In this document: positions 1 to 64,000 of the stretch, piece after piece | How the letters are laid out: each line of letters begins with the position of its first letter | Position numbering within the stretch: position 1 is the first letter of the stretch | Assembly (NCBI GenBank): GCA_958296045.1 | Contig: CATQHT010000002.1 | Coordinates: 558,001 to 622,000 of the forward strand | Source of the DNA: Rhodothermales bacterium | GTDB lineage: Bacteria; Bacteroidota; Rhodothermia; Rhodothermales; Bin80 | Length of the DNA: 64,000 nucleotides | Direction: 5' to 3' | The notes under the pieces: model-generated | The model's database searches: none | What the model saw: only the letters and a program-made list of their open reading frames with translations | Told to the model about the DNA's origin: nothing | Made by a program: the position numbers and the translations under genes

Positions 1-2281
1 GCTCCACAAGGTCGTAAATCGCTCCGAGTTCTTCGTAGGCTATGGCGCGCATCTGCAGACTTGCGTACCCACGCCACATGATTTCGTGCCCCGGCGGCGG
101 GTCGTGCTTTCGGTTCATGTAGCCGCCCATCATCGCCATCAACAAAATTCCCGAGGCGAGGTCCTTAAGTTCGGGAAGGTCGTAATTGCGGGCATAGACC
201 CGCAACATATACATCTCCGCGTCCGTGAAAATCACTTCCGCGTCCATGCTGGCAGTTACACGCCCCAACAGCGTCATGAGCATGAGCCGCCAGGACGTGA
301 CGATATACAGCGTTATTACCCGGTGCAGGTTCTCTGCCTGCTGCATACGCAGCTTTTCGACGCGGCAACCCGTCTTGAGTACCCGAAAGGTGTCCTCCAC
401 GCGCCAGCGCAGGGTGTAGTATTCCAGTATCTGCTCTGCCTCCTGTAGTGAGGTAACCTCCACGGTGGTTAGCAGAAACCACTCAATCCGATCTGCACCT
501 TTGGGCGGTGCTATCTCACGAACGTGGACCGCGGAGACCTTCACGGGATCTTCGGCAGACCCGCCTGTTGCTGGCAGCCTCACTTGGCGAAAACGCACCT
601 CCATGCGTGCATTGCGCTTCGGACGGCCCTTGTGCGTGATCCGACCAGACTTCGCCCGAAGACTCAGACGCTCTACCAAGAGCTCCAGCACACCGGCAGC
701 AGGTCCACGGCGCATGGCTTTAAACAGGCGATCATGGTTCTTACCCAGATTCCGATCGTGTTTGGCCCGAATCAGCACATCGGTCCGCTTCAAAGTGCGC
801 TGCGCCGCAAAGATCTCGAATGCATCCGCTTCCCGGTCCATCACGCTAAGCACGCGCGTCTTGCGCGGCAGCGTCTGTGCAGCCTCATCTATGTCGCGAA
901 GCCCGTCAATCCATTGATGCGTCGTGGTTTGCCCTTCCTCTTTTCTGTACGAACACCGTAATACTCCCAAGGGCAATCCCTCGTCGTTCAACGCCAGGGT
1001 CGCGTGCAGATGTACGCCGCGCGCCTGTGCCTTGGTCTGGTTACTACCGATTACTTCCAATCCGTCGCACTGCGGACGTGTGCTGTAACTAATGTCTGTA
1101 CCATCCTGCACGCACAGCACCGTTTTCTGGGTGCGCATCCGCTCAATGGTCCGCTGCCGGTGCGGCGCCAGTATCTTCGCAGGTGTGATGCCGAACCTAT
1201 CGGCCTTCTCGATGAATCGCCAATATCCCCTTACAGCAGCTAAGTCTCGGTTAGGAACCGTGGTTACGGGCTTTCCCATCGTCTTTGCTACTAGTGCCGC
1301 GCTCTTTACCAGACGGGCGGTGCGCCGAATATGGCCCAACGCTGCACCGCCGAATTCCTGTTCCGCCCAAGAGTCGCTCGCCAGCCCAGCGCCCACCTCC
1401 AGCCGGGGTCGCAATTCCACATGCGGTACGCCCAGACGATCGCGCCACGCAGGATCCAGTTCATAGGCGAATACCTTCTTCCGTGAACGCTTTCCCACGC
1501 CGCTCGGTGCATGCCGACCGCGCCCCTGGGTGAGACCTAAGTATTGGAAGCCTGCTGCCTTGAAACACGTACCCTCGTAACGTGGACACACGAAGGTCTC
1601 TACCACGTAAGGTACATACTTATACCGGGCCATGAAGTCGGAGGACAATCGCCGAAACACGCGACCCAGCACGAAGCTCGCCAGATTCTTGCACCGAACA
1701 CTTGGACGAATCAGAAAACGACTCAGGTTCACTACGCGCTTAAGATGGCCGCTGCGCTGCTCATGACTCCAGGCCATCCACCGGTCCCGCGCCTTGAGAT
1801 AAAGCGCAGCGGCAGAGAAACCGACCGCCCCCAGATAACCGTGGGCGCTCTTAATTAGGTAGCGCATTTGTGCTCCCGCAAAGGTGGTCACCCCCCGCGG
1901 ATGCTCTTCGTCCATGAGCGTATTCCAGATGGCGCGATCTTGTGCGCTGTCTACTCGGACGATCTCGAAATCCTCGATCTCGCGCACATCAGCCGGAACG
2001 TCCACCGCCTCTGGTACCGGTTTACCCAATAGCCGTGGCTTGGCGATTTGAAGCTTCACCTGTGGAGGGGGTAAAGCAATCTGCTCTTCAGAATGCAGCA
2101 CCCTAAGGGCCTTCATGCAGCCCGCCAGCCGCTTCTCGCCACGTGCATCGACCAAGCGGAATTGCTCGCACACCATACCCGCGAGCGCACGCCGACTCTT
2201 ATCACGATGCGCCGCTACCGTAGCCGACACCTCCGGCACGGCTCTGCGAAGCGTTTCCAAGATCCCGAGTGGCCCCTGCAT
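1..2281 (-). CDS. DruA-like (DUF4338) domain fused to Tn5-type IS4-family transposase, 3' end beyond window
   Basis: One uninterrupted minus-strand frame runs from an ATG at 2281-2279 to the left edge, about 760 codons with no stop. Residues about 60-260 carry the signatures of the DUF4338/DruA family: a VVNLSRFLI segment near residue 182 and an ETFVCPRYEGTCFKAA motif near 227. From about residue 300 the protein is a Tn5/IS50-type transposase. Its three acidic sites are visible: QDGTDISY near 392, VMDREADAF near 479 and the Y-R-E-K signature YYTLRWRVEDTFRVLK near 620. The late Tn5 motif PPPGHEIMWRGY lies near 725-735. The spacing of the acidic residues resembles Tn5 D97, D188 and E326. DUF4338 is known from the Druantia defence system; here it is most likely a DNA-binding accessory of transposition (inference). 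Confidence is high for the transposase and good for the DruA call. Confidence 0.85.
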   Translation of the reverse strand, partial: MQGPLGILETLRRAVPEVSATVAAHRDKSRRALAGMVCEQFRLVDARGEKRLAGCMKALRVLHSEEQIALPPPQVKLQIAKPRLLGKPVPEAVDVPADVREIEDFEIVRVDSAQDRAIWNTLMDEEHPRGVTTFAGAQMRYLIKSAHGYLGAVGFSAAALYLKARDRWMAWSHEQRSGHLKRVVNLSRFLIRPSVRCKNLASFVLGRVFRRLSSDFMARYKYVPYVVETFVCPRYEGTCFKAAGFQYLGLTQGRGRHAPSGVGKRSRKKVFAYELDPAWRDRLGVPHVELRPRLEVGAGLASDSWAEQEFGGAALGHIRRTARLVKSAALVAKTMGKPVTTVPNRDLAAVRGYWRFIEKADRFGITPAKILAPHRQRTIERMRTQKTVLCVQDGTDISYSTRPQCDGLEVIGSNQTKAQARGVHLHATLALNDEGLPLGVLRCSYRKEEGQTTTHQWIDGLRDIDEAAQTLPRKTRVLSVMDREADAFEIFAAQRTLKRTDVLIRAKHDRNLGKNHDRLFKAMRRGPAAGVLELLVERLSLRAKSGRITHKGRPKRNARMEVRFRQVRLPATGGSAEDPVKVSAVHVREIAPPKGADRIEWFLLTTVEVTSLQEAEQILEYYTLRWRVEDTFRVLKTGCRVEKLRMQQAENLHRVITLYIVTSWRLMLMTLLGRVTASMDAEVIFTDAEMYMLRVYARNYDLPELKDLASGILLMAMMGGYMNRKHDPPPGHEIMWRGYASLQMRAIAYEELGAIYDLVE

Positions 2282-2339
2282 GCCCGTAAGGTAACGGACA
2301 CAAACGTGGTTGTCAAGTCGATTGATACTCGAAGGGGAG
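1..2339 (-). mobile_element. IS4/Tn5-like transposon with DruA-transposase, left part outside the window
   Basis: The element's upstream end lies at about 2339, just before a diverged copy of the same 240 bp begins. Its other end is off the window. The outer end contains a segment (2282-2339) that is non-coding for the transposase. No terminal inverted repeat can be checked because only one end is visible. Confidence 0.6.
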
Positions 2340-2579
2340 CCCTAAGGGTCTTCATTCAGCCCACCAGCCGCTTCTTGCCACATGCATCGACCAAACGGAA
2401 TTGCTCGCACACTATACCCGCGAGTGCACGCCGACTCTTATCACGGTGCGCCGCTACCGTAGCCGACACCTCCGGCACGGCACTGCGAAGCGTTTCCAAG
2501 GTCCCAAGTGGCCCCTGCATGCCCGTAAGGTAACGGACACAAACGGTGTTGTCAAGTCGATTAATAGGCGAAGGGGGAG
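2340..2579 (-). repeat. Diverged tandem copy of the transposon's first 240 bp
   Basis: Bases 2340-2579 repeat 2100-2339 in the same orientation, with scattered substitutions (close to nine in ten positions match by eye). The repeat holds the outer end plus the first roughly 60 codons of a DruA-transposase, beginning MQGPLGTLETLRSAV, and then stops. It is therefore a truncated second 5' end. Likely origins are insertion of one copy into another followed by deletion, or a terminal duplication. Confidence 0.75.
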
Positions 2580-3258
2580 AGCTAGGCCGCCGCTTCAGGG
2601 AAACCCGGCCATAAAGGCCGGGCATCTGGAGTCGCTGACAGCCACGGTGGCCATCGGCAGCCGCGCGTTTCTGGCTGGATCGAGAGGAAACCGGGCCCTG
2701 AACGTCACTGCGGAATTCAGCCTGCCAGCGTCGGACTACGATTTTTGGCGGTACGAGGTGGATGCCACCTGGCGTCAGCCCACAATTGGCCGCCGGCGTC
2801 TGTTGCCAGCCATTCTGGATTTGCGATTCAAGGCGGGCTATGGAAGCAGCGCACTCCCACTGCAGCGCGCCTTCATGGTCGACAGCAGCGTTGGATCCTA
2901 TGCGGGGCCTGGGATGCTCCGTAGTGTCGGAGGACGGCCATTTGAAGGTGACGACATGATTGCGTTCTTTTGGGCGCACAACTTCCGCACCATGCCCTTT
3001 GAGATGCTGAAACTTCGGAGTCTGGTCAAGGGAGGTTATAGCATCATCTTGTTTGGTGGCCATGCAACGACATGGCTGCCCGATGTGGACTTTCCCGATG
3101 CGGACGCAGACGCGATCCGCCGGTTAGGGACGCGGGGCATCTATCATGAGCTCGGCTTTTCGCTGGCGGGGATCATGGGATGGCTGCGGTTGGATGTGGC
3201 GGCTGGCCTGGGGCGTAGCTCCGTTCGCATGGGCCTAGGTGCCTACAGTCCATTCTGA
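2580..3258 (+). pseudogene. DUF5686-family outer-membrane protein, C-terminal fragment
   Basis: The open frame here encodes only the last roughly 220 residues of a beta-barrel protein of the Bacteroidota DUF5686 family. Recognisable parts are the FFWAHNFRTMPFEML strand, IYHELGFSLAGIMG, and a terminal strand ending in an aromatic residue (AYSPF), as is usual for outer-membrane barrels. The 5' part is missing because transposon sequence abuts it at 2579. DUF5686 proteins are large, with an N-terminal carboxypeptidase-regulatory-like domain and a C-terminal barrel; their substrate is unknown. A related, more decayed gene follows immediately downstream. Confidence 0.7.
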
Positions 3259-3280
3259 TACCGGCTGACGGGGGTAGACT

Positions 3281-3389
3281 GTCCAACATGCTGTGCTTGG
3301 CGGGTTGCGATCCGGCGGATGTCCGCGCAAGGTGGTTACTGACGGACCCGAATAGATTGCCACCAACGTCACCGTCGAGCATGTTGGAC
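3281..3389. repeat. Perfect 12-bp inverted repeat bounding 109 bp
   Basis: GTCCAACATGCT at 3281-3292 is the exact reverse complement of AGCATGTTGGAC at 3378-3389. It lies between the two DUF5686 remnants, where no intact gene is seen. It could be a terminator-like structure or the ends of a tiny non-autonomous element. No poly-T tract follows. Confidence 0.45.
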
Positions 3390-3500
3390 CCGCCGTGCCA
3401 TGGTATGGACGACGTACGTGGGTCGTGTGCGTGCTTGCGCGGATCTGTTACAGCCGGTGCATGGGCGCGCAGCTTCAGCGGTAATGTGGCTGCCTTGGGT

Positions 3501-4853
3501 GATAACAGGTTACAAGAGAGCCTAGCGGCAGCGTTCTGGGCCTTGCTGTTGCCGGTGGGAAGGTTGGCCTGGGCACAGATGGACATTACCGCAACGATGC
3601 GGGATGCCGCAACGCTGCATCCGCTGGCCGCTGCGCCTACAGTCGTCGAGGGTCAGCAGCAGGGCACCATAAGCAACAGCGCCGGTCCGTTCGAGATCTT
3701 GGTGCAGGCGTTATCCGTGGTGCTTCTGGCCCAACACCTTGGATACGAAACCGTCCGCGTGGAGGTTGGCCCCAGCAATGCGCGAAGCATCGCCGTAGCT
3801 CTTCCCGAGGTGATCTACCAGATGGAGGAGGTGCTGATTGCCAGAGACGAGTTCGCAGAAAATCTGATGCGCCGAGTTGTTTGCCACAAGAGCTGGTGTG
3901 AGCCCACCTGAGGAGAGGACCCGGCGGTCGGGGCTATGCGCGGATCGCATTGGAGCCGGACCACGCAATCCTCCTGGTAGCAGCACATGTTTTTGACCTC
4001 TACCGGGATGCGCTGCGCGGGCTGCGAAGAGTGTGTTCGTTCGTGGTGGGCTACTCCCACCTTCTATCAGGAGCTCTTGGGATAAAGACCGTTCCACCGG
4101 ACTTCTCTAAGGAGATGGTTCGCATTCGGGGGCTGGAGTCATTGGACCCGGGCATCCAGATGCGCTCTTGCATTACCACTTCTCGTTTACGGATAGTCGC
4201 AGATTCCAAGGCCAAACCATCTGCGATCTTTCGTTGCCCCCAGAGCTGGATTGTGGGCTGCCTTCATCGGTTTCATCGCGGTTCTTTACAGCCCGAGCCT
4301 TTTGCAGATTGCGTTTCTGGCGCCGCCAGTTTTGGCAATCGGCGCTTGAATGTCAACCCAACTTCGTTACTTGGCTCAGCCTCGTGGCTGTTGGCTGGCC
4401 TGACCTGTGCCCCGCGCGGGGCCGGAATGGGGAAATATGCGGCTGTCTTACGGCAATTGGCGCGTTCATACGTCTGCGATCCGGTCTTTTGGGTACTCCC
4501 CTCAGGGACGCGTGGTGGTCTAAGCTGTTTACGGACCCGTGGCTACGCACCGTACACTCAGGGCGGTTTGCGGTGCGCCATGGGCGGAGGGGCATGTGTT
4601 GGGTGTATTCTGGGAGCACGACCTTAGAACCGTGCCGTATGATGTGGCGGGCCTGCACGGTCTGGTAGAGCAACGCACCGAAATTACGCGGGGTGCGGCC
4701 CACCCTCGCGTCTGGCCGGGTGCTGAAGGTGTCCACCATGAGGTGACCCTATCTTTAGCCGAGGTGCTGGGCAGCCCTTCGCGGATTGACCTGACGTGCC
4801 AGAGGTGCACGGGCCCGTGGTTTGTGACGATAGGGCTGGCGCGGATGTGGTAG
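3501..4853 (+). pseudogene. Second DUF5686-family gene, multiply frameshifted
   Basis: Pieces of one protein appear in order in different frames. First comes a signal-peptide-like segment and a carboxypeptidase-regulatory-like domain (3501-3911; GTISNSAGPFEI, HLGYETVRVEV). It is followed by the family segment AENLMRRVV, interrupted by a stop at 3911. A middle part follows (about 3935-4500; HYHFSFTDSRRFQGQTI). Last is the C-terminal barrel end (about 4575-4853; VFWEHDLRTVPYDV, VHHEVTLSLAEVLG, IGLARMW). The order fits a DUF5686 protein, but no frame joins them, so the gene is dead. It is probably a paralogue of the truncated gene to its left. Confidence 0.7.
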
Positions 4854-4924
4854 ATGTGCAGATGGTGGCTGTTGGCAGTGCAACGGAGTGACATCATGCC
4901 GCATGAGCGGGGCGGCGCCACTGA

Positions 4925-5599
4925 TCACCACCCGGTGTCAGCTGTGGCACCGCCGTTGCTGTGGATCGACGTGCGGCGCCCTGGTAGCTCATTGGCGCGC
5001 CACAGGTACCATGCCGCCGCCGATCGGTAAGGCCTCCAGAGTTCCGCGCGGGCCCGCAAGGCACGAGGCTCGGGCATCCGGTCGAGGCTGAAGGCAATCT
5101 TGAAGCCGCGACGCACCGCCAAGTCCGATGCTGGAAAGATGTCGGGACGCGCTAGGTAAAAAATTAGGAGCATATCCACGGTCCAGGGGCCGATGCCGTT
5201 GAATGCCGTCAACCTCTTGCGGATGGCTGTGTCGTCCATCGCTCTGAGCGTGTTCCGATCCAGAAGCCGGCCGTGGACCGCCGCAGAAGCCAGGGTGATC
5301 AGCGTGGCGGCCTTTCGTCGTGAGATGCCTGCGGAAGCAAGCTGCACCTCGCTGGCTTGGGCAACCTCCGCTGCGGTAGGAATACCTTCCTCGCGTAATG
5401 TTGCATAGAGCCGTTCGCGCACGCTCATGGCCGCCTGCTTTGAGACCTGCTGCGCTACCACAGCGTGCATTAGGGCCTGGAACGGGCTGTGATTCGCAAA
5501 GGTGGTCAGGCGCAGTGGACCGATGCGTCTGATAAGTTGAGCAAGCGCCGGGTCAGCTGCGCACAGTGCCTGGGTGACCAAATCCGCTGATGCCGTCAT
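4925..5599 (-). CDS. alkA: DNA-3-methyladenine glycosylase II (AlkA-type HhH-GPD)
   Basis: This base-excision repair enzyme removes alkylated purines from DNA. The protein shows the helix-hairpin-helix segment FNGIGPWTVDMLL and the catalytic aspartate in FPASDLAVRRG, both typical of the AlkA branch. At about 224 residues it matches short bacterial AlkA proteins that lack the E. coli N-terminal domain. The frame is open upstream to a TTG at 5668, but the ATG at 5599 puts the family's usual DPALAQLIRRIGP segment near the start, so that start is preferred. It is transcribed away from the exported protein at 5704. Confidence 0.85.
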   Translation of the reverse strand: MTASADLVTQALCAADPALAQLIRRIGPLRLTTFANHSPFQALMHAVVAQQVSKQAAMSVRERLYATLREEGIPTAAEVAQASEVQLASAGISRRKAATLITLASAAVHGRLLDRNTLRAMDDTAIRKRLTAFNGIGPWTVDMLLIFYLARPDIFPASDLAVRRGFKIAFSLDRMPEPRALRARAELWRPYRSAAAWYLWRANELPGRRTSIHSNGGATADTGW

Positions 5600-5703
5600 C
5601 GAAAAAGTTGGCTCAGATGCATCTAGGCTGTAACCCGCCTTCCACAGATTCGTAAAGCGCTTCCACAACGGACTAAACCTTCACAGTCAAACCCTGACGA
5701 CCC

Positions 5704-6144
5704 ATGAAACCCCTCATCACTTCTGTTCTTATCGCGCTTCTCGCCGTTCCGGTCTTTGCCCAGGATTCGGAGCCTGCACCGGTGCCAGAGGAGATTCGCT
5801 GGAGCTTGGTAGCCACCCAGATTAAGGCGTCACTCGTAGATGGCCAGGAGGATATTAAGACGCAGACGCTCAAGAATGCCATCGTATTCGCAACGCTGTA
5901 TCGCGATAAGGTGGACCTTTCCGGCAGTGTTTCTGCCATACGAGAGGTCTACCAGCACTCCAAGATGGCCACCAACCAGCGGCTGGCTCTAGCAGCGCTG
6001 CAGGCGATAGGCACCTCCCGGGCGCAAGACTTCGTAACCCGTAACACGACGCCAGAAGAGTATGACGCGGGGCGCCTGGTGGTAGCCAGCGTGCTGAACG
6101 ACTTCTACCTGGCGCATACGGCAGCAACCGACGCGCCTTCCTGA
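5704..6144 (+). CDS. Small exported protein of unknown function
   Basis: A 146-residue protein begins with a clear Sec signal peptide (MKPLITSVLIALLAVPVFA, cleavage after FA-Q). The mature part is helical, with repeated short amphipathic segments (about residues 45-130), rather like a HEAT-type solenoid built from few repeats. I recognise no enzyme motif. It probably acts in the periplasm. It is transcribed alone and followed by a strong terminator, with tamB converging from the other side. Confidence 0.7.
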   Translation: MKPLITSVLIALLAVPVFAQDSEPAPVPEEIRWSLVATQIKASLVDGQEDIKTQTLKNAIVFATLYRDKVDLSGSVSAIREVYQHSKMATNQRLALAALQAIGTSRAQDFVTRNTTPEEYDAGRLVVASVLNDFYLAHTAATDAPS

Positions 6145-6178
6145 CACCTCGCGAGGTTCGCGGCACCAGTACTCCTTG

Positions 6179-6220
6179 GGCCCTGGGTGGCTGTAACCCC
6201 CGGGGCCTTTTCTGTTTTCT
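6179..6220 (+). terminator. Rho-independent terminator
   Basis: A GC-rich hairpin (arms 6179-6188 and 6195-6206, loop around GGCTGTA) is followed by a T-rich run, TTTTCTGTTTTCT. It lies 35 bases after the exported-protein gene and just before the end of convergent tamB. Confidence 0.75.
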
Positions 6221-6240
6221 GTCTTGTCGTGCGGCAGGTC

Positions 6241-9200
6241 TCACTGCTTCGGCAAGGCCACGGTGTCGGCAGGCTCCGCGGCGCTGGACCCGATAACCCT
6301 GCTCCACAGGGTGCGCCACGAATCGAACTGGGTACGGTAGTTGAGCCCTACGCCGGTCTCGCTGGTGATCACGCTTTCGCTTAAAGCATCGCCCTCCCTT
6401 CGGTAAAACAGGTCCACCGATACGTTTGGGTTCAGGCGGAGCTCAACCACAAACTCACCCTCGAGCCCCTGGTTGGTGGGCTGATCCACTTGGTGGCCGC
6501 GATAGACTCCGTAGCCGCGAATCAGGAGGCGCTCATCGAGCAGCGTGAGCGCAACGCCCGCGGAGATGTCCAGGTCCTCTGCTGTCTCGTCGCTTACTAG
6601 CCCAAGCGCGAAGTCAGCGTTTGGCAGCACATGGCTCAGGTATCGGTTGATATGTCCCGTCGCCAGCTGAGAAACACTGTTCAATGCCGATCCCGTGAGC
6701 ATCTCGGTGCGCGTACCCTCCGCCGAAAGAAGGAATGAGTTGGTAAGCAGCACGCTGGTAGCATGCTGCGCGGTACGGTCTGGCTGATTCAGGTAGGCCT
6801 CCAGGAGCGGTGCGTCGCTGATAGCATCGTTGCGCTGGTCCAGCGCGATGCTGAGGTCCACCTCGACCGCGTTGAGCACTCCAGCGATATCCAGGTCAAC
6901 GATGAGCGGCAGGCTGGAATTCAGTGTGCCGCCTATATCTTCAGGCAGTCCGCTGCGGGAAGCCCGCGTACGGTACTCCGCCTGAAAGTCCAACTGCGGA
7001 TCGAGCGGATCGCCTGTCCAGCGAATCGTTCCCTCCTGTATGAGAAAGCGGCGGGCGAACAATTCGCCGGCTGTGAACAGGTAGTCTCCTGACGTCACAC
7101 CAAAGCTGCCGTGCGTGCGCATCACACCTTCGCGAAGCAGCAGATGAACTCGGGCTGTGCCTCGCCCGGTGATGACATCGCCCAGCAACGGATCAATCAC
7201 CAGCCGGATGGTTGAGCCTTCGGGAGCTGTGACATACAGGTCCACATTGAGACCTGCGCCGAATTCGCGCTCTGTCGCTGGCCGCGGGGCCAAGATGCTG
7301 GTGCGCCGCGTCTCACTGGGTAGCTCAGACGGATTCGCTCCAGGCTCACGGTAGGTGATAAAGCCAGGGTCGATCGCGTTGCGACGGGCGCGAATCGGAA
7401 AGTTGAATTCGCTCCTGGGGCTGGTCGTGATATTGCTGGAACTGAGCACGGCATTGTCCAGCGGTCCGGTCAACGTTACATTGCCAGAAGCCCACACGAC
7501 TCCATACCAGTCGAGGTCGCGCGAGTAGTGGGGCACGTTCATGACCTGAAAATCGCGAAACTCACCCTTAGCGTTAAAGGAAAGAAAGCGATAGTCATTA
7601 AACAGCAGCCAACCGTCAATGTCGGCCAAGCCTCCTGTGGAGTCGCGTACAGCTAGGCGTTCGAAATGGACGCCGCGCCGATCTACCGCTGCATGGCCAT
7701 CAGCCTCCAATAGAAGGTTCTGTTTTGGAAGCTCAAAGCGCAGAAAGGGGATTTCAAGGTCGGCTGCGAATACCGGTTGCGAAATGGTACCCCGCACGGC
7801 ACCGCTTCCGGTGATCAGTCCGCGCGCATCCCTGGTAGCTGGAATCAGCTCTTCAATAAACAGGGCATCCAGCCTTCTGATGTCCACTGCAAGGTTCAGT
7901 CTCCCAGAGTCGCTGCTAACGGACGGTCGCATAGTGCCCGCAATAACGATGTTGTTTTGCCTGATTCCGGGGCCGTGCAGCGGCGACAGGCTCACAGTAA
8001 GGTCTACGTCTTCGGCCCCTGCATTCAGTTGGCTCGTGGCGCGCAGGCCTCCTGCTACATGGTTACCGATGCGCAGGGTATCGACAATTACGAGCCCTGC
8101 CACACCAGTCTTTGACGACCATGTAAGCGCGCCGTCCAGGGTGCCGCCCAGGGTGTGGCGCCATTCCAGAACTTCTGAAAGCTGCTCCAGGCTGAACCCC
8201 TCGAAGCTTGCTGCTACGCGTCGCTCACTGTCAGCGCCCGAAGTTGCCAGGCCGTCCACTCGTACGTGTTGCACATGCAGGTCCGTTCCGGTTGTAGCCA
8301 GTCCGCTGAAGTCGACAGCATCCCAATAAAGATCCGCAACCTGTCCAGGTGCAAGATGCCATCGCTGGCCAGCGATATCCACCGTGCCGCTGTCCAGCGT
8401 GACACGGTATCGGTCATCAAGGATGGTAAGCGTCAGATCCAGCTGCGCTGGTCCGAAGCGTTCGTCTGCGCCCGTGCGCAATAGAGTTGCAACCTGGCCA
8501 TGTGCAAATCGCGCAATCGCACGCGGCGAATCTATCGTGATGCCGTGCGCTTCATAGTCAGGAATCTGCACCATCACACTGCCTTCGAGACTCGTTTCCA
8601 GGGGCGCCTCCATGGCCGCTGTCAGTTCGAGCTCCAGGCCTGCTGTGCTTGCGTCAGACCACGAGCCAGCAACAGCTATAGCGTCTGCGTCCGCATCAAC
8701 AGAGAGCCGAGCCAAGTGGTCACTCGCGGTGGCGTCGCCCATGGTCTGCGCCAAAGGGTAGGGGAGGCCGGCTACGGTTGCCAGATAGGCTCCCACCCAG
8801 TCAGCCCGGGCGATCCCCAGGTCCAGCGAAACGCTAGCACGCTGTATACCTGCAGCCCTGAGTGCCTGCCGGGCGCCGGTTCGGGACCTCGTCACACTCT
8901 GAGGCGGCCATGCCGGTGGTGGAATGTCGGGTTGCTGTCCTGCGTTTGCCCATTGCTTCATGCGTTGACGTCCCAATGATTCGCGCACTGCTGCGGCATA
9001 GGTAGCCGCAAGGGCCTTCAGTACCGGCAGCTGCGCATTGGCCCGCAGAGTGGCCTGGGCGAGATCGCCATCGATAATCAGGCGAGGCGCTCCTGTGCCG
9101 GGCGGGTTGGCACGCACGGTCAACTGGTGCTCGGGTATGGACCATCGGCGCGATCCAGCCCGGAGATCCGCATGGTCGATCTGTGCGGTGGCGACCCCTT

Positions 9201-10788
9201 CAAGGGTTTTCCAGTGCAACCCTTGGCCAGTCGCGGTAAAGGTGCCCGTGATAGCGGTTTCTACGGAATCGCGTGCTACGAGGGGCCCTATATCGAGGTG
9301 GGCGGTGCGGAGCTCCGCCACAAAGCGCGCATCCTGTAGCGGTAAGGTCGCCTGCGCTGTTACGTGTGCGGACTGGCGTCCGCGACGGGCGTATACCGTT
9401 GCCTGTAGTTCTCTTCCGTGGGCAATAGTTGCTGTCGCGGTGAGGCTGTCTATTTGGTGCCCCCCAACCCGGGATGGGCCCAGGACGCTGGTCATCGAGG
9501 CGTCCAGATTGTCCCAGGCGGTGCCCGAGCCCGCGATCCGGGTAGCTCCGGTCAATAGCGCGCCAGCGGGCGGGATCGCGAGCGAGTCGGCGTCTATCGC
9601 GAATTCGTATACCCAGCCAGCGTTGGCACTTCCCTGAAGCGATGCGCCCAGTTCAAAGGCGCCGCTCAGTGCCTGGCCACTGGCTGCAGCTTCAAGGTGC
9701 AGGACGCTATCGCGCCAGGCGCCTGAGGCGCCGACGGTCAACTGAATGGGGCTGCTGGTCAAGACCCACGACGGTGCTGCCTCTTCTGGTAGCAGGCTCT
9801 CTAGATCCGCGATATCGATCACTGAGGGGAGCAGGTCCAACGTAAGCTGCAGAGAATCCGCAAAACGACGCACCGTGGTGTGGCCAAGCACACGGGAGTC
9901 TCTCCAGCCCAGCGATGCATCTTCGACCCTTACCGTGCCGCCGCTGCTACTTAGTCGAGCCGCGATTAGAATCCGTTCCTCGGGAGCCTTCCAGGGCAAA
10001 AGCCACCGAAGTTCCGCCAAATCCACCTCAGATTCACTGAGCACGGCCTGCCAGTCATCCAGCCCAGCGTCAGCGTTGCGACGTACTGCAGCGCGTTCAC
10101 ATAGGATGTGTGTTGCACCTAGCCGCAGATCCAAGTGGCCGACACGGATTGAATCTTCCGTGGCATCAAGTTGCAGGTTGAGGCTGTGGATCGGCAGCTC
10201 CTTTTCGGCAATGAATGCCGAGAGCGCAACAACCTTCAGATGCTGGACGTTGGGTCCTGTTTCAATTTCCGCGCGTGCCGACAAATCAGACAGGCTGACC
10301 TCGCGCAGCGCTTGCGCCCAGAATGGGCCGCGCGCCTTTGTAGAAGCGGCATTTATCGCCCCGTCTTCGATCACCAGTCCGGCAGAATCGAACGTCCATG
10401 CCTGAACTGCAGAAGCTGAGCGTCGGCGCAGGAAGCTATTGAACCCCGGATCCTCGTGGATGGTCAGTACCGGGCCCAGCACCCTCACGCGGTTCAGCCT
10501 GAACTGGCGGCTGAACAGTGCCTTCCAGTGGGGCGTGGCGACCACCGAATCCACCGACAGCCACAGGCGGCCCAATTCGTCATATAGCCGCACATCGCTC
10601 AGAAACACCTGCTGGCGCAGGTTACCTCGTATTCTTCCTATCGCAAGTTCACCGTGATAAGCAGAGGCGAATCTTGCCTCCAGCTGGCGGCCCAGTGCGT
10701 TACGACCAATTTCTGTACGTGTCGCGACAACAAACAGCAGAACGCCAAGGAGCAGCAACGCGCTGACGACATACAAAAAAGCGCGCAT
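6241..10788 (-). CDS. tamB: Translocation and assembly module protein TamB (DUF490/AsmA-like)
   Basis: A 1515-residue inner-membrane-anchored protein. One N-terminal transmembrane helix (residues about 4-22) is followed by a very long periplasmic stretch rich in beta strands. The C-terminal third (from about residue 1100) carries the conserved TamB/DUF490 region, for example GRGTARVHLLLREGV and GDYLFTAGELFARRFLIQEG. Family members bridge inner and outer membranes and work with an Omp85 partner (TamA/BamA-like) in outer-membrane protein insertion or phospholipid transport. No such partner gene is in the window. Length is in the usual range for Bacteroidota homologues. The ORF is intact, unlike many neighbours. 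Confidence 0.9.
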   Translation of the reverse strand: MRAFLYVVSALLLLGVLLFVVATRTEIGRNALGRQLEARFASAYHGELAIGRIRGNLRQQVFLSDVRLYDELGRLWLSVDSVVATPHWKALFSRQFRLNRVRVLGPVLTIHEDPGFNSFLRRRSASAVQAWTFDSAGLVIEDGAINAASTKARGPFWAQALREVSLSDLSARAEIETGPNVQHLKVVALSAFIAEKELPIHSLNLQLDATEDSIRVGHLDLRLGATHILCERAAVRRNADAGLDDWQAVLSESEVDLAELRWLLPWKAPEERILIAARLSSSGGTVRVEDASLGWRDSRVLGHTTVRRFADSLQLTLDLLPSVIDIADLESLLPEEAAPSWVLTSSPIQLTVGASGAWRDSVLHLEAAASGQALSGAFELGASLQGSANAGWVYEFAIDADSLAIPPAGALLTGATRIAGSGTAWDNLDASMTSVLGPSRVGGHQIDSLTATATIAHGRELQATVYARRGRQSAHVTAQATLPLQDARFVAELRTAHLDIGPLVARDSVETAITGTFTATGQGLHWKTLEGVATAQIDHADLRAGSRRWSIPEHQLTVRANPPGTGAPRLIIDGDLAQATLRANAQLPVLKALAATYAAAVRESLGRQRMKQWANAGQQPDIPPPAWPPQSVTRSRTGARQALRAAGIQRASVSLDLGIARADWVGAYLATVAGLPYPLAQTMGDATASDHLARLSVDADADAIAVAGSWSDASTAGLELELTAAMEAPLETSLEGSVMVQIPDYEAHGITIDSPRAIARFAHGQVATLLRTGADERFGPAQLDLTLTILDDRYRVTLDSGTVDIAGQRWHLAPGQVADLYWDAVDFSGLATTGTDLHVQHVRVDGLATSGADSERRVAASFEGFSLEQLSEVLEWRHTLGGTLDGALTWSSKTGVAGLVIVDTLRIGNHVAGGLRATSQLNAGAEDVDLTVSLSPLHGPGIRQNNIVIAGTMRPSVSSDSGRLNLAVDIRRLDALFIEELIPATRDARGLITGSGAVRGTISQPVFAADLEIPFLRFELPKQNLLLEADGHAAVDRRGVHFERLAVRDSTGGLADIDGWLLFNDYRFLSFNAKGEFRDFQVMNVPHYSRDLDWYGVVWASGNVTLTGPLDNAVLSSSNITTSPRSEFNFPIRARRNAIDPGFITYREPGANPSELPSETRRTSILAPRPATEREFGAGLNVDLYVTAPEGSTIRLVIDPLLGDVITGRGTARVHLLLREGVMRTHGSFGVTSGDYLFTAGELFARRFLIQEGTIRWTGDPLDPQLDFQAEYRTRASRSGLPEDIGGTLNSSLPLIVDLDIAGVLNAVEVDLSIALDQRNDAISDAPLLEAYLNQPDRTAQHATSVLLTNSFLLSAEGTRTEMLTGSALNSVSQLATGHINRYLSHVLPNADFALGLVSDETAEDLDISAGVALTLLDERLLIRGYGVYRGHQVDQPTNQGLEGEFVVELRLNPNVSVDLFYRREGDALSESVITSETGVGLNYRTQFDSWRTLWSRVIGSSAAEPADTVALPKQ

Positions 10789-10964
10789 CCTGGCGTGTGT
10801 TGAACAATCGTGCCGCGGACGAATCCCTCAGAGTTGCAACAGATATGACTCCCAATTGTGCCATGGCATTTCTGTTCGTGTATCTGGAGAACGCTTACGC
10901 AGCCCTTGATCGGCTCATCGGTCGCCCATCATATTCCAGAAGGGCTCCCAGGTCCGCTTTACCA

Positions 10965-12890
10965 TTAGTGGGAACCATCATCGGTTCGGAACGGGGCCGC
11001 GGGCAGGCCATCCGCATTGTAGAGGCTGGCCGTGACGGGATTGTCCGCCCAGGCATACCGGACGGCAACAGGGGCTGGGACTGCTGCACTGGAAACCACG
11101 ACCGTCGCACCCTTGATGCGAGCGTCGGCCCAGACAAATACACTGTCCGCAGCGGCAATGGCAAATCCGCCCAGGGTATCCGTTGATGATTCCAAGCCTG
11201 CACCGACATGATTGAACGCTATATGAACCTCGCTGCCCTCGATTGTGTGGCTGGCGTAGGTGGGTCCAGAGTACACGAGGTCTTCGCCATAGGCAAGGTG
11301 GCGCGCCGCTAGCGCTAGGCGCCGGCCGACCTCTTGCTTGTTGCGCGGATGAATGTCGTTGGCTTCGCCTATATCGATCGTGACTGCCTGACCGACGTTA
11401 GGTAGCGATAGCGCTGCGGACTGGGATTCTCTCAGTAGAGCCCACATGCTTGGGGCTGGATCGGGCAACGCCTGGCGGAAGTTGGCCAGCGAGACGAAAA
11501 GTAAGGGAGCATCCGCTCGGCCAAACAGCTCACGCCATCGCAGTATCAGATTCTGAAACTGTTCGCGGTACTGGTATGCGTCGGTTGGGTTGGATGCGTT
11601 GGATTCGCCTTGGTACCAGATAAACCCCGTGACCGGGTACGCTAGGATCGGGTGCACCATCTTGTTGTAAAGCAAAGTCGGCATGTGGTTTGGGGCGTCA
11701 CCTGCGTCCACGAAGTACTCACCTACCCGAAACTTCCACATAGAAGGCAGCGCCATCACGCCATCGGTCGTTTCCAGATGGAAGGGGTGGTCACTTTCGG
11801 TGATGCCGCCGTTGCCGCCGGTGTCGCGAACGCGGATCACTATGGTGTTTTCACCTGCCTGGAGTACGCCTTCGGCAATCTCATACGTGCGGGGCAGCCG
11901 GAAGCGGTCTGTGCTGCCTACCAGGGTGCCGTTTACCCAGGTCTGGTCCCGGTCATCGATCATGCTGAGCTTCAGCGTCGCCGCGCTGGCCTGGGCTTCG
12001 CTCAAGGTCAGCTTACCGCGGTACCATACATACCCGCTTAGTCCTTCGAAGCCATGGGCCTCGAAGAGTGCCGGTGCAGGCATGTCGGCCCAGTCCGTGT
12101 CATCCATCTCGGGATCGGCCCAGATGGCGACTTCGCCATCCATGCCGGGATCGGCGGTGCCAGGCGCATTGCGTGAGGCTTCGAACAGTTGGGCTAGCGA
12201 GTCATTACGCACCTCGCGTGCGGTCATGGCGGCAGCGACGGCCGCACTGTCTTCCATCTGCGCATGAATATCCAGCCATGCTTCAATGCGGCTGCCGCCC
12301 CAGGAGGTGTTCAATATGCCGATCGGCACCTCTTGGGTTTCTCTTAGTTCTCTGGCGAAGTAGTATCCGACAGCTGAAAACGCTCCGACCGTGGTGGAAT
12401 CCGTGACGTGCCATTCGCCGCCGGCAAGGGTAGCCGAGGGTTGGTGGGCCCATGTGCGTGGCACCTTGTAGTGCCGCAGCTTTGGGTCGCTGGCGGCGCG
12501 GATTTCCGATGCTGCGTCCATGGATGCGTGCACAGGCCACTCCATGTTGGACTGACCGGATGCTACCCACACATCGCCAAACCACAGGTCTTGCGCCTGA
12601 TGCATGGTATCGGGTGTGGAGACGGTCAGCACATAGGGACCTCCCGCGCTGCGAGTTCCCAGGACCGCATGCCAGGAGCCATCGCTGTCTGCTACAGCGG
12701 GATGTGAAACACCATCGAGCGCAACGGTCACGTGCGTGCCTGGTGCTGCCGTGCCCCACACCGGTACAGGCATGTCCCGCTGCAGGACTGCACCGTCAGT
12801 AAACAGGCGGGATACACTAAAAGTGACGTCGTCGGAGTGGTAGGAGCCCAAGAGTGAAAGGGCGACCAGCAAGGGAACGAGATGGTACAT
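10965..12890 (-). CDS. Sialate O-acetylesterase (SGNH-type carbohydrate esterase), secreted
   Basis: A SASA/DUF303-family esterase that removes O-acetyl groups from sialic acids or related sugars. The nucleophile block GDVWVASGQSNMEWP is clear, as are the family segments GILNTSWGGSRIEAW and GFIWYQGESNA. A jelly-roll insert lies near residues 260-380. The start is set at the ATG at 12890, giving the signal peptide MYHLVPLLVALSLLGS. The longer frame (to 12986) would overlap the sulfatase gene. It lies 77 bases downstream of the sulfatase in the same direction, so the two probably form one operon that attacks sulfated, acetylated glycans. Confidence 0.88.
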   Translation of the reverse strand: MYHLVPLLVALSLLGSYHSDDVTFSVSRLFTDGAVLQRDMPVPVWGTAAPGTHVTVALDGVSHPAVADSDGSWHAVLGTRSAGGPYVLTVSTPDTMHQAQDLWFGDVWVASGQSNMEWPVHASMDAASEIRAASDPKLRHYKVPRTWAHQPSATLAGGEWHVTDSTTVGAFSAVGYYFARELRETQEVPIGILNTSWGGSRIEAWLDIHAQMEDSAAVAAAMTAREVRNDSLAQLFEASRNAPGTADPGMDGEVAIWADPEMDDTDWADMPAPALFEAHGFEGLSGYVWYRGKLTLSEAQASAATLKLSMIDDRDQTWVNGTLVGSTDRFRLPRTYEIAEGVLQAGENTIVIRVRDTGGNGGITESDHPFHLETTDGVMALPSMWKFRVGEYFVDAGDAPNHMPTLLYNKMVHPILAYPVTGFIWYQGESNASNPTDAYQYREQFQNLILRWRELFGRADAPLLFVSLANFRQALPDPAPSMWALLRESQSAALSLPNVGQAVTIDIGEANDIHPRNKQEVGRRLALAARHLAYGEDLVYSGPTYASHTIEGSEVHIAFNHVGAGLESSTDTLGGFAIAAADSVFVWADARIKGATVVVSSAAVPAPVAVRYAWADNPVTASLYNADGLPAAPFRTDDGSH

Positions 12891-12967
12891 GATGAACACG
12901 GAATATCGGGAGTGAGGTTTGACCAAGGTAGGGACTGGGTGAATCATTGAACCGGCGCAGGCTGGCC

Positions 12968-14314
12968 TCAGTGCGCCCGTTGCCACGGGACCTGTCCAGC
13001 CTGTTGGATGTATCTGCGGAGCGCTGCAGCCAGGCGCCGGAACATGTCTGGATGATCTTGGCTGAGGTCGTGCTGTTCCTGTGGATCCTGGTCCAGGTTG
13101 TATAGCGCAAGCGGAGTGAACGGGCTGTTCTGCAATAGCTTCCAGGCTCCATGGCGGACAGCCTCGACCGTCTTGCCGTTGTAGCGGAGGTTACCTTCCC
13201 GTCGCGAAAAGAACAAGTGCCGATCCTCCCAGTCTTGGGCTTCGCCCTGTAGCGTCGGTAAGAGGCTTATGCCTTCGATATGATGTGTCACGGGTACGCC
13301 GGCTGCCTCAAGTAGGGTGGGGTAGAGATCCATCGTAAGCCCAGCGTAGTTGGTTGCCGTGTTGGCGCCAATCTTGCCTGGCCATGACGCAATGGCCGGG
13401 ACACGGATGCCACCTTCATACAAGGACCCTTTACTATCGCGCAGCGGTCCGTTATTGGCGCCCACGTTCAGCTGTCCGCCGTTATCGCTGACAAAGATCA
13501 CCAGCGTGTTGTCTTCAAATCCGCTGCGTCTTAGCGTGGTAAGCACTTGGCCGATTCCATGATCCATCTGTTCGATAAGGGCCACAAGGCGGGCGCGGTC
13601 CTCTGCTATGCCGGGTTCTCGTGCCTGCACGCGCTCCACCCAGTCCTCAGGCGGCTGGATGGGCGTATGGGGCGCGTTGTACGCTAAGTATAGAAACCAG
13701 GGAGCAGAAGACTCAGTGCGGCTGCTAATGTACTCCGATGCCCAACTCGAAAACAGATCGGTGGCATGCCCTTTGGGGTTGATGACGGCATCGTTGAGGC
13801 GCATATAGTTGATGCCGTGGCGGCGATGATGGTAGTAGTCGTCCATCATGTCGCCCAGAAAGCCGTGAAAAAGGTCGAAGCCACGATCGTGTGGCCGATC
13901 CGGCGCATACAGCCCGAGGTGCCATTTGCCGACCATAGCGGTGTGGTACCCGGCGCGGCGCAGCATGGCGGGCAGCAGCAGGATGTCGGGGGCAAGCGCG
14001 CCCCAGCTGTCTCGCGCTCGTGTGCGGATAACTCCCGGCACTCCGGCCATAGGTGGGTACCGCCCTGACAGCAGCGCTGCTCGAGTGGGAGAGCACACCG
14101 GCGAGTTGGCATAGAACTGTGTAAAACGCATGCCAGCATTAGCCAGGCTGTCAAGCACCGGAGTCGCTAAGTCGGTAGCACCGTAACTGGATAGGTCACC
14201 GTAGCCAAGGTCATCCGCCAGGATAAGAAGGATGTTGGTCGGGCTTTCCTGGGCATGGGTCGCAGCAGGTATGCACAGCAGCAGGGTGCACGACAGTGTA
14301 GCAATTCGGTACAT
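12968..14314 (-). CDS. Secreted type I sulfatase (formylglycine-dependent)
   Basis: An alkaline-phosphatase-superfamily sulfatase of about 448 residues. The metal-binding start ILADDLGYGDLSSYG and the formylglycine motif CSPTRAALLSGRYP (C-x-P-x-R) are present. So are the later HTPIQPP and VSDNGGQ segments. The ATG at 14314 gives a signal peptide (MYRIATLSCTLLLCIPAATHAQ). A formylglycine-generating enzyme would be needed but is not in the window. With the neighbouring sialate O-acetylesterase it suggests growth on host or algal sulfated polysaccharides (inference). Confidence 0.9.
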   Translation of the reverse strand: MYRIATLSCTLLLCIPAATHAQESPTNILLILADDLGYGDLSSYGATDLATPVLDSLANAGMRFTQFYANSPVCSPTRAALLSGRYPPMAGVPGVIRTRARDSWGALAPDILLLPAMLRRAGYHTAMVGKWHLGLYAPDRPHDRGFDLFHGFLGDMMDDYYHHRRHGINYMRLNDAVINPKGHATDLFSSWASEYISSRTESSAPWFLYLAYNAPHTPIQPPEDWVERVQAREPGIAEDRARLVALIEQMDHGIGQVLTTLRRSGFEDNTLVIFVSDNGGQLNVGANNGPLRDSKGSLYEGGIRVPAIASWPGKIGANTATNYAGLTMDLYPTLLEAAGVPVTHHIEGISLLPTLQGEAQDWEDRHLFFSRREGNLRYNGKTVEAVRHGAWKLLQNSPFTPLALYNLDQDPQEQHDLSQDHPDMFRRLAAALRRYIQQAGQVPWQRAH

Positions 14315-14394
14315 GGCGGCAGGGAGAAAAACGAATGCAAGGGAAAGGTACGCCAAAGGCTGAACGGAGTGCGCGGCCTGTCGTTCGAATTCTC

Positions 14395-15477
14395 ATGGCG
14401 ATGCTCAACGAATGCATCACGGTGGAATTGGGTGGTGGGCGTGGTTATCCGATCTGGTTTGCGCCACTGGCCGCCTTAGGGTCGCTCATGGAGGAGTGTG
14501 GCCTCAGGCGGGGGCGCTGCATCCTCGTCACGGATGCCAACGTGTCCGATCGCTGGCTGCCGGCGAGCCTGCGGGCGCTTCAGGGCTGGGATACGCACAT
14601 CCTCGTGTTACCGCCCGGCGAGGCGACAAAGGCGGCGGCATCACTTAATCACATCTACGATAAAGTGCTGCCTGCAGGCATAGACCGCAGAACGCCGGTT
14701 ATTGCGCTTGGTGGTGGCGTCATAGGCGATCTGGCGGGCTTCGCGGCGGCGACCATGCTGCGCGGCCTGCCAGTGGTTCAGGTGCCTACCAGCCTCATTG
14801 CACAGGTGGACAGCGCTATAGGCGGCAAGACGGGCATCAACCATGGGGTGGGCAAAAACCTTGTTGGGGCTTTCCACCAGCCGCGCCTTGTCTTAGCGGA
14901 CACATCGGTCCTAGCAACCCTTCCGAAGCTGGAGTGGGCCAGCGGTCTTTCTGAGGTGGTCAAGCATGCACTTATTGCGGATCCTGCGCTCGCGAGCTTT
15001 CTGGAATCGCAGTGGCATAAAGTGATGGTGCGTGAACCTGCGATTGTGGCGTCCATGGTGATGCAGGCGGCTTGCATCAAGGCGGAGATCGTGGCGGCAG
15101 ACGAAAGGGAGGAAGAGCGCCGAGAGCTGTTGAATTTCGGACACACGTTTGGTCATGCGATTGAGCGCGTGGAGGGGTATGGGCGCTTTACGCATGGAGA
15201 GGCCGTCGCTCTGGGGATGCGTGCCGCGCTGGCGTTGTCGCTCCGGTATGCTCCCGAATTTGACGCGCGCCACGCTGCGGCGTTGGTGAGCCGGATCCCT
15301 GTTCGCCACCGCCTGACCGCGAGCGATGACCGTCTTTCTCAGGCAATGCGATATGACAAGAAGGTACGCGCTGGCACGGTGCGTCTGGTTCTGTTGCGTG
15401 CCCTTGGCGATGCTTTTGTTACTGCCTGCAGGTCGCGCTGTGATCTCACCTTTGCCTGGAAAGCTGTTATTGGATGA
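14395..15477 (+). CDS. aroB: 3-dehydroquinate synthase
   Basis: Second step of the shikimate pathway: converts DAHP to 3-dehydroquinate using NAD and a divalent metal in the cytoplasm. Visible motifs are ALGGGVIGDLAGF (NAD-binding loop), QVPTSLIAQVDSAIGGKTGIN (active site), NFGHTFGHAIE and HGEAVALGM (metal histidines). The start at 14395 (MAMLNECITVELGGG) matches the family. An upstream in-frame ATG at 14335 overlaps the divergent sulfatase start. Length of about 360 residues is normal. Confidence 0.92.
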   Translation: MAMLNECITVELGGGRGYPIWFAPLAALGSLMEECGLRRGRCILVTDANVSDRWLPASLRALQGWDTHILVLPPGEATKAAASLNHIYDKVLPAGIDRRTPVIALGGGVIGDLAGFAAATMLRGLPVVQVPTSLIAQVDSAIGGKTGINHGVGKNLVGAFHQPRLVLADTSVLATLPKLEWASGLSEVVKHALIADPALASFLESQWHKVMVREPAIVASMVMQAACIKAEIVAADEREEERRELLNFGHTFGHAIERVEGYGRFTHGEAVALGMRAALALSLRYAPEFDARHAAALVSRIPVRHRLTASDDRLSQAMRYDKKVRAGTVRLVLLRALGDAFVTACRSRCDLTFAWKAVIG

Positions 15478-15531
15478 ATCGCTGGACGAGCCGCGTCTTC
15501 GCTAGTTTGTGTGTGTCACCCGTTATTTAAA

Positions 15532-16099
15532 CCCGCATTATTCATAAGCGGGAGGTTGTGGGCGGCCGTTGAGGGGGAATGCCTGGGAGGCAGGGGTATG
15601 ACCCATTGCTGGGGGCCTAGTCGTGGGGTGAGAGCGCGCTTTCTGGGGATGCGTGCCGCGCTCAGGGTGTCTTTTTTGCCGCTCAGCGGGGCGTATTAAT
15701 GTCGCGCGGGAGTAGCTTAGCGCTGGGCTCTGGTTGGTCGCCTCTGGGGAGGTGCGTTAACGTTGTCAGGAAGCCGGGCGGTTGCATCTCAGCACCGTCT
15801 GGGCAGACTCCACCAGCGCAGCTTCCAGGAATTTTCCCAGAAGGTCTCCTACAGTGCCCTAGCGGACTCGCCCAGATAGAAGGTCAGCTGCCGTGCATAT
15901 CTAGCTTGGCGTCCCCCTACCTTGAGCACGTTTTCCCTGAATCTGCGCACATACATGAGCGCTGGGTATATGAGCGCAGGCTTCTTCTGCTTGCCGTCCT
16001 TCTCGGTATCTCCTTCGGCGGTGCCGTTGCTGTTTGGCTTTGCCACCGGGCGAGGGTCTGCTGGTGGGGGTTCTGCGGTGGTCGGTAGTCCTAAGGGCT
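15532..16099 (-). mobile_element. IS1380-family element, 3'-end fragment
   Basis: This stretch matches 45240-45826 of the complete IS1380 copy in the same orientation, beginning with a terminal repeat CCCGCATTATTCA like the other copies. It carries only the C-terminal part of the transposase (RRFRENVLKVGG and following), with altered stops and substitutions, and breaks off at about 16099. It is an old remnant. Confidence 0.8.
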
Positions 16100-16446
16100 G
16101 GCGAAATAATAACCTATCAGATGTCATTGTAGTGGTATCAGTTTGAGAATGAACCTGTGCACACGTAATGTATGTGACTGGAGGGTAGTTGGATATCCTC
16201 CTCCTCCTCGCCAACCTCAATTCTCATTGTCGTTGGACGCTGACGGGCGGAATGTCGCTCTCACCTCGGCGCTACCCTCGAAAACACCCTCCCGCACCAC
16301 GATTACGCCCCTCTACCAACGGGCCACGCAACCAAACCCTGGCCAGTCTCACGCTTCCGTTCACAGGCTCCCATTGGTGTACAAGGCGGATTCGGGAAAG
16401 AGGCTACGGCTGCCCAGTCCTGCGAAACATAGACTCATTTTCTGTG
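16100..16446. other. No gene seen
   Basis: About 350 bases between the IS1380 fragment and the barrel protein's end. Open frames here are short and resemble nothing I know. Base composition is mixed and no hairpin stands out. Confidence 0.5.
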
Positions 16447-17142
16447 TCAGAGTAATAAAGACAATCCCAGTGTCACTGATTTCTGACCTGTGGCCCGCTT
16501 CGTGGTGGGATCGTGGAAATATCGGGCGTACCTTTGGAAATATCGGACGTACCTTTGAGCCTCGAAAGTAACGGCTACGCGGCCTCCCACGGGTACAGTT
16601 AGACGCCCTCCCACTTCAACGGCTCCGTACACATATCGGAAATCTCTGCGTGGAAAGTCCGGTGACCCCGTACCACAGCAGCCGGTGCTGCCCACGTAAG
16701 TAGCATTCACGAGATGATATGACAGCCCAATAAAAGGGTTGACGAACTTCAGGGGCACGGGTGATGGGTTCAAGAAGACTCGCGCACCGGCCATAAAACT
16801 ATTGTAGGTGTGTAGAGTTCTAGAGCAAGGGATAGCGAAGCACCGATACGGGCGAACTTTCTTGCCTTGGCCGCCACTCCAATAGCCGACATAGAATGCA
16901 CCACTGATAGCGATGTCTCTATTTACTGGCTCGCTACTGCTAAGAACGGTGACCAGCTCCTTTTCGAGCTGTACCTCCGCATAAAACGCGTGCTGGGAAA
17001 GCTTTGGAAACATATGAGGCCACTCTCGCGGAATGGGCAGCATAGCTCCACTCTTTATAGAAATGGTTAGCGGCGACGGTTGCGCTACCACGGCAATAGG
17101 AAGGCCGAGGGCACTAATCAGAATAGCAACTATCAGGCGCAT
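16447..17142 (-). CDS. Predicted outer-membrane beta-barrel protein, unknown function
   Basis: About 231 residues from the ATG at 17142, which gives a signal peptide (MRLIVAILISALGLPIAVVAQ). The mature part alternates hydrophobic and polar residues in strand-like blocks (FYVGYWSGG, PFIGLSYHLV, GAVEVGGRLTVPV) and ends VTLGLSLLL, as small eight-stranded porin-like barrels do. Near the C-terminus a 21-base direct repeat (16514-16557) doubles RYVRYFQ/RYARYFH in frame. It lies 50 bases after the FTP/PepSY-like gene in the same direction. Composition looks less GC-rich than the housekeeping block, suggesting transfer. Confidence 0.6.
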   Translation of the reverse strand: MRLIVAILISALGLPIAVVAQPSPLTISIKSGAMLPIPREWPHMFPKLSQHAFYAEVQLEKELVTVLSSSEPVNRDIAISGAFYVGYWSGGQGKKVRPYRCFAIPCSRTLHTYNSFMAGARVFLNPSPVPLKFVNPFIGLSYHLVNATYVGSTGCCGTGSPDFPRRDFRYVYGAVEVGGRLTVPVGGRVAVTFEAQRYVRYFQRYARYFHDPTTKRATGQKSVTLGLSLLL

Positions 17143-17192
17143 GGCATTCGTTTTGAAACCAGTGTGACGCAGACAACTTCCCTGGGATCCTC

Positions 17193-17894
17193 TCATGTCA
17201 GCTTGTTGATAGTTCGCACGACATCCCCACGGTGTGCATCAATATAGTAGTTAACGTAACGGAGCGGACGTGACGAAAACAGCCCCACTTTCCAAACCAA
17301 TTGAAACGAGATGATTCCCGCATGCACGGGGAGAATAATCAGCTCCGCGTCGTCACGTACCTTGGCGATATGTTCGTTGAAGGCCTGCTTTGCTAAGTCG
17401 ATTGCTTCCATCGATGAGAGGGTTGGGACAGTGATAACTTCTACCCTCGGGTAAGAACGGCCGCCCAGCGAGATCACCTCACCATCTGGGCTGATGCTGT
17501 ATCCGATCTCAGTCCATTCTACTGGTACACCCTGGTGTATCTGCCGATAGGATACAAACCACATCTCACCATCCGTGTCGGCGCGTTGCAGTTGCACTTG
17601 GCGGGCGTCCAGCGTGAGAATGGGACGAAAGCTGTCAAGCAACTGGCCAGTAGGGCGGTCAATTGCCTGTGCGTGGAGATGCTCGTGATCGATGCCATGA
17701 TCGCTCAGATGTACCGACGGAGCGAAGACGCGGAGTGCACCACCGGTCGCGGGGTCTACCACCACACTGAAGGACCTGCCCTGCGTATCTTGCATAGAAG
17801 CGTAGTTCTGCCCAGGCGCTGCATACAGCGGACCCACAGCCAGCAAAACAGTGACAGCAATTGTCTTCCTAGGAATCACCCAGTCAAGTAACAT
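17193..17894 (-). CDS. Secreted protein with thermolysin-propeptide (FTP/PepSY)-like domains, no protease domain
   Basis: A 233-residue protein with an N-terminal hydrophobic signal (residues about 10-26). The segment RQIHQGVPVEWTEIGYSISP, followed by GEVISLGGRSYP, resembles the FTP propeptide of thermolysin-type metalloproteases. The C-terminal portion (SMEAIDLAKQAF, FQLVWKVGLFS, YYIDAHRGDVV) resembles a PepSY/propeptide module that ends with 'a recorded into the mature domain' type text in proteases. Here the gene stops, so no HEXXH peptidase follows. It may be a free inhibitor or chaperone, or a truncated protease precursor. The downstream neighbour is the small barrel protein. Confidence 0.55.
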   Translation of the reverse strand: MLLDWVIPRKTIAVTVLLAVGPLYAAPGQNYASMQDTQGRSFSVVVDPATGGALRVFAPSVHLSDHGIDHEHLHAQAIDRPTGQLLDSFRPILTLDARQVQLQRADTDGEMWFVSYRQIHQGVPVEWTEIGYSISPDGEVISLGGRSYPRVEVITVPTLSSMEAIDLAKQAFNEHIAKVRDDAELIILPVHAGIISFQLVWKVGLFSSRPLRYVNYYIDAHRGDVVRTINKLT

Positions 17895-18255
17895 GCGCCC
17901 AAACGCAGATCCTGCGCGGGCAGTGTGAAGCGGCAGAAAAAGCTTCCGCGAAGGGCGAATTCGCGCCTCCGACTGGCACTAGTACAGTTAGACGGCGGAA
18001 TATACCTAGTGCTTGTCAGAGAATAGGGTATTTTGGGCGTCTGCCTGGCTGGAGCAAGGTCGGGGGCACACTGGGGGCCCGATAGGAACGCTAGTCTGAG
18101 CGATGGGAAGGGTAACAGAAGCGCTGCGCGGCCATTTCTGACCCTCAACCGGGCTTCGTTAACTCCTGGCGGCGCAGAGTGGATACAGCTTACCCGTCGC
18201 GGGCTTGTCGGACACAGAAAAAGACGGGCTCAGCCGAAGCTAGAGCGGGCGAGCC
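17895..18255. other. No gene seen
   Basis: About 360 bases upstream of the FTP/PepSY gene and beyond the end of an ISNCY-like fragment. It may hold the promoter of the leftward gene pair. Open frames are short and unrecognised. Confidence 0.45.
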
Positions 18256-18640
18256 TTAAGTGGCCTTCGCGCGAGCGGCGTGCCAGGCTCGTCGTTTCGC
18301 TTCTTTTTTTCTGACCACTTTGCCTAGTCGGTGAATGTTTGCCGCCAGCACCGCCAGCTCTACCTACCGATCGAAGCCCTCCTTTCCGTGGGTACGTATG
18401 AGCCCCATCCCCCGCTGCTGCAGGTTGTTGATGGCGGACTCGATTGCAGGATGCTGTAGACGCACCTTGACGAAATCGGGATGAGACTCCCGCTCGCATT
18501 GTTTCGCATTGCGGTAACCAGGCTTGGGCATGACGTTCAAGTCCAGCAGCTCATCCAAGGCGTCGCGATTCTTCGCAGAGTAGAAGCCCTTATCCATGCT
18601 GCAGGACGTAACCCACGGTTTGTCAAATTCGTCCCATGCG
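18256..18640 (-). pseudogene. DDE transposase C-terminal fragment (ISNCY-like)
   Basis: The frame shows DKGFYSAKNRDALDELL, then ERESHPDFVKVRLQHPAIES and INNLQQRGMGL. After an in-frame stop comes LAVLAANIHRLGKVVRKK, which are the usual closing blocks of ISNCY-type transposases. The N-terminal two thirds are absent and an internal stop separates the two pieces, so it is a dead remnant. The family label is less certain than the transposase call. Confidence 0.6.
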
Positions 18641-18737
18641 CAGCGACTTCGGGCTTAATTTGTGGCAATGTGGCCTCAAAGTATGTGTTGTACCTATGAT
18701 CCATATGGCGTTGATACCTCTTTATTTCTCAAAGTAT

Positions 18738-18937
18738 CCAATGTAGTGGAGTTGTCCAGAACTATTTCGCTTCTAAGCCGTATATTGACGCATGGGCACC
18801 CGATACCTGCACGCACACACGCATGTACATCCGCGCCAAGACACGCATCCTTAAATCAGGTGCCAAGGCCACCAGCTACGCGCTGGTCGAATGCCACCGT
18901 ATCAAGGGCGCTCGTAAACAGCGGACCGTCCTCAACC
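18738..18937 (+). mobile_element. IS1634-family element, 5'-end fragment
   Basis: Matches the 5' end of the IS1634 copy at 56243-56040 (opposite orientation). It includes the terminal repeat CCAATGTAGTGGA and the start of the transposase (YIRAKTRILKSGAKATSYAL, RIKGA-KQRTVLN). It stops abruptly at about 18937, where sequence of the ATPase pseudogene begins. Confidence 0.8.
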
Positions 18938-19916
18938 GTCGTCCGTCGATTTGGTGGAGAAGATCAACCGGGAGGGGTTCGTCGAGAATGATGCGTGTGC
19001 GCGTTTACGCAAAATTGAGCTGGGGGCGCTTGGGGTGATGGAGGCGGAAAGGTGAATTGATAAGAAGAGGGTTAGGCAGCGCCTCGAAAAGGCGTCGGAC
19101 CCCGATGCGCCTCGAATCGAAAAGCCCATCCGGGAGCTACGGTAAACTCTGAATAACCAGGGTGCCAGGGAGGCATTTGAACCGTACATCGCGATGATTG
19201 AACAGAAGTATATTGAGATGCAGGAGACGCGGCTTGTTCCCGGTATGTCAGGTCTTAACCACGCTGTTGTATTCCACGAAGTCGAACGAGGTGTTCGCGT
19301 ATTGCATTGGGTCATCGTCGAGGATAAGGACTTGGAAGACGCTGCCCGCCAGGCCCAGGAATTGATGCGAGTTCTGGACGGATTCACCACACTGTTGCGA
19401 CGAGACAGCAAACGATACCACAACGTTAGCAGACTCGTGGGGGCGGCGCACCGATTCAATGTCTCGCGGTTCCGATACCACCGCATCCGCTTTGATAGTC
19501 CATTGTTGGATGGCGAGGGTGACTTCGAATCCCGATTCAGGTTCAACCTCGTTCTGGGAGCCCTGAACAACGTGATCGACAACGCGCTATATTGGATCCG
19601 TGCGAGATGGCCGGAATCTTCCAACGATCACGCGGCGGACAGGCACTTGTTCGTGGGTGCATTTCACGGCTTTGAATACGGACCGGCTCTTGTCGTGGCC
19701 GACAGTGGAGGAGGGGTCCAGGACACCCCTGCGGACATTGTATATCCGTTCTTCACACGCAAACCCGACGGCATGGGGCTTGGTCTTTATTATGCGAATC
19801 TGGTGATGGAAATCAACAGCGGCCAACTTGCGTTCCCACAGCGAGGTGAAGTGGAGGTCCCGAAGGGGTGCGATGGAGCCGAGGTCGCGATGATCTTTAA
19901 GAAAGGGCAGAGCTAG
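18938..19916 (+). pseudogene. GHKL (histidine-kinase-like) ATPase, 5'-truncated with in-frame stops
   Basis: The frame starting near 18950 reads VEKINREGFVENDACARLRK and continues to the GHKL domain. It is broken by TGA (about 19053) and TAA (about 19144). The remaining open part (from 19194, 240 residues) has LNHAVVFHEV where kinases have their H-box region, NNVIDNALYWI (N-box), VVADSGGGV (G1) and KPDGMGLGLYYANLVME (G2). Such stand-alone GHKL ATPases occur in mobile defence-type loci, but this one lacks its N-terminus, which was replaced by an IS1634 remnant. The 3' end abuts an IstB remnant. Confidence 0.7.
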
Positions 19917-20090
19917 GTCCCTGTGGAACAGTGGCACGACTCCATGGAAGATTCTACCTTGGCCCACCCCCATTCTTGACCGACTGGTTCACAATGCGCA
20001 CCGCATCTCACTCAAGGGTGAATCCCTGCGCAAAACGGACGCCCCGCGGAGTTTCAAACCCTTCAATCAGCCATGACACATGCACATGTG
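19917..20090 (+). pseudogene. IstB (IS21 helper ATPase) C-terminal remnant
   Basis: PVEQWHDSMEDSTLAHP followed, after a one-base shift, by ILDRLVHNAHRISLKGESLR. This is the closing part of IstB and is similar to the end of the intact IstB at 25134. No other part of the element remains here. Confidence 0.75.
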
Positions 20091-20258
20091 TGAATAAGCC
20101 GATTTCTTGCCCCTGAAGCAAGACTTAGGGTGGCGCGCTTGAAGCCGGAATTGGTGGCGCAGTTGATTGGAATAGGCAATAGATTGCCGCATCGAGTCGA
20201 TATCCCTCGATCAGGTGCTCCCAGGATCTAGCTGCGCCTTAGCGAGAAATGGAGCCGG

Positions 20259-22010
20259 TCACTTATCGTGGGTCCGATCGAACGGTCGGTACTCCACTAA
20301 GGCCGACCGCCCGATGATGTCAATGATGGAGATCGTCATCTCGACGCCGTACGCGTCCGTTAGCCTCAATGGTTTACCCAGCCGGAAAGAGACCGGCTGC
20401 TGTCTTCCCTCATCAATAGCGATGTTGTCGCCGTACAGGTACGTTCGGTCGGAGATATCGCGTATCGGGTTTAGCCGTCCGTGCAGCCCGGGGACATTCC
20501 CAGTTGCATTCGGAAATATGACCGCGCCTCCAGCTGTGAGTGGAGCTAATTCCAGTAATAAGCCGCCCTGGCGTGGCGTCCACTCCCGTGCCAGCCCAGC
20601 ACCATATCTAGGTACCGCAGCGTACACGGTCATCGGCAGGTGCGTCGTATACAGATCGAATTCCGCTTCACCTGCCTCGTTGGTGGTTGCCCGTTGCCAA
20701 GTCTTGTTCGGAAAGAGTGCCAGGACGTCGACGCCGACGAGGGGTTCACCCTCGGAGTGCACTGCGATCGTCGCGTCTGACGGTGCGAGTTCGAGTTTGG
20801 CGGCCGGAATGATCAAGACTAGATTCGATTCATTGATGACTCTGTACTCCGGTTCAATGCCAGCGGTCTCGCGGGTCTTCTTGCGGATGATTGAGACGCC
20901 GTCCCCTCGTCGTTCCATCATGTATTGGCGATGGTTAGACCCGGGCACTGCGCTAACGGGGATTCGTCCGAATACGGAAGCGAGGACTTCGTTGCGGGTA
21001 GCCTGGCTCGAGTCCATGCCGTCTATTGTCATCCCATTTGGAAGCTGACCGGGCGAATCGATTTCCAGTCGGTTCTTGAACATCGACAGTCTGATGCACC
21101 TGGACGACATCGAATAGTCGCGGTGAACAACAGCGTTGACCACTGCTTCAAACACCGCTGTTTTGCTGTATTGCGGAATATCTTCGCGGGCCGGTGTCTT
21201 TCGTGCCGAGACGCGCATGTTGCGAACTACGAATTTCACTGCATCGGCGATCTGGGCGGGTAGCGGCCCTTCAATATCCTGCGCGTCCAATTGGCGGGAG
21301 GCGCGATCCTTGCCACGATACAGGGTTGCTACGATCTTGGCTTGCTGCAGCCAATCTTTGGGAGAGTCAGTGCAAAGTAGCACGCCTGCGACCGTAGCTC
21401 GGTCCACGTTGGATTCATCAGACGCCAGCAGCCTTAGGTTCATCAATGCCCGGCGAGGGTCGGTCGCTCCCGTAGCACTAAGCAGTGGTTCCCACAGGCG
21501 CTCATTAAGGGTGTGGAATCCGGTATGAGGAACAACCTGGCGGTCGAACCAAAGATAACGGCTCTGAGCACGTCTTTGCGCCAGCCGCAGACGTTCGTCA
21601 CCTCCAAGGCGGCGTTTGGTTGCGCCGACCCGGATGAAAGCGCGACCGGCACGCTCGTGCACGGAATCGCCCCGAGGTACATCCACGAGTACGAAAGCTT
21701 TTCCGTCAAGCTCTCGATGATAAACGTTGATGCGGAGGACAGGATCTACGGCATCGGTGCTTACCTCAACCAGTAGTTGGTCGACGGTGGCCATCTGCTT
21801 CGTAGACATCCCCTGAAGCTGTCCGCCGTCGGAGACCCCGCAAAGAAGCATGCCTCCGTTCGCGTTTGCGAACGCTGTCATCTCATCGGCGAGGTCTTCA
21901 CGCCGGGGGCTCGTCGGGCGGTCGCCACTGAATTCGATTTGCTTGAACTCCCAGCCGCTGTCCTCGCCTAGTCGTAAACGCTGGCGGATCTCCGCATCGG
22001 TCATGTTCAT
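20259..22010 (-). CDS. Schlafen/AlbA_2-type ATP-binding protein of a type I modification locus
   Basis: A 583-residue protein with three parts. The AlbA_2 (Schlafen) domain lies at residues about 5-130 (DSGWEFKQIEF, EMTAFANANGGMLLCGV, FIRVGATKRRL). A GHKL-like ATPase region lies at about 260-400 (VFEAVVNAVVHRDYS, RLEIDSPGQLPNGM, SIIRKKTRETAG). A C-terminal beta-rich portion (about 410-583) is unassigned. Such proteins are often encoded between hsdM and hsdS/hsdR of type I restriction systems. Here its ATG overlaps the TGA of the hsdM remnant in ATGA (22007-22010), so translation was coupled. No hsdS or hsdR is seen. The ORF itself is intact, so it may persist without its system. Confidence 0.8.
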   Translation of the reverse strand: MNMTDAEIRQRLRLGEDSGWEFKQIEFSGDRPTSPRREDLADEMTAFANANGGMLLCGVSDGGQLQGMSTKQMATVDQLLVEVSTDAVDPVLRINVYHRELDGKAFVLVDVPRGDSVHERAGRAFIRVGATKRRLGGDERLRLAQRRAQSRYLWFDRQVVPHTGFHTLNERLWEPLLSATGATDPRRALMNLRLLASDESNVDRATVAGVLLCTDSPKDWLQQAKIVATLYRGKDRASRQLDAQDIEGPLPAQIADAVKFVVRNMRVSARKTPAREDIPQYSKTAVFEAVVNAVVHRDYSMSSRCIRLSMFKNRLEIDSPGQLPNGMTIDGMDSSQATRNEVLASVFGRIPVSAVPGSNHRQYMMERRGDGVSIIRKKTRETAGIEPEYRVINESNLVLIIPAAKLELAPSDATIAVHSEGEPLVGVDVLALFPNKTWQRATTNEAGEAEFDLYTTHLPMTVYAAVPRYGAGLAREWTPRQGGLLLELAPLTAGGAVIFPNATGNVPGLHGRLNPIRDISDRTYLYGDNIAIDEGRQQPVSFRLGKPLRLTDAYGVEMTISIIDIIGRSALVEYRPFDRTHDK

Positions 22011-23545
22011 AAGAAACCTCCAGGCTTTACATGGCCCCTATCCCCAATGCCCAATACCATTAAGTTCTCGGCAATCGCCGCATCAAGCCGTGCGCCCTCG
22101 GCCCGCTGTTCGCCCGACTCCACGACCAATTGCATCATCTTCTCCTCGAAAGGTTCGCCATCGTCCTCTGGGAGTTTAACCACGACGAAGAGACTCGGCG
22201 CGAGGACATGGCCATGCCGCCTCGCATTGTCCTGCTTCGTGCACTCACAGAATCCGGGCATATCGGTGTAATAGTAATCTTATGGTCTTCGCTTGTGGCA
22301 GGAGTTCGCGATCAGGGCGGTCTCATCGCCTATCAATGCGCGATGCGTCCGATCTGCTATTCGTTCAAGCTTCCTCATGTGGATGAAAAGAATCCCTACA
22401 CGCCGGTTGCACCGGCACATCAGAATCCTCAGGCACGCCGGAATGTAGGCCAAATAGAAAAGCTGGCCCAGCAGCGCGGCCATGCACTCCACAAGCCCCG
22501 CCCCGATCAGGTTTTTACGAATCTTGCCTTTGCTGGCTTGACTTGACGACACGGACGTGTAGGTCAGCACGAATCCCAACCCACCCTTTGGCATGAAGTG
22601 GACAACTAGGTGCTGAGCCCAGGTGACGTTGGCGTTGCCCTTCGGCGGGGCGCCGAAGAGCCAGCGCTTGCCCCCGGCCAGTTGCTCGCCTCCGCAGCCC
22701 AAGATGTTGAACAGGGGGTTAGCAAAAATGATTTCCGCTTTCTGGTCTGAATGGAGGTAGCTGTGGAAGCTGTCGCCGTGGGCGATCTTTTCTCCGATGG
22801 CTAGGTTCACGTTGGTGAGCTGCCCGGTCGTGAATACTGATACCTTACCGTAAATCGAGATATCGCTCCGCGCGTTATCGCCGTTAGCGTGGGCGCGGAC
22901 GAATCCGACCGACTGCTTGAGCATATACGAAGAGCCGCAGAAGGGATCGCAGGCCAGTGCCCGTGAGGGCTCAAACATTTTGATAAGCCGCCAGAGGGCG
23001 CAGCGAGGGCTGCAGAACTCGCCACCCCTCTTCTCCGCGGTGATTGCGAATTGCGGGAGGAAGCACTTGTGCACAAGTCGGAGCATGTGCTTGGAGCAGG
23101 CTACGGCATCCCTGGTATGGGTGTTGCACACCGTGTTGATCAACTGGACCAAGCGATGCTTGCCCAGCACAGGCTACGCACGGTGTTTGGGCAGCACCTC
23201 CTTCAGAGGCGAGTTGCCCCGCTCGCTGGCTGCCATGGCCCGATTTACGTTTTGGTCGATGGTAGGCTGCTGGAGTTCGGCCTTCAGCTGTGCTCAGCGG
23301 GCCTCCGCTGGTGCCCAGAAGATGTTATCCGCGATGCACTCGTTGCGGTCCTTCGGCCTAGTTGGCTAGCAGCCGCGTGCGGTGCTTCTCAATGGCGTCC
23401 GAGATGTACTTGAGGAAGTTGATTCCCTGCACGACATGCTGGTACTTAGCAGCGTCCAACGAGCCACGGAGCGTATCGGCCTTCGCCGACAACTCGGCCT
23501 CGTAGCCGGCTGTCGCGCTGTGGCCAGACTGCGGGTCTATCGTTG
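22007..23545 (-). pseudogene. hsdM: Type I restriction-modification DNA methyltransferase HsdM, decayed
   Basis: HsdM pieces occur in order. The N-terminal segment is [20 protein letters not shown] then [15 protein letters not shown] (about 23525-23395). The SAM-binding region and methylase body lie in the frame 23170-22280 (RSDISIYG, GDSFHSYLH, GGEQLAGGKRW). The C-terminal helix is SGEQRAEGARLDAAIAENL (about 22150-22030). The catalytic motif is FANPLFN instead of NPPF, and the glycine-rich motif is CDPFCGSSYM. Frames are shifted and no good start codon is left, so the enzyme is inactive. The gene order hsdM then AlbA_2 protein marks a former type I system. Confidence 0.75.
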
Positions 23546-24015
23546 CTGTCGTGGTTCACATTATTCGCTGTATGACGAACCTGGGAAGGTGATCTCGTAA
23601 GATACGAATTGGCGTCTGACCAGCCGTCGAAGACCTCGATGATGGCAGGGTATCCTTTGCCTTGGCGTAAGGGTGCTGCGCGGGAGCCGCCTAGTGCACC
23701 GTTACTCATTGATTTGTGGGTGGAAGTAGTTGAGCTTGTAATGGCCACCGTGATTGGTTATGTGCCAGTAAATACCGCGCTGAAAGACATCGGCAGCGTC
23801 ATGCATGGTGCTCGGCCAAGAGATGCCGATGCAGACCCACGCCATTTAGCTGCTATAAGTGAAGATCCAACAGGACCGCTACATCGGAACACGTAGCAAC
23901 AAGGCCTCCGCTTATAGATCGCGGTAGTGTATCATAACGTTATGTTGATTACGGTATTACATGATAGACATATCTTCTACATGTGAGAATGCCACATGCA
24001 GGCTCCTTTTCTGCG
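23546..24015. other. No clear gene; contains a 12-bp palindrome
   Basis: About 470 bases between the hsdM remnant and an IS110 remnant. Open frames on both strands (for example 23609-23896 plus) show no family resemblance. CATAACGTTATG at 23933-23944 is a perfect palindrome inside an AT-rich patch and might be an operator of a lost gene. Confidence 0.4.
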
Positions 24016-24931
24016 TCATCCGTTTGAGTGAGCTGCCGCTACCCGGTCTGGATCAAAGACGGTGGCATTTCGCAGCATGGCACACGCAACAAGCAGTAAT
24101 CGGTCTCCTACGGTGCGCAGTGCTCGGGCGTGTGAATGGCCGCGGGCGCGCAAGGCTCTGTACCTTGCATTGCTTACGGGATCCCGCTGGGCGGCCACTC
24201 TACTCCAATGGTAGACTGCGTTTACCAGACCGCTGTGACAAGCCCGGCGACGGACGACGTATCGCTTCTTTCCAGATCGTCGGGTAACCGGTACAACGCC
24301 GCACAAGCAGCGGAGAGCTCGATAATCCCGAGCTTACAGTGCACCAGACGCTTCGGAAAGCAGGGTGGCAAGGACTACGGGACCAACGCCCGGCAGCGAG
24401 GAGAGAATGGTAGCATCCGGCAAAGTATCGGGCTTTTCCGGCGTGGACTCGCCATCGGCGGGCTCGGCACGGGCCTTGAGTGAATCAAGTTTGGCTTGAA
24501 TCTTCTGCTCTACCGCGGTCAACTCCTCTCTAACCAGGTCGACCCTCCGTACGAGGGAACCGATATAGGAGGTTGCAGACGCCGTAACTCCCTCAGGTAC
24601 GGTAAGAGGTTTGGACCGAAGGATGTCGATGACCTGCCTTGCTGTGAAGCGTCGGATACGGTGCTTTTTGAGAAGTTTAACAACGGTGGACATCCTAATG
24701 CGGCGGGCCCGCTTAGGCGTGGGCGCACGATCCCAGAGCTCCAAGACCCAGGCGGCAGCAAGATCTGCCTTAAGTTCAAGGAACTGCGGGTAATAGCGCC
24801 AGAGCTGCTGACGGATCTGGTTGGTCAGCCTAGTACGCTCCTTTTTGAGGTCCTCGGCCCTGCGCGAGCAATCACGAAGCTCAATAACGGTGTCATCGAG
24901 TGGGGCGATGCTGCGTAATCCGACGAATTCG
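24016..24931 (-). pseudogene. IS110-family transposase, N-terminus missing and one internal stop
   Basis: The minus strand carries the middle and C-terminal parts of an IS110 transposase: LKKERTRLTNQIRQQLW, the Tnp20 segment LSSLPGVGPVVLATLL, then after a TAA at 24334 the remainder (VTRRSGKKRYVV, NAVYHWSRVAA, RARGHSHARALR). Reading through the TAA keeps the frame, so a single nonsense change separates the parts. The 5' part, including the DEDD catalytic domain, is cut off exactly at the end of the IS21 element (24932). Confidence 0.8.
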
Positions 24932-24940
24932 TGCACCCAA

Positions 24941-25049
24941 TCCGATCCAAACTGGACACCCATTCCGATCCAAACTGGACACCCATTCCGATCCAAACTG
25001 GACGGGTAATCCGAGGTAAGCTGGACAGTGAATCCGATCCAAACTGGAC
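24941..25049. repeat. Left-end iterons of the IS21 element, five units of 23 bp
   Basis: The 17-base unit TCCGATCCAAACTGGAC starts at 24941, 24964, 24987 and 25033. A variant (TCCGAGGTAAGCTGGAC) starts at 25010. Spacing is exactly 23 bases. In IS21 such repeats bind the transposase. Confidence 0.85.
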
Positions 25050-25133
25050 ACCCGCGCTGGAGGTTGTTCAGCCGTGTTTTGATGGTGACGTAAGCTGCCA
25101 TGCCTTGTGGTTGCTGGGAGTTTCTGGTTAGAA

Positions 25134-25898
25134 TCAAGATGAGTCTTCCGGGTTTTCCGGCACGTTCACGTTAGCCATTTGCTTACGCATCGAGTCGCCG
25201 GTCAGCTGGATGCGGTGCGCGTTGTGGACGAGGCGATCCAGGATAGCATCGGCGAGCGTAGGATTTTCCATGGCCTGATGCCAGCGTTCCACCGGGAGCT
25301 GGCTGGTAGCAATGGTGGAGCTGACCTGGTGTCGGTCATCCAAGATTTCCAGCAGATCATCTTGCTGTGCACTGGTGAGTTTTTTCAGCCCCCAATTATC
25401 AACAACCAGCACGCTAAGCCGCGACAACGTACGCAGCAGCTTCAGGAGCCGGCCCTCTGCTCGCGCCAGCGCAACGTCTTCGAGCATTCGTTGCAACCGG
25501 AAATAGCGCACTTTAAAGCCTTTCAGGCAGGCGGTGTGGGCCAGCGCACAGGCAATATAACTCTTACCCACGCCGGTGGGGCCGGTGATGATCACGTTCT
25601 GCTTTTGGCGTATCCAGTCGCATCCGGCCAAATACAGCATGAGGCGACGGTCCAGTCCGCGATGCATGCGATAGTCTATGTCCTGCATACACGCCTGTTG
25701 CCGTAGCCGAGCGCGGCGAAGCCGTGACTTCAATCGAATGCTTTCACGCCGGTTGGCTTCGCGATCCACCAGCTCACCGAGGCGGTCCATGAATGCCACC
25801 TGCTCAATGCCAGGATGGTTTAGCTGATCGCGCAAAGCGTCGGCCATGCCATAGAAGCGAAGCTTCTCGAGCTGCTCTATCGTTGGGTGTGTCAACAT
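25134..25898 (-). CDS. istB: IstB helper ATPase of IS21 element
   Basis: An AAA+ ATPase that assists IstA in target capture and transposition. Walker A is GPTGVGKSYIACALAH and Walker B is LSVLVVDNWGL. The arginine-rich end (LDRLVHNAHRIQLTGDSMRK) is typical. The start at 25898 (MLTHPTIEQLEKL) follows the istA stop at 25903 by 4 bases; a longer frame to 26012 would overlap istA. Length of 254 residues is normal. Walker B shows DN where most IstB proteins have DD or DE. Confidence 0.9.
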   Translation of the reverse strand: MLTHPTIEQLEKLRFYGMADALRDQLNHPGIEQVAFMDRLGELVDREANRRESIRLKSRLRRARLRQQACMQDIDYRMHRGLDRRLMLYLAGCDWIRQKQNVIITGPTGVGKSYIACALAHTACLKGFKVRYFRLQRMLEDVALARAEGRLLKLLRTLSRLSVLVVDNWGLKKLTSAQQDDLLEILDDRHQVSSTIATSQLPVERWHQAMENPTLADAILDRLVHNAHRIQLTGDSMRKQMANVNVPENPEDSS

Positions 25899-25902
25899 GG
25901 AA

Positions 25903-27435
25903 CTAAGCGTTGTTGTCAGGGGGGTCGGCGTAGTACTGGGCACCGCGGATGTTGTCGTGCATGATGGGCGGGTCCTCCTCTGCCTGGTACAGGGTAAGCC
26001 GCTCAATGCCACGTTTCAGAACATTAGCGATGCTGCTTGTGCGGAAGATCTGGTGCACTAATGCCCACTTGCAGGCCGCCTCGATGTGCTCGCGCGGATA
26101 GGCGCGCTTAAGGTCCAGGAGCCCCCTGACCGAGCGGAAGCCCTGCTCAGGATGCCTGCGGCGCTCTATGATGGTCAACGCCACCTTCTCCGTGTTCGGA
26201 CCGATCTGCGCGGCACGCTCAAGCAGGCGATGCTGCTGGGCGTACTCCTGATGATTCGAAGGCATATGCTCTGGATGTGTGCTCCATCCGTAGACCTTGG
26301 GGCATAACATGTGAGATGCTATACGTTGGTTGCCAAGGTATATCTCCACGGTAGCCTCCCCCACGCATACATTCACCTTGCGCCGGACATGCCGATACGG
26401 GACGCTGTAGAACCGCTTGTTCACCGCCACGTGATAATCAAAGCTCACCGTGGCCACTTTCCACTCCCTATACTCAAAGGGCTTCGAGGGTAAAGGGCGC
26501 ATCGCGGGCAAATCCACCGCCTCAAACTGACTGCGACGGCTCCCTTCGCGCTTCTGAAAAGGAGTATCATTCAGGGTAACCAACCCCTTCGCAATCCGCT
26601 CATTGAGCATATCTAGCGTGAGGTAAGGGACCGTACCCAAGGCGGCCAGAATCCACTGCTCCACTACTTTGACCGCAGATTCGACTTTGGCCTTATCCCT
26701 TGGTTTTCTCGCGCGAGCCGGCAGCGCTACCAGATCGTAATGCTCGCACATCTCCTGGTAGGTAGGATTGATTTCCGGATCGTAACGGTGCGCCTTCTTG
26801 ACTGCCGCCTTCAAGTTGTCAGGCACCACCGCCGCCGGTACCGCACCGAAAAACTCAAAGGCCCGACGATGTGCGCCAATAAAGCTCCTCAGCGTCTGGT
26901 CTCCGGTGGCCTCCGCATACGTGTAACTGGAAAAACCCATCGTGGCCACAAAGACCTGAGCTGGCTTCGGCTGATCACGCACCTTTATCGTCATGCCCGC
27001 AAAGTCCACATAGAGCTTCTCACCCGCCTTGTGGTGCAGATGCATGGTCACCTGCGTGCGGTGGCGCCAAGCACGATATAGGTCACAGAAACGACTGTAG
27101 CCGTAGCCGTCTGGATACGTTGCACGGTAGGACTGCCAAACCAACTTCAGCGTCATGCTCGACCGCGACATCTTCCGATGCACCTCCTCCCACCTTGGCT
27201 CAGACTTGTGGCGCACAGAAGCCTCCGCATACAGGCGTGACTCCAAACCATGATCATCCAAATCCTCCGGCAGAGGCCAGGACAGACCCGCATGCTTTGC
27301 ACGCTCCAAATACGCGCTCACCGTACTGGCTGAAACGGACAGACACTTCGCAATCTTACGATTGCTATACCCCTCCCGGAAATGCAGCCGAAGCACGTCC
27401 CTAATCGCCCGCATAGACACTCGCTTGTTTGACAT
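25903..27435 (-). CDS. istA: IstA transposase of IS21 element
   Basis: A DDE transposase of about 510 residues from the ATG at 27435 (MSNKRVSMRAIRDVL). It has an N-terminal helix-turn-helix (GYSNRKIAKCLSVSASTVSAYL, residues about 17-38) and an rve integrase core with LYVDFAGMT (first D), AVVPDNLKAAV (second D) and RKPRDKAKVESAV (E). A C-terminal beta domain follows. The gene is intact and followed directly by istB. Confidence 0.9.
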   Translation of the reverse strand: MSNKRVSMRAIRDVLRLHFREGYSNRKIAKCLSVSASTVSAYLERAKHAGLSWPLPEDLDDHGLESRLYAEASVRHKSEPRWEEVHRKMSRSSMTLKLVWQSYRATYPDGYGYSRFCDLYRAWRHRTQVTMHLHHKAGEKLYVDFAGMTIKVRDQPKPAQVFVATMGFSSYTYAEATGDQTLRSFIGAHRRAFEFFGAVPAAVVPDNLKAAVKKAHRYDPEINPTYQEMCEHYDLVALPARARKPRDKAKVESAVKVVEQWILAALGTVPYLTLDMLNERIAKGLVTLNDTPFQKREGSRRSQFEAVDLPAMRPLPSKPFEYREWKVATVSFDYHVAVNKRFYSVPYRHVRRKVNVCVGEATVEIYLGNQRIASHMLCPKVYGWSTHPEHMPSNHQEYAQQHRLLERAAQIGPNTEKVALTIIERRRHPEQGFRSVRGLLDLKRAYPREHIEAACKWALVHQIFRTSSIANVLKRGIERLTLYQAEEDPPIMHDNIRGAQYYADPPDNNA

Positions 27436-27586
27436 CAGAAACTCGGTTGGTGATTGAGTCCCTGATATTAAGCGGCTGACGGATCCCCTCCGATACCGCC
27501 ACTGCTCCACTGCCACCAGCCAAAACCACACACCTGTAAAGGCCTCTACTCAGCCCCGAGACAGGCGCCAGCAGCCCTCCACAAGT

Positions 27587-27695
27587 GTCCAGCTTACCTC
27601 GGATTACCCGTCCAGTTTGGATCGGAATGGGTGTCCAGTTTGGATCGGATTCACTGTCCAGCTTGCCTCGGATTACCCGTCCAGTTTGGATCGGA
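27587..27695. repeat. Right-end iterons of the IS21 element, five units of 23 bp
   Basis: The inverted form GTCCAGTTTGGATCGGA begins at 27610, 27633 and 27679. Variants with GCTTACC or GCTTGCC begin at 27587 and 27656. The 23-base spacing mirrors the left end. Confidence 0.85.
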
Positions 27696-27702
27696 TTATG
27701 CA

Positions 27703-28474
27703 CGTCTTCGAGGCGCTCGTACGTGATGGGGCTGTTGAAGCCCGCGTCGGCACGCACGATAATCCGTTCGGCGACGTGCTTTTGCCCTGCTTTCGCAATC
27801 CGGTGGATGAATTTATGGCTATCTCTTGCGTCATTCATAGCGCCAGGACGCAGTTCTGCTCCCAGCACATCCCCCGTGGGCCCGCATGTGGCCACCATAG
27901 GCAAATATATCCTGTGCCTATAGTGCGCATTATATTCGCTGCCTTCCTGCTTCCCGTACACTTCTACGGGATAGCTATCCACGTCGATGACCAGCTCCGG
28001 CACGCGCTTGCCTCCGTTGCGGGTGTATATCGTCTCCATTCCCAGCCGGGTGACCGTGTCGGACAGATGCTGGAGCTTGGGCTCTTCGCTGAGCTGGTCA
28101 ATAGTGCGTGACAGCGTCGGCTGCGAAGCTAAGCGGTGTTTGGCCTCTAGCACCTTTGCACCTCGCTGGTTACGGCAGGCCACGCGGAAGGCGGGGTCGT
28201 TCTTTAAGGCTTCCGCTGAGCGCAGACGATCCCATCCCTGCATGAACGACAGCAGCACCTGCTGCAGCAGCTCAGGCAGCGAGTGCCGGACACGGCGCTT
28301 GTCGCGGGAGTCCTTCAAGCCCTCCATCAGCATCGCAATCAAGCCCGTCAAGTCCAGCAGGCGACGACCAATAAAGGCGCCCGCATCGGACGTCACCTGA
28401 TCGGGCTTATCAAAACTCACCTTAACCGAGCGGTTGTGCGACGCGAACGTTTTCAACGTGTTGGATGCGGACAT
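27703..28474 (-). pseudogene. IS1380 transposase, C-terminus replaced by IS21 end
   Basis: The first roughly 257 residues match the intact transposase at 47207 exactly through INSPITYERLED as translated (FNSPITYERLED). The frame then runs into the IS21 iterons and ends at 27401 with unrelated residues. The first catalytic aspartate regions (VIDVDSYPVEVYG, VRADAGFNS) remain, but the last third, with the catalytic E, is missing. Confidence 0.9.
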
Positions 28475-29281
28475 GGGCTCACTGGATCATGGATGGTACG
28501 TGTAGCGGTCCTTCTGGCACCGTGACGCGCTCGTGCTGGTGTGCGCAAGCCCGCCCAGCGGTAAGGGGACCCCCTGCCTCATGGCTGCTGTACCGTCCTA
28601 TACGCTGCAACAATGAGGCAGTCCAAAGGTAACCATAAGTTTTGTCAAAGTCAAGTATGAGAGTCACATCGTGCGTAATGCCGCTTCGCGTGCCACGGTC
28701 CGCAGCCCTTCGGCCATCGTCGCCAGGACCCATAACCCTGGCACGGTGCTCCCGGCTCACCGCAAACAGCCCATAACCATCCTGCACCCAGTGCCGTGCA
28801 TGCGACCGATGCAGGCCGCACTCGCAATGCCGAATCGGCCATGACAATGTCCGCCGTCTAGCAGACCGATCCGCCTGCCTCTTGGTGCCCCTCTCAAGCT
28901 CGCCCAGGCGCAGAAATCCCGGGCTCTGCCCGGAAGGTGGATGCCTGCTAGGACGGGCAAAAGGGCCCAAAATGGGCCACGTCTCGTTCACCCACCGGGT
29001 GAATCCGTACTATCCCTCCAACTGCCCCAAAACACGTATAAACTATGTTTATACTATGGCCTAAATGCAATTAAGTGGGCGAGCAGAAGCACGCCAAACT
29101 CTTGTTTTGGGACCACCCGCTGCAAATCAATAGGCAAAAGCCTCTTTATTCGCTGAAATGGACCGTATAAACGCCCTTCTAGTTGAAATTTGACGCACTC
29201 AGGGTTATATGTATTGTAACAAAGTATCCATGCAATGCTTTGCTGCTGTTTTATGCAAATCTCAGACGTGAATTATGCGGG
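27703..29281 (-). mobile_element. IS1380-family element, 5'-end fragment
   Basis: Nearly base-for-base identical to 46436-48014 of the complete IS1380 copy, including the terminal repeat that reads CCCGCATAATTCACG inward at the right end. The 3' part has been lost where the IS21 element begins (27702). The near identity means both copies are young. Confidence 0.9.
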
Positions 29282-29442
29282 ATCAGGCAACCTCGGTTGC
29301 TAAGCTCTCCACCTCAGTGATCACCTTCAGGATGCACACCAAGAGTGTTACGTACAAGATACAGGGGTTCTGCCAAAGATCACACCCCAAGCACGCAATC
29401 GCCAATGACCTCGTCAGGCGCGGTGCAGGAAGCCTCTTGGCG

Positions 29443-30984
29443 CTATTCTGGCTTCCTCAAAGCTGTGCGGAACATCAAAAAGCCGCTCTGAACAGTGTAC
29501 CGCTTAACGGTTAGCTTGATAGTATCACCCTCCTGGGCCCGGTCGTAGACGCGCTTGAGATCTCCAACACTGGCAATCGACACCCCGTTGGCTTCCGTAA
29601 TCACATCAAGGCGCCGAAGCAGTGCGTCCTGTGCAGCATCGCTGCCGGGATCCACCTGGGTGATAAGCACCCCTTCAAAACTTGGTGCGTCGCTAGCCTC
29701 GAATCGTTCGCGCATCTCCTCCAGATCAAAGTCCGTCAGCGTGAGGCCAAGCTCCTGGAATCCCGTACTTCCCTCGTCCTGCACATCGCGCATGGGTGGC
29801 CTGTTAGACGCCAACTCCTCAGGTATCTCCCCGAGGCGAACCTCAAATTGCAGCGCGGCGTCATCGCGCACCAGATCCAGCACGACGATGTCCCCCGGCT
29901 GGTTGGCGCTGATCCTGGCCAGAAGGTGCTGGTAGTCGTCCAGCTGTTTTCCATCCACGCCGGTGATGATATCGCCTGCACGCACTCCCGCCCGTTCCGC
30001 CGCTGCTCCCTGCCAGACATCGGTCACCTGTGCCGATCCGGGCGGGATGTCCATTGCTTCCACCAGCGTCTGCGGAACGCGGTCAAAGGTCACTCCCAAA
30101 AAGCCGCGCTCAACCGTTCCGGTATTTGTGAGCTGCTCTACGGCATTGACGACCGTGCTTACAGGCACCGCGAACCCGATGCCCGCATAGTATGCCGTAG
30201 GGGAGGCGATTAGCGTGTTGATTCCGATAAGTCGTCCGCGTAGATCTACCAGCGGACCACCGGAGTTGCCTCGGTTGATGACGGCATCGGTCTGGATCAG
30301 CATGGACCCCCGGTTGAGGTCACTCACGCGTCCCAGGCCGCTAACGATGCCAGCTGTAACCGTGTTATTGAGGCTCGAGGACAACGGAGAGCCGAATGCC
30401 ATCACCCACTGACCTACACGGATGTCTTCGTCGGTGCCGAACGGGATAGTCCTGAGTCCTTCAGCCTCAACCTTGAGCACAGCAATGTCAAAGAAGTCAT
30501 CGCTTCCGACAAGCTTGGCCTGAAGGACACGGCCATCGAGGAGCGTGATGTCAATGTCTTTCGCGTTAGCAACCACATGGTGGTTGGTCAGGATATATCC
30601 GTCCTCACCTATTACGAGGCCAGAGCCAATGCCCATGCCCCCGTCGCGTTGCTGCGGATCGGGCATATCAAAGAATTGCTCAAAGGGGGTACCGCGGAGA
30701 GGGTTGGCGCCTCCCTCAACAACCCCAGCCCTGGTTCTAATCTGCACTACGGCCGGGTTGACCGCCTCGGCTACGTCAATAAAAGTCTGTTCGAGGTCCG
30801 TGCGACTGGCTGCCAGTGGCGTCGCAATAGACGCAGCCACGCTTTCAGTTGCGAAGCTTTCGCCCTTACCCGTCAGGTTACCGCCAGCTGTGGCAAACAG
30901 GATGCCCGCCACAAAGGCGGCAACAACTAAGATTAGGCAGGGAATAAGCGCTGCCTTTGTTAACCTCATATTCATCTTCAGCAT
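29443..30984 (-). CDS. Periplasmic serine protease/chaperone of the HtrA (DegP/DegQ) family
   Basis: A 513-residue protein that degrades or holds misfolded envelope proteins. The N-terminal hydrophobic segment (residues about 8-32) is a signal or anchor. Trypsin-like residues are visible: His in TNHHVVANAKD, Asp in FFDIAVLKVE and Ser in NRGNSGGPLVD. Two PDZ domains follow (GFLGVTFDRVPQ at about 285; VLITQVDPGSDAAQDALL at about 440). Alternative starts at residues 4 and 6 exist. It stands alone between the IS1380 fragment end and fumC, with 160 bases of unassigned sequence downstream. Confidence 0.9.
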   Translation of the reverse strand: MLKMNMRLTKAALIPCLILVVAAFVAGILFATAGGNLTGKGESFATESVAASIATPLAASRTDLEQTFIDVAEAVNPAVVQIRTRAGVVEGGANPLRGTPFEQFFDMPDPQQRDGGMGIGSGLVIGEDGYILTNHHVVANAKDIDITLLDGRVLQAKLVGSDDFFDIAVLKVEAEGLRTIPFGTDEDIRVGQWVMAFGSPLSSSLNNTVTAGIVSGLGRVSDLNRGSMLIQTDAVINRGNSGGPLVDLRGRLIGINTLIASPTAYYAGIGFAVPVSTVVNAVEQLTNTGTVERGFLGVTFDRVPQTLVEAMDIPPGSAQVTDVWQGAAAERAGVRAGDIITGVDGKQLDDYQHLLARISANQPGDIVVLDLVRDDAALQFEVRLGEIPEELASNRPPMRDVQDEGSTGFQELGLTLTDFDLEEMRERFEASDAPSFEGVLITQVDPGSDAAQDALLRRLDVITEANGVSIASVGDLKRVYDRAQEGDTIKLTVKRYTVQSGFLMFRTALRKPE

Positions 30985-31041
30985 TTACAGTCTGGTGGTA
31001 TAAGCCGGTGCCAAGAAACGTCCAACACCGCAAAATCGTAT

Positions 31042-32430
31042 CTACTGGCCAGGAATGCCGGGGCGGGTCATGCCGCGGATATCCAGCACGGATTCCAGCT
31101 CACCTTCTTTAAGAAGTCTCCTCTCCTGGACCACTGTGCGCACCGAGATACGCCGCTTGGCGGCCTCTTTGGCCACGCGGGCTGCCTCGTCGTACCCGAT
31201 AGCCGCGTTGAGCGCGGTGGCGATGGAAGGGTTAAGCTCTACCAGCGCCTGGCAGCGTTCCCGATTCGCCTCAATGCCGGTGATGCACCCTGCAGCCAAG
31301 GCGCGACACGCACCGGCCAGCAGCCCGATGCTCTGCAACAAACAGTCCGCCATAACCGGCATCATAACGTTGAGCTCCAAGTTGCCGTGCTGCGCACCGA
31401 TAGTGATGGTGGAGTGGTTACCCATCACGCGCGCACATGCCATCATCATGGCTTCGCACAAGACCGGATTCACCTTGCCTGGCATGATCGACGAACCTGG
31501 CTGGATCGCAGGAAGCGTGATTTCTGCTAGACCGCTGGTGGGACCGCTGGCAAGGAAACGGATATCGTTGGCCACCTTCATGAGAGCCACTGCCACCGTG
31601 TTGAGGGCGCCGCTTGCCATGACAACCCCGTCTTTGGCCGCCTGCGCCTCGAAATGGTTGGCGGCTTCGACTAGCGATAACCCCGTCGCCTCGTTGATGG
31701 CGGCTAGCGTCCGCTCTGGAAACTCCTCGTGGCGATTAATGCCGCTGCCCGTGGCGGTGCCGCCCAATGCCACCTCAGAAAGCTCGTCTATCGCGCTGCG
31801 CACGCGCCTTATGCCATGCAACAGCTGCGCCGCATATCCTCCAAACTCCTGGCCTAGCCGGATGGGCGTAGCATCCATCAGGTGCGTCCGCCCGCTCTTT
31901 ATCACATCGTCGAAGACCATACTCTTCTCGAAGAGCGCCTCGCGCAAGTTGCTTAGCGCTGGCACTAGGTCATCACGCAATGCCAGTGAAGCCGACAAAT
32001 GGATTGCCGTCGGAACGACATCATTCGACGACTGGCACATGTTGACGTGATCGTTGGGGTGCACGGCTGTCGTGCCCAACGTGTCACTGGCGACGCGGGC
32101 AACAACCTCATTCACATTCATGTTGGACGAAGTGCCGCTGCCGGTCTGGTACACATCAACCGGAAACTGGTCCGCAAGCTCGCCCGCCGCTACCCGCCCG
32201 GCCGCCCCCATGATGGCGCAGGCCCGCGGACCATCTAAGAGCCCCAACGAATGGTTGGCTTTGGCCGCCGCCTGCTTGATGTAGCCCAAGGCCTGCACAA
32301 AGAGCGGTGGCATGCGCTGTCCACTGATCGGGAAGTTATCCACCGCGCGCTGGGTCTGAGCACCATATAGGGCGTTGGTCGGTACCATGACCGGACCTAG
32401 TGAGTCGTGTTCTGTCCGCGTCGTAGCCAT
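31042..32430 (-). CDS. fumC: Fumarate hydratase class II
   Basis: Hydrates fumarate to malate in the citric acid cycle. The class II signature GSSIMPGKVNP is present, together with GSGTSSNMNVNEV and the SGRTHLMDATPI substrate loop. The start at 32430 (MATTRTEHDSLG) gives the normal length of about 462 residues. The open frame to 32676 would overlap divergent panC. Confidence 0.93.
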   Translation of the reverse strand: MATTRTEHDSLGPVMVPTNALYGAQTQRAVDNFPISGQRMPPLFVQALGYIKQAAAKANHSLGLLDGPRACAIMGAAGRVAAGELADQFPVDVYQTGSGTSSNMNVNEVVARVASDTLGTTAVHPNDHVNMCQSSNDVVPTAIHLSASLALRDDLVPALSNLREALFEKSMVFDDVIKSGRTHLMDATPIRLGQEFGGYAAQLLHGIRRVRSAIDELSEVALGGTATGSGINRHEEFPERTLAAINEATGLSLVEAANHFEAQAAKDGVVMASGALNTVAVALMKVANDIRFLASGPTSGLAEITLPAIQPGSSIMPGKVNPVLCEAMMMACARVMGNHSTITIGAQHGNLELNVMMPVMADCLLQSIGLLAGACRALAAGCITGIEANRERCQALVELNPSIATALNAAIGYDEAARVAKEAAKRRISVRTVVQERRLLKEGELESVLDIRGMTRPGIPGQ

Positions 32431-32479
32431 CACCTCTTGTCTGTGCACAGTTGTAGCTTCTTTATATATACGCTTCATT
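32431..32479. promoter_or_regulatory. Divergent fumC/panC promoter region
   Basis: Only 49 bases separate the two start codons. The gap holds an AT-rich core, CTTTATATATACG, that could serve as a -10 region on either strand. The limits are inferred from spacing, not from a clear consensus. Confidence 0.4.
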
Positions 32480-33370
32480 ATGGGCAAGGTTAACGGGGTG
32501 GAGGTGATCCGCCAGGCGGACACGATGCGCGCTCGAGCCAGAGCGTTGCGGCGTGCTGGTCGTAGGCTCGTGCTGGTGCCAACGATGGGAAGCCTGCACA
32601 GGGGCCACCTTGCGCTGGTATCCGCCGCAAGCAGCCTGGGCGACCATGTTACGGTCTCGATCTTCGTAAACCCCACACAGTTTGCTGCCAGCGAAGATCT
32701 GGTGCACTACCCGCGGGATCTGGCAAGGGATTGTGCGTTGCTAGAACGTCACACCCAGGTGGACACGGTGTTTGCCCCTCCAGTAGAGGAACTGTATCCA
32801 GGCGGCAAAGAGGCGCAGCAGGTCTGGGTTAAGAGCACACGCCTTGCTAAGCACCTGTGCGGTCCGCATCGGCCTGGACACTTTACCGGCGTGCTAACGG
32901 TCGTCACGAAGTTGTTCAATTGCTGCCTGCCGCACGCGGCGGTGTTTGGCCTCAAAGACGCGCAGCAGCTTTTTGTGGTACGGCGCTTGGTGCAGGACCT
33001 CGCGATGGATATCGATGTGGTCGGACACGAGACCGTGCGCGAAGCGGACGGTTTGGCGCTATCTTCCCGCAACGCCTACCTGACACCTTCGCAGCGCTCC
33101 GCAAGCACCGTCTTGTCCAAAAGCGTCTTTGCGGCGCGAGCGGCAATAGTGGCTGGCGAGCGGAGCGCGCATGCAGTTCAGGCATTGATGACTTCAATCA
33201 TACTACAGGTGCCTGACATACGCCTTCAGTATGCTGAGGTGGTGCGCACATGTGACCTGCAACCCGTGCAAGAGCTTCGACCAAACGAGGAGGTGCTGGC
33301 GGCAGTGGCAGCATATGCTGGCCAAGCGCGCCTGATAGACAACGTGATAGTGCGCATACCGTGGCCTTAA
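32480..33370 (+). CDS. panC: Pantothenate synthetase
   Basis: Joins pantoate and beta-alanine with ATP to make pantothenate, the coenzyme A precursor. The nucleotidyl-transferase motifs are VPTMGSLHRGHLALV, FVNPTQFA, FGLKDAQQLFVVRR and LALSSRNAYL. The ATG at 32480 gives about 296 residues. The WG-repeat gene starts 5 bases after its stop, so they are probably cotranscribed. Confidence 0.92.
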   Translation: MGKVNGVEVIRQADTMRARARALRRAGRRLVLVPTMGSLHRGHLALVSAASSLGDHVTVSIFVNPTQFAASEDLVHYPRDLARDCALLERHTQVDTVFAPPVEELYPGGKEAQQVWVKSTRLAKHLCGPHRPGHFTGVLTVVTKLFNCCLPHAAVFGLKDAQQLFVVRRLVQDLAMDIDVVGHETVREADGLALSSRNAYLTPSQRSASTVLSKSVFAARAAIVAGERSAHAVQALMTSIILQVPDIRLQYAEVVRTCDLQPVQELRPNEEVLAAVAAYAGQARLIDNVIVRIPWP

Positions 33371-33374
33371 CACC

Positions 33375-34403
33375 ATGTGCCACATAACAAGGGAAGGACG
33401 CTGGCTTTTTCTGCTGATGTGGCTGCCGCTCAGTGTGGCGGCACAGCCGGCGCTGTTTCCGTTTGTGGAGCGTAGCCGTTACGGGCTCATTGATCAGACC
33501 GGCACGGTAGTGGTGGAGCCGAACTATGAAGGTGCACAGATGTCGTCAGAAGGCTTGGCGGCGGTACGGTTCGGTGGTGCCTGGGGGTTCATCAATGCGT
33601 CTGGGTCTACCGCGGTGGGTTTCCAATTTGTGAATGTCTTCCCATTTTCCCATGGCCTAGCCCGCGTGGAACATCGCGGTGCTTGGACTTTCGTGGATGC
33701 TGCCGGGGACCGAATTGGACCCGACGAATACAGCAGCGCGCTCGATTTTTCGGAAGGACTGGCTCCCGTCAAGGGTGCGCCGGGCACCGTAGCCGGGCTT
33801 GAGCCGAGATGGGGATACATCGATTCAAGTGCCACGCTGGTAATCCCGGAGCAGTTTACGCGCGCGCTGCCGTTTTCTGAAGGGCTGGCGGCCGTGGAAA
33901 TCACCAAGAAATTTCTTGTAGTCAGCGTCGGCACGCGATGGGGCTTTATCGACAAAGCAGGGCAGTGGATCATCAAGCCGGAGCTGATGAGTGCGAGGAG
34001 CTTTGCCGGGGGACTAGCACTGGTGCGCGACGCGGACGGGTGGGGCTATATGGACCACGAGGGGGCCATGACGATTCGGGTGGACTATGACCAAATGTTC
34101 TCCTTTACAAAAGAGAATGGTTTGGCGCGCGTACTAAAGGATGGCCTCTGGGGCTATATCGACACAACCGGGGCAGAAGTCATACGCGCGACCTATGAGC
34201 GGGCCAACGACTTTTCCGACGGCCGGGCCCAGGTGATGATGGGCGGGCTGTGGGGATATATCGACCGCGAAGGGCAGGTCTTCATAGCTGCGCAATTCGA
34301 GCACGCACGCCCGTTCCGCAATGGGCTGGCATACGTGACGCTGGAGGGTCGTCCAGGCTATATCAACCGCGATGGCGCATTCGTGTGGCGCCAGGATCAC
34401 TGA
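33375..34403 (+). CDS. Secreted WG-repeat protein
   Basis: A 342-residue protein with a signal peptide (hydrophobic residues about 10-23, ending SVAAQ). At least seven repeats of the WG type follow, each with a WGFI/WGYID strand, a D/G turn and an A-R/A-F-x-x-G-L-A block. Examples are AWGFINASG, RWGYIDSSA, RWGFIDKAG, GWGYMDHEG, LWGYIDTTG and LWGYIDREG. WG repeats form beta-solenoid or propeller-like binding surfaces; the partner is unknown. It follows panC by 5 bases but has no evident link to pantothenate. Confidence 0.8.
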   Translation: MCHITREGRWLFLLMWLPLSVAAQPALFPFVERSRYGLIDQTGTVVVEPNYEGAQMSSEGLAAVRFGGAWGFINASGSTAVGFQFVNVFPFSHGLARVEHRGAWTFVDAAGDRIGPDEYSSALDFSEGLAPVKGAPGTVAGLEPRWGYIDSSATLVIPEQFTRALPFSEGLAAVEITKKFLVVSVGTRWGFIDKAGQWIIKPELMSARSFAGGLALVRDADGWGYMDHEGAMTIRVDYDQMFSFTKENGLARVLKDGLWGYIDTTGAEVIRATYERANDFSDGRAQVMMGGLWGYIDREGQVFIAAQFEHARPFRNGLAYVTLEGRPGYINRDGAFVWRQDH

Positions 34404-34483
34404 AGCCCGTTGGTGCTGGGGCGCGGGCCGCACCCGCCGCCACTGAAGCACAAGATGTCTGGACGGCGCTGCCCCAGCGCAGC

Positions 34484-35455
34484 TTACGGCCGATTGCGTT
34501 GGTCGTACGCCTCGATAATCTCCTTCACCAAGCGGTGGCGCACGACGTCTCCCTTGTTGAAATAGACGAAGTCGATCCCGTCGATCCCGTCTAGGATCTC
34601 CTGGGCCTCCACTAGTCCGCTGTCTGCTCGGCTCCTGAGGTCGATCTGCGTCACATCACCGGTCACAATGGCGCGGCTTGCGACGCCCAGACGCGTCAAA
34701 AACATCTTCATCTGCATCGCGGTCGCATTCTGCGCCTCGTCCAGAATCACAAATGCACCGTTGAGCGTGCGGCCACGCATAAACGCCAAGGGTGCTATCT
34801 CTATCACGTTTGACTCCAAGTGCGCGGTGAGCCTCTCTGAAGGTAAGAGCTGCTCCAATGCGTCATACAGCGGGCGCAGGTAGGGGTCGATCTTGTCACG
34901 GTAATCTCCCGGCAAAAATCCCAACCGCTCCCCAGCCTCCACGGCGGGACGGCACAGTACGATGCGCCGCACTTGTTTGCGCTTGAGTGAGGCTACCGCA
35001 AGTGCAACCGCCAGAAAAGTCTTACCCGTGCCAGCCGGACCCACCGCAAATACGATGTCGCTCTCATGCGCCGCACGCACAAAGCGAGTCTGGCCCGGTG
35101 TCTTGGTGCGAACCATCCCGCCAGTAGACGTGTATAGCACGATCTGACCGATGTGACTCTTAACATGATCGGGGCTACTGACAACAAGCGACAGTACCGC
35201 GCTCACATCGGTTTCGGTGACCACACCATTGCGGCCAGCAATCGAAGTGAGCTCATCGAAGGTGCGCTCAATCATTTGGATGGCACGCGCCGGACCGCGC
35301 AGCGTGACGCTGTTGCCACGTGCAGAAAACCGGGTACCAGGAAACGCGGCTTCTACCCGCCTGAGGTGAACATCATGGGTGCCAAACAGGAGGAGGGGAC
35401 TGACATTGTCAATCGTAAGCGTCTTTTTAGCCAAGGGCAACGTGAACGGGTGCAA
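34484..35455 (-). CDS. PhoH family ATPase
   Basis: A cytoplasmic P-loop protein of 323 residues. An N-terminal KH-like region (residues about 20-75) precedes the PhoH core, with Walker A VGPAGTGKTFLAVALAV, the CRPAVEAGERLGFLPGD segment, and Walker B AFVILDEAQNAT. The family is linked to RNA metabolism and stress, often beside ybeY; ybeY is not adjacent here. It diverges from dapF. Confidence 0.9.
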   Translation of the reverse strand: MHPFTLPLAKKTLTIDNVSPLLLFGTHDVHLRRVEAAFPGTRFSARGNSVTLRGPARAIQMIERTFDELTSIAGRNGVVTETDVSAVLSLVVSSPDHVKSHIGQIVLYTSTGGMVRTKTPGQTRFVRAAHESDIVFAVGPAGTGKTFLAVALAVASLKRKQVRRIVLCRPAVEAGERLGFLPGDYRDKIDPYLRPLYDALEQLLPSERLTAHLESNVIEIAPLAFMRGRTLNGAFVILDEAQNATAMQMKMFLTRLGVASRAIVTGDVTQIDLRSRADSGLVEAQEILDGIDGIDFVYFNKGDVVRHRLVKEIIEAYDQRNRP

Positions 35456-35502
35456 CGGTGAATCGTGAAGCTGCTAGCACTCCGCGCACTGCTTTTACCG
35501 CT

Positions 35503-36327
35503 ATGAAGCGCCGGCTTGTAGTCGAGTTTACCAAAATGAACGGTGCCGGCAATGATTTTGTCGTCATCGACAACCGATTCTATCACTTTTCAAGAGGCGA
35601 GCTCTCTCGGATGGCCTCCCGCATCTGTGCTCGCCGGACCGGAATCGGAGCCGACGGTCTTTTGGCGTTGGGTGATCCGCCTTCCCAAGGGACGGATTTC
35701 CAGATGGTATATTTCAATGCCGACGGTTCCGAAGGAACCATGTGCGGCAATGGGGCTCGCTGTCTGGCGCGCTATGCCGTCAGCAGCGGCATGCCCCCCG
35801 GCACGATTTGCATAGCCACAGCGTCTGGGCTTTGCACGGCGCATGTGCCACAAGATCCAGAAGCACCCGTGCGTGTGCATGTGGGCTCGGCCAAGCATTG
35901 GCAGCCTGCACCTGACTTGGCCAGTAGCGTACCGTCTGCCATCGGCAGCGTGCACTTCCTATGGACCGGTACCGAACATGCGGTGTGTTTTGTAGACGAT
36001 GCGGCGCTCGCGCGCGTCGACGAGTGGGGGCGGGCAATACGCTTTGACGATGCCTTCGGGCCGCAAGGCACCAACGTCAATTTTGTCCAGGTGGTCGGCG
36101 CCGCGAGCCTTAACATGCGCACCTTCGAGAAAGGCGTGGAGCAAGAAACACTGGCCTGTGGCACAGGTGCACTGGCTGCCGCACTGGCCGCCCGTTACCT
36201 CGGCAAGGTGCTGCATGACACGGTGACGGTGCAGATGCCTGGTGGCACACTTAGCGTTGGCGTGGCTAACCCGCTATTTCTTGAGGGACCCGCACAAACC
36301 GTGTACCGCGGATCGTTTGAGCTGTGA
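35503..36327 (+). CDS. dapF: Diaminopimelate epimerase
   Basis: Converts LL- to meso-diaminopimelate for lysine and peptidoglycan synthesis. Both catalytic cysteines are in place: MCGNGARCLARY and LACGTGALAAAL. The N-terminal FTKMNGAGNDFVVID block is diagnostic. The start at 35503 (MKRRLVVEFTKM) is preferred; an in-frame upstream start at 35458 lies only 2 bases from the phoH start. About 274 residues, normal length. Confidence 0.92.
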   Translation: MKRRLVVEFTKMNGAGNDFVVIDNRFYHFSRGELSRMASRICARRTGIGADGLLALGDPPSQGTDFQMVYFNADGSEGTMCGNGARCLARYAVSSGMPPGTICIATASGLCTAHVPQDPEAPVRVHVGSAKHWQPAPDLASSVPSAIGSVHFLWTGTEHAVCFVDDAALARVDEWGRAIRFDDAFGPQGTNVNFVQVVGAASLNMRTFEKGVEQETLACGTGALAAALAARYLGKVLHDTVTVQMPGGTLSVGVANPLFLEGPAQTVYRGSFEL

Positions 36328-36336
36328 TCGTGGCGG

Positions 36337-38448
36337 CTACTGACTCAGTGGCAACAGGTCCGTGCGGAGGTCCTCAATGTCCGAGGACTCGCGCAGAAAG
36401 TCGATCCATCTGTTGGAGAATTGACCTCCCAGCTCAGCGCTAAGGCTTGCTAGGCGAGCGTTGAGGGCATTCTCATCCAGTAGAGCGGGCTCGTTGATGG
36501 CAGTGGTCTGGACCACAAATACCGCATTTGACCCTTCAACCACGCCGGAGTCCTCGCCTTCCTCCAGTCCCAGCAGCGTACCTGCAAAGGTGAGGTCACG
36601 ACCTAGCCCGGGTATGAAGGCGGTCTCTAATGAGATGCCTTCAACCGATGTGGGCTGCTGCGCCAGCGCCTGGACTAGGCCGTCAAAGCCGCCTTCCTCA
36701 TACGCGGCTTCCATCCGCTCCCGCTGATAGGCCCGCTTCTTCTGCAGTAGCGCCTGCGGGCGCACGACAGATTCCACCTCATCCAGCGGCCGAGTGCCTT
36801 CCTCCTGGATCTCCACCACATGCGCCATGATGGCTACATCATTGAGCTCAATGATGGGGCTGGTGTCACCTTCGGCGGTATCCTCTAGAAATTTGGCTAG
36901 CGCACGGCTGGTGCCCAGCCCCGGCAATGTCGTCTGCCCTGCCTCCATTGACATTGTCTGCAGCGGGATGCTCCGCCGACTGGCTTCGCCAGCAAAGTCC
37001 CCGCTCTCTTCCCCGAAATAGCTCAGATCTTCCAACGCCTCATTTAGGGCGTTAAGCGTCGCCACCGAGGCATTCATCGGTAAGCCCAGCCTGGCGATCC
37101 GCACCTCCGAGCGAGCGCGGTTCGTGGTTTCTATCAGGTGCAACCCGAACTGCGTCTGCACCGGGCCCGCCACGCTGCCTACAGGCGTATCGTACGCGGC
37201 CTCCTGAAAGGCCGGCACCATGGTGCCGTCACCGAACCAGCCTAGATCGCCTCCCTGGGCGCCGCTGCCGGTATCGTCGGATAGCTCCCTGGCTAGGTCA
37301 ACAAAGGACTCGCCGTCATCTAAGCGGTCCTGCACGGCCTGGATACTGGTACGGGCATCGGCTACAGCCGCAGTATCTTCTTCGGCAGCCCGGATAAGGA
37401 TGTGCCGGGCCCGCACGTTGGTCTCTTCGGCAGGGCGCGTCTCAAGAATCTTGACGAGCTGCAGCATGCCGCCAGCTATGACAGGTCCGAGCACTTGGCC
37501 GGTCTGAACAGGATCCGTGCTTTCGAACAGTGCTTCAGCCAAGGCGGCGTCCAGATCCGCCGGTCCCAGAAACGCGTCCGACCAAGGGGCTTCCGAGCCG
37601 ACACTGGCCACAAATGCCGAGTCATCTTCCGCAGATTCAAACCCGGAACGCATTCGGTCCAGATCGCCCATCACCGCTGTGGTGTCTTCCGCGGACGGAA
37701 GCTTGGACAACGAAGCCAGCTCTATGGTATAGACCCGCTCCCGCTGAAAGTCCTCTTGATGCTCATTGTAGAATCGCTCTACATCTCTGTCGGTGAGTGC
37801 AACCAGTGAGTCAGCTACGGCAGCATACCGCAGAAAGAAAAACTCTCCGCTGGCATTTGTCTCATCCAGCCACAGCCGGTCGCTGGCGTCGGCGCTGGAC
37901 ACGCGTACCGTGGCGTCAATAAGTCCCGTAAACTTTTGGCGGCGGCGGTCCTGGCGGATAAACTCCTCAATCTGGACCCAGGTACCTTCCTGTTCGGGTG
38001 CGTCAATGACACTTTGGAGCAGTTCGCGGTTCACTTCGCCGTCTTCGCCAGCAAAGTTAGCTGTGATGATGGAATGCGGGTTGTTTCCGGTGATCAGCTC
38101 CTGGATTTCAATGGTGCTGACTGTGATTCCGATCCGGTCCATCTCTCGCCGCAGAATCAGGTCGTTCACCAGCGTGTTGAATGCGCGCTCCCGCTCAAAC
38201 TCCAGCCGCTCCGGCTCTACGGCGGAACCGGTGCTCTGCCGAATCTGCTCAAGCTGAAACTCCAGCTGCTGATTGTATTCCTCCCGCGTAATCACATCGC
38301 CGTCTACGATGATGACTTTGCCCAGCGGGTCTACCCCGATCGTGTCAAAGACGCCGGAGTCCTGCAGCACCCATAGCCCACCAAAAGACAGCACGAGGAT
38401 CCACAGGACGATGCCCGTGTTTTCCCGCATGCGATTCATCATGCCCAT
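36337..38448 (-). CDS. ppiD: PpiD-type membrane-anchored peptidyl-prolyl isomerase/chaperone
   Basis: A 703-residue protein with one N-terminal transmembrane helix (residues about 12-29) and a SurA_N-like chaperone region (about 45-230). A parvulin domain lies near 345-440 (ARHILIRAAEE, FVDLARELSDD, GGDLGWFGDGTMVPAF, GPVQTQFGLHLI), and a second helical or degenerate isomerase region follows. PpiD assists folding of proteins leaving the Sec translocon. Architecture and length match the family. It ends 10 bases from the convergent dapF end. Confidence 0.88.
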   Translation of the reverse strand: MGMMNRMRENTGIVLWILVLSFGGLWVLQDSGVFDTIGVDPLGKVIIVDGDVITREEYNQQLEFQLEQIRQSTGSAVEPERLEFERERAFNTLVNDLILRREMDRIGITVSTIEIQELITGNNPHSIITANFAGEDGEVNRELLQSVIDAPEQEGTWVQIEEFIRQDRRRQKFTGLIDATVRVSSADASDRLWLDETNASGEFFFLRYAAVADSLVALTDRDVERFYNEHQEDFQRERVYTIELASLSKLPSAEDTTAVMGDLDRMRSGFESAEDDSAFVASVGSEAPWSDAFLGPADLDAALAEALFESTDPVQTGQVLGPVIAGGMLQLVKILETRPAEETNVRARHILIRAAEEDTAAVADARTSIQAVQDRLDDGESFVDLARELSDDTGSGAQGGDLGWFGDGTMVPAFQEAAYDTPVGSVAGPVQTQFGLHLIETTNRARSEVRIARLGLPMNASVATLNALNEALEDLSYFGEESGDFAGEASRRSIPLQTMSMEAGQTTLPGLGTSRALAKFLEDTAEGDTSPIIELNDVAIMAHVVEIQEEGTRPLDEVESVVRPQALLQKKRAYQRERMEAAYEEGGFDGLVQALAQQPTSVEGISLETAFIPGLGRDLTFAGTLLGLEEGEDSGVVEGSNAVFVVQTTAINEPALLDENALNARLASLSAELGGQFSNRWIDFLRESSDIEDLRTDLLPLSQ

Positions 38449-38506
38449 GGGACATTCTCAGGTCTAGTCCTTCTTATATGTCTCTACGCCTATCCGGCAG
38501 GATCCC

Positions 38507-38764
38507 TTAATGTACGGGATCCACATGGACATGCTTCCGGTTGCCGCGCGTGGTGGTAAACCTCACGGTGCCGTGTGCCTTGGCAAACAGCGTGTCGTCA
38601 CCGCCTCGCCCGACGTTTAATCCGGGATGAAACTTGGTTCCGCGCTGTCGGATTATGATGCCGCCGCTTGGCACCGCCTGGCCGCCAAAGACCTTGACGC
38701 CCAGCATCTTGGGATTGGAATCCCGCCCGTTCTTGGTGGAGCCGAGCCCCTTCTTGTGTGCCAT
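38507..38764 (-). CDS. rpmA: 50S ribosomal protein L27
   Basis: An 85-residue protein at the ribosomal peptidyl-transferase centre. It begins [19 protein letters not shown] and contains [20 protein letters not shown]. The N-terminus is the short form with no leader to be cleaved. It lies 14 bases downstream of rplU, the usual bacterial order. Confidence 0.96.
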
Positions 38765-38778
38765 AACTGAATCCTATC

Positions 38779-39111
38779 CTACTGATCTTCGTCGGTGGAG
38801 GTGGAGAGTGCATCCACCCTGATTTCCGTGTACCGCTGCCGGTGTCCGCGCTTCACCTTGTACCGCTTCCGCCGCTTCTTTTTAAAGACAATAATTTTGT
38901 CTCCCTTGACGTGGCGAAGCACCGTGGCATGGACTTCCGCATTGGCCACCGTAGGTGTGCCGACATGGATATCTTCGCCGTCTGCCACGAGCAGCACGCG
39001 ATTAAACACCAGCGGGTCGTTGGCTTCTGATGCCCTCACGTAGGGTACAAACAACGTGTCCTTTTCGCGGACCTGGAACTGCTTACCTTTTATATCTACG
39101 ATGGCGTACAT
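38779..39111 (-). CDS. rplU: 50S ribosomal protein L21
   Basis: Contains the opening [32 protein letters not shown] and the basic segment [21 protein letters not shown]. The ATG at 39111 is chosen because a strong Shine-Dalgarno run (AGGAGGAGG, 39116-39124 on the complement) sits 4-6 bases upstream. The C-terminus has a short acidic extension. Cotranscribed with rpmA. A small GC hairpin (39142-39155) lies in the leader. Confidence 0.95.
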
Positions 39112-39229
39112 GTCGCCTCCTCCTGTAAGGAACACCATACCGGCGCTGTGGCGCCAGCACGTTGGAACGACTGGCTGACGGCAAGGATCCGCCTGTTAGC
39201 AGCACTGCAACCCCTTATTTCAACCCGCG

Positions 39230-39883
39230 ATGACAACCATGGCTGCTCAAAGTGCGCCCCCAGAGGCATGCGGTAAGCTCATCTGTATAGGAAAAAACTA
39301 TGCTCGGCACGCGGCCGAGATGAACAGCACGGTGCCAAAGGAGCCGGTAGTGTTTCTAAAGCCTAGAAGCGCGCTCATCGGGCATGGATCCTCGGTGGTG
39401 TTACCGTCTATGTCCGAAGATGTGCACCACGAGGTGGAGCTTGTAGCGCTTATTGGTCGCCGCGGCAGAGATATCCCGGTCAGTCGTGCGCTTTCGCACG
39501 TTTCTGCCTATGCCGTGGGGCTGGACATGACGGCGCGGGACCTGCAGGGCCGTGCCAAAAAGTGCGGCCACCCCTGGACGGTGGCCAAGGGGTTTGACAC
39601 CTTCGCCCCGCTGGGGGGCTTCATGTCGAGCGATCAGGTGTCCGCTGTCCAGGACCTGTGGCTGACCCTTTTGGTGAATGGAGCGGTGCGCCAGCACGCG
39701 AACACCAGGGACATGGTGTTTACGGTCGCAGAGCTTGTTGCGTGGTGCTCCCTTGTGTTTACGCTAGAGCCGGGCGACTGCCTATTTACGGGGACGCCCG
39801 AGGGTGTGGGGCCTGTCAGGCCGGGGGATGTGCTAGAAGCCCGATGTACGGGACTGTCGCCGCTTCGCGTCACGGTACGATAG
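39230..39883 (+). CDS. Fumarylacetoacetate hydrolase (FAH) superfamily protein
   Basis: A 217-residue member of the small-FAH branch, whose enzymes include acylpyruvases, oxaloacetate decarboxylases/tautomerases and catechol-pathway hydrolases. Motifs are [13 protein letters not shown], the metal ligands in [28 protein letters not shown] and [15 protein letters not shown]. The exact substrate cannot be told from the sequence. The 3' end overlaps the convergent threonine aldolase gene by 14 bases. Confidence 0.85.
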
Positions 39884-40904
39884 ATCCCGCCGGGGCCATC
39901 ACCCTACTGACAGCCGCGATTGCGCGGTCGATGTCCGCTATGGACACGTCGCGATGCATCGTGGCCCGCACTGTGCGCGGCCCGAACGGGACCATGGCCA
40001 CCCCGGCAGCGCGCAGTGACTCCAGAAAGGGCCCGGCTTGCTGGTTTAGCAGCTCAAACATGACAATATTCGTCTGAGGCACCGGCACCTGGATGCCTTG
40101 GGCAGCGCGGAGCCCAGCCGCCAGGCGGCGGGCTTTGACATGATCTTCGGCTAGGTCCTGTCGGTGATGTCGGAGCGCATACAGGCCTGCCGCCGCCAGG
40201 ATGCCTGCCTGCCGCATGCCCCCGCCCAGCATCTTGCGTACGCGATGGGCGTGTTTGACCAGCGCGGCGGAGGCGGCAAAGACGCTCCCCACCGGAGCGC
40301 CCAGCCCCTTGGAAAGGCAGACCGTGACCGTGTCAAAAGGCGCAGCATAATCCTTTTCCGCGATGCCGGTGGCGGCGCTGGCGTTCCAGAGCCGTGCGCC
40401 GTCCAGGTGGCATGCCAGACCGCGCTCGCGTGCGATGCCGGTCAGGGCGTGCAAGGTCGGGAGGGGGTACAGCACGCCGCCTGCTGCATTAAGCGTGTTT
40501 TCCAGAGACAGCAGGCGTGTGCGCGCCTCCCAGTAGTTGCCTGGACGGATCGCGTTTGCCACCTGGCGCGCAGAAAGTAGGCCGTCGCGTCCCTGCAGCG
40601 GATGCAGCACCACATGGGCCAGTGCGCCCGCGGCCCCCGACTCATGGTTGAAGATGTGGCTGGACTGCTCCACTAGCACCTCGTCGCCGGGCCGGGTTAG
40701 CGCATGCAGCGCCAACTGGTTGCCCATCAGGCCGCTGGGCACAAAGAGTGCGGCCTCTTTGCCCAGGAGCGCGGCCACTGTCGCCTGCAGCTTGTTGACG
40801 GAAGGATCCTCACCAAAGACGTCGTCACCGACTTCCGCTTCGTACATGGCCTTCCGCATCCCCTCGGTCGGGCGGGTGACCGTGTCACTGCGCAGGTCGA
40901 TCAC
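39870..40904 (-). CDS. ltaE: Low-specificity L-threonine aldolase
   Basis: A PLP enzyme that splits L-threonine/allo-threonine into glycine and acetaldehyde. The start [16 protein letters not shown], the [10 protein letters not shown] segment, and the PLP lysine in [13 protein letters not shown] are characteristic. Length of 344 residues is normal. Its start overlaps the greA stop (40901-40904), so the pair is translationally coupled. Confidence 0.9.
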
Positions 40905-41374
40905 GAATTGCGTGTCACTTCCAGCACCTCAAACACTATGGTACCGCTGGGCACGCGCACGCGCACCACATCGCCAGCCTTGGTGCCGAGCAACCCCTTC
41001 CCGACCGGGCTGGCAACAGATATCCACCCTTTGCGGATATCGGCCTCCTGAGTCGATACAAGCTTGAATGACTGCTCACGCCGGGCTGAACGGTTGCGCA
41101 CTCGCACCGTGGAAAGGATTCGCGCATGCGACGTGTCGACCTGCGACTCGTCCAAGACGCGGGCATCGCCCAGCGTATGCTCCATCTGCGCTATGCGGGC
41201 TTCCAGGAGGCCCTGGGCATCTTTGGCCGCGTGGTACTCCGCGTTCTCCTTAAGGTCGCCATGGGCGCGGGCCTCCCCGATGGCGCGCGAGGCGTTGGCG
41301 CGTTCCACGGTGCGCGCATGGTGCAGGTCGCGGCGCAGCTTGTCGAACGCTTCCTGGGTAAGGTACGTTGGCAT
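40901..41374 (-). CDS. greA: Transcription elongation factor GreA
   Basis: A 157-residue factor that rescues backtracked RNA polymerase. The N-terminal coiled coil carries [23 protein letters not shown] (split as [18 protein letters not shown]), with the tip acidic residues of the family. The C-terminal FKBP-like domain includes [13 protein letters not shown]. It is first in an apparent greA-ltaE operon. Confidence 0.93.
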
Positions 41375-41387
41375 AACAGAGCAATGG

Positions 41388-41936
41388 TTACCAGCCGGTA
41401 CGCGGGCGCCCCGATGGCTTCGAGCGAGGTGGAGTGGGGTCCGCGTCCGCCACGTTCAATGGCGACAGCAGTATTCTTCGGGCCGCAACCAGTGCCGCAA
41501 GGCCATCGGTAGCAGCCACCTGGTCGATGGTCACCCCCTTTTCTATTGAGACATGCGCGAATTCGCCCTGTCCGAGGTAAACACCGACATGGAAGGGGCC
41601 AGATGACATTCGGAACACGAGAAGGTCGCCTGGCAACAGTGAATCGTGCGCAACGGCCTTTCCAGCGTGGGCGATTGTCGACGGTGTGCGCGGCAGCACA
41701 ACATTGAACAGCTCCTCATAGAGGATCCGAACAAACGATACCGGGCCAATTCCATCGTGGTAGGTGCCGCCCGGAAGATACCGCGTGCCGTGCCATTCGG
41801 CTTCAGCGGTGCGCAACCGGCTCTCTATAATCGCGGATCCGGTAGTGCTGGTGCTGTTGACGGTCGTCGCACAGCTGGCCACCAGCACTGCCAATAGCCC
41901 CAGGCCCGCGCCCGCGCTGGATCCAATATGCTTCAT
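41388..41936 (-). CDS. NlpC/P60-like lipoprotein lacking the catalytic cysteine
   Basis: A short lipoprotein: signal peptide with lipobox LVASC at residue about 22 from the start at 41936. The NlpC/P60 fold is recognisable from YLPGGTYHDGIG, LPRTPSTIAHAG, SLLPGDLLVF and the histidine region FHVGVYLGQGEFAHVS. Active family members have DCSG at the nucleophile position; here the sequence reads GIGPVSFVR, so the cysteine is gone while the histidine remains. Either the protein has become a non-enzymatic wall-binding relative or the gene is mutated. It diverges from the bacilliredoxin gene. Confidence 0.75.
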   Translation of the reverse strand: MKHIGSSAGAGLGLLAVLVASCATTVNSTSTTGSAIIESRLRTAEAEWHGTRYLPGGTYHDGIGPVSFVRILYEELFNVVLPRTPSTIAHAGKAVAHDSLLPGDLLVFRMSSGPFHVGVYLGQGEFAHVSIEKGVTIDQVAATDGLAALVAARRILLSPLNVADADPTPPRSKPSGRPRTGW

Positions 41937-41970
41937 AAAGGTTTCCACGACCGAACCAGACGATGGAACG

Positions 41971-42471
41971 ATGCCATACCCGGAAATGCTCCTTCAGCCT
42001 ATGCGCCTCGAGCTCACCCGCCTGGGTGTGGAAGAGCTGCGCTCAGCCAACGATGTGGATGAGGCCTTCGAGGGCACCGATAGCAAGACTATGGTGCTGG
42101 TGGTCAACTCTGTGTGCGGCTGTGCCGCGGCCATGGCACGTCCTGCTGTAGCCCTTGCCCGCCAGCACGCCATCCAGCCGGACAGGTATACTACGGTTTT
42201 TGCGGGACAGGATATGGAAGCTACGGCGCGCGCACGTTACCATATGGCTGGCATCCCACCGTCTTCGCCCTTCATTGCGCTGATCAAGGGCGGTGAGGTG
42301 GTATATGTCATTGAGCGTCGCCACATTGAGGGGCGCAGCGCTCAGTCCATAGCGCGGGACCTGACGGGCGCCTTTGACAAGTTCTGTGCCAATGACGCCA
42401 TGCCAGACATGCCAGAGAGCCCGAAGATTGAGTCGCCCATGCGGGCCTTCAGGACCTTCCGCCGGTTCTAG
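41971..42471 (+). CDS. BrxA/BrxB family bacilliredoxin
   Basis: A YphP/YqiW-type thiol-disulfide protein. The opening MPYPEMLLQPMRLELTRLGV and the redox motif SVCGCAAAMARPA (CGC) identify the family, as do FAGQDMEATARAR and the IPPSSPFIALIK loop. In Firmicutes these remove bacillithiol from proteins; Bacteroidota and relatives carry homologues. The core is about 140 residues, and a C-terminal tail of about 25 residues (PDMPESPKIES) is extra. It converges with the next gene with zero spacing. Confidence 0.88.
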   Translation: MPYPEMLLQPMRLELTRLGVEELRSANDVDEAFEGTDSKTMVLVVNSVCGCAAAMARPAVALARQHAIQPDRYTTVFAGQDMEATARARYHMAGIPPSSPFIALIKGGEVVYVIERRHIEGRSAQSIARDLTGAFDKFCANDAMPDMPESPKIESPMRAFRTFRRF

Positions 42472-42933
42472 TCATTCGTGTGTGACCGCGTATGTGCGTA
42501 CGTTGGTCGCCCCTACTTTTTTGGGCCGAGGTGGTATCACTTCGATCTTCTTGACGAAGTGCGATACGTCAGGGCCGTACACTTCCTGCGCGTCGGGTGC
42601 TGTCAGCTCAGCCGAGCGGAAGTAAACGGTGGCCTTCGGCGTGCCTCCTGGCGGCGGACAAATGGTCTGAGGGCCCAATCTGTCGGTGGTGATCTGCTCC
42701 TTTGGGGTTGTGGGCCTCTGTACGTGAAGCTCCAGAGGGCCCATGGGACGCATGATGTGGACTTGAACGGGAGACTCCAGTGCTGCGGCCAAGTGGTGCA
42801 CATGAACCGTGTGCCTGGAATGAAGGCTGTGAAAGAGCCTCGGCATGGTGAGTATCTGTGAGAGATTCAGAAGCAGGAGCACGATCGCGATCGAGGCCAA
42901 CATGGTTACCAAGATGGGCCGGTCTGGAGTCAT
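42472..42933 (-). CDS. Hypothetical membrane-anchored protein
   Basis: 153 residues with one N-terminal hydrophobic helix (residues about 8-28) and a proline-rich extracytoplasmic part holding several His-Val pairs (HTVHVHHL, PVQVHIM, LELHVQRP). No known domain is recognised. The stop abuts the bacilliredoxin stop with no gap, as real convergent genes in a packed genome often do. It lies 200 bases downstream of hisF in the same direction. Confidence 0.6.
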   Translation of the reverse strand: MTPDRPILVTMLASIAIVLLLLNLSQILTMPRLFHSLHSRHTVHVHHLAAALESPVQVHIMRPMGPLELHVQRPTTPKEQITTDRLGPQTICPPPGGTPKATVYFRSAELTAPDAQEVYGPDVSHFVKKIEVIPPRPKKVGATNVRTYAVTHE

Positions 42934-43132
42934 AATTCACGAGGTTTGCGGAGAGTATGAGAATGCTGGGCATGCTGCCTGCCCATCAACGTATGTCGAG
43001 CATCGATATTGCCGCGGCTGCTCCTATTCAAGCAGCGGCCATTGCCCATCGCGTAGGCGTGCACCTTGCTGGACCCTTTGGGATACGATCGCAGGTCTGT
43101 TGCAGATGCGTTGGCACCAGAATCAGTTCGAT

Positions 43133-43903
43133 TCAGGGTGCTTCCAGACGTACGGGGATGCCGTACCGCTGTAGATAGCGCTTGGCTTGGCCGATCGAGT
43201 ACTCGCGAAAGTGGAAGATGGAGGCCGCCAGCACGGCATCGGCTTGCCCGATTAGCAGCGCGTTGCGCAGGTGCGCTAAGGTGCCGGCTCCTCCAGAGGC
43301 GATAACCGGAATCGACAAGCACGCATGCATGGCTTGAAGAAGGTCCAGGTCGTACCCGTCGCGCGTCCCGTCGCGGTCCATTGAGGTAAGGAGAATCTCT
43401 CCAGCGCCACGATCTTGGGCCTCTTGGGCCCACGCGACCGCATCTTTGGCAGTAGCCCGTCGGCTCCCATGTACAAAGACCTCCCACGTGTTGGCATCGC
43501 GGCTCTTGGCGTCGATAGTAACAACGATGCATTGGGACCCAAAGGTACGCGCACCCCGCGTGATGAGCGAAGGGTCGCGCGCCGCCGCAGAGTTGATAGC
43601 GATCTTGTCGGCATCGGCATGCAGCATGCGCCGCATATCTTCTAGCGTCCGCATTCCTCCCCCAACAGTCAGTGGAATAAAGATCTGATCCGCCGTCTGG
43701 TGCACCACACGGTGCATGATATCTCGCCGTATGTGCGTGGCGGTGATGTCCAAGAATACCAGCTCATCTGCACCTTCGCGGTCACAATGTCGCGCCAGCT
43801 CCAGCGGGTCCCCCGCATCAATAAGGTTTACAAAGTTGATTCCCTTAACTACGCGACCAGCGTCGACATCCAGGCAGGGAATAATTCGCTTCGCCAGGGC
43901 CAT
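43133..43903 (-). CDS. hisF: Imidazole glycerol phosphate synthase cyclase subunit
   Basis: Forms imidazole glycerol phosphate and AICAR from PRFAR with ammonia supplied by HisH. The TIM-barrel motifs are intact: [16 protein letters not shown] (first catalytic Asp), [23 protein letters not shown] (second Asp), [14 protein letters not shown] and [11 protein letters not shown]. The start at 43903 ([12 protein letters not shown]) leaves 14 bases after the hisA stop. It is the last his gene of a leftward operon whose hisH and hisA are broken, so the enzyme may lack its substrate. Confidence 0.93.
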
Positions 43904-43917
43904 GGGAGAAGAGCGGG

Positions 43918-44676
43918 TTATGCGGCCTCGCCGCAGCCGCTGGTCCACACATGACGCAGCTCCTGGCGCGAGAAGCGCTTTTCATACAGGGCGCGCCCCG
44001 TGATGACGGAATCCAGGCGCAACGGCGCCAGCGAAGAGAGCGTGACAAGGTCCTCAAAGTGGCGGTCGTCCCCAGAGGCAGTTATTTGGGCGGCACGCAG
44101 GTGCTGGCCCAGCGCCCGGTATGCCGCTAGGTTTGGGCCCTACATTGTGCCATCGCGCCCAATGTCGGTGTAGATGAGGCGCTGCACGCCGCACCGCTCC
44201 TTCGCTAAAGCCAGAGCGATGGCATCAATGCCGCTGCCTTGGGTCCATCCGTCTGTGCGCACCTCACCCTCCATTGCATCGATCCCAGCGACGATAACAG
44301 TGGCCGAGAAGCGCTGCACAGCGGTTTGTACCAGGTCTGGGCTGCGCGCTGCTGCGGTGCCCAGGATGACGCGGCTTGCGCCCAGAGCCAGCGCCTCATC
44401 AATGTCTTCTAGCGTTCTGAATCCGCCTCCCACCTGCACTGGTATGGATACGCTGGCGCAGATGGCTGCCAACTGGTCACGGTTGTGTGCCTGTCCACTG
44501 CTGCCGCGGGCGGCATCCAGGTCTACCACATGCAGCCATGGGGCACCTTGGGCTTGCCAGTGGCAGGCTACCTTGGCTGGGTCCAGAGCGTAGATGGTTT
44601 CGCGGTCGTAGCGGCCCTGAAACAGGCGCACGCACTGGCCGCCCTGGAGATCAATCGCCGGAATCATCTTAATCAT
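43918..44676 (-). pseudogene. hisA: HisA (ProFAR isomerase) with an in-frame amber codon
   Basis: HisA runs MIKMIPAIDLQGGQCVRLFQ, VDLDAARG, VQVGGGFRTLEDID, VAGIDAMEG and YTDIGRDGTM, then meets TAG at 44142-44140. The same frame continues without change as GPNLAAYRALGQHL, ITASGDDRHFEDL and [12 protein letters not shown] to a TAA at 43918. That is the normal C-terminus of HisA, so one nonsense change removes about 74 residues, including the second phosphate-binding segments. The ATG overlaps the hisH TGA. Readthrough cannot be excluded. Confidence 0.9.
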
Positions 44677-45239
44677 CAGACGCTGAGTGTTGCGAAGTTG
44701 CGCAGGATGCGCAGCCCCGCGTGCTGGCTCTTTTCCGGGTGAAACTGTACGCCAAAGATGTGGCTGTATGACACGGCGGACGATATCGTCAAGCCGTGAC
44801 AGGTGGTCGCCAGGATGTCGCATTCGCGATCACAGACTGCGTGGTAGGAGTGCACGAAGTAGCACCAGAACACCGGATTCATACCATCGAACAGTGGCGA
44901 AGGACGCGTGGGTTTCACTTGATTCCATCCGATCTGCGGGACCTTCAGGCCGGGGTACGCCTCTAGCTTCAGACGCTGCACGCGTCCAGGCAACAAGCCC
45001 AGATCCTGGTGAACACCATCTTCTAGGCCGACCTCGAAGAGCATCTGCATGCCTACGCAGATGCCTAGGAGCGGCACATGACGACGGACGGCTTCTTTGA
45101 CCGGCTCGGCCAATCCTCGCGCTATAAGCTCGTGCATGCATGTCCCGAAGGCGCCGACGCCGGGTAGCACTAGGCGGTCGGCGGTAAGGATGTCTTGTGC
45201 GCGTCCGCTCAGCCTGACATCGGCGCTTACATGTCTTAA
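44676..45239 (-). pseudogene. hisH: HisH (IGP synthase glutaminase subunit), 3' part, cut off by IS1380
   Basis: About 188 residues of HisH remain, from the insertion point (LRHVSADVRLSGR) through VLPGVGAFG, the nucleophile in PLLGICVGMQMLFE, and the catalytic His-Glu in FGVQFHPEKSQ. The first 18 or so codons lie on the far side of the IS1380 element (48015-48073). The short target duplication CTTAA (45235-45239 and 48015-48019) flanks the insertion. An internal start at 45170 could yield only a truncated protein missing the first beta strand. Confidence 0.93.
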
Positions 45240-45494
45240 CCCACACTATTCACTAGTTGGAATTCGTGGGCGGCCGTTGAGGGGTAAATGCCTTGGAGGC
45301 AGGGGTATGACCCGTTGATGGGGCCTAGTCGTGGAGCGAGAGAGCGATTTCGCGGGTTTGCGGCGCGCTCAGGGTGTCTTTTTGCCGCTCAGCGGGGCGA
45401 ATTAATGTCGTGCGGGCGTAGCTTGGCGCTGGGCTCTGGTTGGTCGCCCTTGGGGAGGTGCGTTAACGTGGTCAGGAAGCCGGGTGGTGGCCTC

Positions 45495-47207
45495 TTAGCA
45501 CCGTTTAGGCAGACTCGGCCAGCACAGGGTCTGCCAGCGCAGCTTCCATGTGTTTTCCCAGAAGGTCTCCCACAGCTTCTTTGCGGACTCGGCGAGATAG
45601 AAGTGCAGCCGCCGTGCATGTCTGGTCAGGCGTCCCCCTACCTTGAGCACGTTCTCCCTGAATCTGCGCACATGCATGAGCGGCGCGTGTACGGGCTCAG
45701 GCTTCATCTGCTTGTCGTGCTTCTCGGTGTTTGCTTCGGCGGTGCCGTTGCTACTTGGCTCTGCTGGCGGACCAACGTCTGTTGGTGGGGGTTCTGTGGC
45801 GGTCGGTAGTCCCAGGGGCCAGTTTCTGGGAGCCAAGTAGTCGGGGTCGATCATTTGGCAGCGCCCGATATGGATCAGTTGATAGGCCATCACATTCAGT
45901 AGCAAGCGTACCGCATTCTGAGGGCGCACCGTCTTGGTAGCCTTCTCGTCTTGGGTCTTGTTGTCGCTCTCGTCTTGGGTCTTGCTATCGCTCTCGTCTT
46001 GGGTCTTGCTATCGCTCTCGTCTTGGGTCTTGCTATCGCTCTCATCTTGGGTCTTGCTATCGCTCTCGTCTCCGAGTGATTGCTTGACCACTTTCTCGAA
46101 CATGTTGGGGCGCGCCGCCGAGGACAGCTGACAGGAAGCGTATTTGATCTCTGCGTGGTGTGCTTCCGCTTTGCCTCGCATCCGGTAGAAGTCAGCCAAG
46201 CTCTGGGCATCGCATTCTTTCTCTGACAAGGACGTGAGCAGAAAGTAGTATTCCGGCTCGGACTTGGAGTCCGTCTTGGGCGCCATCACCACGCGCCGGG
46301 CCTCGTTCCAAGACTTCGCTTTATAGGTCAGCTCTATGCAGTGCTTAGGTGATCCGCCGTACTTGGCCACGGTCTTCTTCATCAACGTTTTCAGTTTCTT
46401 GTTCTTTTTCAGGTGCATGACGTAGTCGATGCCATCGTCTTCGAGGCGCTCGTACGTGATGGGGCTGTTGAAGCCCGCGTCGGCACGCACGATAATCCGT
46501 TCGGCGACGTGCTTTTGCCCTGCTTTCGCAATCCGGTGGATGAATTTATGGCTATCTCTTGCGTCATTCATAGCGCCAGGACGCAGTTCTGCTCCCAGCA
46601 CATCCCCCGTGGGCCCGCATGTGGCCACCATAGGCAAATATATCCTGTGCCTATAGTGCGCATTATATTCGCTGCCTTCCTGCTTCCCGTACACTTCTAC
46701 GGGATAGCTATCCACGTCGATGACCAGCTCCGGCACGCGCTTGCCTCCGTTGCGGGTGTATATCGTCTCCATTCCCAGCCGGGTGACCGTGTCGGACAGA
46801 TGCTGGAGCTTGGGCTCTTCGCTGAGCTGGTCAATAGTGCGTGACAGCGTCGGCTGCGAAGCTAAGCGGTGTTTGGCCTCTAGCACCTTTGCACCTCGCT
46901 GGTTACGGCAGGCCACGCGGAAGGCGGGGTCGTTCTTTAAGGCTTCCGCTGAGCGCAGACGATCCCATCCCTGCATGAACGACAGCAGCACCTGCTGCAG
47001 CAGCTCAGGCAGCGAGTGCCGGACACGGCGCTTGTCGCGGGAGTCCTTCAAGCCCTCCATCAGCATCGCAATCAAGCCCGTCAAGTCCAGCAGGCGACGA
47101 CCAATAAAGGCGCCCGCATCGGACGTCACCTGATCGGGCTTATCAAAACTCACCTTAACCGAGCGGTTGTGCGACGCGAACGTTTTCAACGTGTTGGATG
47201 CGGACAT
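45495..47207 (-). CDS. IS1380-family transposase
   Basis: A DDE transposase of 570 residues, longer than the family's usual 430-480. Core motifs are VIDVDSYPVEVYGKQEGSEY (first D), IIVRADAGFNSPITYERLE (second D) and DFYRMRGKAEAHHAEIKY (the Y-R-E type block). Between about residues 380 and 420 lies a run of five DESDSKTQ-type octapeptides encoded by a 24-bp tandem repeat. A C-terminal basic helix (VRRFRENVLKVGGRLTRHAR) is typical of DDE_Tnp_1 group proteins. The ORF is intact. Confidence 0.92.
   Translation of the reverse strand: MSASNTLKTFASHNRSVKVSFDKPDQVTSDAGAFIGRRLLDLTGLIAMLMEGLKDSRDKRRVRHSLPELLQQVLLSFMQGWDRLRSAEALKNDPAFRVACRNQRGAKVLEAKHRLASQPTLSRTIDQLSEEPKLQHLSDTVTRLGMETIYTRNGGKRVPELVIDVDSYPVEVYGKQEGSEYNAHYRHRIYLPMVATCGPTGDVLGAELRPGAMNDARDSHKFIHRIAKAGQKHVAERIIVRADAGFNSPITYERLEDDGIDYVMHLKKNKKLKTLMKKTVAKYGGSPKHCIELTYKAKSWNEARRVVMAPKTDSKSEPEYYFLLTSLSEKECDAQSLADFYRMRGKAEAHHAEIKYASCQLSSAARPNMFEKVVKQSLGDESDSKTQDESDSKTQDESDSKTQDESDSKTQDESDNKTQDEKATKTVRPQNAVRLLLNVMAYQLIHIGRCQMIDPDYLAPRNWPLGLPTATEPPPTDVGPPAEPSSNGTAEANTEKHDKQMKPEPVHAPLMHVRRFRENVLKVGGRLTRHARRLHFYLAESAKKLWETFWENTWKLRWQTLCWPSLPKRC
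45949..46068. repeat. 24-bp tandem repeat inside the IS1380 transposase gene, five units
   Basis: Units with TCTTGGGTCTTG begin at 45949, 45973, 45997, 46021 and 46045, exactly 24 bases apart, with few substitutions. On the coding strand they give DESDSKTQ five times (one DESDNKTQ). Confidence 0.95.
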
Positions 47208-48014
47208 GGGCTCACTGGATCATGGATGGTACGTGTAGCGGTCCTTCTGGCACCGTGACGCGCTCGTGCTGGTGTGCGCAAGCCCGCCCAGCGGTAAGGG
47301 GACCCCCTGCCTCATGGCTGCTGTACCGTCCTATACGCTGCAACAATGAGGCAGTCCAAAGGTAACCATAAGTTTTGTCAAAGTCAAGTATGAGAGTCAC
47401 ATCGTGCGTAATGCCGCTTCGCGTGCCACGGTCCGCAGCCCTTCGGCCATCGTCGCCAGGACCCATAACCCTGGCACGGTGCTCCCGGCTCACCGCAAAC
47501 AGCCCATAACCATCCTGCACCCAGTGCCGTGCATGCGACCGATGCAGGCCGCACTCGCAATGCCGAATCGGCCATGACCATGTCCGCCGTCTAGCAGACC
47601 GATCCGCCTGCCTCTTGGTGCCCCTCTCAAGCTCGCCCAGGCGCAGAAATCCCGGGCTCTGCCCGGAAGGTGGATGCCTGCTAGGACGGGCAAAAGGGCC
47701 CAAAATGGGCCACGTCTCGTTCACCCACCGGGTGAATCCGTACTATCCCTCCAACTGCCCCAAAACACGTATAAACTATGTTTATACTATGGCCTAAATG
47801 CAATTAAGTGGGCGAGCAGAAGCACGCCAAACTCTTGTTTTGGGACCACCCGCTGCAAATCAATAGGCAAAAGCCTCTTTATTCGCTGAAATGGACCGTA
47901 TAAACGCCCTTCTAGTTGAAATTTGACGCACTCAGGGTTATATGTATTGTAACAAAGTATCCATGCAATGCTTTGCTGCTGTTTTATGCAAATCTCAGAC
48001 GTGAATTATGCGGG
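47208..48014 (-). other. IS1380 leader region with no intact gene
   Basis: 807 bases between the transposase start and the right terminal repeat, shared with the copy at 28475-29281. The longest frame (47212-47724, 170 residues on the minus strand) shows no known domain and differs by a frame-neutral substitution between copies. Small palindromes such as TTCACCCACCGGGTGAA (47721-47737) occur. It may be a decayed passenger gene or a long untranslated leader. Confidence 0.5.
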
Positions 48015-48073
48015 CTTAAGGCCTTCTCAATGGACCGCAGGTTGCCGATGCCGTAGTCAACGATTGTCGTCAC
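48015..48073 (-). pseudogene. hisH: HisH 5' end, separated from the rest by IS1380
   Basis: Reads VTTIVDYGIGNLRSIEKAL from a GTG at 48073-48071, the standard HisH opening. The GTG overlaps the proC stop in GTGA. Joining across the CTTAA duplication continues in frame into the 3' part at 45239. Confidence 0.93.
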
Positions 48074-48915
48074 AGCGCCGGCTCGGGGCGTCCCACCATT
48101 CCACTGAGCTGTGCCGAGCGCCTCGTGGCGGTCGCGACCGCATTGATGAACATGGTGCGCAGCCCATGCGATTCCAGCTCTGCGATCGCGGCGATAGCCG
48201 TGCCGCCGGGCGTAGTAACCTCGTCGCGCAGGATGGCAGGGTGCCTGCCGGTCCTGGAAACCAGCGTGGCCGCGCCTAGCACTGTTTGGGTAGCCAGTCG
48301 AAAGGCGACCGTGCGTTGCAAGCCTTGCTTAACGCCGGCATCGGTGAGCGCCTCAATAAGCATGTACACATAGGCGGGGCCGCTGCCTGAAAGGCCGGTG
48401 ACCGCGTCCATCAGCTGCTCGGGCACATACTCCACCTTACCAACCGCCTCAAATAGGTGGCGCGCCACCTCCATGTGCCGGGTGCGGGCAAAGGCGCCCC
48501 CCGTTATAGCGGTCGCGCCCTGGTCCACAATCATCGGAGTGTTGGGCATGCTCCGCACCACCGGGTGCTCACCTCCTAGTGCCTGTGCGATGGCTCTGGT
48601 AGTCAGGCCCGCCAAGACGGACACGATGAGCGTGTCGGTGCCGATGTGGGGTCGGATTTCGCTAAGAACATGCGGAGCGCTAAGTGGCTTTACAGCCAGC
48701 ACCACTATGGAGGCATCACGAACCGCTCGTGTGTTATCTGAGGTGCACACCATGCCTGGAAAGTTCTCACCGAGCGCGGACAGCGCATCTGGGCGCCGCC
48801 GCGTGGCGCGGATGTTGTTCGGTTCCAAGTGGCCGCCGCGCACCAGCCCACCGATAAGCGCGCGGCCGATGTTGCCAGCCCCGATGATGGCAAGGGTCTG
48901 AGTGGCAAGTGTCAT
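48070..48915 (-). CDS. proC: Pyrroline-5-carboxylate reductase
   Basis: Last step of proline synthesis: reduces P5C with NAD(P)H. The Rossmann start AIIGAGNIGRALIGGLVRGG is followed by VVLAVKPLS, VRSMPNTPMIVDQGATAI and the C-terminal LSGSGPAYVYMLIEALTDAGV with TPGGTAIAAIAELE. 281 residues, normal. It sits inside the his operon, 53 bases after hisB and overlapping hisH by 4 bases; IS1380 insertion in hisH should not affect proC, which is upstream. Confidence 0.93.
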   Translation of the reverse strand: MTLATQTLAIIGAGNIGRALIGGLVRGGHLEPNNIRATRRRPDALSALGENFPGMVCTSDNTRAVRDASIVVLAVKPLSAPHVLSEIRPHIGTDTLIVSVLAGLTTRAIAQALGGEHPVVRSMPNTPMIVDQGATAITGGAFARTRHMEVARHLFEAVGKVEYVPEQLMDAVTGLSGSGPAYVYMLIEALTDAGVKQGLQRTVAFRLATQTVLGAATLVSRTGRHPAILRDEVTTPGGTAIAAIAELESHGLRTMFINAVATATRRSAQLSGMVGRPEPAL

Positions 48916-48968
48916 AGCCTAATGAGTTCGGCAGCGTGGGTAGAACGGGTGACGCAGAAGGCGCGCGT

Positions 48969-49574
48969 TTACAGCATTCCCTTAGTCGACGGCATCTGTC
49001 GGCTTGCCGGGTCGCGCTTAGCAGCTATCTTGAGGGCGCTGGCAGCGGCCTTGAAGATGGCTTCGACCTGGTGGTGCATATCATTCCCATCCAGCAGCGA
49101 AAGGTGCAATATGCAGGCGGCCTGTTCCGCGAGGTTGCGCCAGAAATGCCGCACGAGCTCCGTCGGCAGGCCGCCTACCCGGCCCCGGCTGAATGCAGCC
49201 GCAAAGTGTAACGTAAAGCGCCCGGACAGGTCAATCACCGCCCGCGCCAGCGTCTCATCCATCGGCACGTAGGCCATCCCGTAGCGCGCTATAAACTCTT
49301 TGGTGCCCAGCGCCTGTCGTAGGGCCTGACCAAGCGCGATGCCGGCATCTTCGACAGTATGATGCTCATCGACATGCAGGTCGCCGTCGCATTCCAGGTC
49401 GAGGTCCAGACCAGCGTGGTGTACCAGTAGGCTGAGCATATGATCGAAAAAGCCGATGCCGGTGCTGCCTGTATGCCAGTCGCTGCCGTCGAGATTGAGA
49501 CGTACCGGGATATCTTTTTCGGCGGTGCGGCGGTGCACTGCGGCCACCCGGTCTGGCAAGGAAACGTCTGGCAT
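48969..49574 (-). CDS. hisB: Imidazoleglycerol-phosphate dehydratase
   Basis: Monofunctional HisB of 201 residues. Manganese-binding histidine clusters are present: GFFDHMLSLLVHHAG, VDEHHTVEDAG, VRHFWRNLAE and HHQVEAIFKAAA. Lacks the HAD phosphatase domain found in enterobacterial HisB. It is the first gene of the leftward hisB-proC-hisH-hisA-hisF group seen here. Confidence 0.93.
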   Translation of the reverse strand: MPDVSLPDRVAAVHRRTAEKDIPVRLNLDGSDWHTGSTGIGFFDHMLSLLVHHAGLDLDLECDGDLHVDEHHTVEDAGIALGQALRQALGTKEFIARYGMAYVPMDETLARAVIDLSGRFTLHFAAAFSRGRVGGLPTELVRHFWRNLAEQAACILHLSLLDGNDMHHQVEAIFKAAASALKIAAKRDPASRQMPSTKGML

Positions 49575-49760
49575 GGTCTGGTACCTAAGGTCGAGGTGCT
49601 GGGTGGCAAGGCTCCGAGCAAAGCGCAGAAGATAGGCTGCACGCGGGTGTCTAGGGGGTCAAGAACCGGTGAATGGCTACGCGGCCGGATCACGTCGGGC
49701 CGTGCAAGGTAACATAGATGTTAAACGCATCGCACAATCCTTCTCTACCGCGGGGCCACA

Positions 49761-51860
49761 GTGGACGAGTATGCTGACCGGATGCTGGTCACCTCCGCGC
49801 TGCCCTACGCCAACGGCCCGATACATATCGGGCATCTTGCCGGTGCTTATCTCCCTGCCGACCTCTATTGCCGTTACCAGCGGCTAAGAGCGCGCGATGT
49901 CGTCTATGTTTGCGGCTCCGATGAGTTTGGGGTGGCGATCGTGGTCCGGGCGCTGCGCGAAGGCACGACACCGCAGGCGATAGTCGACCGGTTTCATCCC
50001 CTGATTCGCGACAGCTTTGCCGCCTTTGGCATGAGCTTCGACCATTACGGGCGCACGTCGGGACCAGTGCATCGGGAGACGAGCCAGGACTTTTTTAGGC
50101 GTCTGGCGGGCAATGAGGTCTTTGTTCTGAAGACGGACGAGCAGCTCTACGATGCTACAGCCGGCGTCTTTCTCGCGGATCGCTTTGTGAAGGGTATCTG
50201 CCCAGAGTGCGGCTATAAGGATGCATATGGGGATCAGTGTGAACGCTGCGGTACCTCACTCAGTCCGGCGGAGCTGCTCAGTCCGCGCAGCACGCTATCT
50301 GATGCGGTTCCCGAGGTGCGCACCACCACGCATTGGTACCTGCCGTTGGGCGACTGGCAGAAGCGCCTTCAGGAGTATGTAGCGTCCCATTCGGAGTGGA
50401 AGCCGAACGTGCTGGGACAGATCGGGGCGTGGTTCACCAGTGGCCTGCGGGACCGGGCCATCACGCGTGATGTGCCCTGGGGTGTGCCTGTCCCGGCCGA
50501 CGTGGCCAAGGCGGCCCAGGTGAGTGCCCGCGGCAAAGTGATTTACGTCTGGTTTGATGCGCCGATCGGGTATATCTCTGCCACGCGTGAATGGGCTCAA
50601 GCGCAGGGGGATCCCTCTCTTTGGGAGCGGTATTGGAAAGATCCAGCATCGAAGCTGCTGCACTTTATTGGTAAGGACAACATCGTGTTTCATACGCTGA
50701 TGTTTCCGGCTATGCTGATGGGGCATGGCGACTTTGTGGTGCCGCACAATGTGCCAGCAAACGAGTTTCTGACTATTGAGGGCAGGAAGCTGTCCACCAG
50801 TCGCGGCTGGGCGGTATGGCTCCACGAGTATCTGGAGACGTTTCCGCCAGACTATTTGCGCTATGCGTTAGCGGCCACGTTACCAGAGTCCAAGGATGCT
50901 GATTTCAGCTGGAAGGAGTTTCAGCTGCGCGTGAATTCAGAGCTGGCGGACATCCTGGGCAACTTCGTCAATCGTGCGCTCACCTTCGCTAAGAAGGAGT
51001 TTAGCGGCGTTGTGCCGCCGCTGGTCAGTCCTTCGGACCGGGACCGCGACATCTTGAGTCGCTTGGCTGACTTTCCGGGCCGCATTGCCGTTGCCTACGA
51101 GCGGTTCAGGTTTCGCGAGGCTGTTGCGTTAACGATGGATGTCGCCCGCTTGGGCAACAAGTATTTCAACGATTCACAGCCGTGGAAGACGCGTCGTACC
51201 GATCGTTTGGCGTGCGGCAATGCGATTCACGTATCGTTGCAGCTGTGCGCGGCGCTCAGTGTGCTGACAGATCCTGTGCTTCCCTTTACCGCAAAGAAGC
51301 TGCGCACCATGCTTCGCCTGGAGGGTATCCGGTCCAGCATGCCGGGAGCGCAGCCGGCCGGGCTTATCGGCTGGGACGGGGCGGGAGCTCCGCTCTTAGC
51401 GGAGGGGCATGTGCTGGGTCCCCGGGCCATATTGTTCACCAAAGTTGATGACGCAGTGATTGATGCCCAGGTGGAGCGCCTGACCCGGCAGGGTGAAGAG
51501 CAAGGGAAGGCGCCTGCATTGCCGTTCGCCGAATCCAAGGCCATGATAGACTACGAGGCGTTTGCGCGTCTTGATCTGCGCATGGGGATCGTGCTGTCGG
51601 CCGAGCGGGTCAGAAAGTCCCGTAAGCTGATCTGCCTGCAGGTGGATCTGGGGTTTGAGGAGCGTCAGATACTGGCGGGTGTGGCTCAGCACTTCGACCC
51701 GGCGGTGCTGACGGGGCGTCGTGTGGTAGTGGTAGCCAATTTGCAGCCCCGCAAGATGATGGGAATGGAGAGCCGCGGCATGCTGCTTATGGCTGAGGAT
51801 CGCGACGGTCGCCTGGCCCTAGTTACCGCAGACAGCGAAGCAGGCGCGGTCGTTCGGTAG
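49761..51860 (+). CDS. metG: Methionyl-tRNA synthetase
   Basis: Charges tRNA-Met. The class I motifs are PIHIGHLAG (HIGH) and KLSTSRGWAVW (KMSKS variant). One Cys4 zinc knuckle, CPECGYKDAYGDQCERCG, is present. The last 100 residues form an EMAP/Trbp111-type tRNA-binding domain (FARLDLRMGIVLSAERV, ILAGVAQHF, VVVVANLQPRKMMGMESRGM). 699 residues. The frame opens at a GTG (49761); the ATG at 49782 (MLVTSALPYANG) is an equally plausible start. Confidence 0.94.
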   Translation: MDEYADRMLVTSALPYANGPIHIGHLAGAYLPADLYCRYQRLRARDVVYVCGSDEFGVAIVVRALREGTTPQAIVDRFHPLIRDSFAAFGMSFDHYGRTSGPVHRETSQDFFRRLAGNEVFVLKTDEQLYDATAGVFLADRFVKGICPECGYKDAYGDQCERCGTSLSPAELLSPRSTLSDAVPEVRTTTHWYLPLGDWQKRLQEYVASHSEWKPNVLGQIGAWFTSGLRDRAITRDVPWGVPVPADVAKAAQVSARGKVIYVWFDAPIGYISATREWAQAQGDPSLWERYWKDPASKLLHFIGKDNIVFHTLMFPAMLMGHGDFVVPHNVPANEFLTIEGRKLSTSRGWAVWLHEYLETFPPDYLRYALAATLPESKDADFSWKEFQLRVNSELADILGNFVNRALTFAKKEFSGVVPPLVSPSDRDRDILSRLADFPGRIAVAYERFRFREAVALTMDVARLGNKYFNDSQPWKTRRTDRLACGNAIHVSLQLCAALSVLTDPVLPFTAKKLRTMLRLEGIRSSMPGAQPAGLIGWDGAGAPLLAEGHVLGPRAILFTKVDDAVIDAQVERLTRQGEEQGKAPALPFAESKAMIDYEAFARLDLRMGIVLSAERVRKSRKLICLQVDLGFEERQILAGVAQHFDPAVLTGRRVVVVANLQPRKMMGMESRGMLLMAEDRDGRLALVTADSEAGAVVR

Positions 51861-52043
51861 GCGCCACCGGTCCAGAAAGTACAGGGAGCAGTGTAGACAC
51901 AGGTTGCCAGGACACTCCGCCCGGGTAAGGTAAAAGATATTTGCGAACAGGGCAGGGGAGCGTACACCAACAGTACACGCGCCACACGTCACGGCCAACA
52001 GCGTTTTGGGTCGAAGCTTGGCTAACTTCTGGGCTCGCGCCAT
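51819..52043 (-). CDS. Possible small cysteine-rich protein
   Basis: A 74-residue frame opposite the end of metG with six cysteines, including TCGAC and CPGNLCLHC spacing. The first 55 codons lie in the otherwise empty gap between metG and IS1634. There is no family match that I recognise and it may be spurious. Confidence 0.25.
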   Translation of the reverse strand: MARAQKLAKLRPKTLLAVTCGACTVGVRSPALFANIFYLTRAECPGNLCLHCSLYFLDRWRLPNDRACFAVCGN

Positions 52044-52155
52044 GGCAAGCTCGTCAGGCTTGGCCCAAGTTTGTCAATGTAGTGGATTTTTTACGTGAGG
52101 TAACACATCCCTGACATACAGGGATGGTCAGAAGGGCGGGTTTGACCCGTGTGTT

Positions 52156-53286
52156 TTACATGTTCGCGTGCCCTTTAGCGGGGCGTCTTGCTTTCATTCT
52201 GCGGGTGTACGTGCCGGTTTTGAGCCCCATCGCGCGGAAGACTTTACGATGGAACGGCTTGAGGTCCTGGTCTTTCTTGAGCAGGGTACAATGGGTTGCG
52301 TTTTGTGGGAGCACGGTTGTTACACGATGCATCTGGTTGAGCTTGACCTTGAGTGTGCCCCAGCTGCTGTGGATGTCGACGGTTCTCAATAGGCTGCGTA
52401 TCAGATGCGCTGCGTGAAAGGCGAGAATGGACAGGAAGAGGTGGGCTTCTATGCGAAGGTCCCGACTGTGGTAGATCGGACGTAATCCGAGATCGGATTT
52501 CATGGTGCGGAACGTGCGTTCGATCTCTCCTAGCTGCCAATAGGTCTGTGTGATTTTCTTGACCGACCATTCTGCGTGGCTGGTGCGCAGTACATACCCG
52601 CCGAGGGCCTCCGTACATGCCTCGTAGGCAGGCCTCTGTGTGAGGCAGATCTTTTCGGCGTGGGTGCTGCCAGCCTTCCTGGTCACTTTAACATCATACT
52701 GGTAGGCCACCTGCTTGTACTTTTCTATGAGTCGGCCCACCCGGATCTGCACCTTATCGAAGTTCTTCAGACGTCTGGGCAGCGCAAGTCCCGCGTTCAG
52801 GTGCGCGATGGCCTCCTCGAATTTCACACGCTTTGCTCCAACAATCTGGTCGCTGACTGCTTGTCGGGCTTCACTGTGCAGATACACGCGCCGTTCTCCT
52901 CCTTCGTCTGGGAGTGCCCAGGCACGCACGTCGACATCGCTGGCGGTCTTGAAGACTTGATCCGGTGCGTCTTTGGGTACCGGCGGGGTCGTCGTACGCT
53001 GCACGCAGATCCAGTCCAGATCCTGTTCGTTCAAATACGCCAGATTGGCCTCTGTAGCGATGCCAGCGTCCATAATCACCGTGGGCTTGGCTCCGTTCAG
53101 CTGTGCAATGGCCTGGTGCAACGTGGCAGGTTCACTGGCATTGCCCGGGAGGATTTCCGCCGTGCGGGGGAACCCCGATGCATCCATCATCAAGGCCAAC
53201 GTCACCAGTGGGCAATCAGACCGTTTTTCCTTGCTGCGACCATGCCGCAGCAAGTCCCCTTTCTTGCGGCCCGTGTAGAACACATT
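52156..53286 (-). pseudogene. IS1634 transposase, C-terminal part
   Basis: Continues the transposase after the insertion point: NVFYTGRKKGDLLRHGRSKE, KRSDCPLVTLALMMDASGFP, VIMDAGIATEANLAYL (catalytic D region), VWQLGEIERTFRTMKSDLGL as YWQLGEIERTFRTMKSDLGL (E region) and HLFLSILAFHAAHLIRSLL. Frame and order match an otherwise intact gene, so loss of function is due to the insertion alone. Confidence 0.9.
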
Positions 53287-53309
53287 GGTGACAACATGGA
53301 ATCAAAAAG
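53287..53309. repeat. Left end (att half-site) of the serine-recombinase element
   Basis: Shared GGT (53287-53289) followed by GACAACATGGAATCAAAAAG. The inward half-site is the inverted counterpart of the right end (55462-55480). Confidence 0.8.
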
Positions 53310-53350
53310 ACTGCTGCGGCTGGATCGTGTTTTCGCCCGGCCCTAGTGAT

Positions 53351-53394
53351 GGATCATTTGCATATGATCATATAGTTTTGGTATTATAGGATGC
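53351..53394 (+). promoter_or_regulatory. Promoter with palindromic operator for the element's genes
   Basis: ATATGATCATAT (53362-53373) is a perfect 12-bp palindrome. It is followed by TTTTGGTATTATAGG, whose TATTAT (about 53383-53388) could be a -10 box. The first gene starts at 53395. The palindrome is a likely operator for the DNA-binding protein encoded just downstream (inference). Confidence 0.5.
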
Positions 53395-53715
53395 ATGAAA
53401 CGAGCCACACTGACGGAGCGCGCCGAGCGCGTGGCTGCAGCCAAGGTGCTGTGTCGGGAGCACAGCGCCGCAGAAGCGGCGCGCATGCTTGCCGCACGGT
53501 TCGATCTCTCCCGGGTGCAGGCTTCCCGTTACGTCCGTGCGGCGCGCGAAGCGGATTCTTCGCTGGCTCGGGCGGAGGCTACCGCGCCCCTGAGTGTCCG
53601 GATTCCCGTGGCTCTGCTTGCGCGTGCGCGGGCTCGTGCACGCCATACCGGTGTGAGTCTGGGGGCGCTGGTGGCTCGAGCGCTGGCGCGTCTTTTGGAC
53701 AGCGATTCACCGTGA
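53395..53715 (+). CDS. Small DNA-binding protein (HTH plus ribbon-helix-helix-like)
   Basis: 106 residues. Residues about 10-50 resemble a helix-turn-helix (VAAAKVLCREHSAAEAARML, followed by LSRVQASRYVRAA). Residues about 65-103 read like a ribbon-helix-helix unit (LSVRIPVALLARARARARHT, then GVSLGALVARALARLL). It precedes the recombinase in the same direction and probably acts as repressor or directionality factor (inference). Very Ala/Arg-rich, so fold calls are tentative. Confidence 0.65.
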   Translation: MKRATLTERAERVAAAKVLCREHSAAEAARMLAARFDLSRVQASRYVRAAREADSSLARAEATAPLSVRIPVALLARARARARHTGVSLGALVARALARLLDSDSP

Positions 53716-53904
53716 ATGCGTCCCATCCGCCTGACATACAAACCGGACCGGGCTGCGCAGCAGCGCATAGCCCAGGCCTACGAGCTGTTGGTGCAGCCCT
53801 GGATTTCGGACAACAATACCTCCTCGCATGAAGCAAGAAGAGAAGATCGCGGCCGTGTACGTGCGCGTATCCAGCGAGAGCCAGCGGCGCCAGCAGACAA
53901 TTAA
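53716..53904 (+). CDS. Short ORF between the DNA-binding protein and the recombinase
   Basis: Starts on the base after the upstream stop (TGA-ATG) and reads MRPIRLTYKPDRAAQQRIAQ before AYELLVQPWIS, 62 residues. It overlaps the recombinase start by 77 bases in another frame. The first 37 residues look protein-like and the overlapped tail does not. No family is recognised. Confidence 0.4.
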   Translation: MRPIRLTYKPDRAAQQRIAQAYELLVQPWISDNNTSSHEARREDRGRVRARIQREPAAPADN

Positions 53905-55630
53905 CAGTCAACTGGAGGCCGTGCTGATGAATGCGCGTGAGCGTGGCTGGGCCATCGATAAGCAGCAGATCTTTGCTGACAACGGCTACAGTGGTGCCAC
54001 CCTCGCTCGCCCCGGATTGGACGCCTTGCGCGACCTGGTCGCCCACGGCGTCCTGGCGTATGTGTTGGTCTTGTCTCCCGATCGGCTCAGTCGTAAGTTC
54101 GCCTATCAGGTTCTGCTTCAGGAAGAGTTTGAACGATACAACACCCGTATCGTCTTCGTAGAAGAGCCCGATAACGCGACGCCGCAGCAGGTACTGCTGC
54201 GCCAGATTCTGTCCGTCCTGTCAGAGTATGAGCGTACGCAGATTGCTGAGCGCTCTCGCCGCGGCAAACTCTATCGGGCCCGCCAGGGCTCTCTGAACAT
54301 GATCAGCAAGCCCCCTTACGGTTATGACCTGATCCGTAAGACGGAGACCTCCGGCGCACGATTGGTGATCAATGCCTCCGAAGCGGCGGTCGTGCGTCTG
54401 ATTTTCAAGCTTTATACCGAAAAGGGCGGCACCATTCCGGTAGTGGCACGGAAACTGGATGCACTGGGCCACAATCCCCGACACGCAAAGTACTGGGGCA
54501 TCTCCACCATTTCCAGCATCCTGCGCAATGAGGCTTACATTGGTAAGGCGGCGTATCAGAAGACGATGACATCGGAGAAACGGGTTCGGCACAATCGCAC
54601 CGGACGCAGCAAGAACGGCGCCGTGCGGAGATTGTATTCACGAACGGCTCGTCCACGAGAAGAGTGGATTACCTTGCGCGTGCCACCAATTGTTGACGAA
54701 GCAACCTTCCAACGTGCCAAAGAGCGGCGCAAACATAACCGTCGCTTTTCGGTGCGAAACACGCGTGCGCCAAGTCTTTTGCAGGGGCTATGTATCTGCG
54801 CGCATTGCGGATATGCGATGGGACGGCTCCAACATAAGAACAGCCGCAGAAAATACTATCGGTGTAATGGGACGGAGGGCTGGCGGTTTCCCGAAGGCGC
54901 CGTATGCGACAACCCCTCCGTCAACGCCGAAGATCTCGACGTAAAGGTGTGGAAGGCGGTGGTGGGATTGCTGGAAGCTCCTGAACTCATTCAGGCCGAG
55001 ATTGGTCGTCGAACCAAAGCGGCACGGAACAAGGGCCCGGCGCAACGGCGCAAGGACGAGTTGCAAAAGGAGCGTCTGAGCTGTGGAAGGCAAAGCCGCC
55101 GACTGGTGGATGCATACCAGCAAGGCCTTATAAATCTGGACGAGCTGCGCGATCGAACCGGACCGCTGCAAACGCGACAGCGGGCCATTGAATCCGAGCT
55201 CAGGGCACTACAGGCCGATCGGATGGACGCCGCGTCTACCTTGACGCTCGCCCACAGTGTTCAGAAATTTGTGGCGCGGATGCACGAAGGCGAAAAGGAC
55301 CTGTCCATCACGGAACGGCAGCAGTTGGTTCGGCTCTTGGTTCGCGAAGTACGCGTCGGCAAAACTGAAGTCACCGTATGCCATTGCATTCCGCTGGCAC
55401 CCTCAGCAGACCCCAAGCAACGCTCCGACACGCCCCTGGCCTCACCGGCCAGCGAAAACGACTTTTTGATTCCACGTCGTGGTCAGGTCAAAGAAGGCCA
55501 TGGTTTCGCTGAATCCCAAGAGCTCCTTCGTGGTGCCGAAGAGTGCATCCATGATCGACTGACGGTGCTCGTAGAGGGCATCTCCGATACGGTAAAGGCT
55601 GCTCAGACTGGGGAGGTCGCAGTGCAGTAA
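53828..55630 (+). CDS. Large serine recombinase with element-end-dependent C-terminus
   Basis: A 600-residue site-specific recombinase. The catalytic domain has AAVYVRVSSESQRRQQTINS (nucleophile Ser in RVSSE) and VLVLSPDRLSRKFAYQVLL. The Recombinase domain follows (PPYGYDLI, ISSILRNEAYIGKAAYQK), then a zinc ribbon (CICAHCGYAMGR ... YRCNG ... VCDNPS) and a coiled-coil-rich end (about 410-530). The frame does not stop before the element's right end; the last roughly 50 residues (after IPRRG) are antisense IS1634 sequence. Joined to the left end in a circle, the frame would instead read DNMESKRLLRLDRVFARP and stop at 53344-53346. Confidence 0.92.
   Translation: MKQEEKIAAVYVRVSSESQRRQQTINSQLEAVLMNARERGWAIDKQQIFADNGYSGATLARPGLDALRDLVAHGVLAYVLVLSPDRLSRKFAYQVLLQEEFERYNTRIVFVEEPDNATPQQVLLRQILSVLSEYERTQIAERSRRGKLYRARQGSLNMISKPPYGYDLIRKTETSGARLVINASEAAVVRLIFKLYTEKGGTIPVVARKLDALGHNPRHAKYWGISTISSILRNEAYIGKAAYQKTMTSEKRVRHNRTGRSKNGAVRRLYSRTARPREEWITLRVPPIVDEATFQRAKERRKHNRRFSVRNTRAPSLLQGLCICAHCGYAMGRLQHKNSRRKYYRCNGTEGWRFPEGAVCDNPSVNAEDLDVKVWKAVVGLLEAPELIQAEIGRRTKAARNKGPAQRRKDELQKERLSCGRQSRRLVDAYQQGLINLDELRDRTGPLQTRQRAIESELRALQADRMDAASTLTLAHSVQKFVARMHEGEKDLSITERQQLVRLLVREVRVGKTEVTVCHCIPLAPSADPKQRSDTPLASPASENDFLIPRRGQVKEGHGFAESQELLRGAEECIHDRLTVLVEGISDTVKAAQTGEVAVQ
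55462..55483. repeat. Right end (att half-site) of the serine-recombinase element
   Basis: CTTTTTGATTCCACGTCGT followed by the shared GGT (55481-55483). Inverted relative to the left half-site, with two mismatches in the inner 19 bases. Confidence 0.8.
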
Positions 55631-56230
55631 CTCCAGGATGCTGGATCGTTCGTGCATCCATTCATGCGTATGTCGTTCACTGCCGGGGGAGAGCATGCGC
55701 CCGACCACCAGCGCCGTCGCCAGGTGAATCTGATCTTCGCGCAACTTCAGCATTCGCAAGGACTTTGCGAATTCCAACAGCTGCAACGCTTTCAGCGCCA
55801 CACGTTCGCCTCCGACGGTACGAGTGTCGGTATGATGGACTTCGTCAATGATGACGGCATCACGGTCGTCGCGTGGATCGTCCACGTTGTAGCCCTTTTC
55901 CAGCAGCTTCTCAACGATGGTCTCGCTGGCATGGCGGAGGCCTTCACTCTCAAACGCTAGGCGGCTCTGTCCTCGTAAGCCCTCGTCAATATGGAGGATC
56001 AATGCGCGCCATTGTTCTTTGGGGATTGCGAAGGATTGGCCCAGGTTGAGGACGGTCCGCTGTTTAGGAGCGCCCTTGATACGGTGGCATTCGACCAGCG
56101 CGTAGCTGGTGGCCTTGGCACCTGATTTAAGGATGCGTGTCTTGGCGCGGATGTACATGCGTGTGAGCGTGCGGGTATCGGGTGCCCATGCGTCAATATA
56201 CGGCTTTGCAGCGAAATAGTTCTGGACCAT
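55481..56230 (-). pseudogene. IS1634 transposase, N-terminal part
   Basis: About 250 residues: YIRAKTRILKSGAKATSYAL, VECHRIKGAPKQRTVLNLG, an N-terminal helical domain, and the approach to the first catalytic region (LLGFSETMAFFDLT), where the serine-recombinase element interrupts. It would continue directly into the part at 53286. Confidence 0.9.
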
Positions 56231-56243
56231 TCCACTACATTGG

Positions 56244-56440
56244 GTATTTTGAGAAAAAAAAAGGTATCACAGCCATATGGATCATAGGTATAACACATAA
56301 TTTGAGGCCATATTGCCACAAAATAAACCCCGATTTCGCTGCACATGGGGCGCAATTGACAAACTTGAGGTGGGTGCGCCCTTTCCTTTTCCGGTCCAGC
56401 TCTACCTGGTCGGGCTTCAAAACCCCGAGCGCCCGTATCT
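56244..56440. repeat. IS1634 flank shared with 18613-18737
   Basis: The sequence outside the right IS1634 end, read on the minus strand, resembles the sequence before the IS1634 fragment at 18738 for about 120 bases (for example CCTATGATCCATATGGC in both). Two IS1634 copies thus lie in the same repeated sequence, or the element is longer than its terminal repeats suggest. No intact gene is present. Confidence 0.6.
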
Positions 56441-56541
56441 ATCCGTCTTATGATTCTTCTTCATGGCAGCTGGACCTTTGTGGTCCCCATTGCGAAAGCG
56501 CATTCCAGCCTGCGAGCATGACCGCTACTGTGGCATGGTGG

Positions 56542-56948
56542 CTAATCGGCGTGGCCGGAATCTTTCGCTCTCTGGCTTAGAAAAGCTTTACGCCACCGAC
56601 GTTCGGGTGAAAACAGTATCCGATCAATGGTTGCCGTAAGTGTGATCCAAGCCAGGAACGTGCCCACCAGGGCATATGGAATGGTCTCGGGGGCAGAGGT
56701 CAAGATGATCCAGACTGCCTTCCCCACCAGCGCCGTCAGGCCAACCCAGATGGAACCCACTCCAAGCGCAAGTAGCCACCGCACCCAAACAACTTGCGCC
56801 TCCACTGATCATACTTTTCAGTCAGCTCGGCATGGGCAGACCGCCTACACACAAGTTCCTCCAGATCAGCCGCTCCGAGGTCCGCCTCCAGCCGCTTTGA
56901 CTCGCGACGCGTGACCGTATTAGGATCAGGATTGCCGTCACTAGTCAT
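56542..56948 (-). pseudogene. Predicted membrane-acting toxin of a Panacea TA pair, frameshifted
   Basis: Two frames overlap to form one protein. The first (from the ATG at 56948) is a hydrophilic start, KRLEADLGAADLEELV then HAELTEKYDQWRRKLF. The second is a C-terminal membrane part with two hydrophobic helices (WLLALGVGSIWVGLTALVGK; YALVGTFLAWITLTATI) and a basic end. A G lost from a GGGG run near 56786 would explain the shift. It starts 8 bases before the antitoxin gene's end. Membrane toxins are common partners of Panacea antitoxins. The function is inferred from context. Confidence 0.55.
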
Positions 56949-57462
56949 AGAAATCTCTCCGCTTTTTAAGGAAGTGTATACGGATTGCCTCGACGGGAAT
57001 CTCCGTTTCGAGCATGTCCTGTTTCTTGATCTCGCTCCAGGGCGTGCCTTCGGCGTGCGTCAGTCTTCTGAGCTCTGCCGCTGAAAATTGGCCGTAGGCC
57101 TCCCATGCCCACGAAACGGCCTTCCTGGCGGCGCGGTCCTTTAAGGGTATCGATCGCACGACCGTGGAGCCATCGGGTCTCAGATGGAAAGACCTTCCCT
57201 TTATGGGTTGCCACCCAAATACCTTGAATTCGTGGTAAAGACTCGGAATCACGGGCCCATGCTCCCAGGCCTGAATGGGTTCGGTGAACAGTGCGATGTC
57301 TTTCAGTACGAGGCCCCATCCAAATGCAAAATAGACCAACTTCTGAAGTTTCATGGGGGAAACAGATACGCCATCGCGCTCAGCCAGATCCAGAAGGTAG
57401 TTAGCTACCTGACCGGCGGAATATGGCTTCTTGCTGATACTGGGCGGCGCGGCACTTGGCAT
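56941..57462 (-). CDS. Panacea-domain (DUF4065/SocA-like) antitoxin
   Basis: 173 residues. The Panacea signature is clear: YSAGQVANYLLDLAERDG, VSPMKLQKLVYFAFGWGL, PIQAWEHGPVIPSLYHEF and KGRSFHL. The late block AAELRRLTHAEGTPWSEIK matches the family's usual ending. Panacea is a widely shared antitoxin domain that neutralises many unrelated toxins by direct binding. The overlapping downstream gene encodes a membrane protein that is probably the cognate toxin but is frameshifted. The antitoxin frame is intact. Confidence 0.8.
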   Translation of the reverse strand: MPSAAPPSISKKPYSAGQVANYLLDLAERDGVSVSPMKLQKLVYFAFGWGLVLKDIALFTEPIQAWEHGPVIPSLYHEFKVFGWQPIKGRSFHLRPDGSTVVRSIPLKDRAARKAVSWAWEAYGQFSAAELRRLTHAEGTPWSEIKKQDMLETEIPVEAIRIHFLKKRRDFYD

Positions 57463-57650
57463 GGTGAATTTCTTGTTTGTGGACTGATACCACTCCTAGT
57501 TCACTGGTCTACACACACGCATATAGGTTGTTTCCTGCCAACCTTCCAACACCAGATCAGGTCCGTACCGTCTTGTTGCGCCAGAGCCTCCGGTTGGGTA
57601 GATCGCTTACGCAGCCCCGATGCTGTGCGATCCTCCCTCCCTAATAAAGT

Positions 57651-57704
57651 CTAGGAGAAGGGACAGAATCGGGAAATCCTTCTGAATTCCCCTGTCCCTG
57701 ACTA
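57651..57704. other. Strong hairpin in intergenic region
   Basis: AGGGACAG (57659-57666) pairs with CTGTCCCT (57692-57699), and inner GGGAA (57671-57675) with TTCCC (57687-57691), leaving a 4-base bulge. CTAG flanks both sides. It lies in a 416-base stretch (57463-57878) with no gene between the Panacea antitoxin start and the end of the amidase gene. It has no T-run typical of a terminator. The rest of this stretch shows nothing recognisable. Confidence 0.6.
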
Positions 57705-57878
57705 GAAGACCTTGGAGCATAGGGGCTTAGCGGGACTGCTGAGCAGTATACAGCGTTGCAGTTAGTTGGTAAGCATCTGTGCATGTAACCTACTCGGCGG
57801 CCTGAGCCGCGGCTCAAGATGCCAAGTACCTACGCGCACAGATCTCCGCATGTCCCAACGTGCTGTTGGGCCAATCTC

Positions 57879-58706
57879 TTAGCCTCGTCTGCAGGGAAAC
57901 ACCCCATCTAGGACCTGTACGTGATCGAGGCACGGAAGTCTTTGACGCAGCTGCGCTAAGTGATCGAAATCGAGGTCGGCCATAATCACGCAGGACCGGT
58001 CGGGCGCCTGGGCCAGTATCTGCCCCCAGGGATCAACGATCATGGCATGACCGTAGCTCTCGCGACGATCATTGTGGCGGCCTTGCTGCGCCGGTGCCAC
58101 CACATAGCAGAGGTTTTCGACAGCCCGGGCACGCAGCAATAGCTTCCAGTGATAGGTCCCCGTGCGCCACGTGAATGCGGAGGGAACGAAGAGCACCTGT
58201 GCGCCGCGCAGTGCCAGTCGACGAAACAGCTCGGGGAAGCGAAGATCGTAGCATATACTCAGACCCATCGTACGGGCGTACGCCTTGAACGTCACCAGCT
58301 CGCAGCCAGGTACAATGTAGCGGCTTTCCCGAAAAGCGTGGGCGGCATCCAGCTTGACGTCAAAGAGGTGAATCTTGTCGTAGCGGGCAATAACGGCGCC
58401 GGTGCAGTCAAACACTAGGCAGGTATTCGTGACTTTGTCACCAGCCTTCAGCGGCACGCTGCCGCCTACGATCGTAACGCTGTGCGCTGCGGCAAACGAA
58501 CGAAGCAGCTGTATGCTGAGCCCGTGCTCCAGATCTTCAACGACAGACAGCTTGGCACCCTCCCAGGCTAGAAATGAAAAATTCTCGGGCAACGCAATCA
58601 ACTGCGCCCCCCGAGCAACGGCTTCCTCCATCAGAGACTGCACCTGAGCTAAGTTGGCGCTCCGGTCCTGACCGGAACACATCTGTATTGCTGCGATGCG
58701 TAGCAT
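57879..58706 (-). CDS. Nitrilase-superfamily amidase (Nit/deaminated-glutathione amidase type)
   Basis: A carbon-nitrogen hydrolase with the Glu-Lys-Cys triad visible: LIALPENFSFLAWEG (E), RYDKIHLFDVKL (K) and GLSICYDLRFPELFR (C). This branch resembles Nit1/NitA enzymes that remove the amide of deaminated glutathione, and the related omega-amidases. About 275 residues. The ATG at 58706 (MLRIAAIQMCSG) is preferred over one two codons upstream. It diverges from the lipoprotein gene. Confidence 0.88.
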   Translation of the reverse strand: MLRIAAIQMCSGQDRSANLAQVQSLMEEAVARGAQLIALPENFSFLAWEGAKLSVVEDLEHGLSIQLLRSFAAAHSVTIVGGSVPLKAGDKVTNTCLVFDCTGAVIARYDKIHLFDVKLDAAHAFRESRYIVPGCELVTFKAYARTMGLSICYDLRFPELFRRLALRGAQVLFVPSAFTWRTGTYHWKLLLRARAVENLCYVVAPAQQGRHNDRRESYGHAMIVDPWGQILAQAPDRSCVIMADLDFDHLAQLRQRLPCLDHVQVLDGVFPCRRG

Positions 58707-58862
58707 CCTCATAGGGCGTTAAGTGGAAATGACGAAATTAGCAGCGCCTAGGGCTGGGTGGCATGCAACCGTACCACCCTTACCTTTGTTGGATAATAAG
58801 ACGGGCTATGGTGCGCTATGACGGCCAAGCCCAGACTTCTAGTACAAGTTCTAACCGACGCC

Positions 58863-59717
58863 ATGCGATTTCTATCCACGCTGTGCTTCATGGCCTTGAT
58901 GGCAGGCTGCCAGCCGCAACCCGCAGATCCGGCTGCGACAGAAGAGGAAGCCATCCAGGAACGGCTTATGGCTACCGATGGCGGGCGGATTCTTCTCCGG
59001 GCTATTGATGCGGCCGGAGGCATCAGAGCCTGGCTTGAAGCGCCGACCAGCGCATACACCTGGGAGTATGGCGGCGAAAACTTCCTAGTGAAGTCGCATC
59101 TTGTTGCAAGCAACCGTAGACGCGTAATCTATCACGATCTGCTGGCGCTAGGGAGTAGGCCAGAGCCCAAGCCGCTTACGGCGCAGATGGCCTGGGATGG
59201 CGCCAACGCCTGGGTCTATCCAGACACCACGCAAATCAATCCGCGGTTTTGGGCGACTACAGCGTACTACTTTCAGTCTATCCCTTTTGTACTTGCAGAC
59301 CCCGGCATTCGGACAGACGAATTACCGAACGACACGCTCGACGGCACCGTGCATCAAATGGTGCGGATAACATACGACGACGGCGTGGGCGACTCGTACG
59401 GCGACCGATACACACTTTACGTACACGCGGAAACCGGGCGTTTGAGCGCGATCCGATACTCAGCAACCTTTGGGCGTGGACGCCCAACGCCGGACCAGAT
59501 GACCGAAACACTGATGTACTACCTGGACTACATCACCGTGGATGGACTCACCGTGCCAACACGCTTTGAGAGCTACGCCTATAGCAATGGCCAAAAGGGT
59601 GAACTTAGGGGGACGGCTTCGGCGTCGGACATCTCTTTTCGCGCACCGTTCGATGAGTCGCGCCTTGTAATGCCGGAAGGAGGGCGCGTACAGACGTTTC
59701 CGGCAGTCAGCGAGTAG
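58863..59717 (+). CDS. Lipoprotein of unknown function (DUF6503-like)
   Basis: A signal peptide with lipobox LMAGC gives a mature lipoprotein of about 265 residues when started at 58863 (MRFLSTLCFMALMAGC); the frame extends up to 58818. The body is beta-rich, with an outer-membrane-lipoprotein-carrier-like look: TAQMAWDGANAWVY, RITYDDGVGDSYGDRYTLYV, RLSAIRYSATFG, YITVDGLTVPTRFESY. This resembles secreted proteins of Bacteroidota/Rhodothermota whose function is unknown. Confidence 0.75.
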   Translation: MRFLSTLCFMALMAGCQPQPADPAATEEEAIQERLMATDGGRILLRAIDAAGGIRAWLEAPTSAYTWEYGGENFLVKSHLVASNRRRVIYHDLLALGSRPEPKPLTAQMAWDGANAWVYPDTTQINPRFWATTAYYFQSIPFVLADPGIRTDELPNDTLDGTVHQMVRITYDDGVGDSYGDRYTLYVHAETGRLSAIRYSATFGRGRPTPDQMTETLMYYLDYITVDGLTVPTRFESYAYSNGQKGELRGTASASDISFRAPFDESRLVMPEGGRVQTFPAVSE

Positions 59718-60128
59718 TGACGTTTTCACCTTATGATGGTAGCTCTGTAGGACCGATGCGACGGCTTGTGATACGGTGACGATGCCGGGACGTCAGGACG
59801 GAGGCAAACACCGGCACTTGAGGACATCCTTAGCGCAGCATTGCCTGTTGACCGCTTACACCCAGACCTGGACCTTTTCGGCTCGCAATGTTCGGTGGCA
59901 AAAGGGCTTAGCCTCGACTCTGCAGCTAGCGCTTGGCTCATTCCGGCTCTGCACAGCAGAACCTGGGCCTTCCGTAAGGGGATCATTAAGAACTCGCTTG
60001 AACCCGCATATGTCACTGCTAAGATTGATATAATGGCTTTCCCCCTTGTTTAGATATTATAGTACGGACGTGGCTAAGGCGATGAGGTATCTTGCCAACT
60101 AACCTCTAACCACCTACGCAGCGCTCAT
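59718..60128 (+). other. Region upstream of IS110: gene remnant and possible IS110 left end
   Basis: A frame open from about 59770 to 60053 reads QTPALEDILSAALPVDRLHP, then DLDLFGSQCSVAKGLSLDSA, with no ATG and no family I recognise. It may be a gene start cut by the IS110 insertion. The last 100-150 bases before the transposase are non-coding and are where the left end and a bridge RNA of an IS110 element could lie. Confidence 0.4.
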
Positions 60129-61292
60129 ATGAAGAAACTTAGTAACGCAAACGCTCAGCAGAGAAAGGTCTTCGTGGGCCTTGATGTCCACAGGGACACG
60201 ATCGCTGTCTGCGCTTACGATCCGCAAAAGCACACGAACTGCTATACTCTGGAGATTTCCAGCCATGACCCGATACGGCTCCGCACTGTGATGGAGAACA
60301 TCCGCGACCGATTCGGTGAGCCGCAATGCTGCTATGAGGCGTCGTCCTGCGGTTATACGCTCTATAGAACGTTGCACGACCTTGGGTTCAGCTGTGAAGT
60401 GATTGCACCGTCCTCGGTGCCACGGCGATCCGGTGATCGGATAAAGACGGATCGCGGTGATAGAGCGAAGCTGGCCCGGTATTATGCGGCCGGTCTCTTG
60501 ACGGTGATTCACGTTCCAGACGACGCACTGATCAGCGAGCGATCCGTCGTGCGCCGACGGGTTGCACTCACGCAAGATCTGACCAAGGTCAAGCAGCGTC
60601 TAGTGCTCTTATTACAAAGCCGCGGTCATGTATACCGGGCAGGTAAGAGCTGGACGCAAAAGTTCTGGCTCTGGTTGAACGGCCTTCCTCTTAACGAAAA
60701 CGATGCGTTTACGCTGGGCACCTTGATGGCGCAAATTGATACGCTGGATGCCCAGATCCGGCATGTAGAAGGCCGAATCGCGAAGATTGCGAAAACCTCC
60801 CGATACCAGCGAACGGTACAGGAACTGCAAGGCTTCCGCGGCATCGCTTTCTTTACAGCCATGCAGTTGGCCTATGAACTGGGTGACATCCGCCGTTTCG
60901 CACATCCCAAGTCGCTGATGGCGTACGTTGGGCTAGTACCTTCGGAGCACTCTTCCAGAAGCCGCACACGACCCGGTCCTATCACCAAGACAGGGAACGC
61001 TTTTGCTCGTAGGGCGCTGGTCTCTGCGGCGTGGAACTACACGCACCCTCCGCGGCGCAGCGTGGCCTTGATCCGTCGCCAGGAGCACTGCACGCCAGCC
61101 GTGATTGCCATTAGTTGGCGGGCCCAGCAACGACTCCACAAACGGTACCAGCGGCTGGTGCATCGTATGGCACCGTCTAAAGCTATTGTGGCCATCGCAC
61201 GTGAACTTACAGGCTTTCTCTGGGAAGCTATGCAGGGGGTGCCGCCATTGGCGGCACCGTCTCAGGAGCCACGTATCACACCTTCAACCTGA
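60129..61292 (+). CDS. IS110-family transposase (RNA-guided DEDD recombinase)
   Basis: 387 residues, intact. The N-terminal RuvC-like DEDD domain has VGLDVHRDTIAV, CYEASSCGYTLYR and RIKTDRGDRAKLARYYAAG. A coiled coil spans about 185-225. The C-terminal Tnp20 domain has LQGFRGIAFFTAMQLAYELG and AYVGLVPSEHSS with the catalytic serine region, then ITKTGNAFARRALVSAAW. IS110 recombinases use a bridge RNA from a non-coding end of the element. Unlike the broken IS110 relative at 24016-24931, all catalytic blocks are present. Confidence 0.92.
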   Translation: MKKLSNANAQQRKVFVGLDVHRDTIAVCAYDPQKHTNCYTLEISSHDPIRLRTVMENIRDRFGEPQCCYEASSCGYTLYRTLHDLGFSCEVIAPSSVPRRSGDRIKTDRGDRAKLARYYAAGLLTVIHVPDDALISERSVVRRRVALTQDLTKVKQRLVLLLQSRGHVYRAGKSWTQKFWLWLNGLPLNENDAFTLGTLMAQIDTLDAQIRHVEGRIAKIAKTSRYQRTVQELQGFRGIAFFTAMQLAYELGDIRRFAHPKSLMAYVGLVPSEHSSRSRTRPGPITKTGNAFARRALVSAAWNYTHPPRRSVALIRRQEHCTPAVIAISWRAQQRLHKRYQRLVHRMAPSKAIVAIARELTGFLWEAMQGVPPLAAPSQEPRITPST

Positions 61293-61472
61293 ACCCTTTC
61301 CGGCAAGGGGACCCCTGAGCACGGATGGAGAATCCATGAACCCACTATGCGGTAGCCCTTGCGGTGAGCCCGCGACTTTAGATTATGGTAGCTCCCGACG
61401 AAATCAGTATCAGGTGTTACGGTTGGCTCTGCCGACCTAAACACGCGAACACCTGTGTGATCAGCCGTCGGC
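61293..61472 (+). other. IS110 right-end region
   Basis: 180 non-coding bases after the IS110 transposase, up to the presumed IS21 left end. Several short self-complementary stretches occur (for example CCCTTTCCGGCAAGGGG). It may include the IS110 right end or a bridge RNA if this element belongs to the IS1111-like group. Confidence 0.4.
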
Positions 61473-61478
61473 TGTTCA

Positions 61479-61519
61479 GCGACAATTAGAATTGCGGTTG
61501 GCGACAACTAGAATTGCGG
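61479..61519. repeat. Left-end direct repeats of the second IS21 element
   Basis: GCGACAATTAGAATTGCGG (61479-61497) and GCGACAACTAGAATTGCGG (61501-61519), a 22-base period. They are typical IS21 transposase-binding repeats. Confidence 0.8.
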
Positions 61520-61583
61520 GGGAAGGAATCGGTGCGATGCGTATCTACGGGCAGGATTGTTCACCTGTCAACACGCATTCCTT

Positions 61584-63071
61584 ATGGTTACCGATCAGCA
61601 AGTTAAGCTCCTGTTCAAGCTCGTTAACGGGAAAAAGAGGGCACGATCAACGGCTGCGGCGAAGGCTGGTATGTCTGAGAACACCGCACGCAAGTACCTG
61701 CGTGCGGGCAAACTGCCGAGTGAGATGAAGACCGAGCGAACGTATCGCACGCGTCCCGACGCGTTTGCGGAAGTATGGGGCGAAATACTGCCCTATTTGG
61801 AGGAGAACCCTGGGCTGGAGGTCAAGGCTGTGTTCGAGCACTTGCAGCGTCGCCACCCTGGCCAGTTTCAGTCGAGTCAGCTGCGCACATTGCAGCGGCG
61901 TGTGAAGCGGTGGCGAGCCGAAGCGGGTCCTGGGAAGGAGGTCTTCTTTGACCAGGCATACGAACCTGGTGAGCGGGCGCAGTCGGACTTCACCTGCATG
62001 AACAAGCTGGGCGTGACCATCCAAGGCCAGCCGTTTAAGCATATGCTGTTCCACTTCGTTTTGCCCTACTCCAACTGGGAGGCGGGAACGATCTGCACGT
62101 CTGAGAGCTTTGAGGCGCTAAGTGCGGGGCTGCAGAATGCGCTCACGCAGCTGGGTGGTGTGCCCCGGCTGCACCAGACCGACTCTATGAGCTGTGCGGT
62201 ACGCAATCTAAAGCGTACCGAGAAGGAGGGAGCCCCCTTTACCGACCGATATGGTGCTCTGATGCGGCATTACGGGATGGAGGCGCAGCACACGCAGCCA
62301 CGGCGCCCCAACGAGAACGGGAAGATTGAGCAGAGTCACTTTCGGCTCAAGCGCGCGATCGGTAACCAGCTCGCCTTGCGGGGCAGTTCGGACTTTGAAA
62401 GCAGGCAAGAATATGAGGCATTTCTGGCCAAGGTGTTTGCGGGGCGCAATGCTAATCGAGAGGCCCGTCTCAAAGAGGATCAGGCCAAGCTGCGCTCGTT
62501 ACCCGAGCGGCGCCTGAACAGCTATCAGCGCAGACGTATGCGCGTGAGCAAGGGCGGGTTGGTCCGCGTGAAGAAGAACTGGTATTCGGTTAATAGTCGG
62601 CTGATCGGGGAGCTGGTGGATGTACGGATTTATGCGGAGCGGATCGAGGTGTGGTATGCGCAGCGGCGCGTGACGCAGATGCCACGGCTCCACGGCACAG
62701 GTAAGGCTCGGGTCGAATACCGCCATGTGATTGACATGCTGGTGCGCAAGCCTGGAGCCTTTGCTCATTATCGGTACAAGGCCGATCTATTTCCGTCTCA
62801 TACGTTTCGCATGGCGTATGACGAGCTAAAGCGTGTCCACTCGAGCTCGCTTGCGGCCGACAAGCAATACCTGCGCGTGCTGCATCTGGCGGCCAAAGAG
62901 AGCGAAGCCGCCGTATCTGCTGCGCTTAGCCAGTTGCTCAATAGTACGCAGCCGCTTACGCTCGTTTCGGTAAAGACGCTCATGAATCAAGAGATTGAGG
63001 AGCCCTCGGTGCAGGTTTGTGCGGTGGATCTGAGCGCCTATAATAGCCTGTTACACCACGAAGCGCAATGA
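61584..63071 (+). CDS. istA: IstA transposase of the second IS21 element
   Basis: About 495 residues from the ATG at 61584 (MVTDQQVKLLFKLV). A helix-turn-helix lies at about 20-42 (RSTAAAKAGMSENTARKYLR). The DDE core shows GERAQSDFTCMNKLGV (first D), RLHQTDSMSCAVR (second D; the family usually has DN or DS) and PRRPNENGKIEQSHFRLK (E). It belongs to a different IS21 branch from the copy at 25903. The stop overlaps the istB start (63068-63071). Confidence 0.9.
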   Translation: MVTDQQVKLLFKLVNGKKRARSTAAAKAGMSENTARKYLRAGKLPSEMKTERTYRTRPDAFAEVWGEILPYLEENPGLEVKAVFEHLQRRHPGQFQSSQLRTLQRRVKRWRAEAGPGKEVFFDQAYEPGERAQSDFTCMNKLGVTIQGQPFKHMLFHFVLPYSNWEAGTICTSESFEALSAGLQNALTQLGGVPRLHQTDSMSCAVRNLKRTEKEGAPFTDRYGALMRHYGMEAQHTQPRRPNENGKIEQSHFRLKRAIGNQLALRGSSDFESRQEYEAFLAKVFAGRNANREARLKEDQAKLRSLPERRLNSYQRRRMRVSKGGLVRVKKNWYSVNSRLIGELVDVRIYAERIEVWYAQRRVTQMPRLHGTGKARVEYRHVIDMLVRKPGAFAHYRYKADLFPSHTFRMAYDELKRVHSSSLAADKQYLRVLHLAAKESEAAVSAALSQLLNSTQPLTLVSVKTLMNQEIEEPSVQVCAVDLSAYNSLLHHEAQ

Positions 63072-63868
63072 AGACACTGACCACCGCGCAGCTGGACCGT
63101 GCGCTGCGTGCAGGCTTGAAGGAGCTTCGTTTGCCGAGTATGCGCGACGGCTACCGGGATAGGGCGGACTTGGCTCGACGAGAGTCTTTGAGCTTTGAAC
63201 GGTTCTTGTGGGAACTGGTCGAGACGGAGGTGCACACCCGCCGCAACAACCGGATACAGCGCTGGCTCCGGGAATCCGGGCTACCACTGGAGAAAACCAT
63301 GGACACGTTTGACCGGGGTCGGCTGCCAGTTCGAATCGATCACCATGTGAGCGTGCTCCTAGAAGGTGGCTTTCTGGATCGCAAGGAGAATGTGCTGGCC
63401 TTCGGTCCTCCAGGCAGCGGAAAGACCCATTTGCTGTGTGCGCTGGGCCGGGAGCTCATCTTTCAGCACCGCCGCGTGAAGTTTTATCGCTGCGGCATGC
63501 TCGTCCAGCAACTACTCGCCGCTAAGCGCGACCTGCGATTACCGCAGATGCTGAAGCGCCTGAGGCGATACGAGGCGCTGATCCTGGACGACATCGGCTA
63601 CGTACAGCACAGCCGCGAAGAGATGGAGGTCTTGTTCCACTTGCTGGCCGAACGCTACGAACGCGGCAGCATCCTGATTACCAGCAATCTCGCCTTCAGC
63701 CACTGGGAAAGCATCTTCAAGGATCCGATGACCACCGCCGCTGCCATAGATCGCATCGTGCATCACAGCGTGATCCTGGAGCTCAACCTGCCCAGCTATC
63801 GACTGGAAGCATCCAGGCAGCGGCAACAAGCCCAGCATAAACCTAGCACCAACACAGCAGCCCCATAG
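63068..63868 (+). CDS. istB: IstB helper ATPase of the second IS21 element
   Basis: 266 residues. Walker A is AFGPPGSGKTHLLCALGREL and Walker B is YEALILDDIGYVQ; SNLAFSHWESIFKDPMTTAA and IDRIVHHSVILEL follow. ATGA overlap with istA implies translational coupling. Intact. Confidence 0.92.
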   Translation: MKTLTTAQLDRALRAGLKELRLPSMRDGYRDRADLARRESLSFERFLWELVETEVHTRRNNRIQRWLRESGLPLEKTMDTFDRGRLPVRIDHHVSVLLEGGFLDRKENVLAFGPPGSGKTHLLCALGRELIFQHRRVKFYRCGMLVQQLLAAKRDLRLPQMLKRLRRYEALILDDIGYVQHSREEMEVLFHLLAERYERGSILITSNLAFSHWESIFKDPMTTAAAIDRIVHHSVILELNLPSYRLEASRQRQQAQHKPSTNTAAP

Positions 63869-63956
63869 CGGTTCCATGGAGCCGTCGCGAGCGCTTAGCC
63901 GTCGCGGCGGGCTCTGCCCTTACCTAGTGCTGATCCAGATGAGATACTCGCACCCA

Positions 63957-64000
63957 ATAGTGGATCTGAGCGCCTATGACGGCCTGCAGCGTCCATGGAA
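63957..64000 (+). pseudogene. Possible second IstA C-terminal fragment at the right edge
   Basis: The bases ATAGTGGATCTGAGCGCCTA repeat the end of istA (around 63024-63044, which reads VDLSAYNSLL); here they read VDLSAYDGLQ. Only about 40 bases are visible, so it may be part of a neighbouring IS21 copy or a duplicated tail. Confidence 0.4.

Follow-up and report, generated by a model that had tools for sequence, protein, structure and literature searches.

Positions 56542 to 57462 of the window, the whole 64,000-nucleotide stretch of Rhodothermales DNA analyzed here, probably hold a type II PanA/membrane-PanT toxin-antitoxin module in which the toxin gene has decayed, next to an insertion sequence. 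Antitoxin/membrane-toxin pairs of this kind are already known and common, and this locus is for the most part an ordinary decayed example. The original prediction, an intact Panacea antitoxin with an overlapping, frameshifted partner, was right in its coordinates, strand and two-gene layout. The features are as follows.

panA, 56941..57462, minus strand: intact Panacea-domain antitoxin of 173 aa, with a PF13274 match
Overlap of panA stop and panT start, 56941..56948, minus strand: 8 nt, ATGACTAG, a translational-coupling layout
panT', first frame, 56736..56948, minus strand: soluble, charged start with about 54 coding-like codons before an out-of-frame tail
Frame-change interval, 56736..56808, minus strand: both frames open; codon usage switches at 56804
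panT', second frame, 56542..56805, minus strand: 87 aa, with both predicted membrane helices and a C-terminal tail; stop at 56542
IS1634-family copy, 52064..56370, minus strand: its end is about 170 bp past the panT stop; a mobile neighbor, outside the module

The antitoxin and the company its relatives keep

The panA product matches the Pfam family SocA_Panacea (PF13274) at 61.5 bits, well above the cut-off of 25.7 (E=1.8e-16), which bears out the antitoxin half of the original prediction. It shares this SocA/Panacea domain with the type VI system SocAB and is found by the NCBIfam model for SocA (NF047745; 8e-28), but its 97.3 bits miss the equivalog cut-off of 190 by a wide margin. By this test panA is no SocA equivalog, and we treat it as a Panacea antitoxin. 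The partner also sets the locus apart from SocAB, in that it matches no NCBIfam family. A GPV motif occupies residues 69-71 of PanA (G69-P70-V71); among 25 aligned PanA relatives the GP is invariant and the V is conserved in at least 90%. The AlphaFold model of PanA, built from 25 aligned sequences, is confident (pLDDT 93.8). Neither a Foldseek comparison of this model with the PDB (E <= 0.001) nor a profile run against PDB sequences (E <= 0.01) turned up a match. In published PanAT pairs, the antitoxin-first order is the commoner one (943 vs 325; PMC8832971). The domain score above cut-off, the confident fold and the antitoxin-first order with an 8-nt overlap all argue for a PanA/membrane-PanT module that has decayed.

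We surveyed what lies behind the relatives of panA. The set comprised 246 distinct Panacea proteins from whole genomes, viral contigs and genome contigs; in the genome contigs, the relatives were reached with a five-sequence alignment, as a single-protein scan gave none and an alignment of nine sequences proved too diverse. We counted a downstream partner as a small membrane protein if it was 75-200 aa long, had a hydrophobic helix past residue 25 and lay directly downstream. Such a protein follows 34 of the 37 closest Panacea relatives with readable flanks, versus 4 of 228 control genes from the window genome, which further supports the decayed-module reading. The offset of -8 between panA and its partner recurs in several relatives (L034, L038, L062, L065 and L077).

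The survey also brought up partners of other kinds. A second, separate membrane-partner family, recognizable by 'LGxLGKFxG...TNIAG...FGSAxKK' and with 18-22 members (L083, L159, L161, L165, L168 and similar), often follows the closest Panacea relatives in Pseudomonas and Burkholderiales. Behind many Panacea genes of viral contigs (L091, L098, L119, L125 and similar) lies a soluble partner of about 135-145 aa that ends near 'HILWIDREFxLYxHG'; 29 partners were classed so.

The frame change in the partner gene

The first frame of panT' opens at 56948, inside the end of panA, and encodes a 70-aa product without a membrane helix. The second frame is open from just upstream of 56805, where a GTG is its first listed start, down to 56542. 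Both hydrophobic stretches fall in this second frame, and a single-sequence AlphaFold model of its product is a two-helix hairpin (pLDDT 78.6), in agreement with the earlier description of the partner as a soluble start plus two membrane helices. To score codon usage, we trained a model on 101 long ORFs from the same genome. Frame 0 scores +10.6 bits over the first 54 codons and is negative after, and frame 2 scores +11.8 bits over the next 80 codons. A Viterbi segmentation blind to the finding independently placed the switch at 56804, one of 131 switches in 464 kb, many of the other 130 being ordinary gene overlaps; a genome-wide frameshift count by codon usage is too noisy for a rate. As codon usage passes from the first frame to the second, the best reading of the two ORFs is a single gene, about 135 codons long, whose frame changes between 56808 and 56736. 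Translated through both frames, it gives a product of about 135 aa in which a soluble, charged start (about 54 aa) precedes the two membrane helices.

By position, panT' is laid out as a membrane PanT, adjacent to panA and overlapping it by 8 nt. A charged N-terminus followed by C-terminal membrane helices emerges only on reading the one frame after the other, and the frame change leaves the gene short of an open, translatable toxin gene. The original prediction traced the change to one G lost from a run near 56786. The frame change itself is real in the sequence, but the run is just three G (56784-56786) and no long homopolymer. The shift may sit at any point of the frame overlap (about 56808-56736), within which the sequence alone fixes no exact base.

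Could the two frames instead be separate genes, one for a 70-aa soluble protein and the other for an 87-aa membrane protein starting at GTG 56805, the latter perhaps a toxin without the antitoxin-binding region? Length alone would be no objection, as an 85-aa two-helix PanT stands behind PanA in one relative (L064). Nevertheless, the GTG has no evident Shine-Dalgarno sequence and lies 70 nt inside the first ORF, the codons of the first frame cease to look coding after about 54, and nearly all relatives carry the soluble start and the helices fused in one ORF, so that we regard two genes as very unlikely. Harder still to credit is programmed ribosomal frameshifting, which would bypass the change and yield full-length toxin at a low level. 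The two frames do overlap and the toxins of toxin-antitoxin systems are often held at low levels, but inspection of the overlap found no canonical -1 slippery heptamer, and intact relatives carry the whole protein in one frame.

The neighborhood of panT' is rich in insertion sequences. In the adjacent IS1634-family copy, the transposase gene is split by a 2.19-kb insert (window 53290-55480) that encodes a 600-aa serine recombinase; its best NCBIfam matches are of the CcrB and XisF types, below cut-off. The genome has about nine uninterrupted copies of this insertion sequence, and about ten in which the element occupies one and the same site. Three uninterrupted copies that we read have a single open transposase frame of 623-675 aa and share TGGT at the junction. 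The insert has the look of an intervening element, site-specific and lodged in a multicopy transposase gene; excision elements of the XisF type are comparable.

Copies of this element also bear on whether the frame change arose by error in sequencing or assembly. If it did, the toxin would be intact in the cell and the locus an ordinary working PanA/membrane-PanT pair. Codon usage is coding-like in both halves up to the switch, so that a real change would have to be recent; there is also a short G-run at the suggested site. Set against this, the run is only three bases long, and two other membrane PanTs are intact in the same assembly. Moreover, ten near-identical full-length copies of the 2,191-bp element have the same length, and a base-by-base reading of three of them shows 0-3 substitutions between them. 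Because the ten copies are equal in length, indels do not appear to be frequent in this assembly, although the test is blind to an error repeated in all copies. We consider an error unlikely, if a serious competitor, and in our judgement decay is favored over it. Decay of the toxin gene beside a kept panA is also found elsewhere in the family: in one related genome (G003), membrane-PanT-like genes beside Panacea carry in-frame stops at C169:37483, C109:21216 and C30 (L275, L277 and L070). This recurrence, together with codon usage that continues past the frame change, argues for a decayed module.

Sequence affinity of the partner

Searches of Pfam, NCBIfam, PHROGs and PADLOC with panT' returned no match. 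We also queried with both frames joined by an X (with the second frame alone for plasmids) and found no convincing homologue in the same genome, 59 relatives, 244 genomes of the class, plasmids, phages or viral contigs. Intact counterparts do stand next to Panacea genes elsewhere, as the original prediction supposed they might. It is improbable that the partner belongs to a lineage-confined membrane-PanT family with no sequence kinship to those already known, the orphan PanA being kept to protect against related incoming modules.

The original prediction held that it would be refuted by homologues of the partner occurring mostly away from Panacea genes. We built a membrane-PanT profile from 18 partners and searched 296 genomes of the phylum with it, taking no account of Panacea. 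This gave 15 strong matches (E < 1e-8), some of which are loci that supplied the profile. Panacea lies directly upstream in 14 of these; the fifteenth starts at a contig end, so that for the membrane-PanT family every testable member (14/14) sits directly behind Panacea, the opposite of the refuting pattern.

Affinity of the window partner to this main family looked promising with one profile. A 51-sequence membrane-PanT profile aligned to nearly its whole length at 8.4 bits, and 11 or 29 of about 2,000 composition- and segment-preserving shuffles, depending on segmentation, scored as high. With other profiles the affinity failed: 58 of about 2,000 shuffles did as well with a 56-sequence cluster, 451 with a looser 83-sequence cluster and about 636 with a 12-sequence seed. 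We make no claim of homology to the main family. The window partner is a membrane PanT by layout and architecture, and its sequence affinity depends on the profile used. The lack of a homologue in these searches, the model-dependence of the profile similarity and the possibility of a single-base assembly error all weaken the decayed-module reading, which we continue to hold as probable.

Although the original prediction suggested that the intact partner may be a new Panacea-linked toxin, its architecture is a published one. Membrane PanTs built in this way, charged at the N-terminus and with membrane helices at the C-terminus, include two validated toxins, PanT_Esc.col. and PanT_Bar.api. (Kurata et al., 2022; PMC8832971). 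Three validated membrane PanTs shut down metabolism as membrane disruptors do, and two of the three cause strong depolarization and permeabilization (PMC8832971). For PanT_D11, Panacea is predicted to make contact at the N-terminal region and at the helix leading into the membrane segment, contacts that were tested by substitution (Kurata et al., 2023; PMC10440598). The disruptor-like activity of the validated PanTs and the contact of Panacea with the N-terminal region of PanT_D11 both favor reading the locus as a decayed module. Like these systems, the window locus has a Panacea antitoxin first, an adjacent partner, a charged N-terminus and C-terminal helices; unlike the PanT_Esc.col., PanT_Bar.api. 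and PanT_D11 systems, its reading frame is broken and its partner has no detectable homologue; the likeness drawn here is to their published architecture.

Intact pairs in the same genome and a model for the module

The genome carries five Panacea genes: two with intact two-helix partners, one truncated, one (in the window) with a frame-changed partner and a fifth in another layout. The intact membrane PanATs are at C1:558041 (162-aa partner) and C3:1114383 (122-aa partner). Like the window pair, both consist of a Panacea antitoxin (about 40% identical) with a two-helix partner directly downstream. Unlike the window partner, which has no clear score with the same profile, their partners fall in a recognizable family (E 5.5e-38 and 9.4e-26, both being themselves rows of that profile). 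The truncated Panacea gene (G000:C3:51261-51461; L004, L060) has lost its 3' end to an IS21-like insertion.

Collectively, these observations are consistent with a model of the intact module in which PanA, in the cytosol, would bind nascent PanT at its charged N-terminal region while the toxin is being made from the overlapping second gene. Binding would keep the two-helix hairpin out of the inner membrane, and so prevent depolarization. That masking of the N-terminal region prevents membrane insertion is inferred from the published systems (PMC8832971; PMC10440598). We likewise infer the toxicity of the intact form, its neutralization by binding and its loss of function here; the antitoxin family, the gene layout, the frame change, the helix architecture and the usual partner of close relatives are what the data themselves show. 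The frame change inside panT would split the antitoxin-binding region from the membrane helices. As the 70-aa product has no membrane part, it should be harmless, and panA would be left as an orphan antitoxin. It is thus reasonable to suppose, as the earlier proposal did, that the inactive toxin leaves the antitoxin free.

Panacea antitoxins pair with very diverse small membrane proteins, and the window locus adds to this picture. Almost every close relative of its antitoxin carries a membrane protein, across many phyla and viral contigs. With its toxin decayed and its antitoxin kept in a genome that also holds two intact pairs, the locus could be used to probe whether an orphan Panacea antitoxin has any function.
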